Shown here piece by piece: positions 1-64,000 of a stretch of DNA of 64,000 bases (its first letter is position 1; every line of letters starts with the position of its first letter). A program made the translations under genes and the position numbers. The notes under the pieces were generated by a model. It ran no database searches. It was not told where the DNA came from and was given only the letters and a program-made list of their open reading frames with translations. Origin of the DNA: Gemmatimonadaceae bacterium (GTDB taxonomy: Bacteria > Gemmatimonadota > Gemmatimonadetes > Gemmatimonadales > Gemmatimonadaceae). The stretch covers positions 1 through 64,000 of the forward strand of contig JAIBBJ010000064.1 in assembly GCA_019694735.1 (NCBI GenBank), read 5' to 3'.

Positions 1-350
1 AGGACCGCGGGCGCCGCATCGGCACCGTCGCCTGGGTGCCCGCGACGTTCGTGCCGTACGTGTCGGCCGGCGGCGGCGTCGTCAACTACCGCTTCGAGCA
101 GTTCGGCGACTTCGTGGATACGACCACCCTGAACATCTTCCCGGCCCAGCTTCGCACCAGTGGCTGGTCGGCCGCGGCGCAGCTCGGGGCGGGGGCGCAA
201 TGGAACCTGAACCAGCGCTGGCTGGTCACCGGCGAACTCCGGTACCTGCACGCGAGGGGAAAGGCGGACGAGTTCGGCTCCGACTTCTCCGGTTACGATG
301 TCGATCTCTCGGGGGTCTCCACGCTGGTGGGGATCACCGTCCGCTTCTGA
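1..350 (+). CDS. Outer-membrane beta-barrel protein, C-terminal part
   Basis: The reading frame is already open at base 3 and runs to TGA at 348-350, so this is the 3' end of a longer gene whose start lies outside the window. The visible 115 or so residues alternate polar and hydrophobic positions as in transmembrane beta strands. They end in VGITVRF, and a terminal aromatic residue is the usual signal for the BAM outer-membrane insertion machinery. GTG at 36 is a possible internal start but nothing supports it. Only 10 bases separate the stop from the next gene, so the two are probably cotranscribed. The exact barrel family is not recognisable from this fragment. Confidence 0.7.
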   Translation, partial: DRGRRIGTVAWVPATFVPYVSAGGGVVNYRFEQFGDFVDTTTLNIFPAQLRTSGWSAAAQLGAGAQWNLNQRWLVTGELRYLHARGKADEFGSDFSGYDVDLSGVSTLVGITVRF

Positions 351-360
351 GGAGGATCCG

Positions 361-1536
361 ATGACGCGATCCACTGTGGTGCTGCTCGCGCTCCTCGCGG
401 CCGGATCGGCCGGTGCGGCGCGGGCGCAGACCGTCGTGCCGGTCCATCCGGGACTGCAGTTCGCCGGCTGCTGGAGCGGCGCCGACGGCGTCGGCGCCGC
501 GACCGCCCGCACCTGCGTGATCCCCGAGGACGGCCGTTTCCGCGTCGTGGCCATCGTGGATGGCGCGGTGAAGAGCGAGTCGTCGCTCCGCATGGACGGC
601 ACCAAGGTCGACGTGGCGGCCGACGGGTGCACGGGGTGGGAACAGGCGCGCCTCACCGATGACGGCGAGCGGCTGCTCGTCTCGTCCGAGATCGCGTGCA
701 CCGGGCAGCCCTCGCAGAAGCGCGAGACCGCGTGGGCCATCACCCCGGCGGGCCTCCTGATGCAGGCGTCCGGCACCGGGCTCGCGATGATCGCGAACGC
801 CGGCCTTCGCGCCTTCCAGCCGGTGGAGGGCTACGCGGACATCCCGGCCGATACGCGGACGGCGCTGCTGCCCTACGTCGAGGCGGCCGAACGCGCCCGC
901 CTGCGGGTCCGGTACAACGCGGTGTCCGTGCGCGACCTCGCCGAGTTCGAGCGGCTCGGGGTCGCCGCGCCGCTCGTGGACCTGATGGTCGCCGTCTCGT
1001 ACCCGAAGGCGTTCGTCGTGGACCTCGCGGGGCAGGTGGCCTCGGCGCCCTCGTTGGGCGCGCCGCGCGAGGCCCAGTCGGCCGCGCCCGTCTCGGCCTA
1101 CGGCTACTTCGATCCAGGCCTCTGGGGCTATCCGATGATGTCGGCGTACGACTGGCAGCGCCTGGCGTACTGCATGCGGTTCGCCACGGCGTCGTGCAGC
1201 GCGTACGCCTACGGAGGCATCGGGCCATTCGGCTACTACAACTACGGCGCGTATCCGGGCTGGGGCTTCGGCGGGTACACCATCCCCGTGGTCGTCCGGC
1301 CGGTCGCACCGAGCGATCCGGCCTCCGGCGGTGCGGGCGGCCGCGCCGTGCGTGGCCGCGGCTACACGCAGACGGGCGCCGGCGACGGCAGCACGGCGCA
1401 ACCCCGGAACGCCGGCACGAGCAACACCGGCGGCAATGCCGCCGCACGAGGCTCGAGCGGCGGCAGCGCCGGCAGCAGCGCTGGCGGGGCGAGCAGTGCG
1501 CCGGCGCCGCGCACCGCGAAGCCGCGCGACCCCTGA
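361..1536 (+). CDS. Exported protein of unknown function with Gly/Ser-rich tail
   Basis: A 391-residue protein. ATG at 361 is chosen because GGAGG lies just upstream and the first 22 residues form a signal peptide (MTRSTVVLLALLAAG, cleavage near ARAQ). The middle (about 30-230) is soluble, with several Cys, and matches no family I recognise. About 265-320 is rich in Tyr and Gly (GGIGPFGYYNYG). The last 70 residues are low-complexity Gly, Ser, Ala and Pro. It follows the barrel gene by 10 bases, so periplasmic or surface location is inferred. The stop codon lies in a 14-bp tandem duplication (1524-1537 and 1538-1551). Confidence 0.75.
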   Translation: MTRSTVVLLALLAAGSAGAARAQTVVPVHPGLQFAGCWSGADGVGAATARTCVIPEDGRFRVVAIVDGAVKSESSLRMDGTKVDVAADGCTGWEQARLTDDGERLLVSSEIACTGQPSQKRETAWAITPAGLLMQASGTGLAMIANAGLRAFQPVEGYADIPADTRTALLPYVEAAERARLRVRYNAVSVRDLAEFERLGVAAPLVDLMVAVSYPKAFVVDLAGQVASAPSLGAPREAQSAAPVSAYGYFDPGLWGYPMMSAYDWQRLAYCMRFATASCSAYAYGGIGPFGYYNYGAYPGWGFGGYTIPVVVRPVAPSDPASGGAGGRAVRGRGYTQTGAGDGSTAQPRNAGTSNTGGNAAARGSSGGSAGSSAGGASSAPAPRTAKPRDP

Positions 1537-1590
1537 GGCGCGACCCCTGAGGCGCGACGCCGCGAGGTGACCGCAGGGTGCCGCAGGTGC

Positions 1591-1623
1591 CGAAGGGGCC
1601 CGTCCGCCGGACGGGCCCCTTCG
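1591..1623 (+). terminator. Strong hairpin terminator after the exported-protein gene
   Basis: A perfect 15-bp stem (1591-1605 with 1609-1623, CGAAGGGGCCCGTCC and its complement) closed by a 3-base GCC loop. The 3' flank ATTACCTT is only weakly T-rich. It lies between the end of the left-hand operon and the tRNA gene, so it should insulate the tRNA from upstream transcription. Confidence 0.75.
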
Positions 1624-1625
1624 AT

Positions 1626-1631
1626 TACCTT
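1626..1631 (+). promoter_or_regulatory. Putative -10 element of tRNA-Arg
   Basis: TACCTT ends 9 bases before the mature tRNA 5' end, a natural distance for a -10 box. It fits the TANNTT pattern seen in front of other genes here. No -35 can be seen, because that position falls inside the preceding terminator hairpin. Confidence 0.4.
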
Positions 1632-1640
1632 GTGGGTCGC

Positions 1641-1714
1641 GCCCCCGTAGCTCAGGTGGATAGAGCGACGGTTTCCTAAACCGCAGGTCGGCGGTTCGAG
1701 TCCGCCCGGGGGCA
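1641..1714 (+). tRNA. tRNA-Arg (anticodon CCU)
   Basis: A 74-base cloverleaf: acceptor stem GCCCCCG (1641-1647) pairing with CGGGGGC (1707-1713), discriminator A, D arm at 1650-1666, anticodon loop TTCCTAA with CCT at 1675-1677, and a T arm GGCGG-TTCGAGT-CCGCC (1690-1706). The outermost anticodon-stem pair is an A.C mismatch (1668/1684). CCA is not encoded. It reads AGG codons. Confidence 0.95.
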
Positions 1715-1745
1715 CTCGTGGCTACACGGCCGGGCCGGAGCCTGC

Positions 1746-1751
1746 TAGCTT
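1746..1751 (+). promoter_or_regulatory. Putative -10 element of the TPR gene
   Basis: TAGCTT about 60 bases before the TPR-protein start, matching the TANNTT pattern. No convincing -35 lies upstream. Confidence 0.35.
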
Positions 1752-1810
1752 TCCCGGCTTGCCGCCCGGCGCGGATGCCGCGCGGCGCACCTCCCGCAGA
1801 CCCCTGAGCG

Positions 1811-2464
1811 ATGACGAAGACCGGAGATGCCGCGCGTCCGACGCCGGCGATCGAGCCCGAGAGCCTGACCGAGACCTGGATCCTCTACAAGAAGCCCATC
1901 CTCATCGGTGTCATCGCGCTCGCGGTGGTCGGGGGCGGGGTCTGGATGTGGCGCAGCACGTCGGCCAAGAAGGAACTGCGGGCCGATCAGGCCTACACGG
2001 CCGCCGAGGCGTCCTACATGGCCGGGAACAAGGCGCTCGCGGTACCCGAGCTCGAGAAGGTCGCCACCCGGTATCAGGGCACCACGGCGGGTACCCAGGC
2101 GGCGATGCTGATCGCCGAGTCGCAGATGGAACAGGGCAAGAACACGGAGGCCGTGGCCCAGCTTGAGGGGGTCCTGTCGTCCGCGCCCGGTCCGATGAAG
2201 TCCGGCCTCTACGCCTTGCTCGGGGCCGCGTACGAAGGGTCCGGCAAGCCCAAGGAGGCGGCGGACGCGTTCGGCCGCGCCGCGGCGGCCGCGGCCTTCC
2301 AGGCCGACAAGGACATGCAGCTGATCGAGCAGGCCCGGAACCTGGTCGCCGCCGGCGACAAGCCGGCCGGCGAGAAGATCCTGCGTGAGATCGCCGGCCG
2401 GGAGGACTCGCCCTACGCCGGTGAGGCTCGCGTCCGGCTCGGCGAGGTGACGGCCAAGCAGTGA
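1811..2464 (+). CDS. Membrane-anchored tetratricopeptide-repeat protein (YfgM/Tol-Pal-like)
   Basis: A 217-residue protein with a 30-residue cytoplasmic N-terminus, one transmembrane helix (PILIGVIALAVVGGGVWMW, about 32-50) and a helical periplasmic region (60-215). The repeats have TPR character (A..Y..AEASYMAGNKALAVPELEKV, then ALLGAAYEGSGKPKEAADAF). Size and layout match the TPR_21/YfgM-type proteins, which assist periplasmic chaperones and envelope assembly; that role is inferred. No Shine-Dalgarno is visible before ATG 1811. It is a single-gene unit closed by two hairpins, and is convergent with dapF. Confidence 0.8.
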   Translation: MTKTGDAARPTPAIEPESLTETWILYKKPILIGVIALAVVGGGVWMWRSTSAKKELRADQAYTAAEASYMAGNKALAVPELEKVATRYQGTTAGTQAAMLIAESQMEQGKNTEAVAQLEGVLSSAPGPMKSGLYALLGAAYEGSGKPKEAADAFGRAAAAAAFQADKDMQLIEQARNLVAAGDKPAGEKILREIAGREDSPYAGEARVRLGEVTAKQ

Positions 2465-2466
2465 AG

Positions 2467-2518
2467 ACCTCACGTACTACGTGAGGTCCAGAGGCCCGGC
2501 GCCGGACGCCGGGCCTCT
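2467..2518 (+). terminator. Tandem hairpins after the TPR gene
   Basis: Two inverted repeats. The first is a perfect 10-bp palindrome around one base (ACCTCACGTA at 2467-2476, complement at 2478-2487), only two bases after the stop. The second is an 11-bp GC stem (2491-2501 with 2508-2518) followed by TTCGTTTGT, a good intrinsic terminator. The first could instead be a protein-binding site. Confidence 0.75.
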
Positions 2519-2591
2519 TCGTTTGTCGGGAAGTGGCGCCTTGCTGGCCTCCGACTTGGACGCGCATCACGCCACTCCGCCTTCTCGGCAA

Positions 2592-2619
2592 TACCCGTAT
2601 AATATGTATTATGTAAAGT
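2592..2619. other. Candidate chromosomal dif site (XerC/XerD recombination site)
   Basis: A 28-bp AT-rich island in very GC-rich DNA with dif architecture: an 11-bp left arm TACCCGTATAA (2592-2602), a 6-bp centre TATGTA (2603-2608) and an 11-bp right arm TTATGTAAAGT (2609-2619). The right arm differs at one position from the XerD arm I recall for the Bacillus subtilis dif (TTATGTAAACT), and closely resembles that of E. coli (TTATGTTAAAT). As expected the left (XerC) arm is less conserved but keeps the inner ATAA. It sits between convergent genes, exactly where gene polarity switches, and a Xer recombinase is encoded at 20640-21563. It would resolve chromosome dimers at the terminus. The alternative is a promoter, since TATAAT occurs at 2598-2603, but no gene follows in a suitable position. 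Confidence 0.75.
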
Positions 2620-2703
2620 AGCGAAGTGGAACGGGTGTGGGAAACCGTTAGTCCTCGATTGAATCTACGCCTTCCCGACTCGAGCCGCTTCGCCGCCACA
2701 GCG

Positions 2704-3513
2704 TCACAGCTCCCGCAGCACACCCTCGAACACGATGCGTCCCTCGCCCGCCAAGGACGGCGTGGTGCCGTCCGGCCCAGGTCTGAGGGTCACGGTCAGC
2801 GTCCGGCCGGATCGGGTGCGGAGTTTGGTGACGCCGCCGGCCTCGCCCCAGGCCCCCAGCACGAAGGCGCACGCCACTGCCCCGGTGCCGCACGCCAGCG
2901 TCTCGGCCTCCACGCCGCGTTCGTAGGTCCGGATCCGCCAGCCACCGTCGTCGTCCGGGGACACCCAGTTCACGTTCGCGCCCGCCTGAAGGCTCGAGTG
3001 GTACCGCAGTTCCGGCCCACGGGTCGCGACCTCCGCCAGTTCCGCGTCGGCGGCCCGGACCACGAGGTGCGGGACCCCCACGGTCACGAAGCCCATCCGC
3101 TGTTCGCCGTGCAGGCGGCTGATCCCGGCGTCGGGCCGGAGCCCCTGGGGCGGCTGGAGATCCACCTCCGGCCGTCCCTCCCGGATGCGGCCGCGGACGC
3201 TGCCGGCATCGGTCGCGAACATCAGTCCTGCCGGGTCGGCGATCGCCAGTTCGACCGCGAGTCGGGTCGCGCAGAGGCTCGCATTCCCGCACAGTTCGCC
3301 GAAGCTCCCGTCCCGGTTGAGGTACGTGAGCCTAAAGTCATGCGCATGAGCCGTTTGGATGATGGCAACTCCATCGGCACCTACGCCCGTGTGCGGGGCG
3401 CAGACCGTCCGCACGAACTCCGCGTCGGAGGCCCGCTTGGCGAGCAGGTCGTCGCCCCGGGCGTCGACGAACACGAAGTCGTTGCCCGAGCCGGACATCT
3501 TCCAGAACTTCAT
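2704..3513 (-). CDS. dapF: Diaminopimelate epimerase
   Basis: Converts LL-diaminopimelate to the meso form for lysine and peptidoglycan synthesis, in the cytoplasm. It has 269 residues, normal for the family. The start MKFWKMSGSGNDF carries the family N-terminal signature. The two catalytic cysteines of the two-lobed fold are visible in GELCGNASLC (about residue 75) and ETLACGTGAVACAF (about 215). ATG at 3513 overlaps the stop of the upstream glycosyltransferase by an ATGA junction; starts further upstream would run far into that gene. It is the last gene of the 15-gene envelope run. No clear terminator was seen after it. Confidence 0.95.
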   Translation of the reverse strand: MKFWKMSGSGNDFVFVDARGDDLLAKRASDAEFVRTVCAPHTGVGADGVAIIQTAHAHDFRLTYLNRDGSFGELCGNASLCATRLAVELAIADPAGLMFATDAGSVRGRIREGRPEVDLQPPQGLRPDAGISRLHGEQRMGFVTVGVPHLVVRAADAELAEVATRGPELRYHSSLQAGANVNWVSPDDDGGWRIRTYERGVEAETLACGTGAVACAFVLGAWGEAGGVTKLRTRSGRTLTVTLRPGPDGTTPSLAGEGRIVFEGVLREL

Positions 3514-4232
3514 AGGCGCCCGGTCAGCGCCCACCACCGAAGCCGCCAGACCATCAGGATGGCCTCGCGGACGATGTGGCCGCTCATCTTGGACTCCCCT
3601 TCCGTCCGGTCGGCGAAGACGATCGGGATCTCCACGGGGGTGAACCCCTTCTTCATCGCCCGGAACGACATCTCGATCTGGAAGGCGTAGCCGTTCGACC
3701 GCACGTCATCCAGGTCGATCGCGGCCAGCACGCGCCGGTGGAAGCACTTGAAGCCCCCCGTCGCATCCCATAGCTGCATCCCCGTCACCCAGCGGGCGTA
3801 GATGTTGGCCCCGTAGCTCAGCATGAGCCGGCTGATAGGCCAGTTCACGACCGTGACCTTTCCGTTGAGGTACCTCGAGCCGAGCACGAAGTCGGCCGAC
3901 TCGGCCGCCTTCAGGAACTGCGGGAGGTGGCTCGGGTCATGGCTGAAGTCCGCGTCCATCTCGAAGATCAGCTCGTAGTCCCGCTGGAGGGCCCACCGGA
4001 ATCCGTCCCGGTACGCCGTGCCGAGTCCCAGCTTCCCCGGCCGCCGGAGCAGATGGATCCGGGTGTTGGTGGAGGCGAGGTCCGCGATCAGGTCACCGGT
4101 CCCGTCCGGGGAGTTGTCGTCCACGAACAGGATCTCGATCCGCGGGTCCTGGGCGAGCACCCGCTCAACGAGGGTCGGGACGTTCGCCTTCTCGTTGTAC
4201 GTCGGGGTGATGACGAGGGCCCGCTCAGCCAT
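3510..4232 (-). CDS. Polyprenol-phosphate mannosyltransferase-like GT2 (DPM synthase type)
   Basis: A 240-residue family-2 glycosyltransferase. It opens with ALVITPTYNEKANV, then has the nucleotide-sugar binding FVDDNSPDGTGD, the metal-binding DADFSHDP (about residue 92) and GSRYLNG. This is the layout of single-domain dolichol/polyprenol-phosphate mannose synthases, which load a sugar from a nucleotide donor onto a lipid phosphate at the cytoplasmic face. No transmembrane helix follows the catalytic domain, as in soluble DPM1. Its product could serve the neighbouring YfhO-type membrane protein as lipid-linked donor (inference). Start and stop overlap both neighbours. Confidence 0.88.
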   Translation of the reverse strand: MAERALVITPTYNEKANVPTLVERVLAQDPRIEILFVDDNSPDGTGDLIADLASTNTRIHLLRRPGKLGLGTAYRDGFRWALQRDYELIFEMDADFSHDPSHLPQFLKAAESADFVLGSRYLNGKVTVVNWPISRLMLSYGANIYARWVTGMQLWDATGGFKCFHRRVLAAIDLDDVRSNGYAFQIEMSFRAMKKGFTPVEIPIVFADRTEGESKMSGHIVREAILMVWRLRWWALTGRL

Positions 4233-6612
4233 TCGCCAGCTCCGGGCGGTGCCGGCGGCCCACGAAGAACCCCGCCATCAAGGCCAGCACGGCCAGCCCC
4301 AGCGCCGCCAGGGTCACCGTGCGCCCCGTGTGGTATGCCGGCGAGTCGAACGAGAGTTCGACCTTTCGCGCGCCGGCCGGCAGCGGGACCGCCATCAGCG
4401 AGAGGTTCGCCCGCTCGGGCGCCACCGGCTGGCCGTCCACCGACGCGCTCCACCCCGGATAGTAGTTCTCCGAGACCACGAGGGCCGACCCGGCGGGGGC
4501 CGGCGCCTCGAGCGCGATCGTCGCCCGCCCCGGGCCGTACGCCTCGACCTTCGCCGTGATGGCGAGCGGCGCCGGGATCGCCTCGAGCTTCGGGGCGGCC
4601 ACCTTCGAGTCCTCGGCGAGGATCGCGACGTTCCGTACCGGGAAGTTCGGGGCGCGGACCGCATCCGCCACGGCCTGGTCCGGATACTTCGCCATCGCCG
4701 GGACGACCCACGCGTAGGGGTGTGCCTCCGGCAGCTCGAACAGCGAGATCTGGCTCCCAGCCGCGTTCCGCACCGGCCCGACCACCTTCCGGGCTCCCGG
4801 GACGGGCAACGAGTCGGCCGTCGTATAGAAATACTTCACGTTGGCGAGCGCCCAGAACGCCGGATTCCCCATCTGGTCGCGGCCGCGGGCCTCGCCATCG
4901 AGCTCCTGGTAGTAGCGCAGCTCGTTGCCGTGGTAGCCGAACGCGAGCCGGATGCCGTGGGCCATCAGCCCGTCCCCGGCGAGGTTCGGGTCGCGCGGCA
5001 CCCCGGTTCCCGTGAGGTCGATCGCGATCACGCGGACCGGCTCCTTCTCCTGCTTGATGTGCTCGATCGCCGGGTCGGACGCGAAGGTCACCGCCGCCGG
5101 CGGCGAGAACCGGAAGTAGAGCCGCTCGACGCTCCACAGGTCCGCGACGATCGTGAGCGCGAGCAGCGCCCCGGCGAGCGGGGCCGTGATCCGTCGGGCG
5201 GCCACGCCGTAGGCGATGCCGACCACGGCGCCGAGGAAGAGCATCGAGCGCCACGCGCCGAGGATCACCGCGCCCTTCCCCTCGGTGATGTTCCCCTCGG
5301 TCTGCGGGATCTGCGACAGCCCGAACGCCATCTTCTCGAAGAACCCGACCGTCGCCAGCAGCGCCACCGCCACGCCGAAGCCGCCGGCGATCGCGAGCGT
5401 CCTCCGGTTCACCTCGGCCAGCAGCAGCCGCTCGGTGCCGAGCCCCGCCAGCACCGCCACGGCGAAGGTCGTGACGTACATGATCGTGCTCGGCGCGCGG
5501 AAGAACTTGGTGCCCGGCACGAGCCAGTAGACGAGGTGGTAGAACGGCGTGTTGCCGCCGAGCGCCCACAGGAGCGTGATCACGCCGGTGCCGACCCAGA
5601 ACCACGTGAGGTGGCGCCGGGCGCCGCGGACGGCCCCGAGGCCGAGCGCCGCGAGCACCAGCACGCTGGCGCCCACATAATCGGAGTGGAAGTGGATGCC
5701 GTTGCGGCCCCAGTACCGGTCGAGGATGCCCGAGAACTGCGGCAGGTACGCGTTGAGGATCTCCTCGATCGGCATCGAGTAGCTCACCGCGTGCTCCCAC
5801 CCCTTCCCGCCCGAGCGCGGCGACCAGTCCACGTACTCGCTCACCGGCAGGTACTGGATGGCGCCGATCGCGCCGCCCACGATCACGGCCGCGAGCGCGA
5901 GCCCGAGGCGCGAGACCGCCTGCGGACGCGCCAGCCGCTCCTCCCCCGCCCCACCGAAGGCCAGCATCAGCGCCCACGCCCCCGCCGTCAGCAGCAGGTA
6001 CTGGAGCAGCTGCGGATGCGGCGAGAGCACACCGAGCCCGACCACGATCGCCAGCATCCCCCAGGCCCAGTGCCGGCCGTCGCGGATGGCGCGCGTGAGC
6101 AGCAGCAGCGCGAACGGCAGCAGCGCCGAGACGAAGATCTTGCCGTCATGCCCCGGCGAGACGAGGCCGGCGATCGGGCCGCTCATCATGTACGCGAGGC
6201 CGCCGGCGAGCGCGCCGTGGAACCCGAGCCCGACGGCACGGAGGAACGCGTAGGTCCCGATCCCCGCGAGCATCAGGTGGAGGATCAGCCCCCACGTCAT
6301 CGCGGCGTCGGTCGGCAGCACCTCACGCAGCCACGCGGTCGGGTAGAAGATGTCGCCGTGCATGGCGGCGACGTACGGCAGGCCCCCGAACAGGTACGGG
6401 TTCCAGAGCGGTACGCCGTCCCCGGCGCGGAGGGACTGCGCCGCGAAGTCGCGGAACGCGTACCCCGCGATCATCTGGTCGCTCACCGGGGAGACGAGGA
6501 ACTGGCCGGCGAGGGCCGGGTGCCCCAGGGTGAGGCCGGCGAGGATGCACGCGAGCGCGGCCCAGGCGAGGGCGAAGCGCGGCGCGGCCGGCGGCGTCGG
6601 GTGGCTGGTCAT
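4225..6612 (-). CDS. YfhO-family polytopic membrane protein (GT-C-like)
   Basis: A 795-residue protein. ATG at 6610-6612 overlaps the preceding stop as ATGA and gives an N-terminal helix FALAWAALACILAGLTLG. About 12 transmembrane helices follow over residues 1-560, then a soluble periplasmic segment with YPGWSASVDGQPV, a hallmark of the YfhO family, and a last C-terminal helix (VTLAALGLAVLALMAGFFV). An early acidic loop (SPVSDQMIAGYAFRD) occupies the place where GT-C enzymes keep catalytic acids. YfhO-type proteins are linked to glycosylation of surface polymers from lipid-phosphate sugars. The substrate here is unknown, but adjacency to a DPM-type synthase fits that role. Confidence 0.85.
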   Translation of the reverse strand: MTSHPTPPAAPRFALAWAALACILAGLTLGHPALAGQFLVSPVSDQMIAGYAFRDFAAQSLRAGDGVPLWNPYLFGGLPYVAAMHGDIFYPTAWLREVLPTDAAMTWGLILHLMLAGIGTYAFLRAVGLGFHGALAGGLAYMMSGPIAGLVSPGHDGKIFVSALLPFALLLLTRAIRDGRHWAWGMLAIVVGLGVLSPHPQLLQYLLLTAGAWALMLAFGGAGEERLARPQAVSRLGLALAAVIVGGAIGAIQYLPVSEYVDWSPRSGGKGWEHAVSYSMPIEEILNAYLPQFSGILDRYWGRNGIHFHSDYVGASVLVLAALGLGAVRGARRHLTWFWVGTGVITLLWALGGNTPFYHLVYWLVPGTKFFRAPSTIMYVTTFAVAVLAGLGTERLLLAEVNRRTLAIAGGFGVAVALLATVGFFEKMAFGLSQIPQTEGNITEGKGAVILGAWRSMLFLGAVVGIAYGVAARRITAPLAGALLALTIVADLWSVERLYFRFSPPAAVTFASDPAIEHIKQEKEPVRVIAIDLTGTGVPRDPNLAGDGLMAHGIRLAFGYHGNELRYYQELDGEARGRDQMGNPAFWALANVKYFYTTADSLPVPGARKVVGPVRNAAGSQISLFELPEAHPYAWVVPAMAKYPDQAVADAVRAPNFPVRNVAILAEDSKVAAPKLEAIPAPLAITAKVEAYGPGRATIALEAPAPAGSALVVSENYYPGWSASVDGQPVAPERANLSLMAVPLPAGARKVELSFDSPAYHTGRTVTLAALGLAVLALMAGFFVGRRHRPELANG

Positions 6613-7559
6613 CAGGAGGACGGGGGATCGGGACGGGGCACGGACGCGCCCGCGAGGAGCAGGAGCGCGCCCGGAAGGATCTCGAGGACGGTGAGCCAGA
6701 GCCGTGAGCCGACGATGAGCAGCGTGGCCTCGGCAGGGGTCGCCAGGGCCGCGCCGACGAGGAGCGCGTGCATCGAGACCTCGCGCACGCCGATGCCTCC
6801 CGGCGCGAACAGGGCCACGAACCCCAGCTGGTAGGACAGCGTGAAAACTGCGACGGATGCAGCCGCATCTCCAGTCGCGTGGCCGAGGAGCGCCCCCGCG
6901 AGGAGGTGGAACCCGAGCCCCTGCAGCGTCCACGCGGTCGCCGAGCCCGCCGCCGCGATCCAGATCGCCCGCGGCGGGAGTGCCGGCGGCTCGATCGTCC
7001 GCCCGGTGAGCCGGCTCGCCAGCCGGGCCAGCGGCGGCAGGATCCACGGCGTCGCCAGCACCCCGGCCGAGAGCGCGGCGATCACCATCGGCAGCGGCGA
7101 GCCGGGCGGCACGTACACGCGCAGGAGCTCCCCGCCGGTCGCCGCGACCACCGCGAAGCCGACGAGCAGGTGGACCAGCGACACGACGACCGCCGAGCCC
7201 ACGGCCGCCTCCGGCGCGACGCCGGCCTGCCGGGCCATCAGTCCCATCGCTCCGATCTGCCAGACCTTCCCCGGCAGGTAGCGGCCGAGGTTCGAGATGA
7301 ACCAGATGCGCGCGCCGTCGGCCGCGGCCAGCCGGGCGCCCCAGGCCCGCACCGTCGCCTGCCAGGTGGCGATCAGCACCGCGTAGCTGCCCAGCACGGC
7401 CAGCGAGGCCAGGAGCACGCCGCGCCAGTCGGTGTGGAGCGTCGCGCGCAGGTCCCGGACCGCATCCCACTGCGCCGCGAGCGTCCGCCCGCCGAACCAG
7501 AGCACGGCCGCCGCGAAGGCGACCTGCACGACGGTCCGGAGCCCCGGCTTACCGGCCAC
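6612..7559 (-). CDS. Flippase-like membrane protein (LPG-synthase transmembrane / AglD domain)
   Basis: A 315-residue integral membrane protein with about eight helices. The region WFISNLGRYLPGKVWQ (about 85-100) is the signature of the LPG_synthase_TM/AglD-like family, where a conserved R/K-Y-x-PGK-W motif is typical. Members are associated with moving lipid-linked substrates across the membrane or with glycan modification; the exact reaction is unproven. It lies between a GT4 and the YfhO gene and overlaps both (start within the GT4 end, stop in ATGA), so it probably acts in the same glycan route. Confidence 0.85.
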   Translation of the reverse strand: MAGKPGLRTVVQVAFAAAVLWFGGRTLAAQWDAVRDLRATLHTDWRGVLLASLAVLGSYAVLIATWQATVRAWGARLAAADGARIWFISNLGRYLPGKVWQIGAMGLMARQAGVAPEAAVGSAVVVSLVHLLVGFAVVAATGGELLRVYVPPGSPLPMVIAALSAGVLATPWILPPLARLASRLTGRTIEPPALPPRAIWIAAAGSATAWTLQGLGFHLLAGALLGHATGDAAASVAVFTLSYQLGFVALFAPGGIGVREVSMHALLVGAALATPAEATLLIVGSRLWLTVLEILPGALLLLAGASVPRPDPPSS

Positions 7560-8718
7560 GCGTCGCGAGCCTCTCGTAGCGGGCGCGATAGCCGGCGGCC
7601 ACCGCGTCCGGGCTGAAGCGCTCCAGCATCCGCGCGCGCGCCGCAGCGGTGACCTTCGGATCCGGCGCGCCCGCGGCGAGCCGCGCGCGCATCGCCTGCG
7701 CGAGGGCCGCGATGTCCCCGGGCGGCACGAGCGTGCCGCCGGTCGCCGCGTCCACCACGTCCGGCAGGCCGCCCGACGCGTAGCCGATGACCGGCGTGCC
7801 GCACAGCTGCGCTTCCGCGGCCACGAGTCCGAGGCCCTCCTCCAGCGAGGGGATCACCACGGCGGCGGCCGAGGCGTACGCCCCCGGCAGCGCGTCGCGG
7901 GACACCGGCCCGCGCCAGGTCACGCGCGAGGCAACGCCGAGGCGGTCGGCCTGCGCGCGCAGCGCGGGGCCGAGCTCGCCTTCCCCGATCACCTCGAGCG
8001 TCGCCGGCGCCGGCTGCTGGGCGAACGCGTCCAGCAGGTCGGCGACGCCCTTCTGCGCGTTGAGCCGTCCGACGAACAGGAACCGCCCCGGCACGCGCGC
8101 CGCCGCGTCCGCGCGGAACGCCGAGACGTCGGCCGGCATCGGCGCGACGTCCACCGCCGCGCCGGGGGCCATCGCCATCGCTTCGCGCGCGAGCCACCCC
8201 GACACCGCCGTCGCCTCGGCGGCGCGCGCGAGCACGCGGCGCAGGAACGCGTGCGCCGGCTTCACCTTCCGCGCGAGCCGCACGTCGCTGCCGTGCATCG
8301 TCAGCAGCAGGGGGACGCGCCGCGCTCCGCCGAGCGCGAGGAGCCCGCCCGGGAACCACCAGTGCACGTGCACCACGTCCGGCCGGAACTCCGCCACCTG
8401 CTGCCGCAGGGCGAGCGTGCCGGCCGCGAGCATCCCCGCCAGCGCGACCTTGCCACGGACGCTGCCGAGCACCTGCTCCGCCATCGTGCCGGTGTAGGCA
8501 AGCGTCTCCCACGGACCGGGCGCGTAGCGGAACCGATGCACCGGGATGCCCTCGAGCACCTCCGCGCGCGCGAGGTCGGTGCCGGCCGGCGCGAGCACGC
8601 GGACCGCGGTGCCGCCTGCGGTGAGCGCGAGCGCGAGGCGGTGCAGGAAGGAGCCGGCGGCGTCGCCCGGGTGGCGCGGGTACGCGTGGGTGACGAAGAG
8701 CACCCGCACGTCGGTCAC
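7549..8718 (-). CDS. Family-4 glycosyltransferase
   Basis: A 389-residue GT-B enzyme. GTG at 8718 is chosen because it forms a GTGA overlap with the upstream stop and gives the expected start VTDVRVLFVTHAYPRHPGD, where the donor-independent Gly-rich loop begins. FVGRLNAQKGVADLLDAF opens the C-terminal nucleotide-sugar domain, and the retaining GT4 E-x7-E motif is in EEGLGLVAAEAQLCGTPV (about residue 300). It should add a sugar to a lipid-linked or surface glycan; donor and acceptor cannot be read from sequence. The stop overlaps the following flippase gene by 11 bases. Confidence 0.9.
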   Translation of the reverse strand: MTDVRVLFVTHAYPRHPGDAAGSFLHRLALALTAGGTAVRVLAPAGTDLARAEVLEGIPVHRFRYAPGPWETLAYTGTMAEQVLGSVRGKVALAGMLAAGTLALRQQVAEFRPDVVHVHWWFPGGLLALGGARRVPLLLTMHGSDVRLARKVKPAHAFLRRVLARAAEATAVSGWLAREAMAMAPGAAVDVAPMPADVSAFRADAAARVPGRFLFVGRLNAQKGVADLLDAFAQQPAPATLEVIGEGELGPALRAQADRLGVASRVTWRGPVSRDALPGAYASAAAVVIPSLEEGLGLVAAEAQLCGTPVIGYASGGLPDVVDAATGGTLVPPGDIAALAQAMRARLAAGAPDPKVTAAARARMLERFSPDAVAAGYRARYERLATRGR

Positions 8719-9692
8719 GACTTCCGGCGCTCGGCGATCGCCTCTTCGATGAGCCGCCGCACCTCGCGCTGCTCGGCGCGCATCACGGCGATCTGCTCGC
8801 CGAGGAGGCCGGTGGCGAAGAACACGGAGCCCAGGAGCAGGCAGGTCTGGATGAGGGTCCACACCCAGCGGAGCCCGATCCCCTGCGTCAGCAGCAGCAC
8901 CACCGCCACCAGGCCGCTCAGCACGCCGAGCGCGAAGAGGCCCGCGCCGAGCATGCCGAACGCGAGCAGCGGCTTCTGCCCGAACCGCAGCTCGAACCAC
9001 ACGGCGAGCATGTCGAGCACGCCGATCGGGATCCGGCTGAGCCCGAACTTCGACTTCCCCGCGTGCCGCGGATAGAGCGGCACCGGCACCTCGGAGACCG
9101 TGTACCCCTTGGCGTGCGCGAGCACGATCATGTACCGGTGCCAGTCGGGCCGCACCGGCTGCTCCTCCATGATCACGCGCCGGTAGGCCTTCACGTTGTT
9201 GAGGTCCTTCACCGGCACGTCGAACAGGGAGCGCGACAGCTTGTTGTAGATCCCCGAGACGAACGCCTTCTCGTAGACCCCCTGCTTGTAGCCGGTCACC
9301 ATGTCCGACGCGTCGTCGAGGATCGGCTGGACGAGGCGCGGGATGTCCTCCGGCTTGAACTGGAGGTCGGCCGGGTAGAAGACGAGGATGTCGCCGCGGG
9401 CGGCCAGGTAGCCCGAGCGCAGCGCATCGGCGATGCCCCGCTGCGCGCGGTGCCGCACGGTCCGCAGGAACGGGTAGACGCGCGCCGCCTCGGCGAGCAC
9501 CGCCGGCGTCGCGTCGCGCGAGCCGTCGTCCACCACGATGACCTCGTAGCCCACCGCCTGCCCCGCGATCATCTCGGCGCACAAGGACAGGAAGAGCGGC
9601 AGGTTCTCCGCCTCGTCCTTGGCCGGGACGAGGACCGAGACGCGGGGGAGGCCGACGGGGCGCGCGGCAGCGCTGGGGCGGATGGCGGTCAT
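8715..9692 (-). CDS. Family-2 glycosyltransferase with C-terminal membrane helices (GtrB/ArnC type)
   Basis: A 325-residue protein. The catalytic GT2 domain occupies about 18-240 (VSVLVPAKDEAENL, VVDDGSRDAT, and FYPADLQF as the metal-binding region). Two long transmembrane helices follow (LLAFGMLGAGLFALGVL, and VWTLIQTCLLLGSVFFATG), then a basic/acidic tail. This is the plan of polyprenyl-phosphate glycosyltransferases that make lipid-phosphate sugars. It begins 7 bases after the rpoN stop and ends in a GTGA overlap with the GT4 gene, so it is translationally tied to the glycan set. Confidence 0.9.
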   Translation of the reverse strand: MTAIRPSAAARPVGLPRVSVLVPAKDEAENLPLFLSLCAEMIAGQAVGYEVIVVDDGSRDATPAVLAEAARVYPFLRTVRHRAQRGIADALRSGYLAARGDILVFYPADLQFKPEDIPRLVQPILDDASDMVTGYKQGVYEKAFVSGIYNKLSRSLFDVPVKDLNNVKAYRRVIMEEQPVRPDWHRYMIVLAHAKGYTVSEVPVPLYPRHAGKSKFGLSRIPIGVLDMLAVWFELRFGQKPLLAFGMLGAGLFALGVLSGLVAVVLLLTQGIGLRWVWTLIQTCLLLGSVFFATGLLGEQIAVMRAEQREVRRLIEEAIAERRKS

Positions 9693-9699
9693 CGTGGGG

Positions 9700-11196
9700 T
9701 CAGAGCCGCTTGCGCATCCGCGCCGGGAGGACGCCGAGCTGGTCGCGGTACTTGGCCACCGTGCGGCGGGCGATCTGCACCCCGTCGCGCTCCAGGAGCT
9801 CCACGAGCGCCTGGTCGGTGAGCGGGTTCTTGGGGTCCTCCTCGGCGACGAGCTTCTCGATCGTCGCGCGGATCGCGCGGGCCGAGACGTCCTCGCCGTC
9901 CGAGGACTTGAGGGCGGAGGAGAAGAAGAACTTCAGCGGCAGCACGCCGCGCGGCGTCTGCGCGAACTTCTCGTTGGTCACGCGCGAGACCGTGGACTCG
10001 TGCATCCCGATCGCCTCGGCGACCTCGCGCAGCGTCAGGGGCCGCAGCGCCTGCTGCCCCTTCTCGAAGAACTCGCGCTGCCGGTCCACGATGAAGTGCA
10101 TCACCTTGAGCATCGTCTGGCGGCGCTGCTCGATCGCCTGCACGAGCCACTGCGCCGCGCTCAGCCGGCTGGTGATGAACTCCTTCGACTCGGCGTCGAA
10201 CTTCTTCTTGTCCCGCGCGATCTCCTGGTACGACTTCGAGAGCTTGAGCCGCGGCAGGTTCGCGTCGTTGATGAACACGAGGTACTCGCCCTCGACCTTC
10301 TCCACGATGAGGTCGGGCACGACGTAGTTGTCCCCGCCCTCCGAGTGGGCGCGGCCCGGCTTCGGGTTGAGCTTGGCGAGCGCGTCGGCGGCCGTCTGGA
10401 CCGCGCCCGGTGGCACGCCCAGCTTGCGGCCGATCTCCACCCACCGGTGCGCGATCAGCTCCGGGAAGTGGTCGCGCACGAGCGTCGCCGCCAGCGTCCC
10501 CTCGAGCCCCGCATCCTTGAGTTGCAGCACGAGGCACTCGTGCAGGTCCCGCGCCCCGATCCCCGGCGGGTCGAGCGCCTGGATGATCCGGAGCATCCGC
10601 TCCGCATCCTCGCGCGTGAAGAGCGGCACCTCCCGCTCGTCCTCCGCGTCCTCGGCCGCCTTCTCGATCACTGCGTTGATGCCCGTCAGGATCTCGTCGA
10701 GCGACGCCGCGAGCCAGCCGTCCTCGTTGATGTTCCCGATGAACTCGTCGGCGAGCAGCTCGTCGCGCTCCGAGAGGTCGAGCAGCCGCACCTGGTCGCG
10801 CAGGTGGTCGTCGAGGCCGCGCGTGGCGACCGTCGTCGGCTCGAAGTGCTCGCGGTCCTCCCGCTCCTCGCGCATCCCGCCCACGTCGAAGCCGTTGAGG
10901 AGGATCTCCTCCCACTGCGACTCGTCGTCGCTGTCCGCCGGCGTGGCGGTCTGGTCCGCCTCGGCCTCGCCCTGCGCCTCCGCCTCCTGCGCGGTCTCCT
11001 CCCCCGACTCCGCGTTCTCCTCTTCCTCCTCCTCGGGCTCCACCAGCTCGAGGAAGGGGTTCACCATCAGCTCCTGCTTCAGGTGCTGCTGCAGGTCGAG
11101 CAGGGGCATGTAGAGCATGTCCATCGCCTGGTACAGGCGTGGATTGACCTTCAGCTCCTGCCCCAGCCGGGCAGACTGCTGCAGCCCGGCCTTCAC
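9700..11196 (-). CDS. rpoN: RNA polymerase sigma-54 factor
   Basis: A 498-residue sigma factor for -24/-12 promoters that need an activator ATPase. Region I is present and Gln/Leu-rich (QQSARLGQELKVNPRLYQ). It is followed by a strongly acidic region II (about 50-95, runs of Glu), the core-binding domain, a helix-turn-helix (MHESTVSRVTNEKF) and the RpoN box ARRTVAKYRDQLGV near the end. GTG at 11196 overlaps the lptB stop as GTGA. Placement after lptB resembles the lptA-lptB-rpoN order of proteobacteria. Here glycosyltransferases follow instead of hpf and PTS genes. No activator gene is in the window. Confidence 0.97.
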   Translation of the reverse strand: MKAGLQQSARLGQELKVNPRLYQAMDMLYMPLLDLQQHLKQELMVNPFLELVEPEEEEEENAESGEETAQEAEAQGEAEADQTATPADSDDESQWEEILLNGFDVGGMREEREDREHFEPTTVATRGLDDHLRDQVRLLDLSERDELLADEFIGNINEDGWLAASLDEILTGINAVIEKAAEDAEDEREVPLFTREDAERMLRIIQALDPPGIGARDLHECLVLQLKDAGLEGTLAATLVRDHFPELIAHRWVEIGRKLGVPPGAVQTAADALAKLNPKPGRAHSEGGDNYVVPDLIVEKVEGEYLVFINDANLPRLKLSKSYQEIARDKKKFDAESKEFITSRLSAAQWLVQAIEQRRQTMLKVMHFIVDRQREFFEKGQQALRPLTLREVAEAIGMHESTVSRVTNEKFAQTPRGVLPLKFFFSSALKSSDGEDVSARAIRATIEKLVAEEDPKNPLTDQALVELLERDGVQIARRTVAKYRDQLGVLPARMRKRL

Positions 11197-12482
11197 GCGG
11201 CGTCCTCCGACGAGGGGGGACCGGCCGTCGGCGCGAGCGGCGTCTCGAGCGGCGCCTGTCCCGGCGCGCCGAGCTCCGGATGCTCGTTCAGGAACCGCTC
11301 GCGGAGCCGCGCGGTCAACGTCGGGCCGAAGTACGCCTTCGACGCCGTCTCGTCGAACACCAGGTCCCGCACCGAGCCCGAGACCTTCACCGAGCCGTCG
11401 TACAGGATGTACGCGCGGTCCACGATGTCGAGCGTCTGCTCCACGTTGTGGTCCGAGATCAGCACGCCGATCCCGCGGTCCTTCAGCGACGCCACGATCT
11501 GCTGGATGTCGTGCACCGCGATCGGGTCCACGCCAGCGAACGGCTCGTCCAGCATCATGAACTTGGGCCGCGTCACCAGCGCCCGCGTGATCTCCAGCCG
11601 GCGCCGCTCGCCGCCCGAGAGCGCGTACGCCCGCGAGTGCCGCAGGTGCTTGATGCTCAGCTCGTCGAGCAATGCCTCCAGCCGCGCCTCGCGCTCGGCC
11701 TTCGCCAGCGGCAGCGTCTCCAGGATCGCGAGGATGTTCTCCTCGACCGTGAGCTTCCGGAAGATGGACGGTTCCTGCGACAGGTAGCCGACGCCGCGCC
11801 GCGCCCGCTGGAACATCGGCATCCGCGTGATGTCCTCGCCGTCGAGCCGGATCGCGCCCGCCGCCGGCGGGATCAGCCCCGACACCATGTAGAACGTCGT
11901 CGTCTTTCCCGCTCCGTTCGGGCCGAGCAGCCCGACGATCTCGCCCTGCCGCAGCTCCAGCGTGACGTGGTTCACCACGTTCCGCTTGCGGTACGTCTTC
12001 ACGAGGTCGTGCGCCGAGAGCACGCTCACCTGGGCGGGGGCGGGCGCCGGCGCCGCGCGGCGGACCGGGGCGGCGTGCTCACCGGTCAGCCGCAGCAGCG
12101 CCTCGAGCGCCCCGGGGTCCGCCGCGCGCCGGTCGCGCAGTTCGGTCCCCAGCCGCAGCGCCATCTCGGCGCCGCCCACCGGGTCCACGCCCTCGATCGC
12201 GCCCGCCGCCACGAGCCGCGGCAGCACGCTCCGGGACAGGTGCGCCCGCACTTCGTCGAGCGACAGCCGCCCCGCCTCCGTCTCCACGTCGCGCCCCTCG
12301 GCGCGCATCGCGTCGAGGTGGTCGTCGCGGTAGGCGATGGCCACCTCATGGAACGGCGCCCGCCCCTCGGCGTCCGCGCGCTGGCAGAGCGCGAGGAGGC
12401 AGAGCGCAGTCGAGCGGTCCCCGCCCGTGAGGCGGGCGACGAGCGCGTGGTCCGGGGTGGCGGGGGTGGGGGTGTCGGTCAC
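11193..12482 (-). CDS. lptB: LPS export ABC transporter ATPase with unusual N-terminal extension
   Basis: A 429-residue protein; LptB is normally about 240. Residues from about 152 are a standard LptB: GLLGPNGAGKTTTFYM (Walker A), LSGGERRRLEITRAL (signature), FMMLDEPFAGVDP (Walker B) and the switch His in SDHNVEQ. It powers extraction of lipopolysaccharide from the inner membrane with LptF/G, which are not in this window. Residues 1-151 are an extra helical region (LSLDEVRAHLSRSVLPRLV looks like a winged-helix fragment) joined by an Ala/Pro linker. GTG at 12482 overlaps the previous stop as GTGA, which favours the long form. An internal start near 12029 cannot be excluded. Confidence 0.93.
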   Translation of the reverse strand: MTDTPTPATPDHALVARLTGGDRSTALCLLALCQRADAEGRAPFHEVAIAYRDDHLDAMRAEGRDVETEAGRLSLDEVRAHLSRSVLPRLVAAGAIEGVDPVGGAEMALRLGTELRDRRAADPGALEALLRLTGEHAAPVRRAAPAPAPAQVSVLSAHDLVKTYRKRNVVNHVTLELRQGEIVGLLGPNGAGKTTTFYMVSGLIPPAAGAIRLDGEDITRMPMFQRARRGVGYLSQEPSIFRKLTVEENILAILETLPLAKAEREARLEALLDELSIKHLRHSRAYALSGGERRRLEITRALVTRPKFMMLDEPFAGVDPIAVHDIQQIVASLKDRGIGVLISDHNVEQTLDIVDRAYILYDGSVKVSGSVRDLVFDETASKAYFGPTLTARLRERFLNEHPELGAPGQAPLETPLAPTAGPPSSEDAA

Positions 12483-13942
12483 GGGCGCTTGGGGTCCCTG
12501 CTGGGGTCCGGCTTGGGCTGGCGGGCGGTGGTGCTGTCGGGCTTCACGGGGCGGGGCGTAGTGCTGTCCGGCGCCACGATCGGCTCCAGGTAGAGGCCCG
12601 ACGCGCGGTCCTTCACGTCGACCCGGTCCACCTGACCGCCTTCGAATAGGACGACTATCTCCCGCCCGCGGTTGTACGAGAGGTTGGGCATCCCCCGGCC
12701 GCCACCCGCCGGGGCCAGCTGGTAGAGGGCGCGTGCGCTGCCGGACGCCGTGACCTGCTTCATCCGGGTCCGCTGGGCGGTGTCCCCGGGGGCCGTCACG
12801 GTGTCGAAGTGGGCCACGATGGTGTCCCCCGCGATCCAGTCCCGCTCCTCCGAGACGATGCGGGCGGTGTCCACGGTGGACTGCGCCACCGCCTTCCCGA
12901 CGGCGTGGACCTCGGAGAGCCGCTGGCCCGGCATCAGCACGTCCAGCGAGTCGGCCTCCATGTGCTGGTCCGGCGTGTCGGCGATCGCCCGGCCGCCCCA
13001 GGTGAAGACCCGCTGCATCAGCTGGTCCTTGAAGCGCAGGTCGATGGTGTCGCCCTTCAGGTCGAGCGAGTCGCTCTCGACGCTCGCCTCCCCGGAGGAC
13101 CGCACCTGCTCCAGCTTCTGCTCGCGGGACCACATGTCGATCTCGACGCCCAGCATCGTGAACGGCCGCTCGCCGCGGCCCACGATCCGCGGCGTGCGCA
13201 GCAGCCGCGCGTAGCCGGTCCCCTGGTCGAGCGTGGCCGAGTCGCCGGTGGCGACCATGTCGCTCCGCTCGATCACCACCTGGCCGCTCAGCCACACGAG
13301 CGAGTCGTTCTGCGAGGTCACCACGTCCGCGGTGAGGTCCACCGAGTCGCCCCGCTCGCCAGGGGGCTGGTCGGCGCGCACGGGGGCCGCCGGCGCCGTC
13401 GGTGCCCGCCCCGCCCGGCCCGGCCGCTCGTCGCGCTTCGCCCCGGAGTCCTGCGGCGCCATCCGCACGAACGGCCGCCCCGGCGCCCGCCAGCTCGGCG
13501 TGTCACGCACCCCCGGCTTCGCCCGGAAGTACTCGAACGACGGCCCCGTGAAGCGCGTCCCGGTGTTCGTGCGGCCCCGCACGCTCCCCGTCGCGATCAG
13601 CCGCTCCTCGTTCGTGTAGTAGATCATCCGGTCGCCCTGCATCGCCATCTTGGGGTCGGTGTAGCGCACCCGGTTGATCAGGATCAGCTCGCCGCGGTCC
13701 TGGTAGTACTCGGCGCTGTCCGCCAGCAGCCGGTTCCCCTGCCCCACGCAGGTCGCGTCCACGCCGCCGCTCACGAAGGAGTGCTTGGCGCCGGTCGGCG
13801 TGGTGATGATCCGCGTGGACGTGGTCTCGATCCCGCCGCGCACGACGCCCGTGAACTCCACCAGGCACGGCTCCCCGCCCTGCGCGGCCACGGGGGCGAT
13901 CGGCAGGGCGATGAGGACGGCGAGCGCGGGGAGCGCCCGCAT
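12479..13942 (-). CDS. Large LptA/OstA-domain periplasmic protein
   Basis: A 487-residue secreted protein: signal peptide MRALPALAVLIALPIAP to VAAQ, then repeated beta-strand units of the OstA/LptA type. Examples are LLADSAEYYQDRGELILIN, MQGDRMIYYTNEERLIATG, VTSQNDSLVWLSGQVVIERSD and MEADSLDVLMPGQRLSEVHAVG. LptA forms the periplasmic bridge that carries LPS, and is normally about 180 residues. This protein is over twice that and may form a longer jelly-roll bridge. A linker at about 170-205 is Arg/Ala/Pro-rich, and the tail is Pro/Thr/Lys-rich. It lies between lptC and lptB with 4-base overlaps on both sides, which supports the role. Confidence 0.85.
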   Translation of the reverse strand: MRALPALAVLIALPIAPVAAQGGEPCLVEFTGVVRGGIETTSTRIITTPTGAKHSFVSGGVDATCVGQGNRLLADSAEYYQDRGELILINRVRYTDPKMAMQGDRMIYYTNEERLIATGSVRGRTNTGTRFTGPSFEYFRAKPGVRDTPSWRAPGRPFVRMAPQDSGAKRDERPGRAGRAPTAPAAPVRADQPPGERGDSVDLTADVVTSQNDSLVWLSGQVVIERSDMVATGDSATLDQGTGYARLLRTPRIVGRGERPFTMLGVEIDMWSREQKLEQVRSSGEASVESDSLDLKGDTIDLRFKDQLMQRVFTWGGRAIADTPDQHMEADSLDVLMPGQRLSEVHAVGKAVAQSTVDTARIVSEERDWIAGDTIVAHFDTVTAPGDTAQRTRMKQVTASGSARALYQLAPAGGGRGMPNLSYNRGREIVVLFEGGQVDRVDVKDRASGLYLEPIVAPDSTTPRPVKPDSTTARQPKPDPSRDPKRP

Positions 13943-14502
13943 CAGCCCTCGGGGAGCCGCACGGTGCCGCCGCGCGCCTTCTGCACCTTGATCACCTCGA
14001 CCGCATTGAGGCTCGGGTCCGTCCGGAAGCCGATCCCGCGCATCTCCTTCTCCCCCGGCTCCGTGAGCACGAACGCCGAGTCGGAGGTCACGAGGTTCTG
14101 CGACTGGATGTAGCGGATCATCGGCGTCTTGAGCACGCGGCCATCCACCGACGTGATCACCACGTTCCCCCACGCCTCGAGCACGTTCGCCCGCGTATTC
14201 AGGTTGCCGATCGCGGCCACGAGGGTGGCTTCCTTCGCGCCGGTCGCCCCGAAGAAGTCGCCGTGCACGACGCGCAGCGAGGCGCGCGTGTTCTGGTCCA
14301 GGAACAGCGCCGTGTCGGCGAACACCTCGGCGCGCAGCAGCCCGCCGTCGGTCACGAGCGTGCGGAAGCCGAAGGCGACCTGGTCGGCCGAGTCGAGCAT
14401 CGGGTTGGTGGTGCCGGCGAGCGGCGGCGCCTGCTCGGTGCGGCTGCAGCCGGCCCCGAGCGCCGCCGCGACGAAGGATGCCGCGAGGACGACGCGCCGC
14501 AT
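13942..14502 (-). CDS. lptC: LPS export protein LptC, lipoprotein form
   Basis: A 186-residue protein beginning MRRVVLAASFVAAALGAGC. The Cys in GAGCS suggests lipoprotein processing instead of the single transmembrane anchor of E. coli LptC. The rest is beta-rich with the LptC pattern (DGGLLRAEVFADTALFLD, ANVLEAWGNVVITSVDG, KTPMIRYIQSQNLVTSD). LptC receives LPS from LptBFG and hands it to LptA. The stop overlaps the LptA-like start (ATGA), and the start overlaps the kdsD stop the same way. Family assignment rests on fold pattern plus position. Confidence 0.85.
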   Translation of the reverse strand: MRRVVLAASFVAAALGAGCSRTEQAPPLAGTTNPMLDSADQVAFGFRTLVTDGGLLRAEVFADTALFLDQNTRASLRVVHGDFFGATGAKEATLVAAIGNLNTRANVLEAWGNVVITSVDGRVLKTPMIRYIQSQNLVTSDSAFVLTEPGEKEMRGIGFRTDPSLNAVEVIKVQKARGGTVRLPEG

Positions 14503-15479
14503 CAGACCGCCCCCGCCCGCATGAGGTCGTGCAGGTGCACCACGCCGACGATCCGCTCGTCCGCGTCCAGCACCGGCAGCGCGATGATCCCCTTCGTCTC
14601 CATCAGGTGCACGGCGGCACTCCCCAACTCGTCGGCGTGGATGACCTTCGGCGACCGCGTCATCGCCTGCGCCGCCGGGACCCCGAACACGTCCTGCTGC
14701 GACTCCATCAGCCGCGTCAGGTCGCCGGTGGTGATGACGCCCGCCAGCCGGCCGTCCCCCGCGGTGACCATGCAGATACCCCGCCGCTCGGCGAGTTGCA
14801 CCACCGCCTCCCGCATCGTGGCGGTCGGCGGCAGCAGCGGAAGGGGGTCGGTGACCATCACGTCGCGCACCCGGAGGAGCAGCCGCCGGCCCAGCGAGCC
14901 CCCCGGATGGAACTTCGCGAAGTCCTCGCGCCGGAACCCCTTCTCCTCCAGCAGCGCCACCGCCAGCGCGTCGCCGAGGGCGAGCGCGAGCGTGGTGCTC
15001 GTGGTCGGGGCGAGGTCGTGCGGGCACGCCTCCTCGCGCACCCACCCGTCGAGCGTGACGGTGCAGGCGCGGCCGAGCGAGCTCTCCTTCTCCCCCGTGA
15101 TCGCGATCCGCGGCACGCCGAGACGCACCAGCTGCTCCAGCAGCGGGAAGAGCTCGGCCGTCTCGCCGCTCTTGGAGAGCAGGATCGCCACGTCCTGCGC
15201 CGTCACGATGCCGAGGTCGCCGTGGACGCTCTCGGTCGGGTGCAGGAAGTAGGCGGGCGTGCCGGTGGAGGTCATCGTCGCCGCGATCTTCCGGCCGATG
15301 AGCCCCGACTTGCCGATGCCCGCCACGATCACCCGGCCGGTGGACGCCTTGATGAGGGCCACCGCGTGCGCGAACTCGGCCCCGAGGCGCTCCACGGCGG
15401 CGCCCAGCGCCTCCTGCTCCAGCCGGAGCACGCGCCGGCCGCGCTCGATGATCCGGTCCGCCCCCGGGTCCGCGCTCAC
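14502..15479 (-). CDS. kdsD: Arabinose-5-phosphate isomerase
   Basis: A 325-residue protein, the usual size. It turns ribulose 5-phosphate into arabinose 5-phosphate, the first step to Kdo. An N-terminal SIS sugar-isomerase domain (about 35-170: VIVAGIGKSGLIGRKIAATM, STGTPAYFLHPTESVHGDLG, LLSKSGETAEL) is followed by a pair of CBS domains (about 200-320). GTG at 15479 is selected because it makes a GTGA overlap with kdsC and starts 37 residues before the SIS core. It is flanked by the other Kdo genes. Confidence 0.95.
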   Translation of the reverse strand: MSADPGADRIIERGRRVLRLEQEALGAAVERLGAEFAHAVALIKASTGRVIVAGIGKSGLIGRKIAATMTSTGTPAYFLHPTESVHGDLGIVTAQDVAILLSKSGETAELFPLLEQLVRLGVPRIAITGEKESSLGRACTVTLDGWVREEACPHDLAPTTSTTLALALGDALAVALLEEKGFRREDFAKFHPGGSLGRRLLLRVRDVMVTDPLPLLPPTATMREAVVQLAERRGICMVTAGDGRLAGVITTGDLTRLMESQQDVFGVPAAQAMTRSPKVIHADELGSAAVHLMETKGIIALPVLDADERIVGVVHLHDLMRAGAV

Positions 15480-16042
15480 GCGACCTCCGAGCGGCTGGCG
15501 ACGTAGCGCTCCACCTGCGTGTCCCACTCGCCGCGGGCCCGGAGCAGCACCTCGCAGAACTCGCGCACCGCGCCGCGCCCGCCGGTGCGGGTCAGTTGCA
15601 CGGCCGCCGCGGCCCGCGCCTCGGCCGTCGCGTTCCCCACCGCCACCGGCAGGCCCACGCGCCGCAGCACGCCGAGGTCCGGCAGGTCGTCGCCGACGAA
15701 CGCCACCTCGTCCCAGCCGAGGCGGTGCTTGTCGAGGAGCGTCAGCAGCGCCTTCACCTTCCGCGCCTGGTTGTCCTGCACGCAGTCGTCCACCTGCAGC
15801 TCCTGCGCCCGCAACGCCACGCTCACCGACTCGCGGCCGGTGACGATCGCCGTGAGGATCCCGGCCTGCCGCAGCATCACGATGCCGAGGCCGTCCTGGA
15901 TGTCGTACTGCTTGAGCTCCACGCGCTGGCCCGCCGCATCGCCGAGGAGGATGCCGCCGTCGGTGAGTACGCCATCCACGTCGAAGCAGACGAGCTTCAC
16001 GCGCCGGGCGCGCGCGGCGTCGAGCACGGGCGCGCCGGTCAT
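15476..16042 (-). CDS. kdsC: 3-deoxy-D-manno-octulosonate 8-phosphate phosphatase
   Basis: A 188-residue HAD-family phosphatase that dephosphorylates Kdo-8-phosphate. The nucleophile motif is in VKLVCFDVDGVLTDGG (about 15-30), motif II is IVTGRES, and the C-terminal acidic motif is VAFVGDDLPDLGVL. Like other KdsC it lacks a cap domain. The ATG at 16042 overlaps the kdsA stop (ATGA), and its own stop overlaps kdsD (GTGA). Confidence 0.96.
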   Translation of the reverse strand: MTGAPVLDAARARRVKLVCFDVDGVLTDGGILLGDAAGQRVELKQYDIQDGLGIVMLRQAGILTAIVTGRESVSVALRAQELQVDDCVQDNQARKVKALLTLLDKHRLGWDEVAFVGDDLPDLGVLRRVGLPVAVGNATAEARAAAAVQLTRTGGRGAVREFCEVLLRARGEWDTQVERYVASRSEVA

Positions 16043-16862
16043 GCGCGGACGAGCGCCCACGTCGCGACGCACCGCTCGACGAGCGCGTCGAGCTGGTCGA
16101 GCGGCACCATGTTCGGGCCGTCGCTCGGCGCGCGGTCCGGGTCGGGGTGCGTCTCCATGAACAGCCCGTCGGCGCCGGCGGCGCAGGCCGCGAGGGCCAG
16201 CGGCGGGATGAACTCGCGCGCGCCGCCCGAGGCGCCCCCCGAGCCCTGGCCCGGCTTCTGCACCGAGTGCGTCGCGTCGAAGATCACCGGCGCATCGCAG
16301 GCCGCGCGCATCCGCACGAAGCTGCGCATGTCCACCACCAGGTCGCCGTAGCCGAAGAACGAGCCGCGCTCGGTGACCGCGAGCTCCGCGGCGCCCGGCC
16401 GCTGCGCCGCCGCGTAGGCGCCGCGCACCTTCGCCACGGCGCCGGCCATCCCCTCGGGGTGCAGGAACTGCCCCTTCTTCACGTTCACCGGTTTCCCCGT
16501 CGCGCCGGCGGCCTCGAGGAGGTCCGTCTGGCGGCACAGGAAGGCCGGGATCTGCAGCACGTCCACCGCCTGCGCCGCGGCGGCGCACTGCTCCGGGAGG
16601 TGCACGTCGGTCAGCACCGGGAGCCCGCTGCGCTCGCGCACCCGCACCAGCGATGCCAGCCCCGCCTCGAGCCCCGGGCCGCGCATCGCGCCCGGGTTCG
16701 AGCGGTTCGCCTTGTCGAAGCTCGACTTGAAGATGATCCCGCCCGGGACCTTCTCGGCGAGCTTCGCGAGATGGTCCGCCACGCGGAACATCAGGTCGTC
16801 CCCCTCCACCTGGCAGGGGCCGGCGATCAGGAACAGCTGGTCGCGCGGGAAGCAGGCCGGCA

Positions 16863-16863
<1 letters not shown>
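16039..16863 (-). CDS. kdsA: Kdo-8-phosphate synthase
   Basis: A 274-residue enzyme condensing phosphoenolpyruvate with arabinose 5-phosphate. It shows the family signatures LIAGPCQVEG (about 12-21), IIFKSSFDKANRS, LPVLTDVHLPEQ, VLQIPAFLCRQTDLL, VNVKKGQFLHP and VIFDATHSVQKPGQ. It keeps the Cys in AGPCQVE, which is often a metal ligand in metal-dependent KdsA; metal dependence here is an inference. It overlaps pyrG upstream by one base and kdsC downstream by four. Confidence 0.96.
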
Positions 16864-19285
<2,422 letters not shown>

Positions 19286-19334
19286 TTGGGGCTCACCGGA
19301 TCGGGTGCGGCGGACGCAAAATCCACGCCAAGCG

Positions 19335-19362
19335 AATCTAAGCCCGGCCGCGGCCCAAACAA
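19335..19362 (-). promoter_or_regulatory. Putative promoter of the kdsB-dapF operon
   Basis: Read on the minus strand: TTGTTT (19362-19357), a 16-base spacer, then TAGATT (19340-19335), about 50 bases before the kdsB ATG. It is the best -35/-10 pair in the divergent kdsB/tonB gap and fits the TANNTT pattern. Confidence 0.45.
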
Positions 19363-19484
19363 GGGCTGGCGCCGGGGCGGCCGGTATCACAGCGGAACGG
19401 GGCGCGCCGCCCGCTCAAGTCTGCCAGCCTGCCACCGACACTCTAGGGGTAATCCCACCACCTTCACTCGGGAGAGTCCCCGTC

Positions 19485-19877
19485 ATGTCGTTCCGTCTCC
19501 GTTCCGGCCCCTGGGCCCTCGCCGCCCTCCTCCTCCTCGCCCCGCTGTCCGTCAAGGCGCAGGGCGCGACGGTCTATTCGCCGTCGGAGCTCGACGTCCA
19601 GCCCCGCCTCTCCTCGCAGGAGATGACCGCCCGGCTGCTCGCGCGTTCGTACCCCTCCGACCTCCAGCGCGCCGGCGTCACCGGCACGGTGCAGGTCCAG
19701 TTCGTCGTGGACGCCACCGGCAAGGTGGACCAGACGAGCATCAAGATCGTCGGCACCCCGCCGGCCCAGCTCGCCGAGGCCGCCAAGGGCGTCGTCCCCG
19801 AAATCCGGTTCCGGCCGGGCGAGATCGGCGGGAAGCCGGTCGCCTCGGTCGTGATGCTGCCGATCGTGTACAAGTAA
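19485..19877 (+). CDS. Periplasmic TonB C-terminal-domain protein
   Basis: A 130-residue protein with a signal peptide (MSFRLRSGPWALAALLLL, cleavage near VKAQG). One compact TonB_C domain follows (SYPSDLQRAGVTGTVQVQFV, DATGKVDQTSIKIV, FRPGEIGGKPVASVV). The domain normally contacts the TonB box of outer-membrane receptors. Here it lacks the N-terminal membrane anchor and the proline-rich periplasmic span, so it cannot be a complete energy transducer and may be a stand-alone binding module. GGGAGAG precedes ATG 19485. It is the only + strand gene between 2.7 and 53.4 kb and is probably monocistronic. Confidence 0.88.
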   Translation: MSFRLRSGPWALAALLLLAPLSVKAQGATVYSPSELDVQPRLSSQEMTARLLARSYPSDLQRAGVTGTVQVQFVVDATGKVDQTSIKIVGTPPAQLAEAAKGVVPEIRFRPGEIGGKPVASVVMLPIVYK

Positions 19878-19895
19878 GCCCCGTGAAGGGGGGCT

Positions 19896-19953
19896 GCTCC
19901 CGGCCCGCCGGGAGCTCGACGCCGGACCTGCCGAGACCACGGTGGGTCCGGCG
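19896..19953. terminator. Bidirectional terminator between the TonB-domain gene and trpG
   Basis: Two hairpins lie between convergent genes: GCTCCCGG/CCGGGAGC (19896-19903 with 19908-19915, 4-base loop) and CGCCGGAC/GTCCGGCG (19920-19927 with 19946-19953). No clear T-run follows on either strand. Confidence 0.55.
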
Positions 19954-19988
19954 TTCGGCCGTCGGGGGCCGTGGTGTCCGCCAGCGCC

Positions 19989-20576
19989 TCAGCGCGCCGC
20001 GCGCACCTGCGTCAGGAAGTTGACGAGCAGCGGTCTCCCCTCGGGCGTCCCGATGGACTCCGGATGGAACTGCACCCCCACCACCGGATGCGTCCGGTGC
20101 CGCAGCGCGTGGATCTCCGTCGCGTCGTCCATCGCCACGGCGGTCGCCTCGAGCTCGGCCGGCAGCGTCCCGTGCTCCACCACGAGGGAGTGGTAGCGCA
20201 TCACCTCGAGCGGGTTCGACACCCCCGCGAAGAGCCCCGTGCCGTCGTGCCGGATGCGCGAGGTCTTGCCGTGCATCACCCCGCGGGGCGCCCGGATCAC
20301 CCGGCCGCCGTACGCCTCGCCGATCGCCTGATGCCCGAGACACACGCCGAGGATCGGCACCGTCGCCCCGAACCGCCGGATGACCGGGATCGTGATCCCC
20401 GCGTCGGCGGGCGTCCCCGGCCCGGGCCCGAGCACGATCGCCTCCGGCCGCAGGGCCGCCACGTCGTCGAGCCCCACCGCATCGTTGCGCACGACGTGCG
20501 GGTCCTCCCCCAGCTCGCCCAGGTACTGGACGAGGTTGTAGGTGAAGGAGTCGTAGTTGTCGATCACGAGCAGCAT
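19989..20576 (-). CDS. trpG: Anthranilate / aminodeoxychorismate synthase glutaminase subunit
   Basis: A 195-residue class-I glutamine amidotransferase: MLLVIDNYDSFTYNLVQYL at the N-terminus, LGPGPGTPADAG, the nucleophile in ILGVCLGHQAIGEAYGG (about residue 79) and the catalytic pair in GVQFHPESIGTPEG. It supplies ammonia for anthranilate (tryptophan) or aminodeoxychorismate (folate) synthesis. Without a trpE or pabB neighbour the two cannot be separated, and it may serve both. The start appears leaderless: TAGATT ends exactly 6 bases before the ATG. Confidence 0.92.
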   Translation of the reverse strand: MLLVIDNYDSFTYNLVQYLGELGEDPHVVRNDAVGLDDVAALRPEAIVLGPGPGTPADAGITIPVIRRFGATVPILGVCLGHQAIGEAYGGRVIRAPRGVMHGKTSRIRHDGTGLFAGVSNPLEVMRYHSLVVEHGTLPAELEATAVAMDDATEIHALRHRTHPVVGVQFHPESIGTPEGRPLLVNFLTQVRAAR

Positions 20577-20582
20577 GCGGGC

Positions 20583-20588
20583 AATCTA
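20583..20588 (-). promoter_or_regulatory. Putative -10 of trpG, leaderless spacing
   Basis: TAGATT on the minus strand, then GCCCGC, then ATG. The predicted transcription start falls at or within a base or two of the start codon, and no Shine-Dalgarno is present. Confidence 0.5.
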
Positions 20589-20639
20589 GTGGTCGCGTCG
20601 CGCGGCCGTCGGCACGGCGCGCCCTGTGCCGCGCGCCCC

Positions 20640-21563
20640 TCACCCCCGCGGATGGAACTGCTTGTGGACCTGCCGCAGGTGCTCGCGGTCCACGTGCGTG
20701 TAGATCTGCGTCGTCGAGATGTCCGCGTGCCCCAGCATCTCCTGCACCGCCCGCAGGTCCGCCCCGCCCTCCAGCAGGTGCGTCGCGAACGAGTGCCGCA
20801 GCGTGTGCGGCGTCACCGGCTTCTCGATCCCCGCCTGCGTCACGTACTTCCGCAGGATCGTCCACGCCCCCATCCGGCTCAGCGGGCCTCCGCGCGCGTT
20901 CAGGAAGAGCTTCCCCTTGCCCTTCCCCTGCTCGAGCCGCGGCCGCAGCTCGCGGAGGTACATCGCCAGCGCCCCCGCCGCCTGCCGGCCGATCGGCACC
21001 AGCCGCTCCTTCCCGCCCTTGCCGAACACCCGCACCACGAGTTCCTCGAACAGCACGTCCTTCACCTCGATCCCGATCCACTCGCTCACGCGCAGCCCGG
21101 CGCCGTAGGCCAGCTCGAGCATCGCGCGATCGCGGAACGCCATGGGCTCGTCGAGCGACACCGCCCCGATCAGCCGGTCCACCTCGGTCGCGGTGAGCAC
21201 TTCCGGCAGCACGCGCCACTTCCGCGGTGTCTCGATCCGCTCGCTCGGGTCCTTCTCCACCACCCCTTCGGCGAGCAGGAACCGGTACCAGGTCCGCACC
21301 GCCGAAAGGCCGCGCCGGATGCTGCTCGGCGCGAGCCCGAGGTCCTTCAGGTGATAGACGAACTCGCGCAGGTGCGCCGGCGTCAGGCCGCCCGGCTCGC
21401 GCACCCCCTTGGTCACCGCCCACGCCGCGAGCCGCGCCAGGTCGCGCCCGTACGCCTCGTTGGTCCGCGCGCTGCTCCCCTGCTCCAGCGAGAGGAACTC
21501 GTCGAAGCGTTCGAGCAGGAAGGCGCGCCCGAGGTCCACCGGCGAGGTCAGGGGCGAGGTCAC
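20640..21563 (-). CDS. xerD: Tyrosine recombinase XerD/XerC
   Basis: A 307-residue site-specific recombinase, standard for chromosomal Xer proteins. An N-terminal SAM-like core-binding domain (about 15-105) is followed by the catalytic domain. Catalytic residues are visible as Arg in AGLRVSEW, Lys in GKGGKERLVP, His-x-x-Arg in HTLRHSFATHL, His in MLGHADISTT and the Tyr nucleophile in TQIYTHVDREHL. It should act at dif to resolve chromosome dimers; a candidate dif lies 18 kb to the left. Whether it is XerC or XerD is uncertain, and the partner is not in the window. The GTG start is leaderless-looking. Confidence 0.92.
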   Translation of the reverse strand: MTSPLTSPVDLGRAFLLERFDEFLSLEQGSSARTNEAYGRDLARLAAWAVTKGVREPGGLTPAHLREFVYHLKDLGLAPSSIRRGLSAVRTWYRFLLAEGVVEKDPSERIETPRKWRVLPEVLTATEVDRLIGAVSLDEPMAFRDRAMLELAYGAGLRVSEWIGIEVKDVLFEELVVRVFGKGGKERLVPIGRQAAGALAMYLRELRPRLEQGKGKGKLFLNARGGPLSRMGAWTILRKYVTQAGIEKPVTPHTLRHSFATHLLEGGADLRAVQEMLGHADISTTQIYTHVDREHLRQVHKQFHPRG

Positions 21564-21569
21564 GGCCGG

Positions 21570-21575
21570 AATCTA
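21570..21575 (-). promoter_or_regulatory. Putative -10 of xerD, leaderless spacing
   Basis: TAGATT on the minus strand followed by CCGGCC and GTG. It is the same hexamer and the same 6-base spacing as trpG, with no visible Shine-Dalgarno or -35. Confidence 0.5.
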
Positions 21576-21621
21576 CGACGACCGATCCAGCCCAGCGGCG
21601 CGCCGCTCACGCCGACGCCCG

Positions 21622-22323
21622 TCACGCGACCGGCGGCGTGCCCCCGGGCGGCGTCCGCACGCGCGCATGCTCCCCGCTCCGCCGCGCCGCCCGCGCCGCC
21701 TGCAGCCGCTTCCAGAGCCGCCACCCCACCGCCGCCAGCACCACCGCCGCGATCACCGCGCCGATCCCGACGTCGCGCGCCAGCCGCTCCAGGCTCTGCC
21801 GGACCGTCGCCCAGTCGGCTCCCACCCGGAACGCGATCCATGCGATCAGCCCGTACCAGAGCCCCGACGCGACCGAGAAGATCAGCGTCACCTCCCAGAG
21901 CGGCACCCGGAGCGCGCCCGCCGCCGCCGGCACCACCGCCCGGATCCCCGGCACGAACCGGCTCACGAAGAGCGCCACCCACCCGTACTGCCGATACGCG
22001 TCCTCCACCCGGTGCTCGGCCGCCTCCAGCTTCGCCTCGCCCCCGCCGAACCGGAACTTGCCGATCCGCTTCGCCACCCACTCCGCGCCCAGCCGGCGCC
22101 CGATCCACCACATCAGCAGCGCGCCGAGCACGCTGCCGCTCGTCACCATCACGATCGTGGGGACCAGCTCGCCGCCCGAGCGCGCGGCGTAGAACGCCAG
22201 CAGCGCCGCGGCGAGGTCGCCCGGCATGATCGGCACCACGCCCTCGATGAGGGACGCGAGGAAGATGAGCAGATAGAGCGTCCCGAGCGGCGCGCTCGAG
22301 AGCCAGCCCAGGAAGCGCTCCAT
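21622..22323 (-). CDS. DedA-family membrane protein
   Basis: A 233-residue inner-membrane protein of the DedA/VTT family, which is implicated in flipping lipid carriers and phospholipids and in envelope homeostasis. It has GTLYLLIFLASLIEGVVPIMPGD near the N-terminus, with the acidic residue usual for the family. The conserved RFVPGIRAVVPAAAG (about 130-145) precedes the final helices. The C-terminus is basic (LWKRLQAARAARRSGEHA). Its ATG directly follows the ispF stop, so it is the last gene of the acpP-fabF-mqn-ispF run. Confidence 0.9.
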   Translation of the reverse strand: MERFLGWLSSAPLGTLYLLIFLASLIEGVVPIMPGDLAAALLAFYAARSGGELVPTIVMVTSGSVLGALLMWWIGRRLGAEWVAKRIGKFRFGGGEAKLEAAEHRVEDAYRQYGWVALFVSRFVPGIRAVVPAAAGALRVPLWEVTLIFSVASGLWYGLIAWIAFRVGADWATVRQSLERLARDVGIGAVIAAVVLAAVGWRLWKRLQAARAARRSGEHARVRTPPGGTPPVA

Positions 22324-22818
22324 TCAGCCCGGCGCGACGCGCACGAGGGTGGCGACCGCGACGCAGGCGAGCCCCTCGCCGTGCCCGATCCACCCCATCC
22401 CCTCGTTCGTCTTCCCCTTCACCATCACCTGCTCCGGCGCCACGCCGATCGCCGCCGCCAGCCGCTCGCGGATCGCCGGCCGGTGGGGCCCCAGCTTCGG
22501 CGTCTCCGCGATCACGGTGATGTCGCACTGCGCCGGCGCCCAGCCCGCCGCCCGCACCCGCGCGACCGCGAGCCGCAGCATCTCGATGCTGTCGCGGCCC
22601 GCATTCTCGGCCTTCGTCTCGGGGAACATCTCCCCGATGTCGCCGACGCCTGCGCCGCCGAGGATCGCGTCCGTCAGCGCGTGGCAGACCGCGTCGGCGT
22701 CGCTGTGCCCGGTGCAGCGCACCGCCGCGGGGATCAGCACACCGCCGAGGATCACGCCGTGGCCCTCGGCGAAGCGGTGCGAGTCGTAGCCGATGCCGAC
22801 GCGGTGGGCGAGGGTCAC
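22324..22818 (-). CDS. ispF: 2-C-methyl-D-erythritol 2,4-cyclodiphosphate synthase
   Basis: A 164-residue enzyme of the MEP isoprenoid pathway that closes the cyclodiphosphate ring. Zn ligands and active site are seen in GIGYDSHRFAEG, GHSDADAVCHALTDAILGG and DIGEMFPETKAENAGRDS; the C-terminal TNEGMGWIGHGEGLA is also typical. It starts with GTG. IspD is not adjacent. Co-location with menaquinone genes is sensible, since the isoprenoid side chain of menaquinone comes from this pathway. Confidence 0.96.
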   Translation of the reverse strand: MTLAHRVGIGYDSHRFAEGHGVILGGVLIPAAVRCTGHSDADAVCHALTDAILGGAGVGDIGEMFPETKAENAGRDSIEMLRLAVARVRAAGWAPAQCDITVIAETPKLGPHRPAIRERLAAAIGVAPEQVMVKGKTNEGMGWIGHGEGLACVAVATLVRVAPG

Positions 22819-22825
22819 GCGCGCC

Positions 22826-23866
22826 TCAGGCCGCCGCCGGGGCGGCCTCGATGATGGTGTAGTCCTGCCGGCGGCGCCGCGGCTCGAACCCCGCCTCGCG
22901 GATCAGCATCTCCATCTCCTCGATCGATGTCCGGTGCGTCGTGTTCGCCGCCGACACCACGTTCTCCTCCAGCATCAGCGAGCCGAAGTCGTTGCACCCG
23001 TAGTGCAGCGCCGTCTGCCCCACCTTCATCCCCATCGTCACCCAGCTCGCCTGGATGTTCGGGATGTTCTCCAGCACCGTCCGCGCGAACGCCGTCGTGC
23101 GGAGGTACTCCGCCGCGTCCGTCTTCGGCATGTGGCTCATCTCCGGCGTGTTCTCCGGCTGCAGCGGCCAGCAGATGAACGCCGTGAACCCCTTCGTGCG
23201 GTCCTGCACCGCCTTCAGCCGCAGCAGGTGCTCCACCCGCTCCGCCTTCGTCTCGCCGATCCCGTACATCATCGTGCACGAGGTCTTCAGCCCCTCCTGG
23301 TGCGCGATCTCCATCACCTCGAGCCACCGGTCGGCGCCCGCCTTCTTCTTCGCCACGTTGTCCCGCACGCGCTGCACGAGGATCTCGCCGCCGCCCCCCG
23401 GGATCGAGTCCAGCCCCGCCTTCACCAGCTCCTGGATCACCGTCCGCGCGTCCATCCGGTACAGCGTGCTCCAGAAGTCCACCTCGCTCGGCGAGAACCC
23501 GTGCACGTGGATCGGATGGTGCCGCTTGATGTACTTGAGGAGCTCCAGGTACCACTCGAACGGGATGTACGGGTTGTGACCGCCCTGGATCAGGATCTGC
23601 ACCCCGCCCAGCGCCTTCACCTCGTCGATCTTCGCGCCGATCTGCTCGTACGAGAGCGTCCACCCCTCGCCGTGCTTCGGGCGCCGGTAGAACGCGCAGA
23701 AGCCGCAGTCGGCCACGCACACGTTCGTGTAGTTGATGTTCCGGTCCACGATGTACGTCACCACCGGGTCCGGATGCAGGCGCCGCCGGATGCGGTCCGC
23801 ATCCGACGCCAGTTCCAGCAGCGGCGCCTTCGTGTAGTAGTCGAGGAGGTCCGTTTCGAGCGACAT
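22826..23866 (-). CDS. mqnC: Cyclic dehypoxanthinyl futalosine synthase (radical SAM)
   Basis: A 346-residue radical-SAM enzyme that cyclises dehypoxanthine futalosine in the futalosine route to menaquinone. The 4Fe-4S motif is the standard CX3CX2C (NVCVADCGFCAFYR, about 49-62). Further family blocks are GGVQILIQGGHNPYIPFEWY, GLDSIPGGGGEI and GMKVGQTALHYGCNDFG. It is of normal length. It lies between ispF and mqnA on the same strand. Confidence 0.96.
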   Translation of the reverse strand: MSLETDLLDYYTKAPLLELASDADRIRRRLHPDPVVTYIVDRNINYTNVCVADCGFCAFYRRPKHGEGWTLSYEQIGAKIDEVKALGGVQILIQGGHNPYIPFEWYLELLKYIKRHHPIHVHGFSPSEVDFWSTLYRMDARTVIQELVKAGLDSIPGGGGEILVQRVRDNVAKKKAGADRWLEVMEIAHQEGLKTSCTMMYGIGETKAERVEHLLRLKAVQDRTKGFTAFICWPLQPENTPEMSHMPKTDAAEYLRTTAFARTVLENIPNIQASWVTMGMKVGQTALHYGCNDFGSLMLEENVVSAANTTHRTSIEEMEMLIREAGFEPRRRRQDYTIIEAAPAAA

Positions 23867-23904
23867 CGGTCGTCAGGCAGGAGGAGTGGGTCGGTCGTCG
23901 GGCG

Positions 23905-24759
23905 TCAGCTGCGGGCGACGGCGGGCAGGAACGCGAGCTTGCCCTTCGGCACGCGGCCGGCGAGCTCGAGGCGGCGGAAGAACTCCGTCAGCCCCTCCAG
24001 CTCCGCCAGCCCGAGCCGCCAGTCGAGCCCGTCGAAGTAGTGGCGGCACTCGGCCACCGGCACGCCCGTCGCCCGGGCGGCCTGCGCCGAGAGGTCATCG
24101 AGGTGCGCGAGGCCCCAGTCGCGGCTGCGGATCAGGCTCGCGTGCAGCGCCAGCGCGTCCGCCACCGGCGTCGTCCGCTGCGCGACCCACACCGCGAACA
24201 CGAACGGCAGCCCCGTCCACGCCTTCCACTCCGCGCCCAGGTCATAGACGTGGCGGTAGAACGCGCCGTGGCTCTGCGCCAGCGGGTGCTCGGCGCTCTG
24301 CAGCATCAGTGCGGCGTCGCCGATCACGAGCCGTCCGGCCACGTCGTCGCCGTCGCGGCCCAGCGTGTCGCGCTCGGCGTCCCCCGGCACGAAGTCGGGG
24401 CGCGCCTTCCACACGTGCTCGAACAGCAGCTCCAGCAGGTGCACGCTCGTCATGGACGACCGGCTGATCAGCACCCGCCTGCCGGCGAGCCGCTCGGCCG
24501 GCTCGTGCGAGAAGAGCATCACGCTCCGCACCGGCCCGTTGGACGCGATCGCGAGGTCGGGGAGCAGCAGGTAGCGGTTGCTGTCGCGCGCGTACTCCAC
24601 CGCCGAGACCACCGACACGTCGAGCGCGCCCTCGGCCATCATCCGGTTGAGCGCGGTCGGTACGCCGTCCACCAGCGTGGCATCGATCGGCACGATCCCC
24701 CGGTCCACCGCCCCGTACACGGGGAAGCAGTTGATGTAGGGGATGCGGCCGAGGCGCAC
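23905..24759 (-). CDS. mqnA: Chorismate dehydratase
   Basis: A 284-residue periplasmic-binding-protein-fold enzyme converting chorismate to 3-[(1-carboxyvinyl)oxy]benzoate, the first committed step of the futalosine pathway. MRLGRIPYINCFPVYGAVD and LDVSVVSAVEYARDSNRYL are typical, followed by GPVRSVMLFS and a ligand loop SRSSMTSVHLLELL. It starts with GTG, one base after the mqnE stop. It supplies the substrate for MqnE directly. Confidence 0.94.
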   Translation of the reverse strand: MRLGRIPYINCFPVYGAVDRGIVPIDATLVDGVPTALNRMMAEGALDVSVVSAVEYARDSNRYLLLPDLAIASNGPVRSVMLFSHEPAERLAGRRVLISRSSMTSVHLLELLFEHVWKARPDFVPGDAERDTLGRDGDDVAGRLVIGDAALMLQSAEHPLAQSHGAFYRHVYDLGAEWKAWTGLPFVFAVWVAQRTTPVADALALHASLIRSRDWGLAHLDDLSAQAARATGVPVAECRHYFDGLDWRLGLAELEGLTEFFRRLELAGRVPKGKLAFLPAVARS

Positions 24760-24760
24760 G

Positions 24761-25963
24761 TCAGGCCCCGACGGCCAGCGGCAGGGTCCGCGGCGCGGTG
24801 ACCACCGGGTCCTGGGCCGGGTCGTCGAAGCGCCGGATCACCTGGTAGAAGCTGTCGCGCTCGGCCGGCACCTTCCCCGCCCCGCGGATCAGCGCCAGCA
24901 GCTCGGGGAGCGTCATCCGCTGCTGCGTCCTCGCCCCGACCGCGTGGTAGATCTTCTCGCGCACCACCGTCCCCTCGAGGTCGTTCACGCCGTAGTGCAG
25001 CGCGACCTGCGAGATGGAGGGCGTGACCATGATCCAGTGGCTCTTCACGTGCTGGAAGTTGTCCAGGAAGAGCCGCCCGACCGCGAGGTTCTTGAGGTCG
25101 TCCACGCCCGACGTCGCGATCCCCTGGCGGCCGAGCTTCTTGCCGAGCTCGTTGTCGTCGGGGTGGTAGGCGAGCGGGATGTAGGCGAGGAAGCCGCCGG
25201 TGTCGTCCTGCAGATCGCGCAGCATCTGCAGGTGCTCCATCCGGTCGGCGTAGCTCTCCACGTGCCCGTAGAGCATCGTGCAGTTGGAGCGGATGCCGAG
25301 CTGGTGCGCGGCCCGGTGGACCCCCACGTAGTCGGCCGCGCCGAGCTTCTTGCGGGCGATCTCCTCGCGCACGGCGGCCGAGAAGGTCTCGGCGCCGCCG
25401 CCGGGGAGCGTGTCGAGTCCTGCCTCGCGCAGCGCGCTGAGCACCTCGCTCCACCCGAGCTTCTCGATCCGCGCGATGTGCGCGATCTCCACCGCCGTGA
25501 GCGCCTTGATGTGCACGTGCGGCAGCTCGCGCTTCAGCGCGCGGAACATCGTCGTGTAGTACTCGAGCCCGGCCTGCATGTCGAGCCCGCCGACGATGTG
25601 GAACTCCTTCGTCATCCCGTCGTTGCCCGACTTGGCCTCGGCCAGCACCTGGTCGAGCGTGTAGCGGTAGGCGCCCTCCTCCTTCGGGAGGCGCGCGTAG
25701 CCGCAGAACACGCACGTCGTGCGCAGCGTGCAGATGTTCGTCGGGTTGATGTGCTGGTTCGACGCGAACGTGACCAGGTCGCCGTTCTTCGCCCGGTTCA
25801 CCGCGTCGGCGAGCAGGCCGACGCCGGTGAGGTCGGGCGACGCGAAGAGGGCGACGCCATCCGCCTGCGAGAGGCGGTGGCCGTTCGCGACCTTCTCCGC
25901 GACGGCACGCACCGCGGGGTCGGCGATGCGCTCGAAGGGGATGTTCAGCGCGGTCGCCGTCAC
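24761..25963 (-). CDS. mqnE: Aminofutalosine synthase (radical SAM) with variant cysteine motif
   Basis: A 400-residue radical-SAM enzyme that adds the adenosyl radical to the chorismate-derived enol ether to make aminofutalosine. Family blocks are NQHINPTNICTLRTTCVFCG, TKEFHIVGGLD, GLDTLPGGGAE, SNCTMLYGHVESYADRM and SQVALHYGVNDLEGTVV. Family members I recall bind the cluster with CX3CX2C. Here the spacing is CX5CX2C (CTLRTTCVFC, about residues 77-86), clear in the DNA with no frameshift. The rest looks intact, so function is probably kept. It lies 4 bases after fabF. Confidence 0.93.
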   Translation of the reverse strand: MTATALNIPFERIADPAVRAVAEKVANGHRLSQADGVALFASPDLTGVGLLADAVNRAKNGDLVTFASNQHINPTNICTLRTTCVFCGYARLPKEEGAYRYTLDQVLAEAKSGNDGMTKEFHIVGGLDMQAGLEYYTTMFRALKRELPHVHIKALTAVEIAHIARIEKLGWSEVLSALREAGLDTLPGGGAETFSAAVREEIARKKLGAADYVGVHRAAHQLGIRSNCTMLYGHVESYADRMEHLQMLRDLQDDTGGFLAYIPLAYHPDDNELGKKLGRQGIATSGVDDLKNLAVGRLFLDNFQHVKSHWIMVTPSISQVALHYGVNDLEGTVVREKIYHAVGARTQQRMTLPELLALIRGAGKVPAERDSFYQVIRRFDDPAQDPVVTAPRTLPLAVGA

Positions 25964-25967
25964 TGGG

Positions 25968-27221
25968 TCAGTCCGTGAGCCGTCGCAGCGCGAGGCTGGC
26001 GTTGTGCCCGCCGAAGCCCGAGGAGTTGGAGAGGGCGGCGTGCACCTCGCGCCGGACCGGCACGTTCGCCGTGCAGTCCAGGTCGCACTCGGGGTCGGGG
26101 GTCGTGAGGTTGATCGTCGGCGGGATGATGCCGTGCGTGATCGCGAGGGCCGTGAAGATGGCCTCCACCGCGCCGGCGGCGCCGAGCATGTGGCCGGTGC
26201 ACGACTTCGTCGAGCTCACGTTGAGCCCCGTCGCGTGCGGGCCGAAGACCTTCTTGATCGCGCGGATCTCGTTCGGGTCGTTGAGCGGCGTCGAGGTGCC
26301 GTGCGCATTCACGTACTGCACGTCGGCCGGCGAGAGCCCGCCGTCCTCCAGCGCCCGCCGCATCGCGCGCTGCAGCCCCTCGTGGTCCTCGGGCTGCCCC
26401 GTCAGGTGGTACGCGTCGCCGGTGGCGCCGTACCCCACCACCTCGGCGTAGATGCGCGCCCCGCGCGCCTTCGCGTGCGCGAGCTCCTCCAGCACCACCA
26501 CGCCCGACCCCTCGCCCAGCACGAACCCGTCCCGCGTCTGGTCGAACGGCCGCGACGCCGTCTCCGGCGACTCGTTCCGCGTGGACAGCGCCTGCATGTT
26601 CGCGAAGCCGCCGATCGCCATCGGCGACACCGCCGCCTCGGTCCCGCCGGCCACGATCACGTCGGCGTCGCCGTACGCGATCAGCCGGAAGGCGTCCCCG
26701 ATCGCATGCGCCGACGAGGCGCAGGCCGACTGGGTCGCGTAGTTCGGGCCCTTCGCGCCGAAGCGCATCGAGACCACGCCCGCCGCGATGTCGCCGATGA
26801 ACATCGGGACGAAGAAGGGGGAGATCCGCCCCGGGCCCTGCTCGAACAGCACCTTGCACTGCGCCTCGAAGGTCTCGATCCCGCCGATCCCCGAGCCGAT
26901 GATCACGCCGGTGCGCTCCCGCACGTACCCGGTGCCCTCGCCGAACCCCGCGTCGCGCATCGCCTGCACCGCCGCCGCCATCGCGTACTGCGTGTACAGG
27001 TCCGCCCGCTTCGCCTCCTTGCGGTCCATGTACTGCGCGACGTCGAACCCCTTCACCTCATGGGCGAACCGCACCTTGTGCGCCGAGGCATCGAACCGCG
27101 TGATCGGTCCGCCGCCCGACTTCCCGTCGAGCAGCGCCTGCCAGGTGCTCGCGACGTCCGTGCCGATCGACGTCACGCACCCGGCCCCCGTGATCACCAC
27201 CCGGCGCTTCAGGGATCCCAT
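25968..27221 (-). CDS. fabF: 3-oxoacyl-ACP synthase II
   Basis: A 417-residue condensing enzyme that elongates acyl-ACP with malonyl-ACP. The catalytic Cys is in TQSACASSAHAIGDAF, and the two His are in YVNAHGTSTPLNDPNE and STKSCTGHMLGAAGAVEA. It starts 3 bases after the acpP stop, the common acpP-fabF pair. Unusually, the menaquinone genes mqnE, mqnA and mqnC continue directly behind it. Confidence 0.96.
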   Translation of the reverse strand: MGSLKRRVVITGAGCVTSIGTDVASTWQALLDGKSGGGPITRFDASAHKVRFAHEVKGFDVAQYMDRKEAKRADLYTQYAMAAAVQAMRDAGFGEGTGYVRERTGVIIGSGIGGIETFEAQCKVLFEQGPGRISPFFVPMFIGDIAAGVVSMRFGAKGPNYATQSACASSAHAIGDAFRLIAYGDADVIVAGGTEAAVSPMAIGGFANMQALSTRNESPETASRPFDQTRDGFVLGEGSGVVVLEELAHAKARGARIYAEVVGYGATGDAYHLTGQPEDHEGLQRAMRRALEDGGLSPADVQYVNAHGTSTPLNDPNEIRAIKKVFGPHATGLNVSSTKSCTGHMLGAAGAVEAIFTALAITHGIIPPTINLTTPDPECDLDCTANVPVRREVHAALSNSSGFGGHNASLALRRLTD

Positions 27222-27224
27222 CGC

Positions 27225-27464
27225 TCAGCCGCCGATCTTGCCGTTCAGGTACGTGATGGCGTCGCCGACCGTCCGGAGCTTCTCGGCGTCCTCGTCCGGG
27301 ATGTCGATGTTGAACTCCTTCTCGAACTCCATCACGAGCTCCACGATGTCGAGCGAGTCGGCACCGAGGTCCTCGATGAAGCTCGCGCCGTCGGTCAGCT
27401 TCTCGCGCTCGACGCCGAGCTCCTTCTCGATGATATCCTTGACCTTCGCGGAATGGTCGGCCAT
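27225..27464 (-). CDS. acpP: Acyl carrier protein
   Basis: A 79-residue acidic helical protein that carries acyl chains on a phosphopantetheine arm. The attachment Ser37 is in [14 protein letters not shown], and the N-terminal helix and final YLNGKIGG are typical. A CGGAG-type ribosome site precedes it. A promoter-like AT-rich patch lies about 45 bases upstream, so it starts a new unit after the fabG terminator. Confidence 0.97.
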
Positions 27465-27506
27465 GCGAATGGACTCCGTAGGGGTGGGACTGCGGAACGT
27501 GCGCTA

Positions 27507-27512
27507 AATATA
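27507..27512 (-). promoter_or_regulatory. Putative -10 of acpP-fabF-mqn operon
   Basis: On the minus strand CATATATTTAGC contains TATATT, an AT-rich box about 42 bases before the acpP ATG and downstream of the fabG terminator. No good -35 is seen. Confidence 0.45.
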
Positions 27513-27542
27513 TGCGGCGGAAGGGCCAAGGCCACGCCGCGG

Positions 27543-27604
27543 GGGGCCCGTCCGGGCCCCGCCACCACCGGCCGCGCGGCGCCCTCGGGGCGCCCGGCGC
27601 GGCC
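27543..27604 (-). terminator. Double hairpin terminator after fabG
   Basis: Just past the fabG stop, read on the minus strand, is a long hairpin (27570-27584 with 27588-27604, 15 pairs, one 2-base bulge, 3-base loop). A second, GGGGCCC/GGGCCCC (27543-27549 with 27554-27560), follows. It separates fabG from the acpP promoter. Confidence 0.65.
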
Positions 27605-27610
27605 CCCGTT

Positions 27611-28345
27611 TCACATCACCATGCCGCCGTCCACGGCGAACACCTGCCCGGTGATGTACGCCGCCCGGTCCGACGCCAGGAACGTCACCAACCCGGCGAT
27701 GTCCTCCGGCGTTCCGAACCGCTCCAGCGGGATCTGGGCCGACAGCGCCGCCACCGCCTCCGGCGTCATCGCGTCGGTCATGTCCGTCTTGATGAACCCC
27801 GGCGCCACCACGTTGCACAGGATGTTCCGGCTCGCGAGCTCCTTCGCCACGCTCTTGCTCAGCCCGATCAGCCCCGCCTTGCTCGCCGCATAGTTCGCCT
27901 GCCCCTTGTTCCCGATCAGCCCCACCACCGACGCGATGTTGATGATCCGCCCCCAGCGCCGCTTCATCATCCCGCGCTGCGCCGCCCGGATGGCGATGAA
28001 CGCCGACCGCAGGTTCGTCTCCAGCACCGCGTCCCAGTCCTCGTCCTTCATCCGCAGCATCAGGTTGTCCTTCGTGATGCCTGCGTTGTTCACCAGGATG
28101 TCGCACGAGCCGAACGCGTCCTCCACCGACTGCACCAGCATCGTCACGTCGGCCGGCACGCTGATGTCGCAGGCGAAGCCGCGGGCCTCGCCCAGCTGCT
28201 CCGCCACCTGCTCCGCCCTGCTGAGGTCGCGCCCCACCACCGCCACCTTCGCCCCCGCGTCCACCAGCGACTGCGCGATGGCGCGGCCGATGCCGCGCGT
28301 GGAACCGGTGACGAGGGCCACCTTGCCGCTGAGGTCGAGCTTCAT
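27611..28345 (-). CDS. fabG: 3-oxoacyl-ACP reductase
   Basis: A 244-residue short-chain dehydrogenase using NADPH in fatty acid elongation: cofactor site VALVTGSTRGIGRAIA, NNAGITKDN, and the catalytic Ser-Tyr-Lys in NIASVVGLIG and NYAASKAGLIG. The C-terminal TGQVFAVDGGMVM is typical. ATG 28345 gives the family start MKLDLSGKVALVTG; the 11 upstream in-frame residues look non-coding. It is the last gene of the yceD-rpmF-plsX-fabH-fabD-fabG run. Confidence 0.97.
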   Translation of the reverse strand: MKLDLSGKVALVTGSTRGIGRAIAQSLVDAGAKVAVVGRDLSRAEQVAEQLGEARGFACDISVPADVTMLVQSVEDAFGSCDILVNNAGITKDNLMLRMKDEDWDAVLETNLRSAFIAIRAAQRGMMKRRWGRIINIASVVGLIGNKGQANYAASKAGLIGLSKSVAKELASRNILCNVVAPGFIKTDMTDAMTPEAVAALSAQIPLERFGTPEDIAGLVTFLASDRAAYITGQVFAVDGGMVM

Positions 28346-28381
28346 GGGATCCGGGGATGAGGGAGAGGGGACCTGCACCGG

Positions 28382-29305
28382 TCAGCGCGCGAGCAGCTGC
28401 TCCACTTCCGCCACCGTCCCGCACGTGACCGCCGTGCAGTCCGGCGCCAGCCGCTTCACCAGCCCCGACAGCACCGCCCCGGGGCCCATCTCGACGAACG
28501 TCGTGCCGGGGAACCGCGCCGCCACGTGCCGCACGACCTCCACCCAGCGCACCGGCGACGTCAGCTGCTGCAGCAGGAGCTCGCGCGCCGTCGCCGCGTC
28601 CCCCACCGCCTCCGCCGTCACGTTGCTCCACACCGGCACCTCCGGCGCGCGCCACTGCGCCGCCGAGAGCGCCGCGCCGAGCCCGGCCTGCGCCGGCTGC
28701 ATCAGCGGGCTGTGGAAGGCGCCGCTCACCTGGAGCCGCAGCGCGCGCTTCGCGCCCGCCGCCTTCGCCAGCTCCATCGCCGCCTCGACCGCCGCGACCT
28801 CGCCCGAGATCACGATCTGGTCCACGTTGTTGTAGTTCGCCGGCACCACCACGCCCTGCGCGCTCGCCTCGGCGCACAGCTCCTCGATCGGCCGCGCGAG
28901 CGTCCCGAGGATCGCCGCCATCGCGCCCGGGACCTGCACGCCCGTCTCATACATCAGCTCGCCGCGCCGCCGCACGAGCCGCACCGCGTCCTCCAGCGGC
29001 AGCGCGCCGGCCGCGTGGTACGCCGAGAACTCGCCGAGCGAGTGCCCCGCCGCGCCCACCACCTTGGCCCGCACGTGGTCCTTCACCACCGCCCAGACGG
29101 CCGCGCCGTGCGCCAGCAGCGCCGGCTGCGCGTTGTGCGTGAGGGTCAGCTCCTCCGCCGGCCCCTCGAAGCAGAGGGTGCTGAGCGGGGCGCCGAGCGC
29201 CGCATCCGCCCGCGCGAACACCTCACGGGCCGCCGGGAACGCCGCGGCGAGGTCCTTCGCCATGCCGGGCTTCTGCGAGCCCTGGCCGGGGAACATCAGG
29301 AACAT
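28382..29305 (-). CDS. fabD: Malonyl-CoA:ACP transacylase
   Basis: A 307-residue enzyme that loads malonyl units onto ACP. It begins MFLMFPGQGSQKPGM, with the nucleophile in GHSLGEFSAYHAAGAL (about residue 90), the Arg/Gln pocket (RRRGELM) and SGAFHSPLM carrying the catalytic His. Normal length. It sits between fabH and fabG with short gaps. Confidence 0.97.
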   Translation of the reverse strand: MFLMFPGQGSQKPGMAKDLAAAFPAAREVFARADAALGAPLSTLCFEGPAEELTLTHNAQPALLAHGAAVWAVVKDHVRAKVVGAAGHSLGEFSAYHAAGALPLEDAVRLVRRRGELMYETGVQVPGAMAAILGTLARPIEELCAEASAQGVVVPANYNNVDQIVISGEVAAVEAAMELAKAAGAKRALRLQVSGAFHSPLMQPAQAGLGAALSAAQWRAPEVPVWSNVTAEAVGDAATARELLLQQLTSPVRWVEVVRHVAARFPGTTFVEMGPGAVLSGLVKRLAPDCTAVTCGTVAEVEQLLAR

Positions 29306-29336
29306 GGTCGGAGCAGTGGGAGTGAGCGGGGGTCGC

Positions 29337-30326
29337 CTAGAACCGCACCACCATCGAGCCCCAGGTGAACCCCGCCCCGAAGGCCACGAACATCACGGTC
29401 GTCCCGTCCTTGATCAGGCCCTTCTCGTGCGCCTCGCTCAGCGCGATCGGGATGGACGCCGCCGAGGTGTTGCCGTACCGGTCCACGTTCACGAACACCT
29501 TCTCCATCGGGATGTTCGCGTGCTTCGCCGTCGCCTCGATGATCCGGATGTTCGCCTGGTGCGGGATCAGCAGGTCGATGTCGGTCGCTGAGAGCTTGGC
29601 ACCGTCCAGCGCGCGGTCGGCCGCGTCGGCCATCGAGCGCACCGCGTTCTTGAACACCTCGCGGCCCGCCATCTGGATGTAGTGCGACCCCTCGAGGATG
29701 ATCTCCGGCGTCACCGGCGCGTTCCCCGCGCCCTTCGGCCGGTGCAGCAGGTCGGCCAGCGTGCCGTCCGACCGCATGTACGCCGACAGGATCCCGCGGC
29801 CCCGCGTGCTCCGCTTCATCACGGTCGCGCCTGCACCGTCGCCGAACAGCACGCAGGTGTTCCGGTCCTTCCAGTTGATGATCCGGCTCAGCACCTCGCC
29901 GCCGATCACGAGGATCGTCTCGAACGTCCCCGTCGCCATCAGCCCCTCGGCCACCTGCGCCGAGTAGAGCCAGCCCGAGCAGGCGGCGTCGAGGTCGAAT
30001 GCCACGGCGCGCGACGCGCCCAGCGCGGCCTGCACCTCGACGGCGGTGGACGGCAGCAACCGGTCCGGGCTCGCGGTCCCGAGCACGATCGCATCGAGCT
30101 CGCTCGCCGTCACCCCCGCCCGCTGCATCGCGACCTTCGCCGCCTCGGTGCAGAGCGTCGTGAGGTTCTCCCCCTCGCCCGCGATGTAGCGCTGGCCGAT
30201 GCCGGTGCGCTCGCGGATCCACTCGTCCGACGTCTCGATCCCGATGGACGCGAAGTCGTGGTTGGTGAAGACGCGCTTCGGGACGGCATGTCCCGTGGCG
30301 GCGAGCATCGCGATGGGCCGCTTCAC
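29337..30326 (-). CDS. fabH: 3-oxoacyl-ACP synthase III
   Basis: A 329-residue enzyme that starts fatty acid chains from acetyl-CoA or branched acyl-CoA. The Cys is in FDLDAACSGWLYS, the His in LIPHQANIRIIE and the Asn in YGNTSAASIPIALSEA. GTG 30326 is chosen for its GTGA overlap with the plsX stop. ATG six codons downstream would also give a full enzyme. Confidence 0.96.
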   Translation of the reverse strand: MKRPIAMLAATGHAVPKRVFTNHDFASIGIETSDEWIRERTGIGQRYIAGEGENLTTLCTEAAKVAMQRAGVTASELDAIVLGTASPDRLLPSTAVEVQAALGASRAVAFDLDAACSGWLYSAQVAEGLMATGTFETILVIGGEVLSRIINWKDRNTCVLFGDGAGATVMKRSTRGRGILSAYMRSDGTLADLLHRPKGAGNAPVTPEIILEGSHYIQMAGREVFKNAVRSMADAADRALDGAKLSATDIDLLIPHQANIRIIEATAKHANIPMEKVFVNVDRYGNTSAASIPIALSEAHEKGLIKDGTTVMFVAFGAGFTWGSMVVRF

Positions 30327-31324
30327 TTGGCGAGCTGCTCCCCGATGTGGTGGCTCATCCGCGTCTCGACGGCGCGCAGCCCGGCCAGCAGGCCGTTCTT
30401 GATCGCCTCGGGGCTGGACTTGCCGTGGCAGATGATGCTCACGCCCCTCACGCCCAGCAGCGGCGCGCCGCCGTACTTGGCGTAGTCGAGCGCGTGCACG
30501 ATGGCGCCGATCTGCTCCTTCGTCACGCCGTTCTTCATCATCATCCCGAACAGCATCGGGCCGACCGACTCGTAGAACTTGAGCAGCACGTTCCCGGTGA
30601 AGCCGTCGCAGACGACCACGTCCACCGGTCCGCGGTCGCACGCGCCCACCGGCACGTCGCGCCCCTCGATGTTGCCGATGAAATGGAGCCCCGCCCCCAG
30701 CAGCAGCTGGTGCGCCTCCTTCACCGCGGCGTTCCCCTTCTCCGGCTCCTCGCCGATCGAGAGGAGCCCCACCGCCGGGTTCGCCCGCCCGAGGATGTCG
30801 CGGGCGTACACGTGGCCGAGCCGTGCGAACTGCACGAGCTCGGCGGCCGAGCAGTCCACGTTGGCGCCCGAGTCCAGGACGACGACCGGTTGCCGCGCGG
30901 TCGGGAACACGGTCCCGATCGCCGGCCGCGAGAGCCCCTCGTGGAGCTTCAGGATGAACGTGGACGCGGCCATCTGCGCGCCGGTGTTGCCGGCCGAGAT
31001 GAACGCGTCCGAGCGGCCCTCCGCCTGCAGGCGGATGCCGAGTGACATCGAGCTGTTGGGCTTCCCGCGGATCGCGACCGACGGCTTGTCGGTCATCTCG
31101 ATCACGTCGGGAGCGTCCACGACCTCGAACCGCGCGGCGGCCTCGCGGACGAGGGGCGCCGCGCCGCGGAGCTGGTCGTCGAGCTGTTCCCGGATGACGG
31201 CCTCACGGCCGACGAGCTGGATCACGTGCTCCGATCCGAGCTCCTGGACGGCGAGGAGGGCGGCCGCGATCGGCGCGGCGGGGGCGTGGTCGCCCCCCAT
31301 CACGTCCAGCGCGAGGCGCGCCAT
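30323..31324 (-). CDS. plsX: Phosphate acyltransferase PlsX
   Basis: A 333-residue enzyme that makes acyl-phosphate from acyl-ACP for phospholipid synthesis. It starts MARLALDVMGGDHAP; other signatures are GKPNSSMSLG, FISAGNTGAQMAASTF, LLSIGEEPEKGN and VVCDGFTGNVLLKFYE. ATG 31324 lies two bases after the rpmF stop. The rpmF-plsX-fabH order is widely conserved. Confidence 0.97.
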   Translation of the reverse strand: MARLALDVMGGDHAPAAPIAAALLAVQELGSEHVIQLVGREAVIREQLDDQLRGAAPLVREAAARFEVVDAPDVIEMTDKPSVAIRGKPNSSMSLGIRLQAEGRSDAFISAGNTGAQMAASTFILKLHEGLSRPAIGTVFPTARQPVVVLDSGANVDCSAAELVQFARLGHVYARDILGRANPAVGLLSIGEEPEKGNAAVKEAHQLLLGAGLHFIGNIEGRDVPVGACDRGPVDVVVCDGFTGNVLLKFYESVGPMLFGMMMKNGVTKEQIGAIVHALDYAKYGGAPLLGVRGVSIICHGKSSPEAIKNGLLAGLRAVETRMSHHIGEQLAK

Positions 31325-31326
31325 GG

Positions 31327-31509
31327 TTACGCGTCGCGCGCCGCGACCCGCTGCTCGCCGGCGTAGAAGCCGCAGCTCTCGCAAACATGGTGCGGGCGCT
31401 TCATCTCGCCGCACTTCGGGCAGGCCTGCATCACGATCTTCGGGGCGGCCTTGTGGGTGTTACGCGCGCGCTTCTTGCGCTTGGAGGTGCGGCGCTTCGG
31501 GACGGCCAT
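31327..31509 (-). CDS. rpmF: Ribosomal protein bL32
   Basis: A 60-residue basic protein of the large ribosomal subunit: MAVPKRRTSKRKKRARNTHK, then a zinc ribbon with CPKCGEMKRPHHVCESCGFY, i.e. two CxxC pairs. It is the zinc-binding C+ form. It lies between the YceD-family gene and plsX. Confidence 0.97.
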   Translation of the reverse strand: MAVPKRRTSKRKKRARNTHKAAPKIVMQACPKCGEMKRPHHVCESCGFYAGEQRVAARDA

Positions 31510-31530
31510 CGGGCACTCGGTGTGGGAAGG

Positions 31531-31992
31531 TCAGGACTTGGGACAGGCGTGCGGCCCCGCATTGAGGTCGGCCCCGCACGCCGTGCACAGTCCCCGGCAA
31601 TCGGGACGGCACAGCGGCAACGCGGGCGCCTCGAGGAGCCACTGCTCACGGATCGCGGGCCGGAGGTCGAGCATCGTCCCGAGCTCTCCGATCGGGAAGA
31701 CGTCCGGCTCGTCCGCGTTCTCGTCGTCGGCATCGGCGAAGAGGAAGTGAGCCTCGGCGCTCACGGCACTCTCCACCGCCACCAGGCAGCGGCGGCACTC
31801 CCCGGCGGCGATGCCCGTGAGGCCGCCGCTGAAGTAGTACCGACCCTGCCCCGCTCCGGAGATGCGGCCGGTGACGTGCACCGCGCCCACGGGGCGGACG
31901 TCGCCTTCCATCCACACGTCGTCCTCGGCGGACAGGTCGCCGTGGACCTGGACGGCGCCTTGGCTGAGCGTGCGGATGTCAAACGACAGCAT
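31531..31992 (-). CDS. YceD/DUF177-family protein
   Basis: A 153-residue protein upstream of rpmF, the usual place for the YceD (DUF177) family, which is linked to rRNA accumulation. It has AAGECRRCLVAVE in the middle and a C-terminal Cys cluster (PLCRPDCRGLCTACGADLN), as in the family. It begins the rpmF-plsX-fab operon. No ribosome site is visible; TACGTT ends 8 bases before the ATG, so the transcript may be leaderless. Confidence 0.88.
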   Translation of the reverse strand: MLSFDIRTLSQGAVQVHGDLSAEDDVWMEGDVRPVGAVHVTGRISGAGQGRYYFSGGLTGIAAGECRRCLVAVESAVSAEAHFLFADADDENADEPDVFPIGELGTMLDLRPAIREQWLLEAPALPLCRPDCRGLCTACGADLNAGPHACPKS

Positions 31993-32000
31993 AGCACTGA

Positions 32001-32006
32001 AACGTA
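32001..32006 (-). promoter_or_regulatory. Putative -10 of the yceD-rpmF-plsX-fab operon
   Basis: TACGTT on the minus strand followed by 8 bases and the ATG; near-leaderless. The rest of the gap up to 32161 is G-rich and shows no other recognisable signal. Confidence 0.4.
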
Positions 32007-32161
32007 TCGCGGTCGGTGGGGGGCTTCAAGGGGCAAGTCCCGTTGGCTCCGGCACTTAGGGAGGAGGCGGGAGGCGGGGGGACGACCGACGCGGGGCGAC
32101 CCCCGGAACGGGGAGAGGGATGGGGGCCGGGGGGAGGGAGATTCGGTGCTGGGGGGGAAAT

Positions 32162-32234
32162 GAGCGGGGGGAGTCCACGCTGGACTCCCCCCGCTCTGCC
32201 TGCCGGCCGCTCGTCCCGCCGGGAGACCGGCGGG
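32162..32234 (-). terminator. Terminator hairpins after ndk
   Basis: A perfect 16-bp stem with a 3-base CGC loop (32162-32177 with 32181-32196; arm GAGCGGGGGGAGTCCA). On the minus strand it is followed by ATTTCCCC. A smaller stem, CCCGCCGG/CCGGCGGG (32215-32222 with 32227-32234), lies nearer the ndk stop. Confidence 0.75.
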
Positions 32235-32244
32235 AGGTGGGGGC

Positions 32245-32664
32245 TCAGAGGCCGTCCACTTCCGCGAAGAAGAAGCGGGACTCGCGGACCGCGTTCTCGT
32301 CGCTGTCGCTGGCGTGGATCGCGTTCTTGCCCTTCGACTCGGCGTAGAGCTTCCGCACCGTGCCTGCGGCCGCCTCGGCCGGGTCGGTCGCGCCGATCGC
32401 GTCGCGGAGCGCGCTGACCGCGTTGTCCTTCTGCACCACGAACGGCATGCAGGGCGCCGAGCTCATGAACTCCACCAGCTCGCCGAAGAACGGGCGGCCG
32501 CGGTGGACGCCGTAGAACTCCTCGGCCTGCGTCTTCGACATGTGGATCACGCGGGCCGCCTTCACCACGAAGCCCTGGGCCTCGAGGTGGGCGAGGATCT
32601 TCCCCGCCTTGCCCGTGTTGAACGCGTCGGGCTTGATGATCGAGAACGTATAGTTGAGCGCCAT
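32245..32664 (-). CDS. ndk: Nucleoside diphosphate kinase
   Basis: A 139-residue enzyme that equalises nucleoside triphosphate pools. The phosphorylated His is in GKNAIHASDSDENAVRE; IIKPDAFNTG is the nucleotide-binding start. HRGRPFFGELVEFMSSAP is typical. It follows sucD by about 40 bases. The ndk-sucD-sucC grouping is physically logical, since succinyl-CoA synthetase makes the nucleoside triphosphate. Confidence 0.97.
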   Translation of the reverse strand: MALNYTFSIIKPDAFNTGKAGKILAHLEAQGFVVKAARVIHMSKTQAEEFYGVHRGRPFFGELVEFMSSAPCMPFVVQKDNAVSALRDAIGATDPAEAAAGTVRKLYAESKGKNAIHASDSDENAVRESRFFFAEVDGL

Positions 32665-32703
32665 TCGTGTCGGTCTCTGGGTTGGATGGTCTGTCGGGTC
32701 CTG

Positions 32704-33576
32704 CTACTGCAACCGCGCGCGGATCAGCTCCACGAAGTCGATCGGCCGCGCCGCGACGCCCATGCCGGCCGCCTTGAACGCCTCGATCTTCTCCGCCGCC
32801 GTGCCGGCCGAGCCGGAGATGATCGCGCCGGCGTGGCCCATGCGGCGCCCCGGCGGGGCCGTCTGGCCGGCGATGAAGCCCACCACCGGCTTCGTCATGT
32901 GCTGCTGCACGAACGCCGCGGCCTCCTGCTCGTCCGTGCCGCCGATCTCGCCCATCATCGCCACCGCCTTCGTGTGCGGGTCCTTCTCGAACGCCGCGAG
33001 GCAGTCGATGAAGTTCGTGCCGTTGATCGGGTCGCCGCCGATGCCGACGCAGGTCGTCTGGCCGATCCCCGCCCGCGTGAGCTGGTAGACCACTTCGTAC
33101 GTCAGCGTGCCCGAGCGTGACACCACGCCCACCGGGCCCGGCGTGCAGATACGGCCGGGGATGATCCCGACCTTCGACGCCCCCGGCGTGATGAGGCCAG
33201 GGCAGTTCGGGCCGATGAGGCGGACGCCCTTCTCCTTCACGAACGGGTACACCTTCGTCATGTCGAGGACCGGCACGCCCTCGGTGATGCAGACGATCAG
33301 CTGCACCCCGGCCGCCGCGGCCTCCATGATCGCGTCGGCGGCGAACGGCGGCGGCACGTAGATCACGGACGTGTTCGCGCCCGTCGCCTGCACCGCGTCG
33401 AGCACCGTGTTGAAGATCGGCACCGTGCCCTCGAACCGCTGGCCGCCCTTCCCGGGCGTCACGCCGGCCACGACGTTGGTGCCGTACTCGATCATCTGCT
33501 TGGCGTGGAACGAGCCGTCACGCCCGGTGATGCCCTGCACCACCAGCTTGGTGCCCTTGTCGATGAAGATGCTCAC
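32704..33576 (-). CDS. sucD: Succinyl-CoA synthetase alpha subunit
   Basis: A 290-residue subunit binding CoA and carrying the phospho-histidine. The CoA-binding start has [32 protein letters not shown] is present, and the active-site His is in [20 protein letters not shown]. It overlaps the sucC stop by 4 bases (ATGA), ensuring coupled synthesis of the two subunits. Confidence 0.97.
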
Positions 33577-34718
33577 GCGGCCTTCCCTCCCTTGGCCAGC
33601 GCGACCGCCTGCTGGACCGCCGTGTCCATGTCGCTCGACGCGGTGAAGCCGTTCTCCTGCAGGATCCGCATCGCGATCTCCTCGTTGGTCCCCGTCAGGC
33701 GGATGACGATGGGCACCTTGAGCGGGTTCGCCTTGGTCGCCGTGACGATGCCGTTCGCGACGTCATCGGTGCGCGTGATGCCGCCGAAGATGTTGAAGAG
33801 GATCGCCTTCACGTTCGGGTCGGCCGTGATGATCCGCAGCGCGTTCACCACCTTCTCCGGGTTCGACGAGCCGCCGATGTCGAGGAAGTTCGCCGGCTCG
33901 CCGCCGTAGTACTTCACCAGGTCCATCGTCGCCATCGCGAGGCCGGCGCCGTTCACCACGCAGCCCACGTTGCCGTCGAGCTTGATGAAGGTGAGGTTCG
34001 CCTTGCGCGCGTCCACCTCGCTCGGCGCCTCCGACGACTCGTCCCGCAGCGCCGCGATCGCCGGCAGCCGGTCGAGCTCGTTGTCGTCGATCACCATCTT
34101 GCCGTCCACCGCCACCAGCTCCCCCGCCGGCGTCACCACGAGCGGGTTGATCTCGGCCAGCGAGCACCCGCTCGCCATGAATGCCGCGTAGAGCCTCTGC
34201 ATGATCGCCGCCGCGCCGCGCGCGAGCTTCACGTCCTCGTACAGGAAGAAGCCCATCCGCATCGCGTCGTAGTTCGGCAGCCCGTAGCGCGGGTCCACCG
34301 GCACGTAGAGGATCTTCTCCGGCGTCTTCGCCGCGACCTCCTCGATGTCGATCCCGCCCGCCGCCGACACCATGAACACCGGCTTCTTCGTCGCCCGGTC
34401 CACGATGATCCCGACGTACGCCTCGCTGCCGATGTCCGCCGCGACGGTGACCAGCACCTTCTCGACCGTCAGGCCCTTGATCTGCATCCCGAGGATCGCG
34501 GTCGCCTTCTCCTTCGCGTCCGCCGGCGTCTTGCAGAACTTCACGCCGCCGGCCTTCCCGCGGCCGCCGGCATGCACCTGCGCCTTCACCATCACGGCGG
34601 TGCCGTATTCCTTCGCGATCGCTTCCGCCTCGGCGGGCGTCGTCGCGACCTTGCCCGGCGGGATGTGCACGCCGTGGCCGCGAAGGATCTCCTTCGCCTG
34701 GTATTCGTGGAGGTTCAC
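33573..34718 (-). CDS. sucC: Succinyl-CoA synthetase beta subunit (ADP/GDP-forming)
   Basis: A 381-residue ATP-grasp subunit: [49 protein letters not shown] and [11 protein letters not shown]. The C-terminal domain has GGSSNPEKV and [17 protein letters not shown] start with CTTGGAG upstream. It opens the sucC-sucD-ndk unit of the TCA cycle. Confidence 0.97.
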
Positions 34719-34769
34719 ACGGTCTCCAAGGGGGGTGGTGGTGCGTTCCTGCTCGGGTCCAGCCCACGA

Positions 34770-34775
34770 AAACTA
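34770..34775 (-). promoter_or_regulatory. Putative -10 of sucC-sucD-ndk
   Basis: TAGTTT on the minus strand, about 51 bases before the sucC GTG, inside a short AT-richer patch of the gap behind the UPF0182 gene. Confidence 0.35.
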
Positions 34776-34885
34776 AGGCATCGCCCGAGCGTCCCAAAGG
34801 GCGACGCCGCCGGCGCCGCGCGCGCGAGGTCGGCCCGTCGGTGCCCCCCGCAGCGCCCCGCTCAGCGCGGCCCTGCGCGCCCCCG

Positions 34886-37345
34886 TCAGCGCGGTCGGCC
34901 GAGCAGCCGCCCGAGCGCCGCCCACGCATCGCCGTACGCCCGCCAGTCGCCGGCCCGCAGCGCGGCCCCCATGGCGTCGTACAACTGCCCCACCTGCGCC
35001 CGGAAGGCGTCGCCCGCCGGTGCCGGCCCCGCATCCGGCAGCCCTTGCGACAGCGCCTCCGCCAGCGTTCGCCCCACCCGCCGCTCGCTCCCCCGGAGCG
35101 CCACCACCCCGGCAAGCCGCGGCGGACCGTCAGCGGGCCAGTCGTAGAAGCTCTGCACGAAGAGCGGCCCCTTCGCCGTCGGGATCGTCTGCACCCGGCC
35201 GCGCCGCGAGTCCTTGAGCACCCGCCCGATCCCCGCCCGGTCCGCCGCCTCCTGCAGGTCCTCGAGGATCGCCGTCCAGTCGCGGTCCCCACCCGGCGGC
35301 AGCAGCGTCGTGCGCTGGCGGAGCCCACCGGACGCCAGCAGCACCCCGGCCAGCCGGTCCGTTGTCGCCACCGGGACGCCCCAGCCCAGGGTGCCGCTCG
35401 AGTCGAGCTGGAAGAGCGTCGGCGGCCCCGCCACGAGGTCCGCGTCCGCATCATCCACCCGCGCGAGCTGGCCCACCGGCAGCGTGTCGCCGTGGACGCC
35501 CGTCCGCCCCATCATCGCGCCCTGCACCAGCGCCCAGTCCACCGCCGGCGGCAGCCCCGTCGCCATCCAGCGCGGCGCGCGGCTGCGCGGCGTGAAGATC
35601 GCCGGGAAGCGCGCCAGCCAGGTGCGCATCACCGGGTCCGGCCGCTCCACCGGCAGCAGCGTCACCGCCCCCGTCTGCGCCTGCACCACCGCCGTCGCGG
35701 CGTGCTGGGCGTAGTGCACCGCCCGGTCGTCGAGGAAGAGCCGTTCGCTCAGCGGGTACGACTCGGAGGTCGTGAACAGCTCCACCACCCAGTAGAGCGA
35801 GTCGCTGCGCACCACCGGCAATACCGTCTCACCCTGCGCGAGGAACGGCACCAGGCGCGCGAGCCGCTCCGTCACGTCGCGGGCGCTGACGAGCTTCGTC
35901 CGCGGGACCGGGAGGTCGGTCGCGAGGAGCCGCGGGTTCTGCTGGTCCCACGCGAGCGCGACCCGCTGCGGCGTCGTCTCGAACGGCGGCGCGGCGAGCC
36001 GTCCCGTGGGGTCCGCCACGACCGCGTAGCGCGCCGCGCCCGGGTGCACGAGCACCCCGTTCACGCCGGTGACGCCGTCCCCGCCGGGCGTGGGCAGCAT
36101 CCCCGCCCGCGGGAGCCCGGTCGCGTCGGCGAGGTCCGTCCGGAGCCGGTCGCCCGGCCAGTACGTGCCCGGCGGCGCCCCGCGCGGCGCCGCGCGCAGC
36201 AGGGAGGCCTCGAGCCCCGCCGCCCCGGCGCTCCACGCGAACGCGGCCACGTCCGTCCCGCGTCGCTCCAGTTCCAGGAACCGCGTCATCGCCGCCGGGT
36301 CCCACGCGCTCACCCAGCGTTGCGCCTCGCGGTCGCCCAGCCGCGCCCCTTCGGCCGTCTCCACCTGGTCCACGCCGAACGCGCGCCGCGTGTAGAGCAT
36401 CCGCGTCGCCGCGTACGGCCGCTCGATCGTGAGCCCGCGCAACCGCTCGGGCACCGTGAGCGGCAGGACTATCCGCGCCACCGGGCCCGCGACGATCACC
36501 GCGGTCACCAGCCCGAACGCGATCCGCAGGTTGCCGCGCCACGTCGCGATCGCGAACACCACCGCCACCGGCAGCGCGAGGAACGCGATCACCGCGAGGT
36601 AGGGCAGCAGGATCCGGTGGTCGAAGATGCTGAACGGCCGCACCTCGAACACGAACCGGCTCGGCCCGCTCCCCGCCACCAGCAGCCCGAACCGGTCGAG
36701 CCGCCAGTTCCACGCCACGAGCGCGATCCCCACCCCGCCCAGCACGCCGAGGTGCCGCCGCACCCACGTGGACACGTACAGCCCTCGCTCGTCCCACCGC
36801 ACGCTCGGCGTCACCACGTACGCCGTGAGCACCAGCACCCCCGTCACCACCACCAGCACCGACGCCACCTCGAACGCCTCGCGCTCGAGGGGCAGGGTGT
36901 GCACGTAGAAGCCGAGGTCGCGCTCGAGGTACGGCTCGATCTCGCCGAACGGCACGCCGTGGAGCGCCTGCGAGACGAGCATCCACTCGTGGTCCACCGT
37001 CGCGAAGATCGCGGCGACGACCAGCGACGCGAGTAGCGCGAGCGCCGTGAGCCGTGCCGGCGGGATCGCCTCGCCGAACTCCACGCCGCCCACCGACCGC
37101 GGCAGCACCAGCGCGACGATGCTCTGCCGCACCGCGTAGAGGTTCGCGAACAGGAAGCCGAACGCGAGCGAGAACGCCGCCGCGCGCCAGAGCGCGCCCG
37201 CGAGCAGCCGCTCCCGCCACACCGCGTCCGCGCCGAGCGCATGGTGGAACGCCCAGTCGCCGTAGAGCCCGGCGAGCCAGCGCCCGGTGAGGAGGGCGAG
37301 CGCGAGCCCCGCGACGAGCCAGAGGAGCCCGCGCCGCCCGCGCAT
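34886..37345 (-). CDS. UPF0182-family large membrane protein
   Basis: An 819-residue protein. The N-terminal 290 residues hold about seven transmembrane helices (LLWLVAGLALALLTGRW, FSLAFGFLFANLYAV, IFATVDHEWMLVSQAL and others). YLERDLGFYVHTLPLEREAF lies between helices and is typical of UPF0182. A large extracytoplasmic domain follows, with TIERPYAATRMLYTRRAFGVD. Function is unknown for the family. The start at 37345 overlaps the phosphomannomutase stop (ATGA); it is the end of that unit. Confidence 0.9.
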   Translation of the reverse strand: MRGRRGLLWLVAGLALALLTGRWLAGLYGDWAFHHALGADAVWRERLLAGALWRAAAFSLAFGFLFANLYAVRQSIVALVLPRSVGGVEFGEAIPPARLTALALLASLVVAAIFATVDHEWMLVSQALHGVPFGEIEPYLERDLGFYVHTLPLEREAFEVASVLVVVTGVLVLTAYVVTPSVRWDERGLYVSTWVRRHLGVLGGVGIALVAWNWRLDRFGLLVAGSGPSRFVFEVRPFSIFDHRILLPYLAVIAFLALPVAVVFAIATWRGNLRIAFGLVTAVIVAGPVARIVLPLTVPERLRGLTIERPYAATRMLYTRRAFGVDQVETAEGARLGDREAQRWVSAWDPAAMTRFLELERRGTDVAAFAWSAGAAGLEASLLRAAPRGAPPGTYWPGDRLRTDLADATGLPRAGMLPTPGGDGVTGVNGVLVHPGAARYAVVADPTGRLAAPPFETTPQRVALAWDQQNPRLLATDLPVPRTKLVSARDVTERLARLVPFLAQGETVLPVVRSDSLYWVVELFTTSESYPLSERLFLDDRAVHYAQHAATAVVQAQTGAVTLLPVERPDPVMRTWLARFPAIFTPRSRAPRWMATGLPPAVDWALVQGAMMGRTGVHGDTLPVGQLARVDDADADLVAGPPTLFQLDSSGTLGWGVPVATTDRLAGVLLASGGLRQRTTLLPPGGDRDWTAILEDLQEAADRAGIGRVLKDSRRGRVQTIPTAKGPLFVQSFYDWPADGPPRLAGVVALRGSERRVGRTLAEALSQGLPDAGPAPAGDAFRAQVGQLYDAMGAALRAGDWRAYGDAWAALGRLLGRPR

Positions 37346-38727
37346 CAGTGCCCGGTGCCGGGGGTCGTGTCGATCCCCTGCGCGTGCATCCACCCCTCCA
37401 CCTCGCCGCGCAGCTGCGCAAGGCGCGCCTCCGAGTCCGCCTCGAAGCGCATCACGAGGATCGGCTGCGTGTTCGACTGGCGAATCAGCCCCCACCCGCC
37501 GTCGAACAGGATCCGCACGCCGTCCACGTCGCTGACCTCGTACTTCGCCTTGAAGTGCGCCAGCGCCGCCTGCACGATCGCCGTCTTCCGGTCGTCCGGG
37601 CAGTCGATGCGCAGCTCCGGCGTGGACACGAAGCGCGGCACGTCGGCGAGCAGCTGCTTCACCGTCCGCCCCGCGGACGCGACGATGCGCATCAGGCGTG
37701 CCGCGGCGTAGAGCGCGTCGTCGTGGCCGTAGAACCCCTCGCTGAAGAACATGTGGCCCGACATCTCACCGGCCAGCGGCGCCTGCAGCTCCTTCATCTT
37801 GTCCTTGATCAGCGAGTGTCCGGTCTTCCACATCACCGCGCGGCCGCCTGCCCGCTCGATCCCGTCCGGCAGCGCCTGCGAGCACTTCACGTCGAAGATG
37901 ATGGACTGCCCCGCCCCGGTCCGCTGCAGCACGTCACGCGCGTAGAGCAGCAGCAGGTAGTCGCCCCAGATGATCGTCCCGTCGCCGTCCACGATCCCGA
38001 TCCGGTCGGCGTCGCCGTCGAACCCGATGCCGAGCTGCGCGCCCGTGCGCCGTACCTCGCGGATCAGGTCCTGCAGGTTCTCGACCACCGTCGGGTCCGG
38101 GTGGTGGTTGGGGAACGTGCCGTCGCTCTCGGCGAAGAGCAGCGTCGTGTCGGCGCCGAGCGCCTGGAAGAGCGCGGGCGCGACGATCGCGCCGGCGCCG
38201 TTGCCGCAGTCGATCACGACCTTGAGGTCCTGCGGCAGCGGGCCGATCCGTTGCGCGATGTCGGCCACGTAGCGGTCCACCACCGCCTCGTGCCGCACCG
38301 TGCCCGCGCCGGTCGGGAAGACGCCCGTCGCGATCAGGTCGCGCAGGTGCAGGATCCCCTCACCGTGCAGCGAGCCCGTCCCCACGCAGCACTTGAAACC
38401 GTTGTACTCCGGCGGGTTGTGCGAGCCGGTGATCTGGATGCCCGCCACCACCGGGAGGTTGTGCAGCGCCCAGTAGAGCAGCGGCGTCGGCACCGTCCCG
38501 ATGTCGATCACGTCGAGCCCGGCCCCCGTGAGCCCCTTCACCAGCGCGTCGCGCAACGCGTGGCCGCTCGGCCGGTTGTCGCGCCCCACGGCCACCGCAC
38601 CGCTCAGCCCGTGCTCCTTGAGGATGATGGCGTACCCGCGGCCGATCGCCTCGGCCGCCTCCACCGTGAGGTCCTTGCCGTAGATGCCGCGGATGTCGTA
38701 CTGCCGGAAGATGCCGGGAGCGATCAT
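37345..38727 (-). CDS. Phosphomannomutase / phosphoglucomutase
   Basis: A 460-residue alpha-D-phosphohexomutase of the AlgC/ManB type. It has the phosphoserine loop IQITGSHNPPEYNGFK (about residue 100), Mg loop GIGFDGDADRIGIVD, sugar-specificity loop GEMSGHMFFSE and phosphate-binding RQSNTQPILVMRFE. It interconverts mannose and/or glucose 6- and 1-phosphates for sugar nucleotides, presumably feeding the glycosyltransferases elsewhere in the window. Which sugar is preferred cannot be read from sequence. Confidence 0.94.
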   Translation of the reverse strand: MIAPGIFRQYDIRGIYGKDLTVEAAEAIGRGYAIILKEHGLSGAVAVGRDNRPSGHALRDALVKGLTGAGLDVIDIGTVPTPLLYWALHNLPVVAGIQITGSHNPPEYNGFKCCVGTGSLHGEGILHLRDLIATGVFPTGAGTVRHEAVVDRYVADIAQRIGPLPQDLKVVIDCGNGAGAIVAPALFQALGADTTLLFAESDGTFPNHHPDPTVVENLQDLIREVRRTGAQLGIGFDGDADRIGIVDGDGTIIWGDYLLLLYARDVLQRTGAGQSIIFDVKCSQALPDGIERAGGRAVMWKTGHSLIKDKMKELQAPLAGEMSGHMFFSEGFYGHDDALYAAARLMRIVASAGRTVKQLLADVPRFVSTPELRIDCPDDRKTAIVQAALAHFKAKYEVSDVDGVRILFDGGWGLIRQSNTQPILVMRFEADSEARLAQLRGEVEGWMHAQGIDTTPGTGH

Positions 38728-38750
38728 GGGAGCGTTGGGGGCGGATGTGA

Positions 38751-38778
38751 CACGGGGCGCCGCAGCGGGCGCCCCGTG
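38751..38778 (-). terminator. Hairpin terminator after nuoN
   Basis: A perfect 11-bp stem CACGGGGCGCC / GGCGCCCCGTG (38751-38761 with 38768-38778, 6-base loop) in the gap between nuoN and the phosphomannomutase start. It lacks a T-run. Confidence 0.55.
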
Positions 38779-38837
38779 GAATCTCCGGTGCCGGCGTCCG
38801 CCGCGCTACGGGCGCGCGCCCGCCGCCGCGCCGGGCC

Positions 38838-40379
38838 CTACTTGTTCGCCAGCGGGTCCATCTGCGGCAGCCCCATCTGCAGCGCCGGCGAGAAGGGGTA
38901 CGGGCGGAACCCGTTGTCCTTCGTGATCGCCACCAGCTGCGACGGGAAGAGCCCGAGCGCCAGGATCAGCGCCGCGGTCACCACCATCACCGTCCGCGTC
39001 AGCACGCCCGCCGCCGGCGGCGCCGGCGCGTCGGCCGGGCGCGGCTGCATGAACATCGCCCGGACCACCTGCAGGTAGTAGCCCGCCGAGATCACCGACG
39101 TCACCACGAGGATCACCGCCAGCGCCGAGAGCCGCGACGGCGACGCCAGCGCAGCCTGCACCAGGTACCACTTGGCGAAGAAGCCGATCCCGCCGAACAC
39201 CGGGAAGCCGAGCAGCGCCAGCAGGTACACGCCCATCGCCGTCGCCAGCCACGGCCGCACGTGCCAGAGCCCCTCGTAGTCGGCGATCCGCGCGTCCGTC
39301 GTCCCCGCCGGCTGCATCGTCGCGACCACCGCGAACGCGCCGAACGTCGCCAGCGTGTACGCCAGCACGTAGAACGTGAACGCCGTCGAGGCGAACGCCG
39401 ACGCCGCGGTCACCGCGACGAGCAGGTACCCCGAGTGCACGATGCTCGAGTACGCCAGCATCCGCTTGATGTTCTTCTGCTGCAGCGCGACCACGTTCCC
39501 CACCACCATGGTCACCACCGCCAGCCACCAGGTCGCATTGGCCCAGCCGGCCCAGCCGAAGTAGAACCCCTCGAACCAGATCCGCAGGAACGCCGCGAAC
39601 GCCGCCGCCTTCACGCTCGCCGCCATGAAGGCGGTGATCGGCGTCGGGGCGCCGTCATAGACGTCCGGTGCCCACATGTGGAACGGCGCCGCCGCCACCT
39701 TGAACCCGAGCCCCACCAGCAGCAGCCCGCACCCGACGAGGAACATCGGGTCCTTGGCCAGCTGCAGCGAGCCCACCGCGTTGCCGATCCGGTTGAGCTG
39801 CGTCTCGCCGGTCGCGCCGTAGATCAGCGCCATCCCGTACAGCAGGAACCCGGTCGCGAACGCGCCGAGCAGGAAGTACTTGAGCGACGCCTCGGCCGAG
39901 CGCGGGCTGCGCCGGTCGAGCCCCGCCAGCACGTACACCGCCACCGACATGATCTCGATGCCGAGGAACACCACCATCAGGTCGCGCGCGGCGGCGAGGA
40001 TCATCATGCCGCTCGCCGCGAACAGCACCAGCACGTGCGACTCGGCCTGCGTGATGCCGTCGCGGTCGTTGTGCTCGATCGCGAGGGCGATCGTGCCCGC
40101 CGCGCCGAGCAGCACCACGAGGTCCACCAGGAAGCGGAAGCCGTCCACCGCGATGACGCCGCCGGTGTTGGTCGCGTCATGCCGGAGGGCCATCCACGCC
40201 ACCGTGCCGAACACCGCCGTCAGCAGCCCGAGCGACGCGTAGCCCACCGTGCGCTGGTGGTGCGCCGAGTCGCGCTTCCACGCGGCGAGGAGCATCAGGC
40301 ACATCGCCCCGCCCATCAGGAGGAGGTCGGGGAGCAGCGCCGCGGTCAGCTGGGCCGGGATCGCGAGGTCGTAGAGCAT
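38838..40379 (-). CDS. nuoN: NADH-quinone oxidoreductase subunit N
   Basis: A 513-residue antiporter-like membrane subunit of complex I, with about 14 helices. Conserved features are ESHVLVLFAASGMMILAAARDL, the Glu in LGIEIMSVAVYVLAG, RSAEASLKYFLLGAFATGF, the broken-helix region VAAAPFHMWAPDVYDGAPTP and NIKRMLAYSSIVHSGY. Final gene of the nuo operon, one base after nuoM. Confidence 0.97.
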   Translation of the reverse strand: MLYDLAIPAQLTAALLPDLLLMGGAMCLMLLAAWKRDSAHHQRTVGYASLGLLTAVFGTVAWMALRHDATNTGGVIAVDGFRFLVDLVVLLGAAGTIALAIEHNDRDGITQAESHVLVLFAASGMMILAAARDLMVVFLGIEIMSVAVYVLAGLDRRSPRSAEASLKYFLLGAFATGFLLYGMALIYGATGETQLNRIGNAVGSLQLAKDPMFLVGCGLLLVGLGFKVAAAPFHMWAPDVYDGAPTPITAFMAASVKAAAFAAFLRIWFEGFYFGWAGWANATWWLAVVTMVVGNVVALQQKNIKRMLAYSSIVHSGYLLVAVTAASAFASTAFTFYVLAYTLATFGAFAVVATMQPAGTTDARIADYEGLWHVRPWLATAMGVYLLALLGFPVFGGIGFFAKWYLVQAALASPSRLSALAVILVVTSVISAGYYLQVVRAMFMQPRPADAPAPPAAGVLTRTVMVVTAALILALGLFPSQLVAITKDNGFRPYPFSPALQMGLPQMDPLANK

Positions 40380-40380
40380 C

Positions 40381-41982
40381 TCAGCGCCCCTCCCCGTTCA
40401 GGCCGGTGCCGTCCGCCTTGCGGAGCGTGCTCAGCCGCGCCGCCTCGACGCCGCGGACCAGCCGATCCGCCGCCGCCTCGGTGCGCGTGAGCACCGGCTT
40501 GGGATACACCCCCATCCACACGATCGCGAGGAGGAGCGGCACGAGCAGCCCGATCTCGCGCCAGTTCAGGTCGTGCCCCTTGAGGGCCTGGTTCTCGGGC
40601 TTCACGAGCGGGTTGTAGATGATGCGCTGGACCGCCCAGAGCAGGTACGCGGCGGCGAAGATCACGCTCGTCGCCGCCACGAAGCTGAACCACGGCTGCG
40701 TGGGGAACGAGCCGAGCAGGACGAGGAACTCGCCGACGAATCCGTTCGTGCCGGGCACGCCGATCGAGCTCAGCGCCACGATCGTCAGGCAGGTCGCGAA
40801 GATCGGCATCACCTTCGCGATCCCGCCGAAGTCCTCGAGCTGCCGCGTGTGCCGCCGCTCGTAGATCATCCCGATCAGCAGGAACAGCGCGCCCGTGGAC
40901 ACGCCGTGGCTGATCGTCACCACCAGCGCCCCCTGCAGGGACTCCACCGTCATCGCGAAGATGCCGAGCATCACGAAGCCGAGGTGCGAGACCGACGAGT
41001 ACGCGACCAGCTTCTTGAAGTCGGGCTGCACGAGCGCCACCAGCGCGCCGTACACGATCCCGGTCACCGCGAGCACCAGCATCACCATCCGGACGGTCGG
41101 GTGCATCGCGACCTCCGGGAAGAGCGGCACCGCGAACCGCACGAAGCCGAAGGTGCCCATCTTGAGCATGATCGCCGCCAGGATCACCGACCCCGCGGTC
41201 GGCGCCTCGACGTGCGCGTCGGGCAGCCACGTATGGAAGGGGAACATCGGCACCTTCACCGCGAACGCGATCGCGAACGCGAGGAAGACCCACATCGCCC
41301 CGGTCACCGGCGCCGCCTTCGTCATCACCATGATCGCGTCGTAGCCGAACACCGGCGGGCCGCCCCGCCCCGCCTGCAGTCCCAGCCACACGATCGCCAC
41401 CAGCATCAGCAGCGACCCGACCATCGTGTAGAGGAAGAACTTCAGCGAGGCGTAGAGCCGCCGCTGGCCGCCCCACACGCCGATGATCAGGTACATCGGG
41501 ACCAGCATCACCTCCCACATCACGTAGAAGAGCACCAGGTCGAGCGCCATGAAGACGCCGAGCATGCCCGTCGTGAGGATCAGGAGGAGCGCGTAGTAGC
41601 TGTGGGTCTTCTCCCGCACGCTCGTCCAGCTGCCGAGCACCGCCAGCGGCATGATGAGCGTCGTCAGCAGGATCAGCATCTGCGCGATGCCGTCGATGCC
41701 GATCGTGAACCGGACCCCCCACTGCGGGATCCAGGCGAGGTCCACCTTGCCGTACCAATCCGGGCTGGCCGGGTCGAGCGCCCACCACAGGCCGAGCGAC
41801 AGCACGGCCTCGGCGAGGAAGATCCCGAGCGCGAGCTGGCGCGCGGCCGGCATCGCCGACGCGTCGTCGCCCTTGTGCATCGCGCCCTGCGCGACCACCA
41901 GCACGGCGCCGAGCAGCGGGAGCAGCAGCAGGGCCGGCAGGATCCAGCCGGCGTATCCGATCCCGTCGAGGAACTGGGTCAT
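40381..41982 (-). CDS. nuoM: NADH-quinone oxidoreductase subunit M
   Basis: A 533-residue proton-pumping, antiporter-like subunit. FYVMWEVMLVPMYLIIGVWG carries the conserved Glu of the fifth helix. VPMFPFHTWLPDAHVEAPT with SVILAAIMLKMGTFG marks the broken helix and central Lys, and KLVAYSSVSHLGFVMLG the later conserved Lys/His region. Ten bases separate it from nuoL. Confidence 0.97.
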   Translation of the reverse strand: MTQFLDGIGYAGWILPALLLLPLLGAVLVVAQGAMHKGDDASAMPAARQLALGIFLAEAVLSLGLWWALDPASPDWYGKVDLAWIPQWGVRFTIGIDGIAQMLILLTTLIMPLAVLGSWTSVREKTHSYYALLLILTTGMLGVFMALDLVLFYVMWEVMLVPMYLIIGVWGGQRRLYASLKFFLYTMVGSLLMLVAIVWLGLQAGRGGPPVFGYDAIMVMTKAAPVTGAMWVFLAFAIAFAVKVPMFPFHTWLPDAHVEAPTAGSVILAAIMLKMGTFGFVRFAVPLFPEVAMHPTVRMVMLVLAVTGIVYGALVALVQPDFKKLVAYSSVSHLGFVMLGIFAMTVESLQGALVVTISHGVSTGALFLLIGMIYERRHTRQLEDFGGIAKVMPIFATCLTIVALSSIGVPGTNGFVGEFLVLLGSFPTQPWFSFVAATSVIFAAAYLLWAVQRIIYNPLVKPENQALKGHDLNWREIGLLVPLLLAIVWMGVYPKPVLTRTEAAADRLVRGVEAARLSTLRKADGTGLNGEGR

Positions 41983-41992
41983 GGCGGGTTCC

Positions 41993-44205
<2,213 letters not shown>

Positions 44206-44206
<1 letters not shown>

Positions 44207-44499
44207 CAGCCCTTCAGGAGGTTGATGTCCTCGAGGTCCACCGACTGCCGGTGCCGGAAGATCGCGATGATGATCGCCAGCCCCACCGCCGCCTCCGCGG
44301 CCGCGACCGTCATCACCATCACCACGAACACCTGGCCGGTGGCCCCGTACAGCTTCGAGAGCGCGACGAACGACAGGTTCACGGCGTTCAGCATCAGCTC
44401 CACGCACATGAACAGGATGATCGCGTTGCGGCGCGTCAGCACGCCGATCACGCCGATCGTGAACAGCACGGCCGAGAGGGCCAGGGACTCAGCGAGCAT
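44206..44499 (-). CDS. nuoK: NADH-quinone oxidoreductase subunit K
   Basis: A 97-residue three-helix membrane subunit. The two Glu on neighbouring helices needed for proton transfer are in [19 protein letters not shown] and [18 protein letters not shown]. It overlaps nuoJ by 11 bases and nuoL by 4. Confidence 0.97.
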
Positions 44500-45058
44500 C
44501 GCCGCCCTCCCGCTTCTTGCCGATCACCACCGCCCCGACGATCGCCGTGAGCAGCAGCATGGACGTGAGCTCGAACGCCAGCAGGTGCTCCCGGAAGAGC
44601 GGCGCCGCGATCGGCCCGATCACCCCGCCCGGGCCGTCGATGGCCTCCGCCGCCTGCCGCGCCAGCGCCGCCTTCGGCGTCAGCTCGGCCGCGAACTCGC
44701 TCTGCGCCAGCACCATCACCTCGGCCAGCATCGCCAGCCCCACGAACCCCGCCGCGAGCCGGCCCGCGTTCCCCCGCAGGTCCGTCACCGCCTCGGCGTG
44801 CCCGAGGTTCAGCAGCATCACCACGAACAGGAACACCACCATGATCGCGCCGGCGTACACGAGCACCTGGATCGCGCCGATGAACTGCGCGCCGAGCAGC
44901 ACGTACTCCGCCGCCAGGCAGAACATCACGTTCACCAGCCACATCGCCGCCGCCACCGGGCTCTTCCGCGTGACGAAGAGCAGCGCCGAGGCGATCGCCA
45001 GCAGCCCGAAGAGGTAGAAGTGGAACGAGTAGAACAGGGGGAAGAACTCGTGGCGCAT
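44489..45058 (-). CDS. nuoJ: NADH-quinone oxidoreductase subunit J
   Basis: A 189-residue membrane subunit with five helices, including the conserved [20 protein letters not shown] pi-bulge region and [15 protein letters not shown]. The loop between helices four and five is longer and charged. It begins 4 bases after nuoI and ends inside nuoK. Confidence 0.95.
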
Positions 45059-45062
45059 GGCC

Positions 45063-45560
45063 TCACTCCCCCTTCGGATGCGCGGGATCCCACAGCTCGC
45101 TCACCGGGTGCGTCTGCGCCGTGAGCCGCTCGAGGTCGTACACGAACCGGTCGCGCCGGAACTCCGCGTTCTCGTAGTGCCGCCCCAGGTGGATCGCCTC
45201 CTCCGGGCACACCTCCTGGCAGTAGCCGCAGAAGATGCAGCGGAACTCGTCGATCTCGAACACGAGCGGGTAGCGGTTCCCCTCCTCGTCCTCGCCCGGG
45301 ACCAGCTTGATGCAGTTCGCCGGGCAGACCGTCGGACAGAGGCCGCAGGCCACGCACTTCGCCTTGCCGTCCTCCGTCGTCAGCATCCGGTGCGTCCCCC
45401 GCCACCGCGGCGAGAGGTCCCACTTCTCCTCCGGGTACTGGATCGTCACCCGGTGCGGGTCCACCAGGTGCTTCAGGGTCAGCATCATGCCCTTCAGCGT
45501 GGCGCGCACGTAGCTCACCTCGCCCACCGGGCGCTCCATCACCTTCACGTTGATCGCCAT
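45063..45560 (-). CDS. nuoI: NADH-quinone oxidoreductase subunit I
   Basis: A 165-residue ferredoxin-like subunit carrying clusters N6a and N6b. Two 4Fe-4S motifs are intact: CVACGLCPTVCPANC and CIFCGYCQEVCPEEA. ATG 45560 overlaps the nuoH stop (ATGA). It passes electrons from NuoG to NuoB. Confidence 0.97.
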   Translation of the reverse strand: MAINVKVMERPVGEVSYVRATLKGMMLTLKHLVDPHRVTIQYPEEKWDLSPRWRGTHRMLTTEDGKAKCVACGLCPTVCPANCIKLVPGEDEEGNRYPLVFEIDEFRCIFCGYCQEVCPEEAIHLGRHYENAEFRRDRFVYDLERLTAQTHPVSELWDPAHPKGE

Positions 45561-46822
45561 CAGCGGGACTCCCCCGAGGCGAGGGTGGACCGGAGCTCGG
45601 CGGCACGGCGCAGCTGCGCCACCCGCTCCTTGTGCAGCCGCGAGTACGCGGGGCTGATGAGCCGCCCGCGGTCGATCAGCACGAACAGGATCACCAGACA
45701 CACCAGGTTGATGCCGAGCAGCGCGCCCTTGAACGCCCAGCCCGTGCGCGACGCCCCCGACGCGTCCAGCGCCAGGATCGCGCTCGCCACGATCACGATG
45801 TACGCCAGCGCCGTCGGCAGCAGGATCTTCCACCCGAGCGACATCAGCTGGTCATACCGGAACCGCGGCAGCGTCCAGCGGATCCAGATGAAGAAGAACA
45901 CGAAGGCGTAGAGCTTCGCCGCGAACATCGCGAACGTCGCCAGCGTCTTCAGCACGGTCGCCGGGCCCGTGTCGTCCCAGCTCGTGAACGGGATGTCCCA
46001 CCCGCCCAGGAACAGCGTCACGAACATCGCGCTCGCCGTGATCACGTTCGCGTACTCGGCGATGAAGAACATCGAGAACTTCATCCCCGAGTACTCCGAG
46101 TGGTACCCGGCGATCAGCTCCGACTCCGCCTCCGGCAGGTCGAACGGCACCCGGTTCGTCTCGGCGAACGCCGAGACCAGGAAGATGAACGCCGCCACGC
46201 TGATCAGGACGACGTTGTACGCCCCCGCCTGCTGCTGCGCCACGATCGCCGGCAGCGAGACGTTCCCCGCCACCAGCAGCACGCAGACCAGGCTCATCCC
46301 CATCGCGATCTCGTAGCTCACCATCTGCGCCGACGACCGCAGGCCGCCCAGCAGCGCGTACTTGTTGTTCGACGACCACCCCGCCAGCACGATGCCATAG
46401 ACGCCGAGCGACGTGATCGCGAGCAGGTAGAGGAAGCCCACCGGCAGGTCGGCCACCACGAGGTCGATGCGCCCCCACGGCGTCGGCAGCGGCGCGCCGA
46501 ACGGGATCACCGCCCACGCGATCATCGCCGTGCAGAACGAGAGCGCCGGCGCCAGCACGAAGAGGGGCTTGTTCACGTCCCCCGGCATCGTCTCTTCCTT
46601 CAGGAAGTTCTTCACGCCGTCCGCCGCCACCTGCAGGAGGCCCCACGGGCCCACCCGGTTCGGCCCGTGCCGGTCCTGGATCCAGGCCGACACCTTCCGC
46701 TCGGCCAGCGTCGTGTACGCCACCACCACCATGTAGATGGTGAAGACGAACAGCATCTTGATCACCGTCGCCAGGAGGAACACCATCGTGGACGGCGGCA
46801 GCTGCATCGGATCGAGCGGCAT
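45560..46822 (-). CDS. nuoH: NADH-quinone oxidoreductase subunit H
   Basis: A 420-residue membrane subunit forming the quinone channel. Signatures are YTTLAERKVSAWIQDRHGPN, GPWGLLQVAADGVKNFLKEE, ETNRVPFDLPEAESELIAGY and the terminal WTLPRFRYDQLMSLGWK. ATG 46822 overlaps the nuoG stop by one base. Confidence 0.97.
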   Translation of the reverse strand: MPLDPMQLPPSTMVFLLATVIKMLFVFTIYMVVVAYTTLAERKVSAWIQDRHGPNRVGPWGLLQVAADGVKNFLKEETMPGDVNKPLFVLAPALSFCTAMIAWAVIPFGAPLPTPWGRIDLVVADLPVGFLYLLAITSLGVYGIVLAGWSSNNKYALLGGLRSSAQMVSYEIAMGMSLVCVLLVAGNVSLPAIVAQQQAGAYNVVLISVAAFIFLVSAFAETNRVPFDLPEAESELIAGYHSEYSGMKFSMFFIAEYANVITASAMFVTLFLGGWDIPFTSWDDTGPATVLKTLATFAMFAAKLYAFVFFFIWIRWTLPRFRYDQLMSLGWKILLPTALAYIVIVASAILALDASGASRTGWAFKGALLGINLVCLVILFVLIDRGRLISPAYSRLHKERVAQLRRAAELRSTLASGESR

Positions 46823-48396
46823 CAGGCGGCCCCCGCCCCGGCCCCGGCGACGGTCGCGCCGCGGAGCCCGATGAGGTCATAGGAGAGCCCGGCGAACGCC
46901 GGCTCGCTCGCCGCGAGCTCCGCGAACGTCGCCGACGGCAGGGTGCAGGCGTTGGAATCCGCCCCCACCGCGGTCGCGAGGTCCGCCAGCGCGTACCAGC
47001 TCGGCCGCGCCAGCCCCGGCGCCGCCTTCGCCTGCAGGTACCGCTGCACCCGGCCGCGGAGGTTCGTGAACGTCCCCTCCTCCTCCGCCACGTTCGCGAT
47101 CGGCAGCGCCGCCGCGACCTTCGGCAGGTGGAGCGGCAGGGTCGTGCCGACCACGATCACCGCGCTCGCCTTCGCGACCGCGGACGCGGCCGCGTCCACG
47201 CCCTCGAGCACGTCATCGGCCAGCACGAGGACGTCGCCGTCCTTGAGCCCGCTGAGCACGTCGGCATCACGCCGCGCGAAGCCGAGGAGCTCGGCGCCCT
47301 GCACGTTCGGGGCACGGTCGGCGCGGAGCGCGAGGTCCTTCACCCCCGGCAGCGGTGCCTCCGGGCCCGTCGCGCAGCGGAAGGCGCCCTCGCCCCCCGT
47401 CTTCGTGATGAGGCGCTTGAGCAGGAAGAGCGCCTCGTTGGAGAGCTTCGGGCTCGCCACCACGTACGCCCGCTTCCCCGCGAGCGCCTTCGCCGCCTCG
47501 GCGTACGCGATCTCCCAGTCCACCGGCGAGAGCGCGCCCGCGAGCGCGATCTTCGGGACCTCGAGCCGGTCGGCGCGGTTCATCCAGCGGTAGTCGAGCC
47601 GCCCCGCGTCGCAGAGGTAGAACTTGTTGACGTCCTCGTTGGAGCGCGGCTTCTGCCGCACCACCACGTTGTCGCGCGTCTCGAGGATGCTGTTGCACCC
47701 CTGCGAGCACCCCGTGCAGACCGAGGCCGTGCGGTCGAGCTCCCAGGCGCGCGCCTTGTTCAGGAAGTCCTTCGAGACCAGCGCGCCCACCGGGCAGAGG
47801 TCGATCACGTTCGCCGCCCACGGCTGCGTCAGGTCGGCGTCCGGCGCCTTGGCGATCATCGCCCGGTCGCCGCGCTCCGAGACGCAGAGCACCGGGTCCT
47901 GGTGCACGTCGTCCATGAACCGCACGCAGCGCGTGCAGAGGATGCAGCGGTTGGTGACGTACAGGACGTCCCCGCCGAAGTCCTCCACCGGGTTGAAGCG
48001 CTTGGGCTCGCGGTAGCGCGAGTCGGCGCGCCCTTCCTGGAAGGTGTAGTCCTGCAGCTCGCACTCGCCCGCCTGGTCGCAGATCGGGCAGTCGAGCGGG
48101 TGGTTGATGAGCAGGAGCTCCAGCACGCCCTTGCGGGCCTCGAGCGCCTTCTCCGAGTACACGTGCACCACCTGCCCCTCGCCCACCGCCGTCGCGCACG
48201 ACGGGGCGAGCTTCGGCATCTTCTCCACCTCCACCAGGCACATGCGGCAGACGCCGGCCACGGGGAGCCCGGGGTGGTAGCAGTAGTGCGGGATCAGCAC
48301 GCCGGCCTGCTTCGCGGCCTCGAGGATCATCGTCCCCTCGGGCACCGCGACCTGGCGGCCCTCGATCGTCAGGTTCACCAGCTTCTGCTCGCTCAT
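46822..48396 (-). CDS. nuoG: NADH-quinone oxidoreductase subunit G, short form
   Basis: A 524-residue iron-sulfur subunit (many NuoG exceed 680). It has a 2Fe-2S domain (PHYCYHPGLPVAGVCRMCLV), the His-Cys3 cluster (HPLDCPICDQAGECELQDYT), two further 4Fe-4S ligands (NRCILCTRCVRF, VIDLCPVGAL) and the extra CTGCSQGCNSI motif that opens the molybdopterin-like domain. That last domain is cut short to about 250 residues but ends cleanly, so a compact natural form is likely. Confidence 0.95.
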   Translation of the reverse strand: MSEQKLVNLTIEGRQVAVPEGTMILEAAKQAGVLIPHYCYHPGLPVAGVCRMCLVEVEKMPKLAPSCATAVGEGQVVHVYSEKALEARKGVLELLLINHPLDCPICDQAGECELQDYTFQEGRADSRYREPKRFNPVEDFGGDVLYVTNRCILCTRCVRFMDDVHQDPVLCVSERGDRAMIAKAPDADLTQPWAANVIDLCPVGALVSKDFLNKARAWELDRTASVCTGCSQGCNSILETRDNVVVRQKPRSNEDVNKFYLCDAGRLDYRWMNRADRLEVPKIALAGALSPVDWEIAYAEAAKALAGKRAYVVASPKLSNEALFLLKRLITKTGGEGAFRCATGPEAPLPGVKDLALRADRAPNVQGAELLGFARRDADVLSGLKDGDVLVLADDVLEGVDAAASAVAKASAVIVVGTTLPLHLPKVAAALPIANVAEEEGTFTNLRGRVQRYLQAKAAPGLARPSWYALADLATAVGADSNACTLPSATFAELAASEPAFAGLSYDLIGLRGATVAGAGAGAA

Positions 48397-49721
48397 CAGC
48401 GCGCCCCCACGGCGGCACCCGCCATCGCGATGGTGGAGGACCGGCGGCCGGTGATCAGCGCCTCGAACTCGCCGCGGAACTTCCTGATGCCGGAGGTCAC
48501 CGGCGCGCCGCACGAGTCCGACAGCACGCAGATCGTCTTGCCGGTCATGTTCTCGCTGAGCTCGAAGATCGTGTCGAGGTCCTCGAACGTCCCCTGCCCG
48601 GCCACGATCCGCTCGAGGATCTTGGTCATCCACGCCGTGCCCTCGCGGCACTGCGTGCACTGGGCGCAGCTCTCGTGCGCGTAGAACCGCGCCAGCCGCG
48701 CCAGCTGCCGCGGCATGTTCTGCGCGTCGTCGAAGATGATGCAGCCGCCCGACCCGAGCATCGTGCCGACCTCGAGGAAGCCCTCGTAGTCCATCCGCAC
48801 CGACTCGGCCTCCTCGATCGTGATCACCGGCACCGACGACCCGCCGGGGATGATCGCCTTGAACTTCCGCCCCGCCGGCGGCCCGCCGCAGAGGTCGTAC
48901 AGGAACTCCTTGAACGGGAACCCGAGCGTGATCTCGTAGTTGCCCGGCTTCGCCACGTTGCCGCAGACCGAGATCAGCTTCGACCCCGTGCTCTTCGGCG
49001 ACGACAGGCACATGGCCTTGTACCACTCGGCGCCGTTGTTCAGGATGTGCGGCACCGCCGCCAGCGTCTCGACGTTGTTGATCGTCGTCGGCTTGCCGAA
49101 GAGCCCCGCCACCGCCGGGAACGGCGGCTTGATCCGCGGGTTGCCACGCTTGCCCTCGATCGAGTTCATCAGGGCCGTCTCTTCGCCGCAGATGTACGCG
49201 CCCGCGCCGCGGTGCACGAAGATCTCGAGCTTCTTCCCCGAGCCCATCGCGTTGGGGCCGATGATCCCGGCCGCCCGCGCCTCCGCCAGCGCCGCCTCCA
49301 TCACCCGGATCGGTTCCGTGAACTCGCCGCGGATGTAGATGTAGGCCGTGTCGGCGTAGATGGCGAGCGCGCCGATCGCCACCCCCTCGATGAGGGCGTG
49401 CGGCGTCCACCGCATGATCTCGCGGTCCTTGAACGTGCCCGGCTCCGACTCGTCGGCGTTGCAGCAGAGGTAGTGCTGCTTGCCGTCGGGCTTCATGAAC
49501 GACCACTTGAGGCCGGTCGGGAACCCGGCGCCGCCGCGGCCGCGGAGCCCCGAGGCCTTCACGAGGTCCTGGATCGCCGTCGGCTCCAGGTAGAGCGCCT
49601 GCTGTAGCGCCTTGTACCCGCCGCGCGCCTTCCACCCCTCGAGGGTGCGCGCCTCCGGCTCCCCGAAGTGCTTGGAGAGGATCGGCGTCTCGCGCGGGTG
49701 GGACTTATGGGGATAACCCAT
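48396..49721 (-). CDS. nuoF: NADH-quinone oxidoreductase subunit F
   Basis: A 441-residue NADH- and FMN-binding subunit. NADH site LRGRGGAGFPTGLKWSFM, FMN site RGAGAYICGEETALMNSIEG, and the N3 4Fe-4S ligands SCAQCTQCREGTAWM with the distant Cys in GKTICVLSDSCGAP. It starts about 45 bases after nuoE. Confidence 0.97.
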   Translation of the reverse strand: MGYPHKSHPRETPILSKHFGEPEARTLEGWKARGGYKALQQALYLEPTAIQDLVKASGLRGRGGAGFPTGLKWSFMKPDGKQHYLCCNADESEPGTFKDREIMRWTPHALIEGVAIGALAIYADTAYIYIRGEFTEPIRVMEAALAEARAAGIIGPNAMGSGKKLEIFVHRGAGAYICGEETALMNSIEGKRGNPRIKPPFPAVAGLFGKPTTINNVETLAAVPHILNNGAEWYKAMCLSSPKSTGSKLISVCGNVAKPGNYEITLGFPFKEFLYDLCGGPPAGRKFKAIIPGGSSVPVITIEEAESVRMDYEGFLEVGTMLGSGGCIIFDDAQNMPRQLARLARFYAHESCAQCTQCREGTAWMTKILERIVAGQGTFEDLDTIFELSENMTGKTICVLSDSCGAPVTSGIRKFRGEFEALITGRRSSTIAMAGAAVGAR

Positions 49722-49767
49722 GTGCTGGCTCGTCGTCCTGCTGGGGGATTGATGGGTCTGCGGGTGA

Positions 49768-50310
49768 CTACTTCAGCGACGAGAGGATGCCCGGCACCTT
49801 CCCCGGCGTCACCGACTCGACGTAGTCGTCATTGATCTGCACCGGCGTCGCGAACCCGCACGCGCCGAGGCACTCCACTTCGATCACCGTGAACTTCCCG
49901 TCCGGTGAGGTCAGCCCGAGCTCCTTGCAGCCCGTGTGCTCGAGGAACGCCTTCACCACGTCGTCCGCGCCGGCGCAGAGGCAGGGCGAGGTCGTGCAGA
50001 CCTGGATGAAGTGCTGCCCCACCGGGTGCTGGTGGTACATCGTGTAGAAGCTCACCACGCCCTTCACGTAGGCCGCGGTGAGGTCGAGCTGCTGGGCGAT
50101 CTCCGTCATCGCCTCCTCGCTGATCCACCCGCGCTCCTGCTGGATCATCCACAGCCCGGGCAGCAGCGCCGCGCGCTTCTCCGGGTACCGCGCGATGATG
50201 GTGTCGAGCTCCGCCTTCCGCGCCGAGCCCGGCGTGAAGACGGGCGCGTACGGCTCGTGGTGCGCGTGCGGCGAGTGCGGGCGCGCCGGCGCCGAGGGTC
50301 CGTGGCTCAC
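49768..50310 (-). CDS. nuoE: NADH-quinone oxidoreductase subunit E
   Basis: A 180-residue thioredoxin-like subunit binding the N1a 2Fe-2S cluster through Cys in CTTSPCLCAGADD and CLGACGFATP. The N-terminal 20 residues are Pro- and His-rich (PARPHSPHAHHEPYAP) and precede the usual helical start. GTG 50310 overlaps the nuoD stop (GTGA). Confidence 0.96.
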   Translation of the reverse strand: MSHGPSAPARPHSPHAHHEPYAPVFTPGSARKAELDTIIARYPEKRAALLPGLWMIQQERGWISEEAMTEIAQQLDLTAAYVKGVVSFYTMYHQHPVGQHFIQVCTTSPCLCAGADDVVKAFLEHTGCKELGLTSPDGKFTVIEVECLGACGFATPVQINDDYVESVTPGKVPGILSSLK

Positions 50311-51602
50311 CGGTCGATCTCCCCCATGACGATGTCGATGGACGCGTTGATCGCGATGACGTCGGAGAGCAGATGCCCCTCCACCATCTTCGGGATCGCC
50401 GAGAGGTTCACGTAGCTCGGCGGCCGGATGCGCCAGCGCACCGGCTTCGCCGTGCCGTCCGAGACGAAGTAGTAGCCCTTCTCGCCCTTCGGGCTCTCGA
50501 TCGGCACGTAGCACTCGCCGATCGGCGGCCGCGGGCCCTCCATGACCACCTTGAAGTGGTGGATCATGGACTCCATCTCGCTCGTCGCCTTGTGCTTCGG
50601 CGGCAGGATCACGCGCGGGTCGTCCACGTTCACCGGGCCGTCCGGAAGGCGCTTCACCGCCTGCTCCAGGATCCGCACCGACTGCTTCAGCTCCTCGAAC
50701 CGCACCAGGAAGCGGTCATAGACGTCGCCGTTCGTCCCCACCGGCACGTCGAAGTCGTACGTCTCGTAGTCGAGGTACGGGAAGTCCTTGCGCACGTCGT
50801 ACGCCACGCCCGAGGCGCGGAGCATCGGGCCCGAGAGCCCGTAGTTGAGCGCCTCCTCGGGCGTCATCACGCCGAGACCCACCGTGCGCCCCACCCAGAT
50901 CGCGTTCCGGGTGAGCATCCGGTCCACCTGGTCGAGCGTCTTCGGGAAGTTCGCGAGGAACCCCTTGAGCCCGTCCACCCAGCCGTCCGGCACGTCGGCG
51001 ATCATCCCGCCCACGCGCGTGCCGCTGGTGGTCAGGCGCGCCCCCGTCCATCCCTCGAGGAGCTTGTACACGTTCTCGCGCTCCTGGAAGCTCCACAGGA
51101 AGGGCGTGAACGCGCCGATGTCGATGCAGGTCGTGCCGAGCCACACCAGGTGCGAGATGATCCGGCTCAGCTCCATCGCGATGACGCGGAGCACCGTGCA
51201 GCGCTCCGTGATCTCGATCCCGAACAGCCGCTCCGCGCCGAGCACGTAGGCGACGTTGTTCCCCATCGAGTTCAGGTAGTCCTCGCGGTCCGTCCACGGG
51301 ATGATCTGGTTGTACTGGCGGTACTCCCCGATCTTCTCGAACCCGCAGTGCAGGTACCCGACGTGCGGGATGCAGCGCACCACCGTCTCGCCGTCGAGCT
51401 CCAGCACCAGGCGGAGCACCCCGTGCGTCGCCGGGTGCTGCGGCCCGATGTTGATCAGCATGTGCTCGCCCTCGAGCTCCGGCTCCAGCGACGGGCGGCT
51501 CGAGATGAGCCCCTCGGCGCCCAGCGGGATGCGCTGCGGGCGGCCGTCGGGCCCGAGGCCCGTCGTGGAGAGGGCGACTTCGATCGTCTTCGTGGCGGCC
51601 AT
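50307..51602 (-). CDS. nuoD: NADH-quinone oxidoreductase subunit D
   Basis: A 431-residue subunit forming the quinone site with NuoB. Family blocks are MLINIGPQHPATHGVLRLVL (quinone-site His), HVGYLHCGFEKIGEYR, DREDYLNSMGNNVAYVLGAE and the C-terminal DVIAINASIDIVMGEIDR. ATG 51602 with GGTGGGAGA upstream is chosen. It is separate from nuoC, not fused. Confidence 0.97.
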   Translation of the reverse strand: MAATKTIEVALSTTGLGPDGRPQRIPLGAEGLISSRPSLEPELEGEHMLINIGPQHPATHGVLRLVLELDGETVVRCIPHVGYLHCGFEKIGEYRQYNQIIPWTDREDYLNSMGNNVAYVLGAERLFGIEITERCTVLRVIAMELSRIISHLVWLGTTCIDIGAFTPFLWSFQERENVYKLLEGWTGARLTTSGTRVGGMIADVPDGWVDGLKGFLANFPKTLDQVDRMLTRNAIWVGRTVGLGVMTPEEALNYGLSGPMLRASGVAYDVRKDFPYLDYETYDFDVPVGTNGDVYDRFLVRFEELKQSVRILEQAVKRLPDGPVNVDDPRVILPPKHKATSEMESMIHHFKVVMEGPRPPIGECYVPIESPKGEKGYYFVSDGTAKPVRWRIRPPSYVNLSAIPKMVEGHLLSDVIAINASIDIVMGEIDR

Positions 51603-51604
51603 CG

Positions 51605-52333
51605 TTACTCTCCCACCTTCTCGCCGCCGCCGAGCCGCTGCCGCATGTCCGCGGGGAGCGACGCGAAGGCCTCGACCACCGAGAGCTCCTCCATCGAGTA
51701 GCGGGCCTCGGGGTCGGCGGCGAGGGCGTTCTTGAGCTGTTCCGCGCGCGAGAAGCGGCCGCGGAGCGGGAAGTCCTTCCGGAGCGGGTGTCCTTCCTTG
51801 TACTGCTCCCAGAGGAGGATCCGGCGCAGGTCCGGGTGGCCCGTGAACGTGATGCCGAACATGTCGAAGCACTCGCGCTCCAGCCAATCCGCGCCCTTCC
51901 ACACCGGCCACACGCTCGGCACCTCGAGCGGCGTCTTGCCGTCCTTCGGGAGTTCGGCCTTCAGGCGCAGGAAGCGGCGGAACTTGATCGAGCGGAGGTG
52001 CCAGACCACCTCGATCGCCCGCACGTGGTCGCGGTACTCCACCGCCGTGACGTCCGAGAGGTACTCGTAGGACTGCGCCGCGTCCGACTGGAGCCAGGCG
52101 CAGACCTCGGCGACCTTCGTGCGCTCGACGTAGACCGTCGTCTCGCCCCAGACCACCTCATGGCGGCCGATCGCGCTGCCGAACCTGGCGCGCAGGGCGT
52201 CCACGGAGGGGTTCACCGCCCCGCCCTTGTGGGGGAGCTGCTTGGGGGTCGTGGGCTGGCCGGGCGCGCCGTGGCCGGCGACCACGATGTCGAAGAGGGG
52301 CGCGGCCGGGTCGTGCGGGATGGGGGTGCTCAC
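51605..52333 (-). CDS. nuoC: NADH-quinone oxidoreductase subunit C
   Basis: A 242-residue peripheral-arm subunit. The 30-kDa signature is in [20 protein letters not shown]-like sequence ([18 protein letters not shown]) followed by [20 protein letters not shown]. The first 40 residues are an extra Pro-rich, poorly conserved leader. GTG 52333 overlaps nuoB (GTGA), which supports the long start. Confidence 0.95.
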
Positions 52334-52977
52334 GGGGCCGACCGGGTCTGGTGGACCGAGTTGCCGAACGGCTCCGACAGCTCGTCAATGCGGCTCGGCG
52401 GGATGTAGAGCTGCGAGGTCGGGTCGGGCATCAGCTCGTCGCGGAGCTCGCCCTTGGCCATGCGCTCCTCCATGACCTTCTTCTGGAGCATCATGATGCC
52501 GTAGAGCAGGCCTTCCGGGCGCGGCGGGCAGCCGGGGACGTAGACGTCCACCGGGATGATCGTGTCGATGCCCTGGACCACGGCGTAGGAGTCGAACATG
52601 CCGCCCGAGGAGGCGCAGGCACCCATCGAGATGACCCACTTGGGCTGGGGCATCTGCTGGTAGATGCGGCGGATGACCGGGGCGAGCTTGAACGGGACGC
52701 GGCCGGCGCAGATGAGGACGTCCGACTGCCGCGGCGAGAACGACATGCGCTCCATGCCGAAGCGGGCGAGGTCGTAGTGCGAGGCGGCGGAGGCCATGAA
52801 CTCGATCGCGCAACAGGCCGTGCCGAAGGGCATCGGCCAGAGGGAGTTGGCGCGGCCCCAGTTGACGAGGAAGTCGAGGGAGGTGGTGACGAAGGGCTGG
52901 TCCCCGTTGGGATCGTACTCATAGACCAGCTTCGGGTCCGAGCCGCTGCCCTTGGCGAGCCACTGCTTCAATCCCAT
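52330..52977 (-). CDS. nuoB: NADH-quinone oxidoreductase subunit B
   Basis: A 215-residue subunit holding terminal cluster N2, which reduces quinone. Its ligands are in [15 protein letters not shown] (tandem Cys), [16 protein letters not shown] and [13 protein letters not shown]. The C-terminal 40 residues are longer than in E. coli. It overlaps nuoA by 10 bases. Confidence 0.97.
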
Positions 52978-53372
52978 TGGAGGGCTCCCTTCTTCCAGAT
53001 GTAGACGTAGCCGGCGAGGAGGATGGCGACGAAGACGAGCATCTCGCCGAGGCCGAAGAACGAGATGGAGGCCGCGGGGCAGGCGCCGTTGACGAGGGGG
53101 ACGGCGCAGGAGAGCTGCCGGAAGTAGGCGCCCCAGGGGATCATGAACACCGTCTCGATGTCGAAGACGATGAAGAGCATGGCCACCATGTAGAACTTGA
53201 CCGAGAAGCGCTCGCGCGCGTCGGCGATGACCGGGATGCCTGACTCGTAGGGCTGCTGCTTGACCGGCGTCGGGCGAGGGCGCGTGATGAGGTGCGCGAG
53301 CCCGAGGATCAGGACGGCATTCGCGACGACGAAGCCGACGAGGAGCAGGACGGGGAGATACGTCCGTTCCAT
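52968..53372 (-). CDS. nuoA: NADH-quinone oxidoreductase subunit A
   Basis: A 134-residue three-helix membrane subunit. The conserved acidic loop is [20 protein letters not shown], followed by [19 protein letters not shown]. First gene of the complete 14-gene nuo operon. A palindromic operator-like sequence lies 25-48 bases upstream. Confidence 0.96.
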
Positions 53373-53396
53373 TTCCGGGGGGGAGGGAGACGGGTG

Positions 53397-53420
53397 AGTT
53401 CGTGAAAGATTTCACGAACT
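53397..53420 (-). promoter_or_regulatory. Palindromic operator candidate upstream of nuoA
   Basis: A perfect 10-bp inverted repeat AGTTCGTGAA / TTCACGAACT around AGAT. It contains GTGA-N6-TCAC, the core spacing of CRP/FNR-superfamily sites. It lies 25 bases before the nuoA ATG. On the minus strand GTATGAAG, a possible -10, directly abuts it. Regulator identity is unknown. Confidence 0.5.
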
Positions 53421-53548
53421 TCATACTTTCGGGTGGGGAAGGTAGCGGCGCGCGGTCCCCGAAGCAACCACGAACGAGTATCGGCCGGTGGGTGCAAGTG
53501 CGTGGGGTGTCACGAGATGGGGCGTCAATCCCGAGACGAAGATTCGGA

Positions 53549-53577
53549 TTGAGGGGAGCGGTGCCGGATGCTACGTT
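53549..53577 (+). promoter_or_regulatory. Putative promoter of dcd
   Basis: TTGAGG (53549-53554), a 17-base spacer, TACGTT (53572-53577). The predicted start of transcription is about 35 bases before the dcd GTG. Confidence 0.4.
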
Positions 53578-53618
53578 ATCGGCGCGACCGCCACCGTCAC
53601 CCTCTTCCCTGCCCGCCC

Positions 53619-54173
53619 GTGTCGATCAAGAACGACCGTTGGATCACCGAGATGGCCACCAAGCACGGCATGATCGAGCCCTTCGAGTCCTCGCAGAAGC
53701 GGGACGGGGTGGTGTCGTACGGGGTGTCGGCGTACGGCTACGACATGCGGGTGGCGCCGGAGTACCGAATCTTCACCAACGTGCTGAGCTCGGTGGTGGA
53801 CCCGAAGCACTTCGACCCGAAGTCGTTCGTGGAGTTCGAGGGGGACGTGTGCATCGTGCCGCCGAACTCGTTCGCCCTGGCGCGGAGCGTGGAGTACTTC
53901 CGGATCCCGCGGAACGTGATGACGATCACGGTGGGCAAGTCCACGTACGCGCGGTGCGGGATCATCACGAACGTCACGCCGTTCGAGCCGGAGTGGGAGG
54001 GGTACGTGACGTTGGAGATCTCCAATACGACGCCGTTGCCGGCGAAGATCTACTCGAATGAGGGGATCGCGCAGGTGTTGTTCTTTGAAGGGGATGAAGG
54101 GCCCTTGGTCTCGTATCGGGACAAGAAGGGGAAGTACCAGGGGCAGGTCGGGGTGACGTTGCCGAGGATCTAG
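53619..54173 (+). CDS. dcd: dCTP deaminase
   Basis: A 184-residue trimeric enzyme that deaminates dCTP to dUTP (or, in the bifunctional form, to dUMP). GTG 53619 gives [19 protein letters not shown], the standard family start; an upstream in-frame ATG would add a non-homologous Arg/His-rich leader. Catalytic and binding blocks are [37 protein letters not shown] and [19 protein letters not shown]. No Shine-Dalgarno is seen. It is divergent from nuoA and monocistronic. Confidence 0.95.
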
Positions 54174-54400
54174 TCGTGCGCACGCGGCCGCGCGTGGACG
54201 GCTTCAAGAGTCTCGTGGACACTGCGATACGTTTCGGTGCGCTGACTTGCTTTGCCGGCCGATAGGCCGTGGGAACGAGCAGTATCCTCGAGGCAATGAT
54301 GTTCCTTCCTTCGCTAGCCGGCCGAACGTCCGTCGATGCGGCGATGCACGTTCGAGACAGATCAGGGAACGGAGCAGACCTCGTGGGCGGGCGCTGACGC
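54174..54400. other. Intergenic gap between dcd and the convergent hypothetical gene
   Basis: No gene is seen. A weak stem CACGCG/CGCGTG at 54181-54196 (4-base loop) could end dcd transcription. The rest is slightly less GC-rich than its surroundings and shows no recognisable signal. Confidence 0.4.
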
Positions 54401-55177
54401 CTACGGCAGCACCAGCACCTCGAACGACCGCACGCGCACCATCGCCAGCCCGTCCCCGTTCACGATCGCCACCGACACGCCGGCCGCGTCGATCGCCTGC
54501 CCGGCCGCGAACCCCGTGAACGCGAACTCGAAGTGGTCGGTGACCTCCCCGATCGCGAGCCGGGCCCGTGCGTTCATCGGCGGCGCCGTCGGCCGCCGGT
54601 CCAGTTCGATCTCGAGCACGAACGGCACCGGGGGCGACGACCACGGCGACAGGTCCGCGTACGACCGGTGATCCACCTCCGCGTGGTTCACGCCGCTGCC
54701 CGGCGCGTTGAGCCGGATGCCCGTCGGGCGGAACTGGCACGTCGCCGCGCATCGCACGTCGGCCTTCACGTCAGCCGCCGTCCCCGACTTGAGCAGCACG
54801 CCCACCGCCCACGTGCCGGTCCCCGGTCCGACGGGCGGCAGGTGCGGCCCGTGATGCGGCGGGTGCGTCACCGGCGCGCCGAAGCTCGCGTAGGGCCGCT
54901 CGAACACCGCGCGCAGCCGCACCTGCCCGCCCGCCGGGATCGGGTCCACCAGGAACGCGCCGAGGGAGACCGGGTCGGCGAACGGCTGCGGCGCGCCGCC
55001 GCCCGGCGGCGACACCGTGGCGGGGCGCACCACGGTGAGGGTCATCCCCTGCCAGAACTTCGTCTGCGTGTACGGATGCCGGTACGCGCTCGCGCCCTCC
55101 TGCAGCGCGATCCCCGGGGAGGGCGCGACGTCGGGCGCATAGCCGCCCAGCGTGAAGTCGTAGAACGCTCGGCTCAT
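54401..55177 (-). CDS. Hypothetical protein, beta-rich
   Basis: A 258-residue protein matching no family I recognise. ATG 55177 is taken because GGAGA lies just upstream; there is no signal peptide. It starts SRAFYDFTLGGYAPDVAP and has alternating beta-strand pattern with Gly/Pro loops (GAFLVDPIPAGGQVRLRAVF, TWAVGVLLKSGTAADVKADV, LAIGEVTDHFEFAFTGFAAG), suggesting a sandwich fold. Two Cys (RCAATCQF) could pair. It lies 25 bases after a lipoprotein gene on the same strand, so it may be cotranscribed. Confidence 0.65.
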   Translation of the reverse strand: MSRAFYDFTLGGYAPDVAPSPGIALQEGASAYRHPYTQTKFWQGMTLTVVRPATVSPPGGGAPQPFADPVSLGAFLVDPIPAGGQVRLRAVFERPYASFGAPVTHPPHHGPHLPPVGPGTGTWAVGVLLKSGTAADVKADVRCAATCQFRPTGIRLNAPGSGVNHAEVDHRSYADLSPWSSPPVPFVLEIELDRRPTAPPMNARARLAIGEVTDHFEFAFTGFAAGQAIDAAGVSVAIVNGDGLAMVRVRSFEVLVLP

Positions 55178-55202
55178 CGAGGTCTCCGTGTGAAGGGTCG
55201 GC

Positions 55203-56075
55203 TCAGCAGGTCCAGTACTCGATCCCGCCCGCACTCGGCGGCAGCGGTGCCTTCTCCGCCATCCGCCGCACCGGGCCCGTCGCCCGCAGCGAGCCGCGTC
55301 GCCCGGCCGCGTCCTCCAGCACCACCTCCACGCCGGCGGTCGCGTCGGTGATGAGCGTCCCGTCGAGCGAGACGACGAACACCTGGTTGCTCCACAGGTA
55401 CTCCTCCCACGGGAGCAGGTGCTTCCGCTCGCCGCCCGCGAGGTCCACCCGCCCGAGGCAAAGGCCGGAGCGCCAGTCGCCCATCGTCACCTCCACGGCG
55501 AGCACGCGCACCGCCGGATGTCCGTCAGGGACGCGCAGTTCAAGGGCCGGCGTGTACGCGACGTATGGGCAGTCCCACACGCAGCCCACGCGGTGCTCGA
55601 TCACCTCGAACCGTTCGATCACCGCGGCGTCGGTCGCCGGCGGCACCGCGTCCACCGGGAAAAAAGCCTCGGCGTTCACCGTTCCGGCCGACGCCCGCAG
55701 CGTCAGCGTGCCGGGGCCGGTGAACGTGATCTGCGCGAGGAGCTCCTTCCGCGACACCGGCGTCCCGCGGGTGACGTCCACCACCTGCACCGCATCGAGC
55801 CGCGCGACGAGCGTGTCGGAGAGCGCGAGCCGCACGCCCGTCGGGTCCATCGCGTCGCCGTAGGCGTCGCGCGCGGCGACGGCGATCCAGTGCCGCGCCC
55901 CCACCACCCAGCGCTGGTCCGCCCCCGGCGCGCCGATGATCTCGAGGTGCGCCACCTGCGTGCCGCGCGGGGGCCCGGGGACCGGCGGCTCCACGGGGCC
56001 CGTGACGGGGACTTCCTTGCCGCCGCCGCAGGCGACGACGGCGGCCGCGAGCGCGGCGACGAACGAACGGCGCAT
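55203..56075 (-). CDS. Lipoprotein with Ig-like domain, function unknown
   Basis: A 290-residue lipoprotein: MRRSFVAALAAAVVACGGGK with the lipobox Cys at residue 15. ATG 56075 is chosen because GTGAGGA lies upstream. A Pro-rich spacer follows. Residues about 40-140 look like a bacterial Ig-like (Big_2-type) domain (RWVVGARHWIAVAARDAYGD, GTLTLRASAGTVNAEAFFPV). The C-terminal half has two Cys pairs (VGCVWDC; GLC and a terminal WTC). Surface or periplasmic role inferred. A 19-bp hairpin precedes its ribosome site. Confidence 0.7.
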   Translation of the reverse strand: MRRSFVAALAAAVVACGGGKEVPVTGPVEPPVPGPPRGTQVAHLEIIGAPGADQRWVVGARHWIAVAARDAYGDAMDPTGVRLALSDTLVARLDAVQVVDVTRGTPVSRKELLAQITFTGPGTLTLRASAGTVNAEAFFPVDAVPPATDAAVIERFEVIEHRVGCVWDCPYVAYTPALELRVPDGHPAVRVLAVEVTMGDWRSGLCLGRVDLAGGERKHLLPWEEYLWSNQVFVVSLDGTLITDATAGVEVVLEDAAGRRGSLRATGPVRRMAEKAPLPPSAGGIEYWTC

Positions 56076-56093
56076 GGCATCCTCACGCACCAG

Positions 56094-56134
56094 GGTGGCC
56101 GATCGCCGCGGAGCGTCCGCGGCGATCGGCCACC
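56094..56134 (-). terminator. Perfect 19-bp hairpin between two lipoprotein genes
   Basis: Arms 56094-56112 and 56116-56134 (inner part GATCGCCGCGGA) with a 3-base loop. It follows the 171-residue lipoprotein gene and lies immediately before the ribosome site of the next. There is no T-run, so it may be a terminator, an RNA stabiliser or a leader structure. Confidence 0.5.
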
Positions 56135-56202
56135 ATCCTAGGAGGGCAGCGCCAAGGAATCGTCTGACGCGCGGAGGGGGAGACCGCCGCGCGTCCGGTG
56201 CG

Positions 56203-56718
56203 TCAGTTCCCGCCCCGCACGAACCCCACCGCCGTCGCCGTCCCGCCGACCCGCAGGTTCGTCAACACTGTTCGCTCCGCGTTCGCCGCGAGCTGGTAGC
56301 CGATGGTGAGCTTCGGCTCCGCCAGCTTCGTGATCCCCACGTCCACGCCCGCGGCCGTGATCGTCGCCGACACCCGCCCCGGCGTCCCGAGGCTGCGCCG
56401 CACCACCACCGGCGTGCCGTCCGCCGCGTAGTAGCTCACGTAGCGGATCGCCGACCCGCCGATCGCGCCCTTCGACGTCACCAGCGTGAACTCCACCCAC
56501 ACCTCCTGGAACGTCCCGTCCGGGAGCCGGAAGCGCGACGTGGGGCTCTCCACCCACAGCCCGTCGAAGGGGCCCGCGGCCTCCGGGGTCCCCGCCCCCT
56601 TGGCGTTGGCGACCGTCGCCGCCCCCTGCGTGTCGGGGCCGAACGGTGTGCCCGGCTCGGCGCAGGCGGTGGCGAGGAGGGCGAGCGTGGCGAGGGCGAG
56701 GATCGGCGTGCGCGACAT
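56203..56718 (-). CDS. Small lipoprotein, function unknown
   Basis: A 171-residue protein beginning MSRTPILALATLALLATAC, with lipobox Cys at 19. ATG 56718 is supported by CGGAG upstream; earlier in-frame starts add Arg-rich non-coding sequence. The mature part is beta-rich (FDGLWVESPTSRFRLPDGTF, VWVEFTLVTSKGAIGGSAI, SATITAAGVDVGITKLAEPK), perhaps a lipocalin-like or sandwich fold. No family is recognised. Its coding strand and hairpin-linked neighbour suggest a two-lipoprotein unit. Confidence 0.68.
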   Translation of the reverse strand: MSRTPILALATLALLATACAEPGTPFGPDTQGAATVANAKGAGTPEAAGPFDGLWVESPTSRFRLPDGTFQEVWVEFTLVTSKGAIGGSAIRYVSYYAADGTPVVVRRSLGTPGRVSATITAAGVDVGITKLAEPKLTIGYQLAANAERTVLTNLRVGGTATAVGFVRGGN

Positions 56719-57013
56719 CGTGTGGAGCTCCGTGTGGTGCGTGAGGGGTCCTGCGGTGTGCCACCCCTCAAGGCAAGAACGCCGCCGCGGGCCGCAGTCA
56801 CCTAACCGCTTGCACCGCAACGCGGTGGATCTCCTGCGCGGCATCTCGCCACCTCCGTTTCGTTCCATCGCTCTCCCGTTTCGATGCGGCGGACGATACT
56901 GGGGTCGGCGCCCGGCCCCGCGTCCGGGCGCTCGCGCGAGAGCGGCCGTCCCCTGCATAGCGCTCCGGACCCGTCGCGCGTAGCATCAGCGCAGGGACGC
57001 CGCCCCAGCACCC
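56719..57013. other. Divergent regulatory gap
   Basis: This 295-base gap separates a minus-strand lipoprotein gene from a plus-strand histidine kinase gene, so it must hold both promoters. Visible are TAGCAT (56981-56986) for the kinase, and short inverted repeats CGCCCGG/CCGGGCG and CGCTC/GAGCG near 56910-56945. No gene is apparent. Confidence 0.45.
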
Positions 57014-58534
57014 GTGAACCAGCCCATCATCGTCACGCTGTACGACCAGGCCGCGCAGGTCCGCTGGATCCTGCACGCCGCCTGCGCCGCGACGTTCGCC
57101 CTCGCGATGGGCCTCCTCGCCCTGCGCCTGCGGCGGCCGCTGATGCGCACCATCGCCGCCGTCTGGGTCTGGCAGCTCGTGATCGCGCTCAACCTCGTCG
57201 CCTACTTCTACTGGCGCACCTGGTTCACCGACCACGTCCCCATCCGCGTCCTCGGCACCCTCGCGCTGCACCTGCCGTCGCTCGTGATGGCGCCCCTGCT
57301 CCGCCGCCTGCGCGAGACGCTCGAGGACGGCGAGGAGTTCCTCGACCGCGCGCCGGTGCGCGTCGCGCCGTGGGCGCTCGCCGGTGCCGTCACCACCGTC
57401 CTCTTCGAACTCGCCCGCTCCGCGTGGCCCGACGCCGCGACGACGCTCACCTTCAGCGTCTCGCGCGCGATCGCGGTGGTGCCCTACCTCTACGCGCTCT
57501 GGCCGCGCCCGGCGCGCGCCGGCGGCGGGCCGGACACGGCCGAACGCGAGGCCGCGGCCCGCGAGGCGGGGTTCGCCGCCGAGGCGTTCCGTTTCGCACT
57601 CGGCCTCCGCGCCGTCGTCATCGGGGTGGACTTCGTCGTCCGCGTGATCCCCTGGCAGGACAGCATGGCCGACGGCCTCACCGTCTTCGTCGTCCTCAGC
57701 AACCTCGTCGGCCTCGTCGCGTTCGGGACGATCCTCCTCTTCGTCGCCCTCGAGAACGAGCGCACCGCCGTGATGCGCCAGACCGCGGCGCTCCACGCCG
57801 CGGAGCTGCGCGCGGCGCACTCGCAGCGGCTGGAGAGCCTCGGCCGCCTCGCCAGCGGCGTCGCCCACGACTTCAACAACGTCCTCGCGGTCGTCGTCGG
57901 CGCCTCCGGCGAGGCGGCACGCCACCTCCCCAAGGACGCGCCGATCCGCCCCGACCTCGACGCCATCGAGGCTGCCGGCCGCCAGGGGATGGCGCTCACG
58001 CGGCAGCTGCTCGACTACGCGCGCCAGCGCCCCGCCGGCACGCGCCGGTTCGTCCCGGCCGATGTCGTCCGCACGATGGCACCGATCTGCGACCGCCTCG
58101 TCACCGCCCCGGGGCGCATCGCGTGGATGCTCTCCGCGACGGCGCCGCTGCAGATGGACGCGTCGCAGTTCGAGCAGGTGGTGATGAACCTCGTCGTGAA
58201 CGCGCGCGACGCGATGGAGGCCGCCCCGGGCACCATCACGGTGTCGCTGGCCGACGAGTCCGTCGGCACCGGCAGCGCCCCGGCGCGCCTCGCGCCGGGC
58301 GCCTACGTGCGGCTCTCGGTCGCCGACACGGGCTGCGGGATCCCCGCCGAGCTGCTGCCGAGCATCTTCGAGCCGTTCGTCACCACCAAGGAGGCCCGCG
58401 GCGGCACGGGGCTCGGGCTCGCGACCGTGCAGCACATCGCGCGCGCGACGGGGGGCGACGTGGCGGTGGAGAGTGCGGTCGGTCAGGGCACGACGGTCCG
58501 CGTCTGGTTCGCGGCGGCCGCGGCGGCGGCCTGA
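57014..58534 (+). CDS. Orphan membrane sensor histidine kinase
   Basis: A 506-residue protein. Six or seven transmembrane helices in residues 15-255 (ILHAACAATFALAMGLLAL, VWVWQLVIALNLVAYFYW, GLTVFVVLSNLVGLVAFGT) replace a classical sensor domain. The phospho-acceptor His285 is in SLGRLASGVAHDFNNVLAVV, typical of kinases with the HDFNN motif. The ATPase domain has VMNLVVNARDAM (N box), SVADTGCGIP (G1), IFEPFVTTK (F) and GTGLGLATVQ (G2). GTG start. No response regulator is adjacent. The C-terminus is an Ala run. Confidence 0.92.
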   Translation: MNQPIIVTLYDQAAQVRWILHAACAATFALAMGLLALRLRRPLMRTIAAVWVWQLVIALNLVAYFYWRTWFTDHVPIRVLGTLALHLPSLVMAPLLRRLRETLEDGEEFLDRAPVRVAPWALAGAVTTVLFELARSAWPDAATTLTFSVSRAIAVVPYLYALWPRPARAGGGPDTAEREAAAREAGFAAEAFRFALGLRAVVIGVDFVVRVIPWQDSMADGLTVFVVLSNLVGLVAFGTILLFVALENERTAVMRQTAALHAAELRAAHSQRLESLGRLASGVAHDFNNVLAVVVGASGEAARHLPKDAPIRPDLDAIEAAGRQGMALTRQLLDYARQRPAGTRRFVPADVVRTMAPICDRLVTAPGRIAWMLSATAPLQMDASQFEQVVMNLVVNARDAMEAAPGTITVSLADESVGTGSAPARLAPGAYVRLSVADTGCGIPAELLPSIFEPFVTTKEARGGTGLGLATVQHIARATGGDVAVESAVGQGTTVRVWFAAAAAAA

Positions 58535-58539
58535 CGCGA

Positions 58540-58748
58540 CGGGCCGAGCGGGGATCGCCGGCGAGGGCGTGATCGAGGAGGTCGCGGATCCCGAGCCGGT
58601 CCGCCCACGCCCGAATCAGGCCCTGATCGAGCGCCGCCCCCTGCGAGGCGATGATCACCCGCATGTCGCGCCATTGGCGCTCCGACACCTCGACCTGGCG
58701 GGCCGCGAACGCAGGGCTGGCGTCGGGCGAGAGGGGACGGACCGGCAT
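58540..58748 (-). pseudogene. Remnant resembling the C-terminal end of a nucleotidyltransferase-like (AbiEii-type) gene
   Basis: The minus strand of the gap between the kinase and CotH genes encodes a short protein-like stretch, MPVRPLSPDASPAFAARQ then VEVSERQWRDMRVIIASQG and LIRAWADRLGIRDLLDHAL. It resembles the C-terminal S-x-R-Q-W-x-D-V ... W-A-x-x-L-G-V-x-D-L-L motif that I recall in small nucleotidyltransferase-like proteins. The rest of such a gene is absent, and the frame runs on antisense into the kinase gene without its own stop. Best read as a decayed fragment; a real short gene is possible. Confidence 0.4.
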
Positions 58749-58810
58749 GGCACTGATCCGCGCGCACGGTCCCTCGGATGCCACGCCGTCCGGGCGGCGC
58801 ACCCGGCCGC

Positions 58811-58816
58811 TATCTT
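58811..58816 (+). promoter_or_regulatory. Putative -10 of cotH-like gene, near-leaderless
   Basis: TATCTT followed by GCCCCGGG and ATG (8-base spacing). Fits the TANNTT pattern; no -35. Confidence 0.45.
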
Positions 58817-58824
58817 GCCCCGGG

Positions 58825-60102
58825 ATGGTCCTCCGCCGTCCCGCGGGCGCGCTCGCGCTCCTCGTCCTCCTCGCCGCCTGCTTCGGGGCCGACGGCGTCA
58901 CGCCGCCGGCGGCCCCGCCGCCGGCCGAGATCGGCCGCTTCCCCACCCTGGTCGTCACCACCGCGGGCGGCGCCGCGATCACCTCGCGCGAGACCTACGT
59001 GCCCGGCACCTGGCGCCTCGTGGACACCAACGCCACGCTCCTCGCCGAGGGCGCGCTCGACATCCGCGGGCGCGGCAACTCCACCTGGGACATGCCGAAG
59101 AAGCCGTACCGCGTGCGGCTCGCCGCCGGCGCCGCGCTCCTCGGGATGCCCAGCAACCGCCATTGGGCGCTCCTCGCCAACTACGCCGACAAGACGCTCC
59201 TCCGCAACGACCTCGTCTTCGACCTCGGCCGCCGCCTCGGCGCCGCCTACGTGCCGCGCGCCCGCTTCGTCCACCTCGAGCTCAACGGATCGTATGATGG
59301 CGTGTACCAGCTCACCGAGCACATCCGCGTGGACCCGGTGCGCGTCAACATCCCCGAGCTCCGCATCGGCGACACCACCGCGGCCGTCATCACCGGCGGG
59401 TACCTGCTGGAGGTGGACGAGCGTTTCGGCGAGGAGTTCTGCTGGCGGACGCCGCGGGCCGCGATGGCCGTCTGCGCGAAGAGCCCCGAGACCCTCGCGC
59501 GGCCGGGATGGGAGCGCCAGCAGGCCTACATCACCGGCTACCTCCGCGAACTCGAGGACGCGCTCTACGGCCCCGGCTTCGCCGACCCGGCCACCGGCTA
59601 CGCGGCCTACCTCGACGTGCCATCGGCGGTGGACTACCTGCTCGTCAACGAGCTCGTGAAGAACGTGGACGGCAACCTGCGGCTCAGCACCTACCTCACC
59701 AAGCCGCGCGGCGGCCCGCTCACCTTCGGCCCGCTCTGGGACTTCGACATCACGCTCGGCAACGTGAACTACGGCGGCGCTGACGCGACCGAGGGGTGGC
59801 AGGTGGCGACGGCGCCGTGGTTCGCGCGGCTGCTGCAGGACCCGGCGTTCGTGCAGCGCGTGAAGGACCGTTGGCGGCAGCTGCGCGCCGACGGGACGAT
59901 CACCGCCTGGCAGTTCTCCCTGGTCACGCGGGCGCAGTACATGAGCGCCGAGCAGCAGCGCAACTTCGCGCGCTGGCCGATCCTCTCCACCTGGGTCTGG
60001 CCCAACCGCGTCGTGACGGGGAGCTACGACGGCGAGGTGTGGGCGATGCGCGAGTGGCTGGCGGCGCGGGTGGGGTGGATGGACGCGCAACTCCGCGACT
60101 GA
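58825..60102 (+). CDS. CotH-family lipoprotein kinase
   Basis: A 425-residue secreted lipoprotein: VLRRPAGALALLVLLAACFG with the lipobox Cys. The mature part is a CotH domain, an atypical protein kinase fold first known from spore coats. Family blocks are DIRGRGNSTWDMPKKPYRVR, LANYADKTLLRNDLVFDLG, LELNGSYDGVYQLTEHIRVD, ITGGYLLEVDERFG and the metal/catalytic FGPLWDFDITLGNVN. Substrates in Gram-negative bacteria are unknown. It is alone, 40 bases before the antiporter gene, which has its own -10. Confidence 0.88.
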   Translation: MVLRRPAGALALLVLLAACFGADGVTPPAAPPPAEIGRFPTLVVTTAGGAAITSRETYVPGTWRLVDTNATLLAEGALDIRGRGNSTWDMPKKPYRVRLAAGAALLGMPSNRHWALLANYADKTLLRNDLVFDLGRRLGAAYVPRARFVHLELNGSYDGVYQLTEHIRVDPVRVNIPELRIGDTTAAVITGGYLLEVDERFGEEFCWRTPRAAMAVCAKSPETLARPGWERQQAYITGYLRELEDALYGPGFADPATGYAAYLDVPSAVDYLLVNELVKNVDGNLRLSTYLTKPRGGPLTFGPLWDFDITLGNVNYGGADATEGWQVATAPWFARLLQDPAFVQRVKDRWRQLRADGTITAWQFSLVTRAQYMSAEQQRNFARWPILSTWVWPNRVVTGSYDGEVWAMREWLAARVGWMDAQLRD

Positions 60103-60129
60103 CGGGGTCCGCGCGTCCGGCCCCGACGC

Positions 60130-60135
60130 TAGCTT
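60130..60135 (+). promoter_or_regulatory. Putative -10 of antiporter gene, leaderless spacing
   Basis: TAGCTT followed by CCCCTC and GTG, 6-base spacing. Transcription would start at the initiation codon. Confidence 0.5.
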
Positions 60136-60141
60136 CCCCTC

Positions 60142-61719
60142 GTGCACGAGACCGCCCCCCAACTCCTGCTCGGCATCACCCTCGCCGCGCTGGTCGTGGC
60201 GCTCTCCGCCCTCGCCCGGCGGCTGCCCATCCCGTCGCCGATCCTCCAGGTCGCCGCCGGCGCCGCGATCGCGGTCATCCCCGGGCTCCCCATCCCGGCG
60301 CTCTCCCCCGACGTCGTCTTCTTCGTCTTCCTCCCGCCCATCCTCTGGGCGGCGGCGTACTTCACGTCGCTCCGCGAGTTCCGCGCGAACCTCCGCCCCA
60401 TCGGCCTCCTCGCCATCGGGCTCGTCGTCGCCACCACCGCCGTCGTCGCGCTCGTCGCCCGCGCGCTCATCCCCGGGATGCCGTGGCCCGTCGCCGTCGC
60501 GCTCGGCGCCATCGTCTCCCCGCCCGACGCCGTCGCCGCGGCCGCGATCGTCTCGCGCCTCCCCGTCCCGCGCCGCGTCATCGTGATCCTCGAGGGCGAG
60601 TCGCTCGTCAACGACGCCTCCGCGCTGGTCCTCTACCGCACCGCCGTCGCCGCGGCCGTCACCGGCGCGTTCAGCTGGGGCGAGAGCGTCGTCCGCTTCT
60701 TCATCGATGCCGGCGTCGGCGCCGCGATCGGCCTCGCCGTCGGCTGGCTCGTCATCGAGGCCGCGCGTCGCACGCGCGACTCGCTCGCCGAGGTGCTGCT
60801 GACGCTCGCCGGGCCGTACGTGGCGTGGATCGCAGCCGAGACGCTCCACGTGTCGGCGGTGCTGGCCTGCGTCGCGGGCGGGCTGTACGTGCGGCAGCAC
60901 CTCTCGACCGCCGTCGCACCGCTTTCCCGCATCCAGGCCCGCGCGGTGTGGGACCTCCTCGTCTTCACGCTCAACGCGGTGATCTTCCTGCTCCTCGGCG
61001 CGCAGAGCTCCGCGCTCGTCGCCGACGTGCCCCCCGGGATGCTCTGGGCCACCGTGCGCGCCGGGCTCGTCCTCGGCGTCGTCGCCATCGTCGTGCGGCT
61101 GCTCTGGGTCCCGCTCGGCACCTGGCTGCCCCGGTGGTTCGACGCGCGGATCCGGCAGAAGGAGCCCGCGCCGAACCCGAAGGCGGTCGTGCTGGTCGGC
61201 TGGACGGCGATGCGCGGCATCGTCTCCCTCGCCTCGGCGCTCGCCCTGCCGCTCACCCTCGCCGACGGCAGCGCCTTCCCGCACCGCGGCGAGATCCTGC
61301 TGATGACGGTGGTGATCGTCGGCCTCACCCTCGTGGTGCAGGGGCTGACGCTGGAGCCGATCCTCCGGTGGATGCGCTTCACGCCGGAGACCGCGCATCA
61401 TCACGAGATGAAGCTCGCCCGGCGCGAGACGACCCGCCGGGCGATCGAGACGCTGGACGACCTCTCGCGCGAGGCGGGCGTGGATGCGCGGGACGTGACC
61501 TGGCTCAAGCGCGAGATGCAGGAGCGCCTCGCCGAGGCGCAGCAGCACGGCGGGAGCGAGGCGGGGCGGCGGCAGCTCCGGCTCGCGACGATCGCGGCGC
61601 AGCGGCGGATGCTGGTGCGGTTGCGGAACGAGGACGCGATCAGCGACGAGGTCTTGCGGGAGCTGGAGCAGGAGCTGGACCTGGAGGCGATACGGGTCGG
61701 GGGTGGGGAGGCGCGGTGA
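60142..61719 (+). CDS. Na+/H+ antiporter, CPA1 family
   Basis: A 525-residue exchanger with about 12 helices in residues 5-410. The ion-binding Asn-Asp pair of CPA1 proteins is in ILEGESLVNDASALVLYRTA, preceded by ALGAIVSPPDAVAAAAIVS, and the conserved Arg is in GWTAMRGIVSLASALALPL. A 110-residue cytoplasmic helical tail, rich in Glu and Arg, begins with a His cluster (AHHHEMK) and may regulate activity. It resembles E. coli YjcE and NhaP-type proteins. GTG start. Confidence 0.93.
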   Translation: MHETAPQLLLGITLAALVVALSALARRLPIPSPILQVAAGAAIAVIPGLPIPALSPDVVFFVFLPPILWAAAYFTSLREFRANLRPIGLLAIGLVVATTAVVALVARALIPGMPWPVAVALGAIVSPPDAVAAAAIVSRLPVPRRVIVILEGESLVNDASALVLYRTAVAAAVTGAFSWGESVVRFFIDAGVGAAIGLAVGWLVIEAARRTRDSLAEVLLTLAGPYVAWIAAETLHVSAVLACVAGGLYVRQHLSTAVAPLSRIQARAVWDLLVFTLNAVIFLLLGAQSSALVADVPPGMLWATVRAGLVLGVVAIVVRLLWVPLGTWLPRWFDARIRQKEPAPNPKAVVLVGWTAMRGIVSLASALALPLTLADGSAFPHRGEILLMTVVIVGLTLVVQGLTLEPILRWMRFTPETAHHHEMKLARRETTRRAIETLDDLSREAGVDARDVTWLKREMQERLAEAQQHGGSEAGRRQLRLATIAAQRRMLVRLRNEDAISDEVLRELEQELDLEAIRVGGGEAR

Positions 61720-61755
61720 TGGCGCCTCCCTTGCGCAGCCCCCGTCCCGGCGCGC

Positions 61756-61761
61756 TAGCAT
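61756..61761 (+). promoter_or_regulatory. Putative -10 of the small membrane protein pair
   Basis: TAGCAT about 69 bases before the start of the first gene of the pair. Confidence 0.3.
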
Positions 61762-61829
61762 TGCGGGGGACGGTTCCCCTTCCCCCCAGTCGTCGCACAC
61801 CGAGTGCCGGCCCCCGGAGGGCCTTCCAT

Positions 61830-62192
61830 ATGGTCGCCGCCGACCTCGGCGAACACAGCTCGCTCGCCGAACTCCTGAGCGCCCGCGCCCGCCGCACCCC
61901 GCGCGACCGCCTCGTCCTCGACATCGTCGGCGGCCTCCTCGTCGCCGCCGTCGCCGCCTGGGCCCGCCCCGGCGGCTGGGTCGTCCTCACCGCCGCCGCC
62001 ACCTGCTTCGTCGCCTATGGCGCCTGGGCCCTCGCCGAGCTCAAGCTCCTCTCCGTCCCGTGGCCCGAGCGCGTCCCCCGCGAGGGGCTCTGGCGCGCCC
62101 TCCAGGGCGGGGCCGCCTTCCTCGGCGTCGGCGCCTTCATCCTCCTCCTCTTCGCCGGACTCGGCGTCGGCCTCGGCTCCATCAAGTCGTGA
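61830..62192 (+). CDS. Small membrane protein (phage-holin-like layout)
   Basis: A 120-residue protein with GGAGG nine bases before ATG 61830. It starts with a soluble amphipathic segment (AADLGEHSSLAELLSARARR). It then has three hydrophobic stretches (LVLDIVGGLLVAAVAAW, WVVLTAAATCFVAYGAWAL, GAAFLGVGAFILLLFAGLG). The layout resembles the putative holin-superfamily/YqjE-type proteins, but I cannot assign it firmly. GTGA overlap with the next gene. Confidence 0.7.
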   Translation: MVAADLGEHSSLAELLSARARRTPRDRLVLDIVGGLLVAAVAAWARPGGWVVLTAAATCFVAYGAWALAELKLLSVPWPERVPREGLWRALQGGAAFLGVGAFILLLFAGLGVGLGSIKS

Positions 62193-62626
62193 GCGACCGC
62201 CTCTCCATCAAGGCGATCCTCGTCGGTGCGCTCGTGGACCTCCTCGCGAGCCTGCTCGGCGGATTCATCGCGGCCGTCGCGGCCGCCGTCATCGTCGGCC
62301 TGCAGGCCGACCCCGGGGCCGACCAGGTCGGCGCCATCTCGACCGCGTTCGCCGAGAGCGTCCCGCTCGCCCTCATCGGCATCGCCGCCGGTTCGATCGG
62401 CAGCATCGCCACCGGCTGGGTCGCCGCCCGCATCGCCGGCGCGCGCCACGTCCTCCACGGCACCCTCGCCGCGTCCGTGCTGCTTCCGTGGGCCCTCTGG
62501 AGCGCCTTCGTCTCCGTGTCGCCGCTGCCGCGCGGGCTCGCGATCCTGCTCGTCCCGGCGGGCCCTGCCCTCGGCGCGCTCGGCGGCCTCATCGCCGCGC
62601 GGCGCGCCGGGCCGGCGCGCGCGTAG
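62189..62626 (+). CDS. Small membrane protein, function unknown
   Basis: A 145-residue protein with four predicted helices (AILVGALVDLLASLLGGFI, SVPLALIGIAAGSIGSIATG, LAASVLLPWALWSAFVSV, LAILLVPAGPALGALGGLI). GTG 62189 overlaps the previous stop as GTGA, so the pair is translationally coupled and may form one complex. The stop abuts the stop of the convergent Kir-type gene with no gap. Confidence 0.7.
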   Translation: MSDRLSIKAILVGALVDLLASLLGGFIAAVAAAVIVGLQADPGADQVGAISTAFAESVPLALIGIAAGSIGSIATGWVAARIAGARHVLHGTLAASVLLPWALWSAFVSVSPLPRGLAILLVPAGPALGALGGLIAARRAGPARA

Positions 62627-63658
62627 TCAGCCCAGCACCACCGCCGGCGCCCCTTCCGCGGCGGCCGGCACGCGCGTCGTCCCTTCCGCGAGCGGCTCCG
62701 TCCGGCTCAGCCGCTCCACGTCGATCGCGATCACGTCGTCCGGCGCGCTCGTGAAGATGCTCGCGAACTTCACGTCCCAGCGCAGCTCCTCGAACGTGTA
62801 GCTCGTCCGCTGCCGCACCGTCGTCGAGAACGTCTCCTCGTGCGCCGTCACGGAGATGATGATCTCCGCCTCCGCCCGCCGCAGGTCGTCCGGCGTGAGC
62901 CCCCGCAGCGGGCTCTTCGCGTCGATCGGGTGCACCACCGTCCAGTGCAGGTTGAACAGCTCCACCTGGTCGCGCTCCAGCGCGAGCCAGTGGAAGTTCC
63001 GCTCCCGCTTCCCGTCGAACCGCTCGAACCAGCTGAGGATCACCCGCACCCGCACGTCGCTCAGCTCGCCGGGCCGCTCGTTCACCATCCGGAACATCAG
63101 CCCGCGCCCGCCCTCGTACGGCGCGACGATCGCCGACTCCGAGAACCGCAGCCGGATCCGCGGCCGCATCAGCCGCGCGATGATCAGTCCGCCCGCCGTC
63201 ACGAGGAACAGGATCCCCGTGATGGACTCCAGGATCACGAGCCAGTTCGCCGTGCTCCCCACCGCGTGCACGCCGTCCGTGCCCGTCGTCGTGAACGTGC
63301 CGACGCTGAAGCTCAGCGCGCGCAGGAACGGGTCGTCGAGCCCGAGCGCCTCGGTCCCCGCGAGCGCCGCCGGACCCAGCGAACGGAACGCGATCGCGAA
63401 CACGCCGTTCACGAGCAGCAGGATCCCCACCAGCCACCAGAGGAACCGCGGCCACGTCGCGTCGAGCGCGGCGAGGTAGAAGCGCTCCGCCCGCTGCGAC
63501 CCGAGCCCGTACTTGCGGCTCGACGGCGAGCCGTCGCGGTTCACGAACCGGCCGCGGGCGGTGTTCGCGACGACGCGGCCAAGGCCGAGGTCGCGGGTCT
63601 CGATCTCGGTGTCCTGCTCCGACGGGTCCGGCGGGACGCTCTGCTGGGGCGCGGTCAT
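62627..63658 (-). CDS. Inward-rectifier-type (KirBac-like) channel with altered selectivity filter
   Basis: A 343-residue protein with Kir layout. The N-terminal GRFVNRDGSPSSRKYGLG region precedes M1 (WWLVGILLLVNGVFAIAF). Then come the pore region, M2 (ILESITGILFLVTAGGLII, about 155-175) and a cytoplasmic immunoglobulin-like domain (LRFSESAIVAPYEGGRGLMF, MVNERPGELSDVRVRVILS, WTVVHPIDAKSPL). The K+ filter TVGYG is replaced by TTGTD within SFSVGTFTTTGTDGVHAVG, so K+ selectivity is doubtful. ATG 63658; it shares a short gap with the divergent FGE-like gene. Confidence 0.85.
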   Translation of the reverse strand: MTAPQQSVPPDPSEQDTEIETRDLGLGRVVANTARGRFVNRDGSPSSRKYGLGSQRAERFYLAALDATWPRFLWWLVGILLLVNGVFAIAFRSLGPAALAGTEALGLDDPFLRALSFSVGTFTTTGTDGVHAVGSTANWLVILESITGILFLVTAGGLIIARLMRPRIRLRFSESAIVAPYEGGRGLMFRMVNERPGELSDVRVRVILSWFERFDGKRERNFHWLALERDQVELFNLHWTVVHPIDAKSPLRGLTPDDLRRAEAEIIISVTAHEETFSTTVRQRTSYTFEELRWDVKFASIFTSAPDDVIAIDVERLSRTEPLAEGTTRVPAAAEGAPAVVLG

Positions 63659-63701
63659 GCCGAAGGATACCGTGCGGGGTGGCGGCCCCGCCAACGCCCC
63701 G

Positions 63702-63707
63702 TAGCTT
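63702..63707 (+). promoter_or_regulatory. Putative -10 of the FGE-like gene, leaderless spacing
   Basis: TAGCTT followed by CCCGCC and GTG. It has the same hexamer and spacing as the antiporter gene, which supports GTG 63714 as start. Confidence 0.45.
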
Positions 63708-63713
63708 CCCGCC

Positions 63714-64000
63714 GTGCCGCGCTTCCCTTCCCCCGTCCCACCCGTGCGACTGCTCCGTTCCGCCCCGTTCCTCGCGCTTGCGCTCCTCGCGCCCGCCGTC
63801 GCGCCCGCGCTCGGCGCGCAGGAGATCGTCACCGACTCCCTCCCCGGCCAGCGCTTGCGCTGGGAGCTCGTCCGCGTCCCCGCCGGCACTGCCACCGTCG
63901 CGGGCCCCGACGGCCCGCGGCAGGTATCGGTCGAGAGCTTCCTCATCGGCCGCACCGAGGTCCCGTGGGACCTCTACGACGTCTTCTACTTCCGCCTCGA
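63714..64000 (+). CDS. Secreted formylglycine-generating-enzyme-like protein, N-terminal part
   Basis: Open to the window edge. The start is GTG 63714 (leaderless -10) or GTG 63744, which begins the signal peptide proper (VRLLRSAPFLALALLAPAVA, cleavage near LGAQE). The mature part, LRWELVRVPAGTATVAGPDG then VSVESFLIGRTEVPWDLYDV, matches the opening of SUMF1/FGE-sulfatase domains, where F-x-I/M-G-R-x-E-V-T precedes the conserved W/Y. True FGEs oxidise a Cys in sulfatases, but most bacterial relatives have other or unknown roles. The catalytic half is outside the window. Confidence 0.72.
   Translation, partial: MPRFPSPVPPVRLLRSAPFLALALLAPAVAPALGAQEIVTDSLPGQRLRWELVRVPAGTATVAGPDGPRQVSVESFLIGRTEVPWDLYDVFYFRL

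Follow-up and report, generated by a model that had tools for sequence, protein, structure and literature searches.

The AT-rich 28-mer at positions 2592–2619 of the stretch examined here (the window, comprising the first 64 kb of a contig of 104,892 bases) is almost certainly the chromosomal dif site of this soil bacterium of the Gemmatimonadaceae, and in most Gemmatimonadota a conserved and apparently undescribed element stands beside dif. In XerCD/dif systems, FtsK acting on KOPS motifs joins two dif copies and activates XerD, and chromosome dimers are thereby resolved. The site reads TACCCGTATAA-TATGTA-TTATGTAAAGT on the plus strand, its 11-6-11 register being taken from alignment with relatives and with the E. 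coli dif located in MG1655. The XerC arm TACCCGTATAA occupies 2592..2602, the central region TATGTA, whose 6 bp separate the presumed points of cleavage, 2603..2608, and the XerD arm TTATGTAAAGT 2609..2619. When 28 dif sites are aligned, TTATGT in the XerD arm is invariant (28/28), and the XerC arm keeps its inner CNNATAA, with C5 and A8–A11 invariant, while its outer part varies; the 28-bp form is found together with a conserved inner palindrome. The same 28-bp 11-6-11 form and a near-identical XerD arm are common to the dif sites of E. coli and Bacillus subtilis (XerCD and RipX-CodV, respectively), as are a single copy at the terminus, converging KOPS and an FtsK-gamma domain.

The initial annotation had read the 28-mer as a probable dif of 11-6-11 architecture and had named three observations that would speak against it, namely many copies in the genome, no change of skew at the site and the disappearance of the arms from close relatives; all three were looked for, none was found, and the reading is borne out. 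As to copy number, the 28-mer is the sole match at up to three mismatches in the window, where shuffled sequence gives an expectation of 0.00 and where the XerD arm is unique even when one mismatch is allowed, and it is found once, again at up to three mismatches, in the whole 3,523,100-base draft assembly (reversed-pattern control, 0). That an AT-rich palindrome should have arisen here in GC-rich DNA by chance alone is practically inconceivable in the face of this shuffle expectation and of the conservation of the site throughout the phylum. A 26-base degenerate dif pattern occurs once each in 35 of 61 relatives, with no match for its reversed control, and a sequence-only model of dif, built from 28 of the relatives' sites, matches 148 of 200 phylum genomes, nearly always once each, the few double matches including copies at contig ends. 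One dif per chromosome is therefore what is seen here and in nearly all other matching genomes; the 52 of 200 genomes without a match to the model may have gaps in the draft or sites that have diverged. Across the phylum, conservation covers the inner arms and most of the XerD arm. Some genomes of the same genus (G002 and G011, G005) vary in the outer XerD arm (TTATGTATTGT, TTATGTATAAT), and in those with a variant outer arm the flank likewise differs, being partly inverted (GGGGATAACC..GGATTTCCAC). Assembly breaks lie within about 130 bp of dif in several genomes (G015:C5:129, G023:C123:22, G038:C70/C171, G187:C63:8/C119:90 and G192), and some draft assemblies carry dif at two contig ends, which could stem from insertions at dif that differ between strains or from the assembly process.

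The expectation that a dif site read from this lineage would be the first of its kind was too strong: dif was predicted in 2011 by Kono et al. for the one Gemmatimonadetes genome included (1/1), with agreement between the Proteobacteria and Chlorobi profiles, as given in the accessible part of that paper (PMC3025954). The site is of the same kind and from the same phylum, and the 2011 prediction concerns one genome only; the accessible part of the paper makes no mention of a flanking element, of KOPS or of gene linkage. dif itself is known for the phylum through that one earlier prediction and is otherwise ordinary.

Within the window, dif lies between two convergent genes, as the initial annotation had stated: a TPR/BamD-like ORF on the XerC side (1811..2464, plus strand) and dapF (2704..3537, minus strand; TIGR00652 above cut-off). 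A tRNA-Arg (CCT) gene is found at 1641–1715, 0.9 kb left of dif. According to tblastn at the dif loci, dapF is found on the XerD side of dif at nearly all loci of family f1 and at most loci of families f2 and f3, and this linkage across three families is an unusually old one; the usual position of dif 3' of dapF in Gemmatimonadota differs from that of the E. coli and B. subtilis sites. The possibility that the 28-mer is an attachment site of a mobile element (an IMEX att site or pdif module) and not the dif of the chromosome itself gains something from the breaks near dif in the assemblies listed above and from 15 viral contigs of IMG/VR that contain a dif-like 23-mer as an exact match and are candidates for elements that integrate at dif. 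It is nevertheless very improbable, as the site is single in the assembly and is flanked by core genes (dapF, in three families) instead of mobile-element cargo, and as both skew and KOPS polarity switch at it.

This switch was followed in relatives, because the contig starts 2.6 kb left of dif and leaves the left replichore out of view. To the right of dif, the 104-kb contig holds 66 kb of minus-strand against 24 kb of plus-strand coding sequence, and GC skew is negative across most of the window. The relatives used were G011 and G005, represented by near-whole-chromosome contigs, and G032, with a 5.3-Mb contig; skew was computed on 20-kb samples together with contiguous local stretches. On the single 3,257,781-bp contig of G011, which starts at dnaA, dif lies at 49.3% of the length, and the local cumulative GC-skew maximum falls at +46 bp from dif in G011 and at -26 bp in G005. 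Change-point analysis of the polarity of the E. coli-type KOPS GGGNAGGG gave intervals that contain dif in all three relatives: 1,602,437–1,608,159 in G011 (dif at 1,606,130), 1,477,019–1,490,233 in G005 (dif at 1,479,036) and 3,763,911–3,768,669 in G032 (dif at 3,765,241). In four genomes taken together, 221 KOPS point toward dif and 40 away from it, which makes KOPS the most polar among 42 arrangements of the same letters; the contig studied here contributes 22 toward and 4 away. A de novo search for polar k-mers returned simple words that mostly mirror GC skew and codons, among which GGGCAGGG, itself a KOPS, stood out at 121:16. The word GGGCGGGG, close to this KOPS, is likewise strongly polar toward dif (211:38 in G011, G005, G032 and the present contig), and FtsK-gamma may here recognize a broader word than its E. 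coli counterpart does. Thus, the skew maximum within 50 bp of dif and the flip of KOPS polarity place dif at the terminus in G011 and G005, with the polar motifs converging on it, while the present genome displays its right replichore.

The proteins expected to act on such a site are also encoded. The Xer recombinase gene that the initial annotation had located 18 kb from the site is present at 20640..21563 on the minus strand and is xerD, the presumed recombinase for the XerD arm (TIGR02225, 355.3 bits against a cut-off of 329.6). Its XerC-like partner is encoded on another contig of this genome (G000:C191:7717-8616); TIGR02224 is its best family, with a score of 325.9 that lies just under the equivalog cut-off of 335.15. 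FtsK with a gamma domain was found in 19 of 21 genomes, the source genome among them.

Beyond the XerD arm, on the plus strand and outside the span covered by the initial annotation, lies the dif-adjacent element (2625..2644), which is DnaA-box-like and reads outward from dif. In the window it consists of a degenerate unit 1, AGTGGAACG, at 2625-2633 and of unit 2, TGTGGGAAA, at 2636-2644; TGTGGRNAA words number only 15 in the whole 3.52-Mb genome, and unit 2 is among them. This copy, with a spacing of 11 bp, is degenerate, which explains why a strict tandem pattern finds no match in the genome. Alignment of dif flanks revealed conservation on the XerD side only. Of the 82 genomes belonging to families f1, f2, f3, f4 and f6 (counted from 113 dif loci), 81 have an outward-reading TGTGGRNAA with at most one mismatch no more than 40 bp from the XerD arm, the match being exact in 48 of the 82; shuffles of the same 40-mers gave a mean of 2.8 and a maximum of 9 of 82, and other windows in the flanks gave about 1%. 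The element comprises one to three units with a 10-bp period and spans 5–26 bp beyond the XerD arm, its units starting at +5/6, +15/16 and sometimes +25/26, that is, one helical turn apart. An upstream mirror of the element is absent in families f1–f4 and f6. Family f5 shows no unit on the XerD side (0/21) and an exact unit on the XerC side, also outward-reading, in 6 of 22, and families f7 and f10 have no outward unit on either side. If the element has moved to the XerC side in other lineages of the phylum, it may be closeness to dif that is under selection.

The specificity of the composite rests on a species scan and on comparison with the E. coli dif, whose 45-bp flanks contain no TGTGGRNAA unit. 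The scan covered 84,980 species, with one genome each, for a general XerD arm followed by two units, and returned 66 stretches, all labelled Gemmatimonadota (one of them Longimicrobium) except for three from Lachnospiraceae, one from a 'Kuenenia' MAG and two unclassified. The Lachnospiraceae matches have no XerC arm resembling that of dif; those from Kuenenia and from the unclassified records belong to the Gemmatimonas type. CALQGY020000030.1, labelled Candidatus Kuenenia, carries such a Gemmatimonas-type dif with its flank and is probably a mis-binned contig. The idea that the element is a by-product of the dapF 3' end was rejected, since its distance to dif is fixed (+5/+15) while the gap between dif and the ORF on the dapF side varies, and since f4/f6 genomes possess the element without a dapF match at their loci (three genomes checked, two of them with only about 300 bp of flank). 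A search of the openly available literature by title, abstract and partial text yielded no report of DnaA boxes or of a conserved element beside a chromosomal dif.

What binds the element is suggested by where else its word occurs. TGTGGANAA is the reverse complement of TTNTCCACA, and 12 of 15 genomes have TTNTCCACA in or beside their dnaA promoter, commonly in the form TTGACTTGTCCACA; the box-binding signature GGRDHSTV of DnaA domain IV is kept in 15 of 15. The recurrence of the unit word at dnaA promoters and the retention of this signature make DnaA the leading candidate, with the scales between it and another protein reading the same word standing roughly level; taken by itself, binding of DnaA beside dif is about an even bet on these sequence comparisons. 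Compared with the DnaA boxes (TTATCCACA) of oriC, datA and DARS, the units correspond to TTNTCCACA on the reverse strand, as in these dnaA promoters. Unlike those boxes, the candidate units stand at the terminus, at a distance of 5–26 bp from the XerD arm, arranged in tandem every 10 bp and frequently degenerate. The element matches the lineage's DnaA box but allows a G at the sixth base, unlike strict boxes, from which most dif-adjacent units deviate; this mismatch, the degenerate 11-bp-spaced copy in the window and the element-free families f7 and f10 count against DnaA at dif. In the genome studied here, TGTGGRNAA occurs twice beside dnaA and three times in a cluster at a contig end, and it is also found at dif, downstream of parB and upstream of both recA and rplM; the remaining sites lie elsewhere, partly inside genes. 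The contig-end cluster (G000:C215:13346-13982) holds three DnaA-box-like words in less than 640 bp with no convincing ORFs, and is possibly an oriC- or datA-like cluster. DnaA-box-like units also lie about 190–300 bp upstream of recA at G005:C1:1143891-1143909, G011:C1:1950989-1951006 and G000:C21:4867-4875, in tandem in two of these.

A different protein might bind the element, for instance an unknown terminus or SOS-type regulator of 10-bp-spaced GTGGA repeats, in which case the 28-mer would still be dif. This proposal, which we hold to be somewhat the less probable while giving it considerable weight, fits the close 10-bp tandems of the unit upstream of recA (G005, G011) and near parB (G032), the straying of the units from strict DnaA boxes and the alignment of as many as three units along the same face of the helix, which would suit an oligomeric protein; it accounts less readily for the occurrence of the unit word at most of the dnaA promoters examined, which DnaA autoregulation would predict. 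MraZ is a known binder of 10-bp-spaced TGGGN repeats, and an MraZ operator was attractive for the 10-bp GTGGA repeats; it was rejected, since PF02381 had no match in any of 15 genomes while 7 of 14 controls were positive, and this absence also weighs against another binder. A further proposal, that the element is the site of a terminator protein, a Ter-like fork barrier pinning fork fusion to dif, would agree with its position at dif, its polarity and its conserved distance, and with the GC-skew peaks of two genomes, which lie only tens of bases away from dif. It is unlikely, given that a single polar site on one side cannot make a two-sided trap and that the unit word is also found at recA, parB and dnaA.

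With DnaA retained as the leading candidate, the working of the composite site can be proposed from its sequence. XerC would bind the left arm of the 28-mer and XerD the right one, and FtsK, loaded at the septum, would be guided by the KOPS (GGGNAGGG) that point inward on each replichore, pair two dif copies and activate XerD, whereby chromosome dimers would be resolved at the terminus. In most Gemmatimonadota the site is a composite of dif and one to three DnaA-box-like units beyond the XerD arm, most probably occupied, beside XerD, by DnaA and less probably by another regulator recognizing the same word. In such an arrangement, DnaA binding might affect XerD activation or fork fusion. More tentatively, and with a probability that we regard as rather low, DnaA beside XerD at dif might form one complex of the origin initiator and the terminus, coupling dimer resolution or fork fusion to the state of DnaA, or serving as a timer in which replication of dif bears on re-initiation. 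The plasmid Xer sites cer and psi, with PepA and ArgR, offer an analogy, in that protein-binding DNA stands beside a Xer core, the binding being predicted in the present case. In cer and psi the accessory sequences have a larger extent and stand on the XerC side; unlike theirs, the present core is a chromosomal dif, with 6 bp at its centre.

The identification of dif fixes the terminus for a large and mostly uncultured phylum, and guidance by E. coli-type KOPS extends to the Gemmatimonadota. Within the literature searched, the element would be the first conserved accessory sequence reported beside a chromosomal dif. The idea of DnaA at dif can be tested with purified proteins and with cultured Gemmatimonas species, and, if it is true that DnaA binds the element, the control of initiation and that of termination would meet at one locus.
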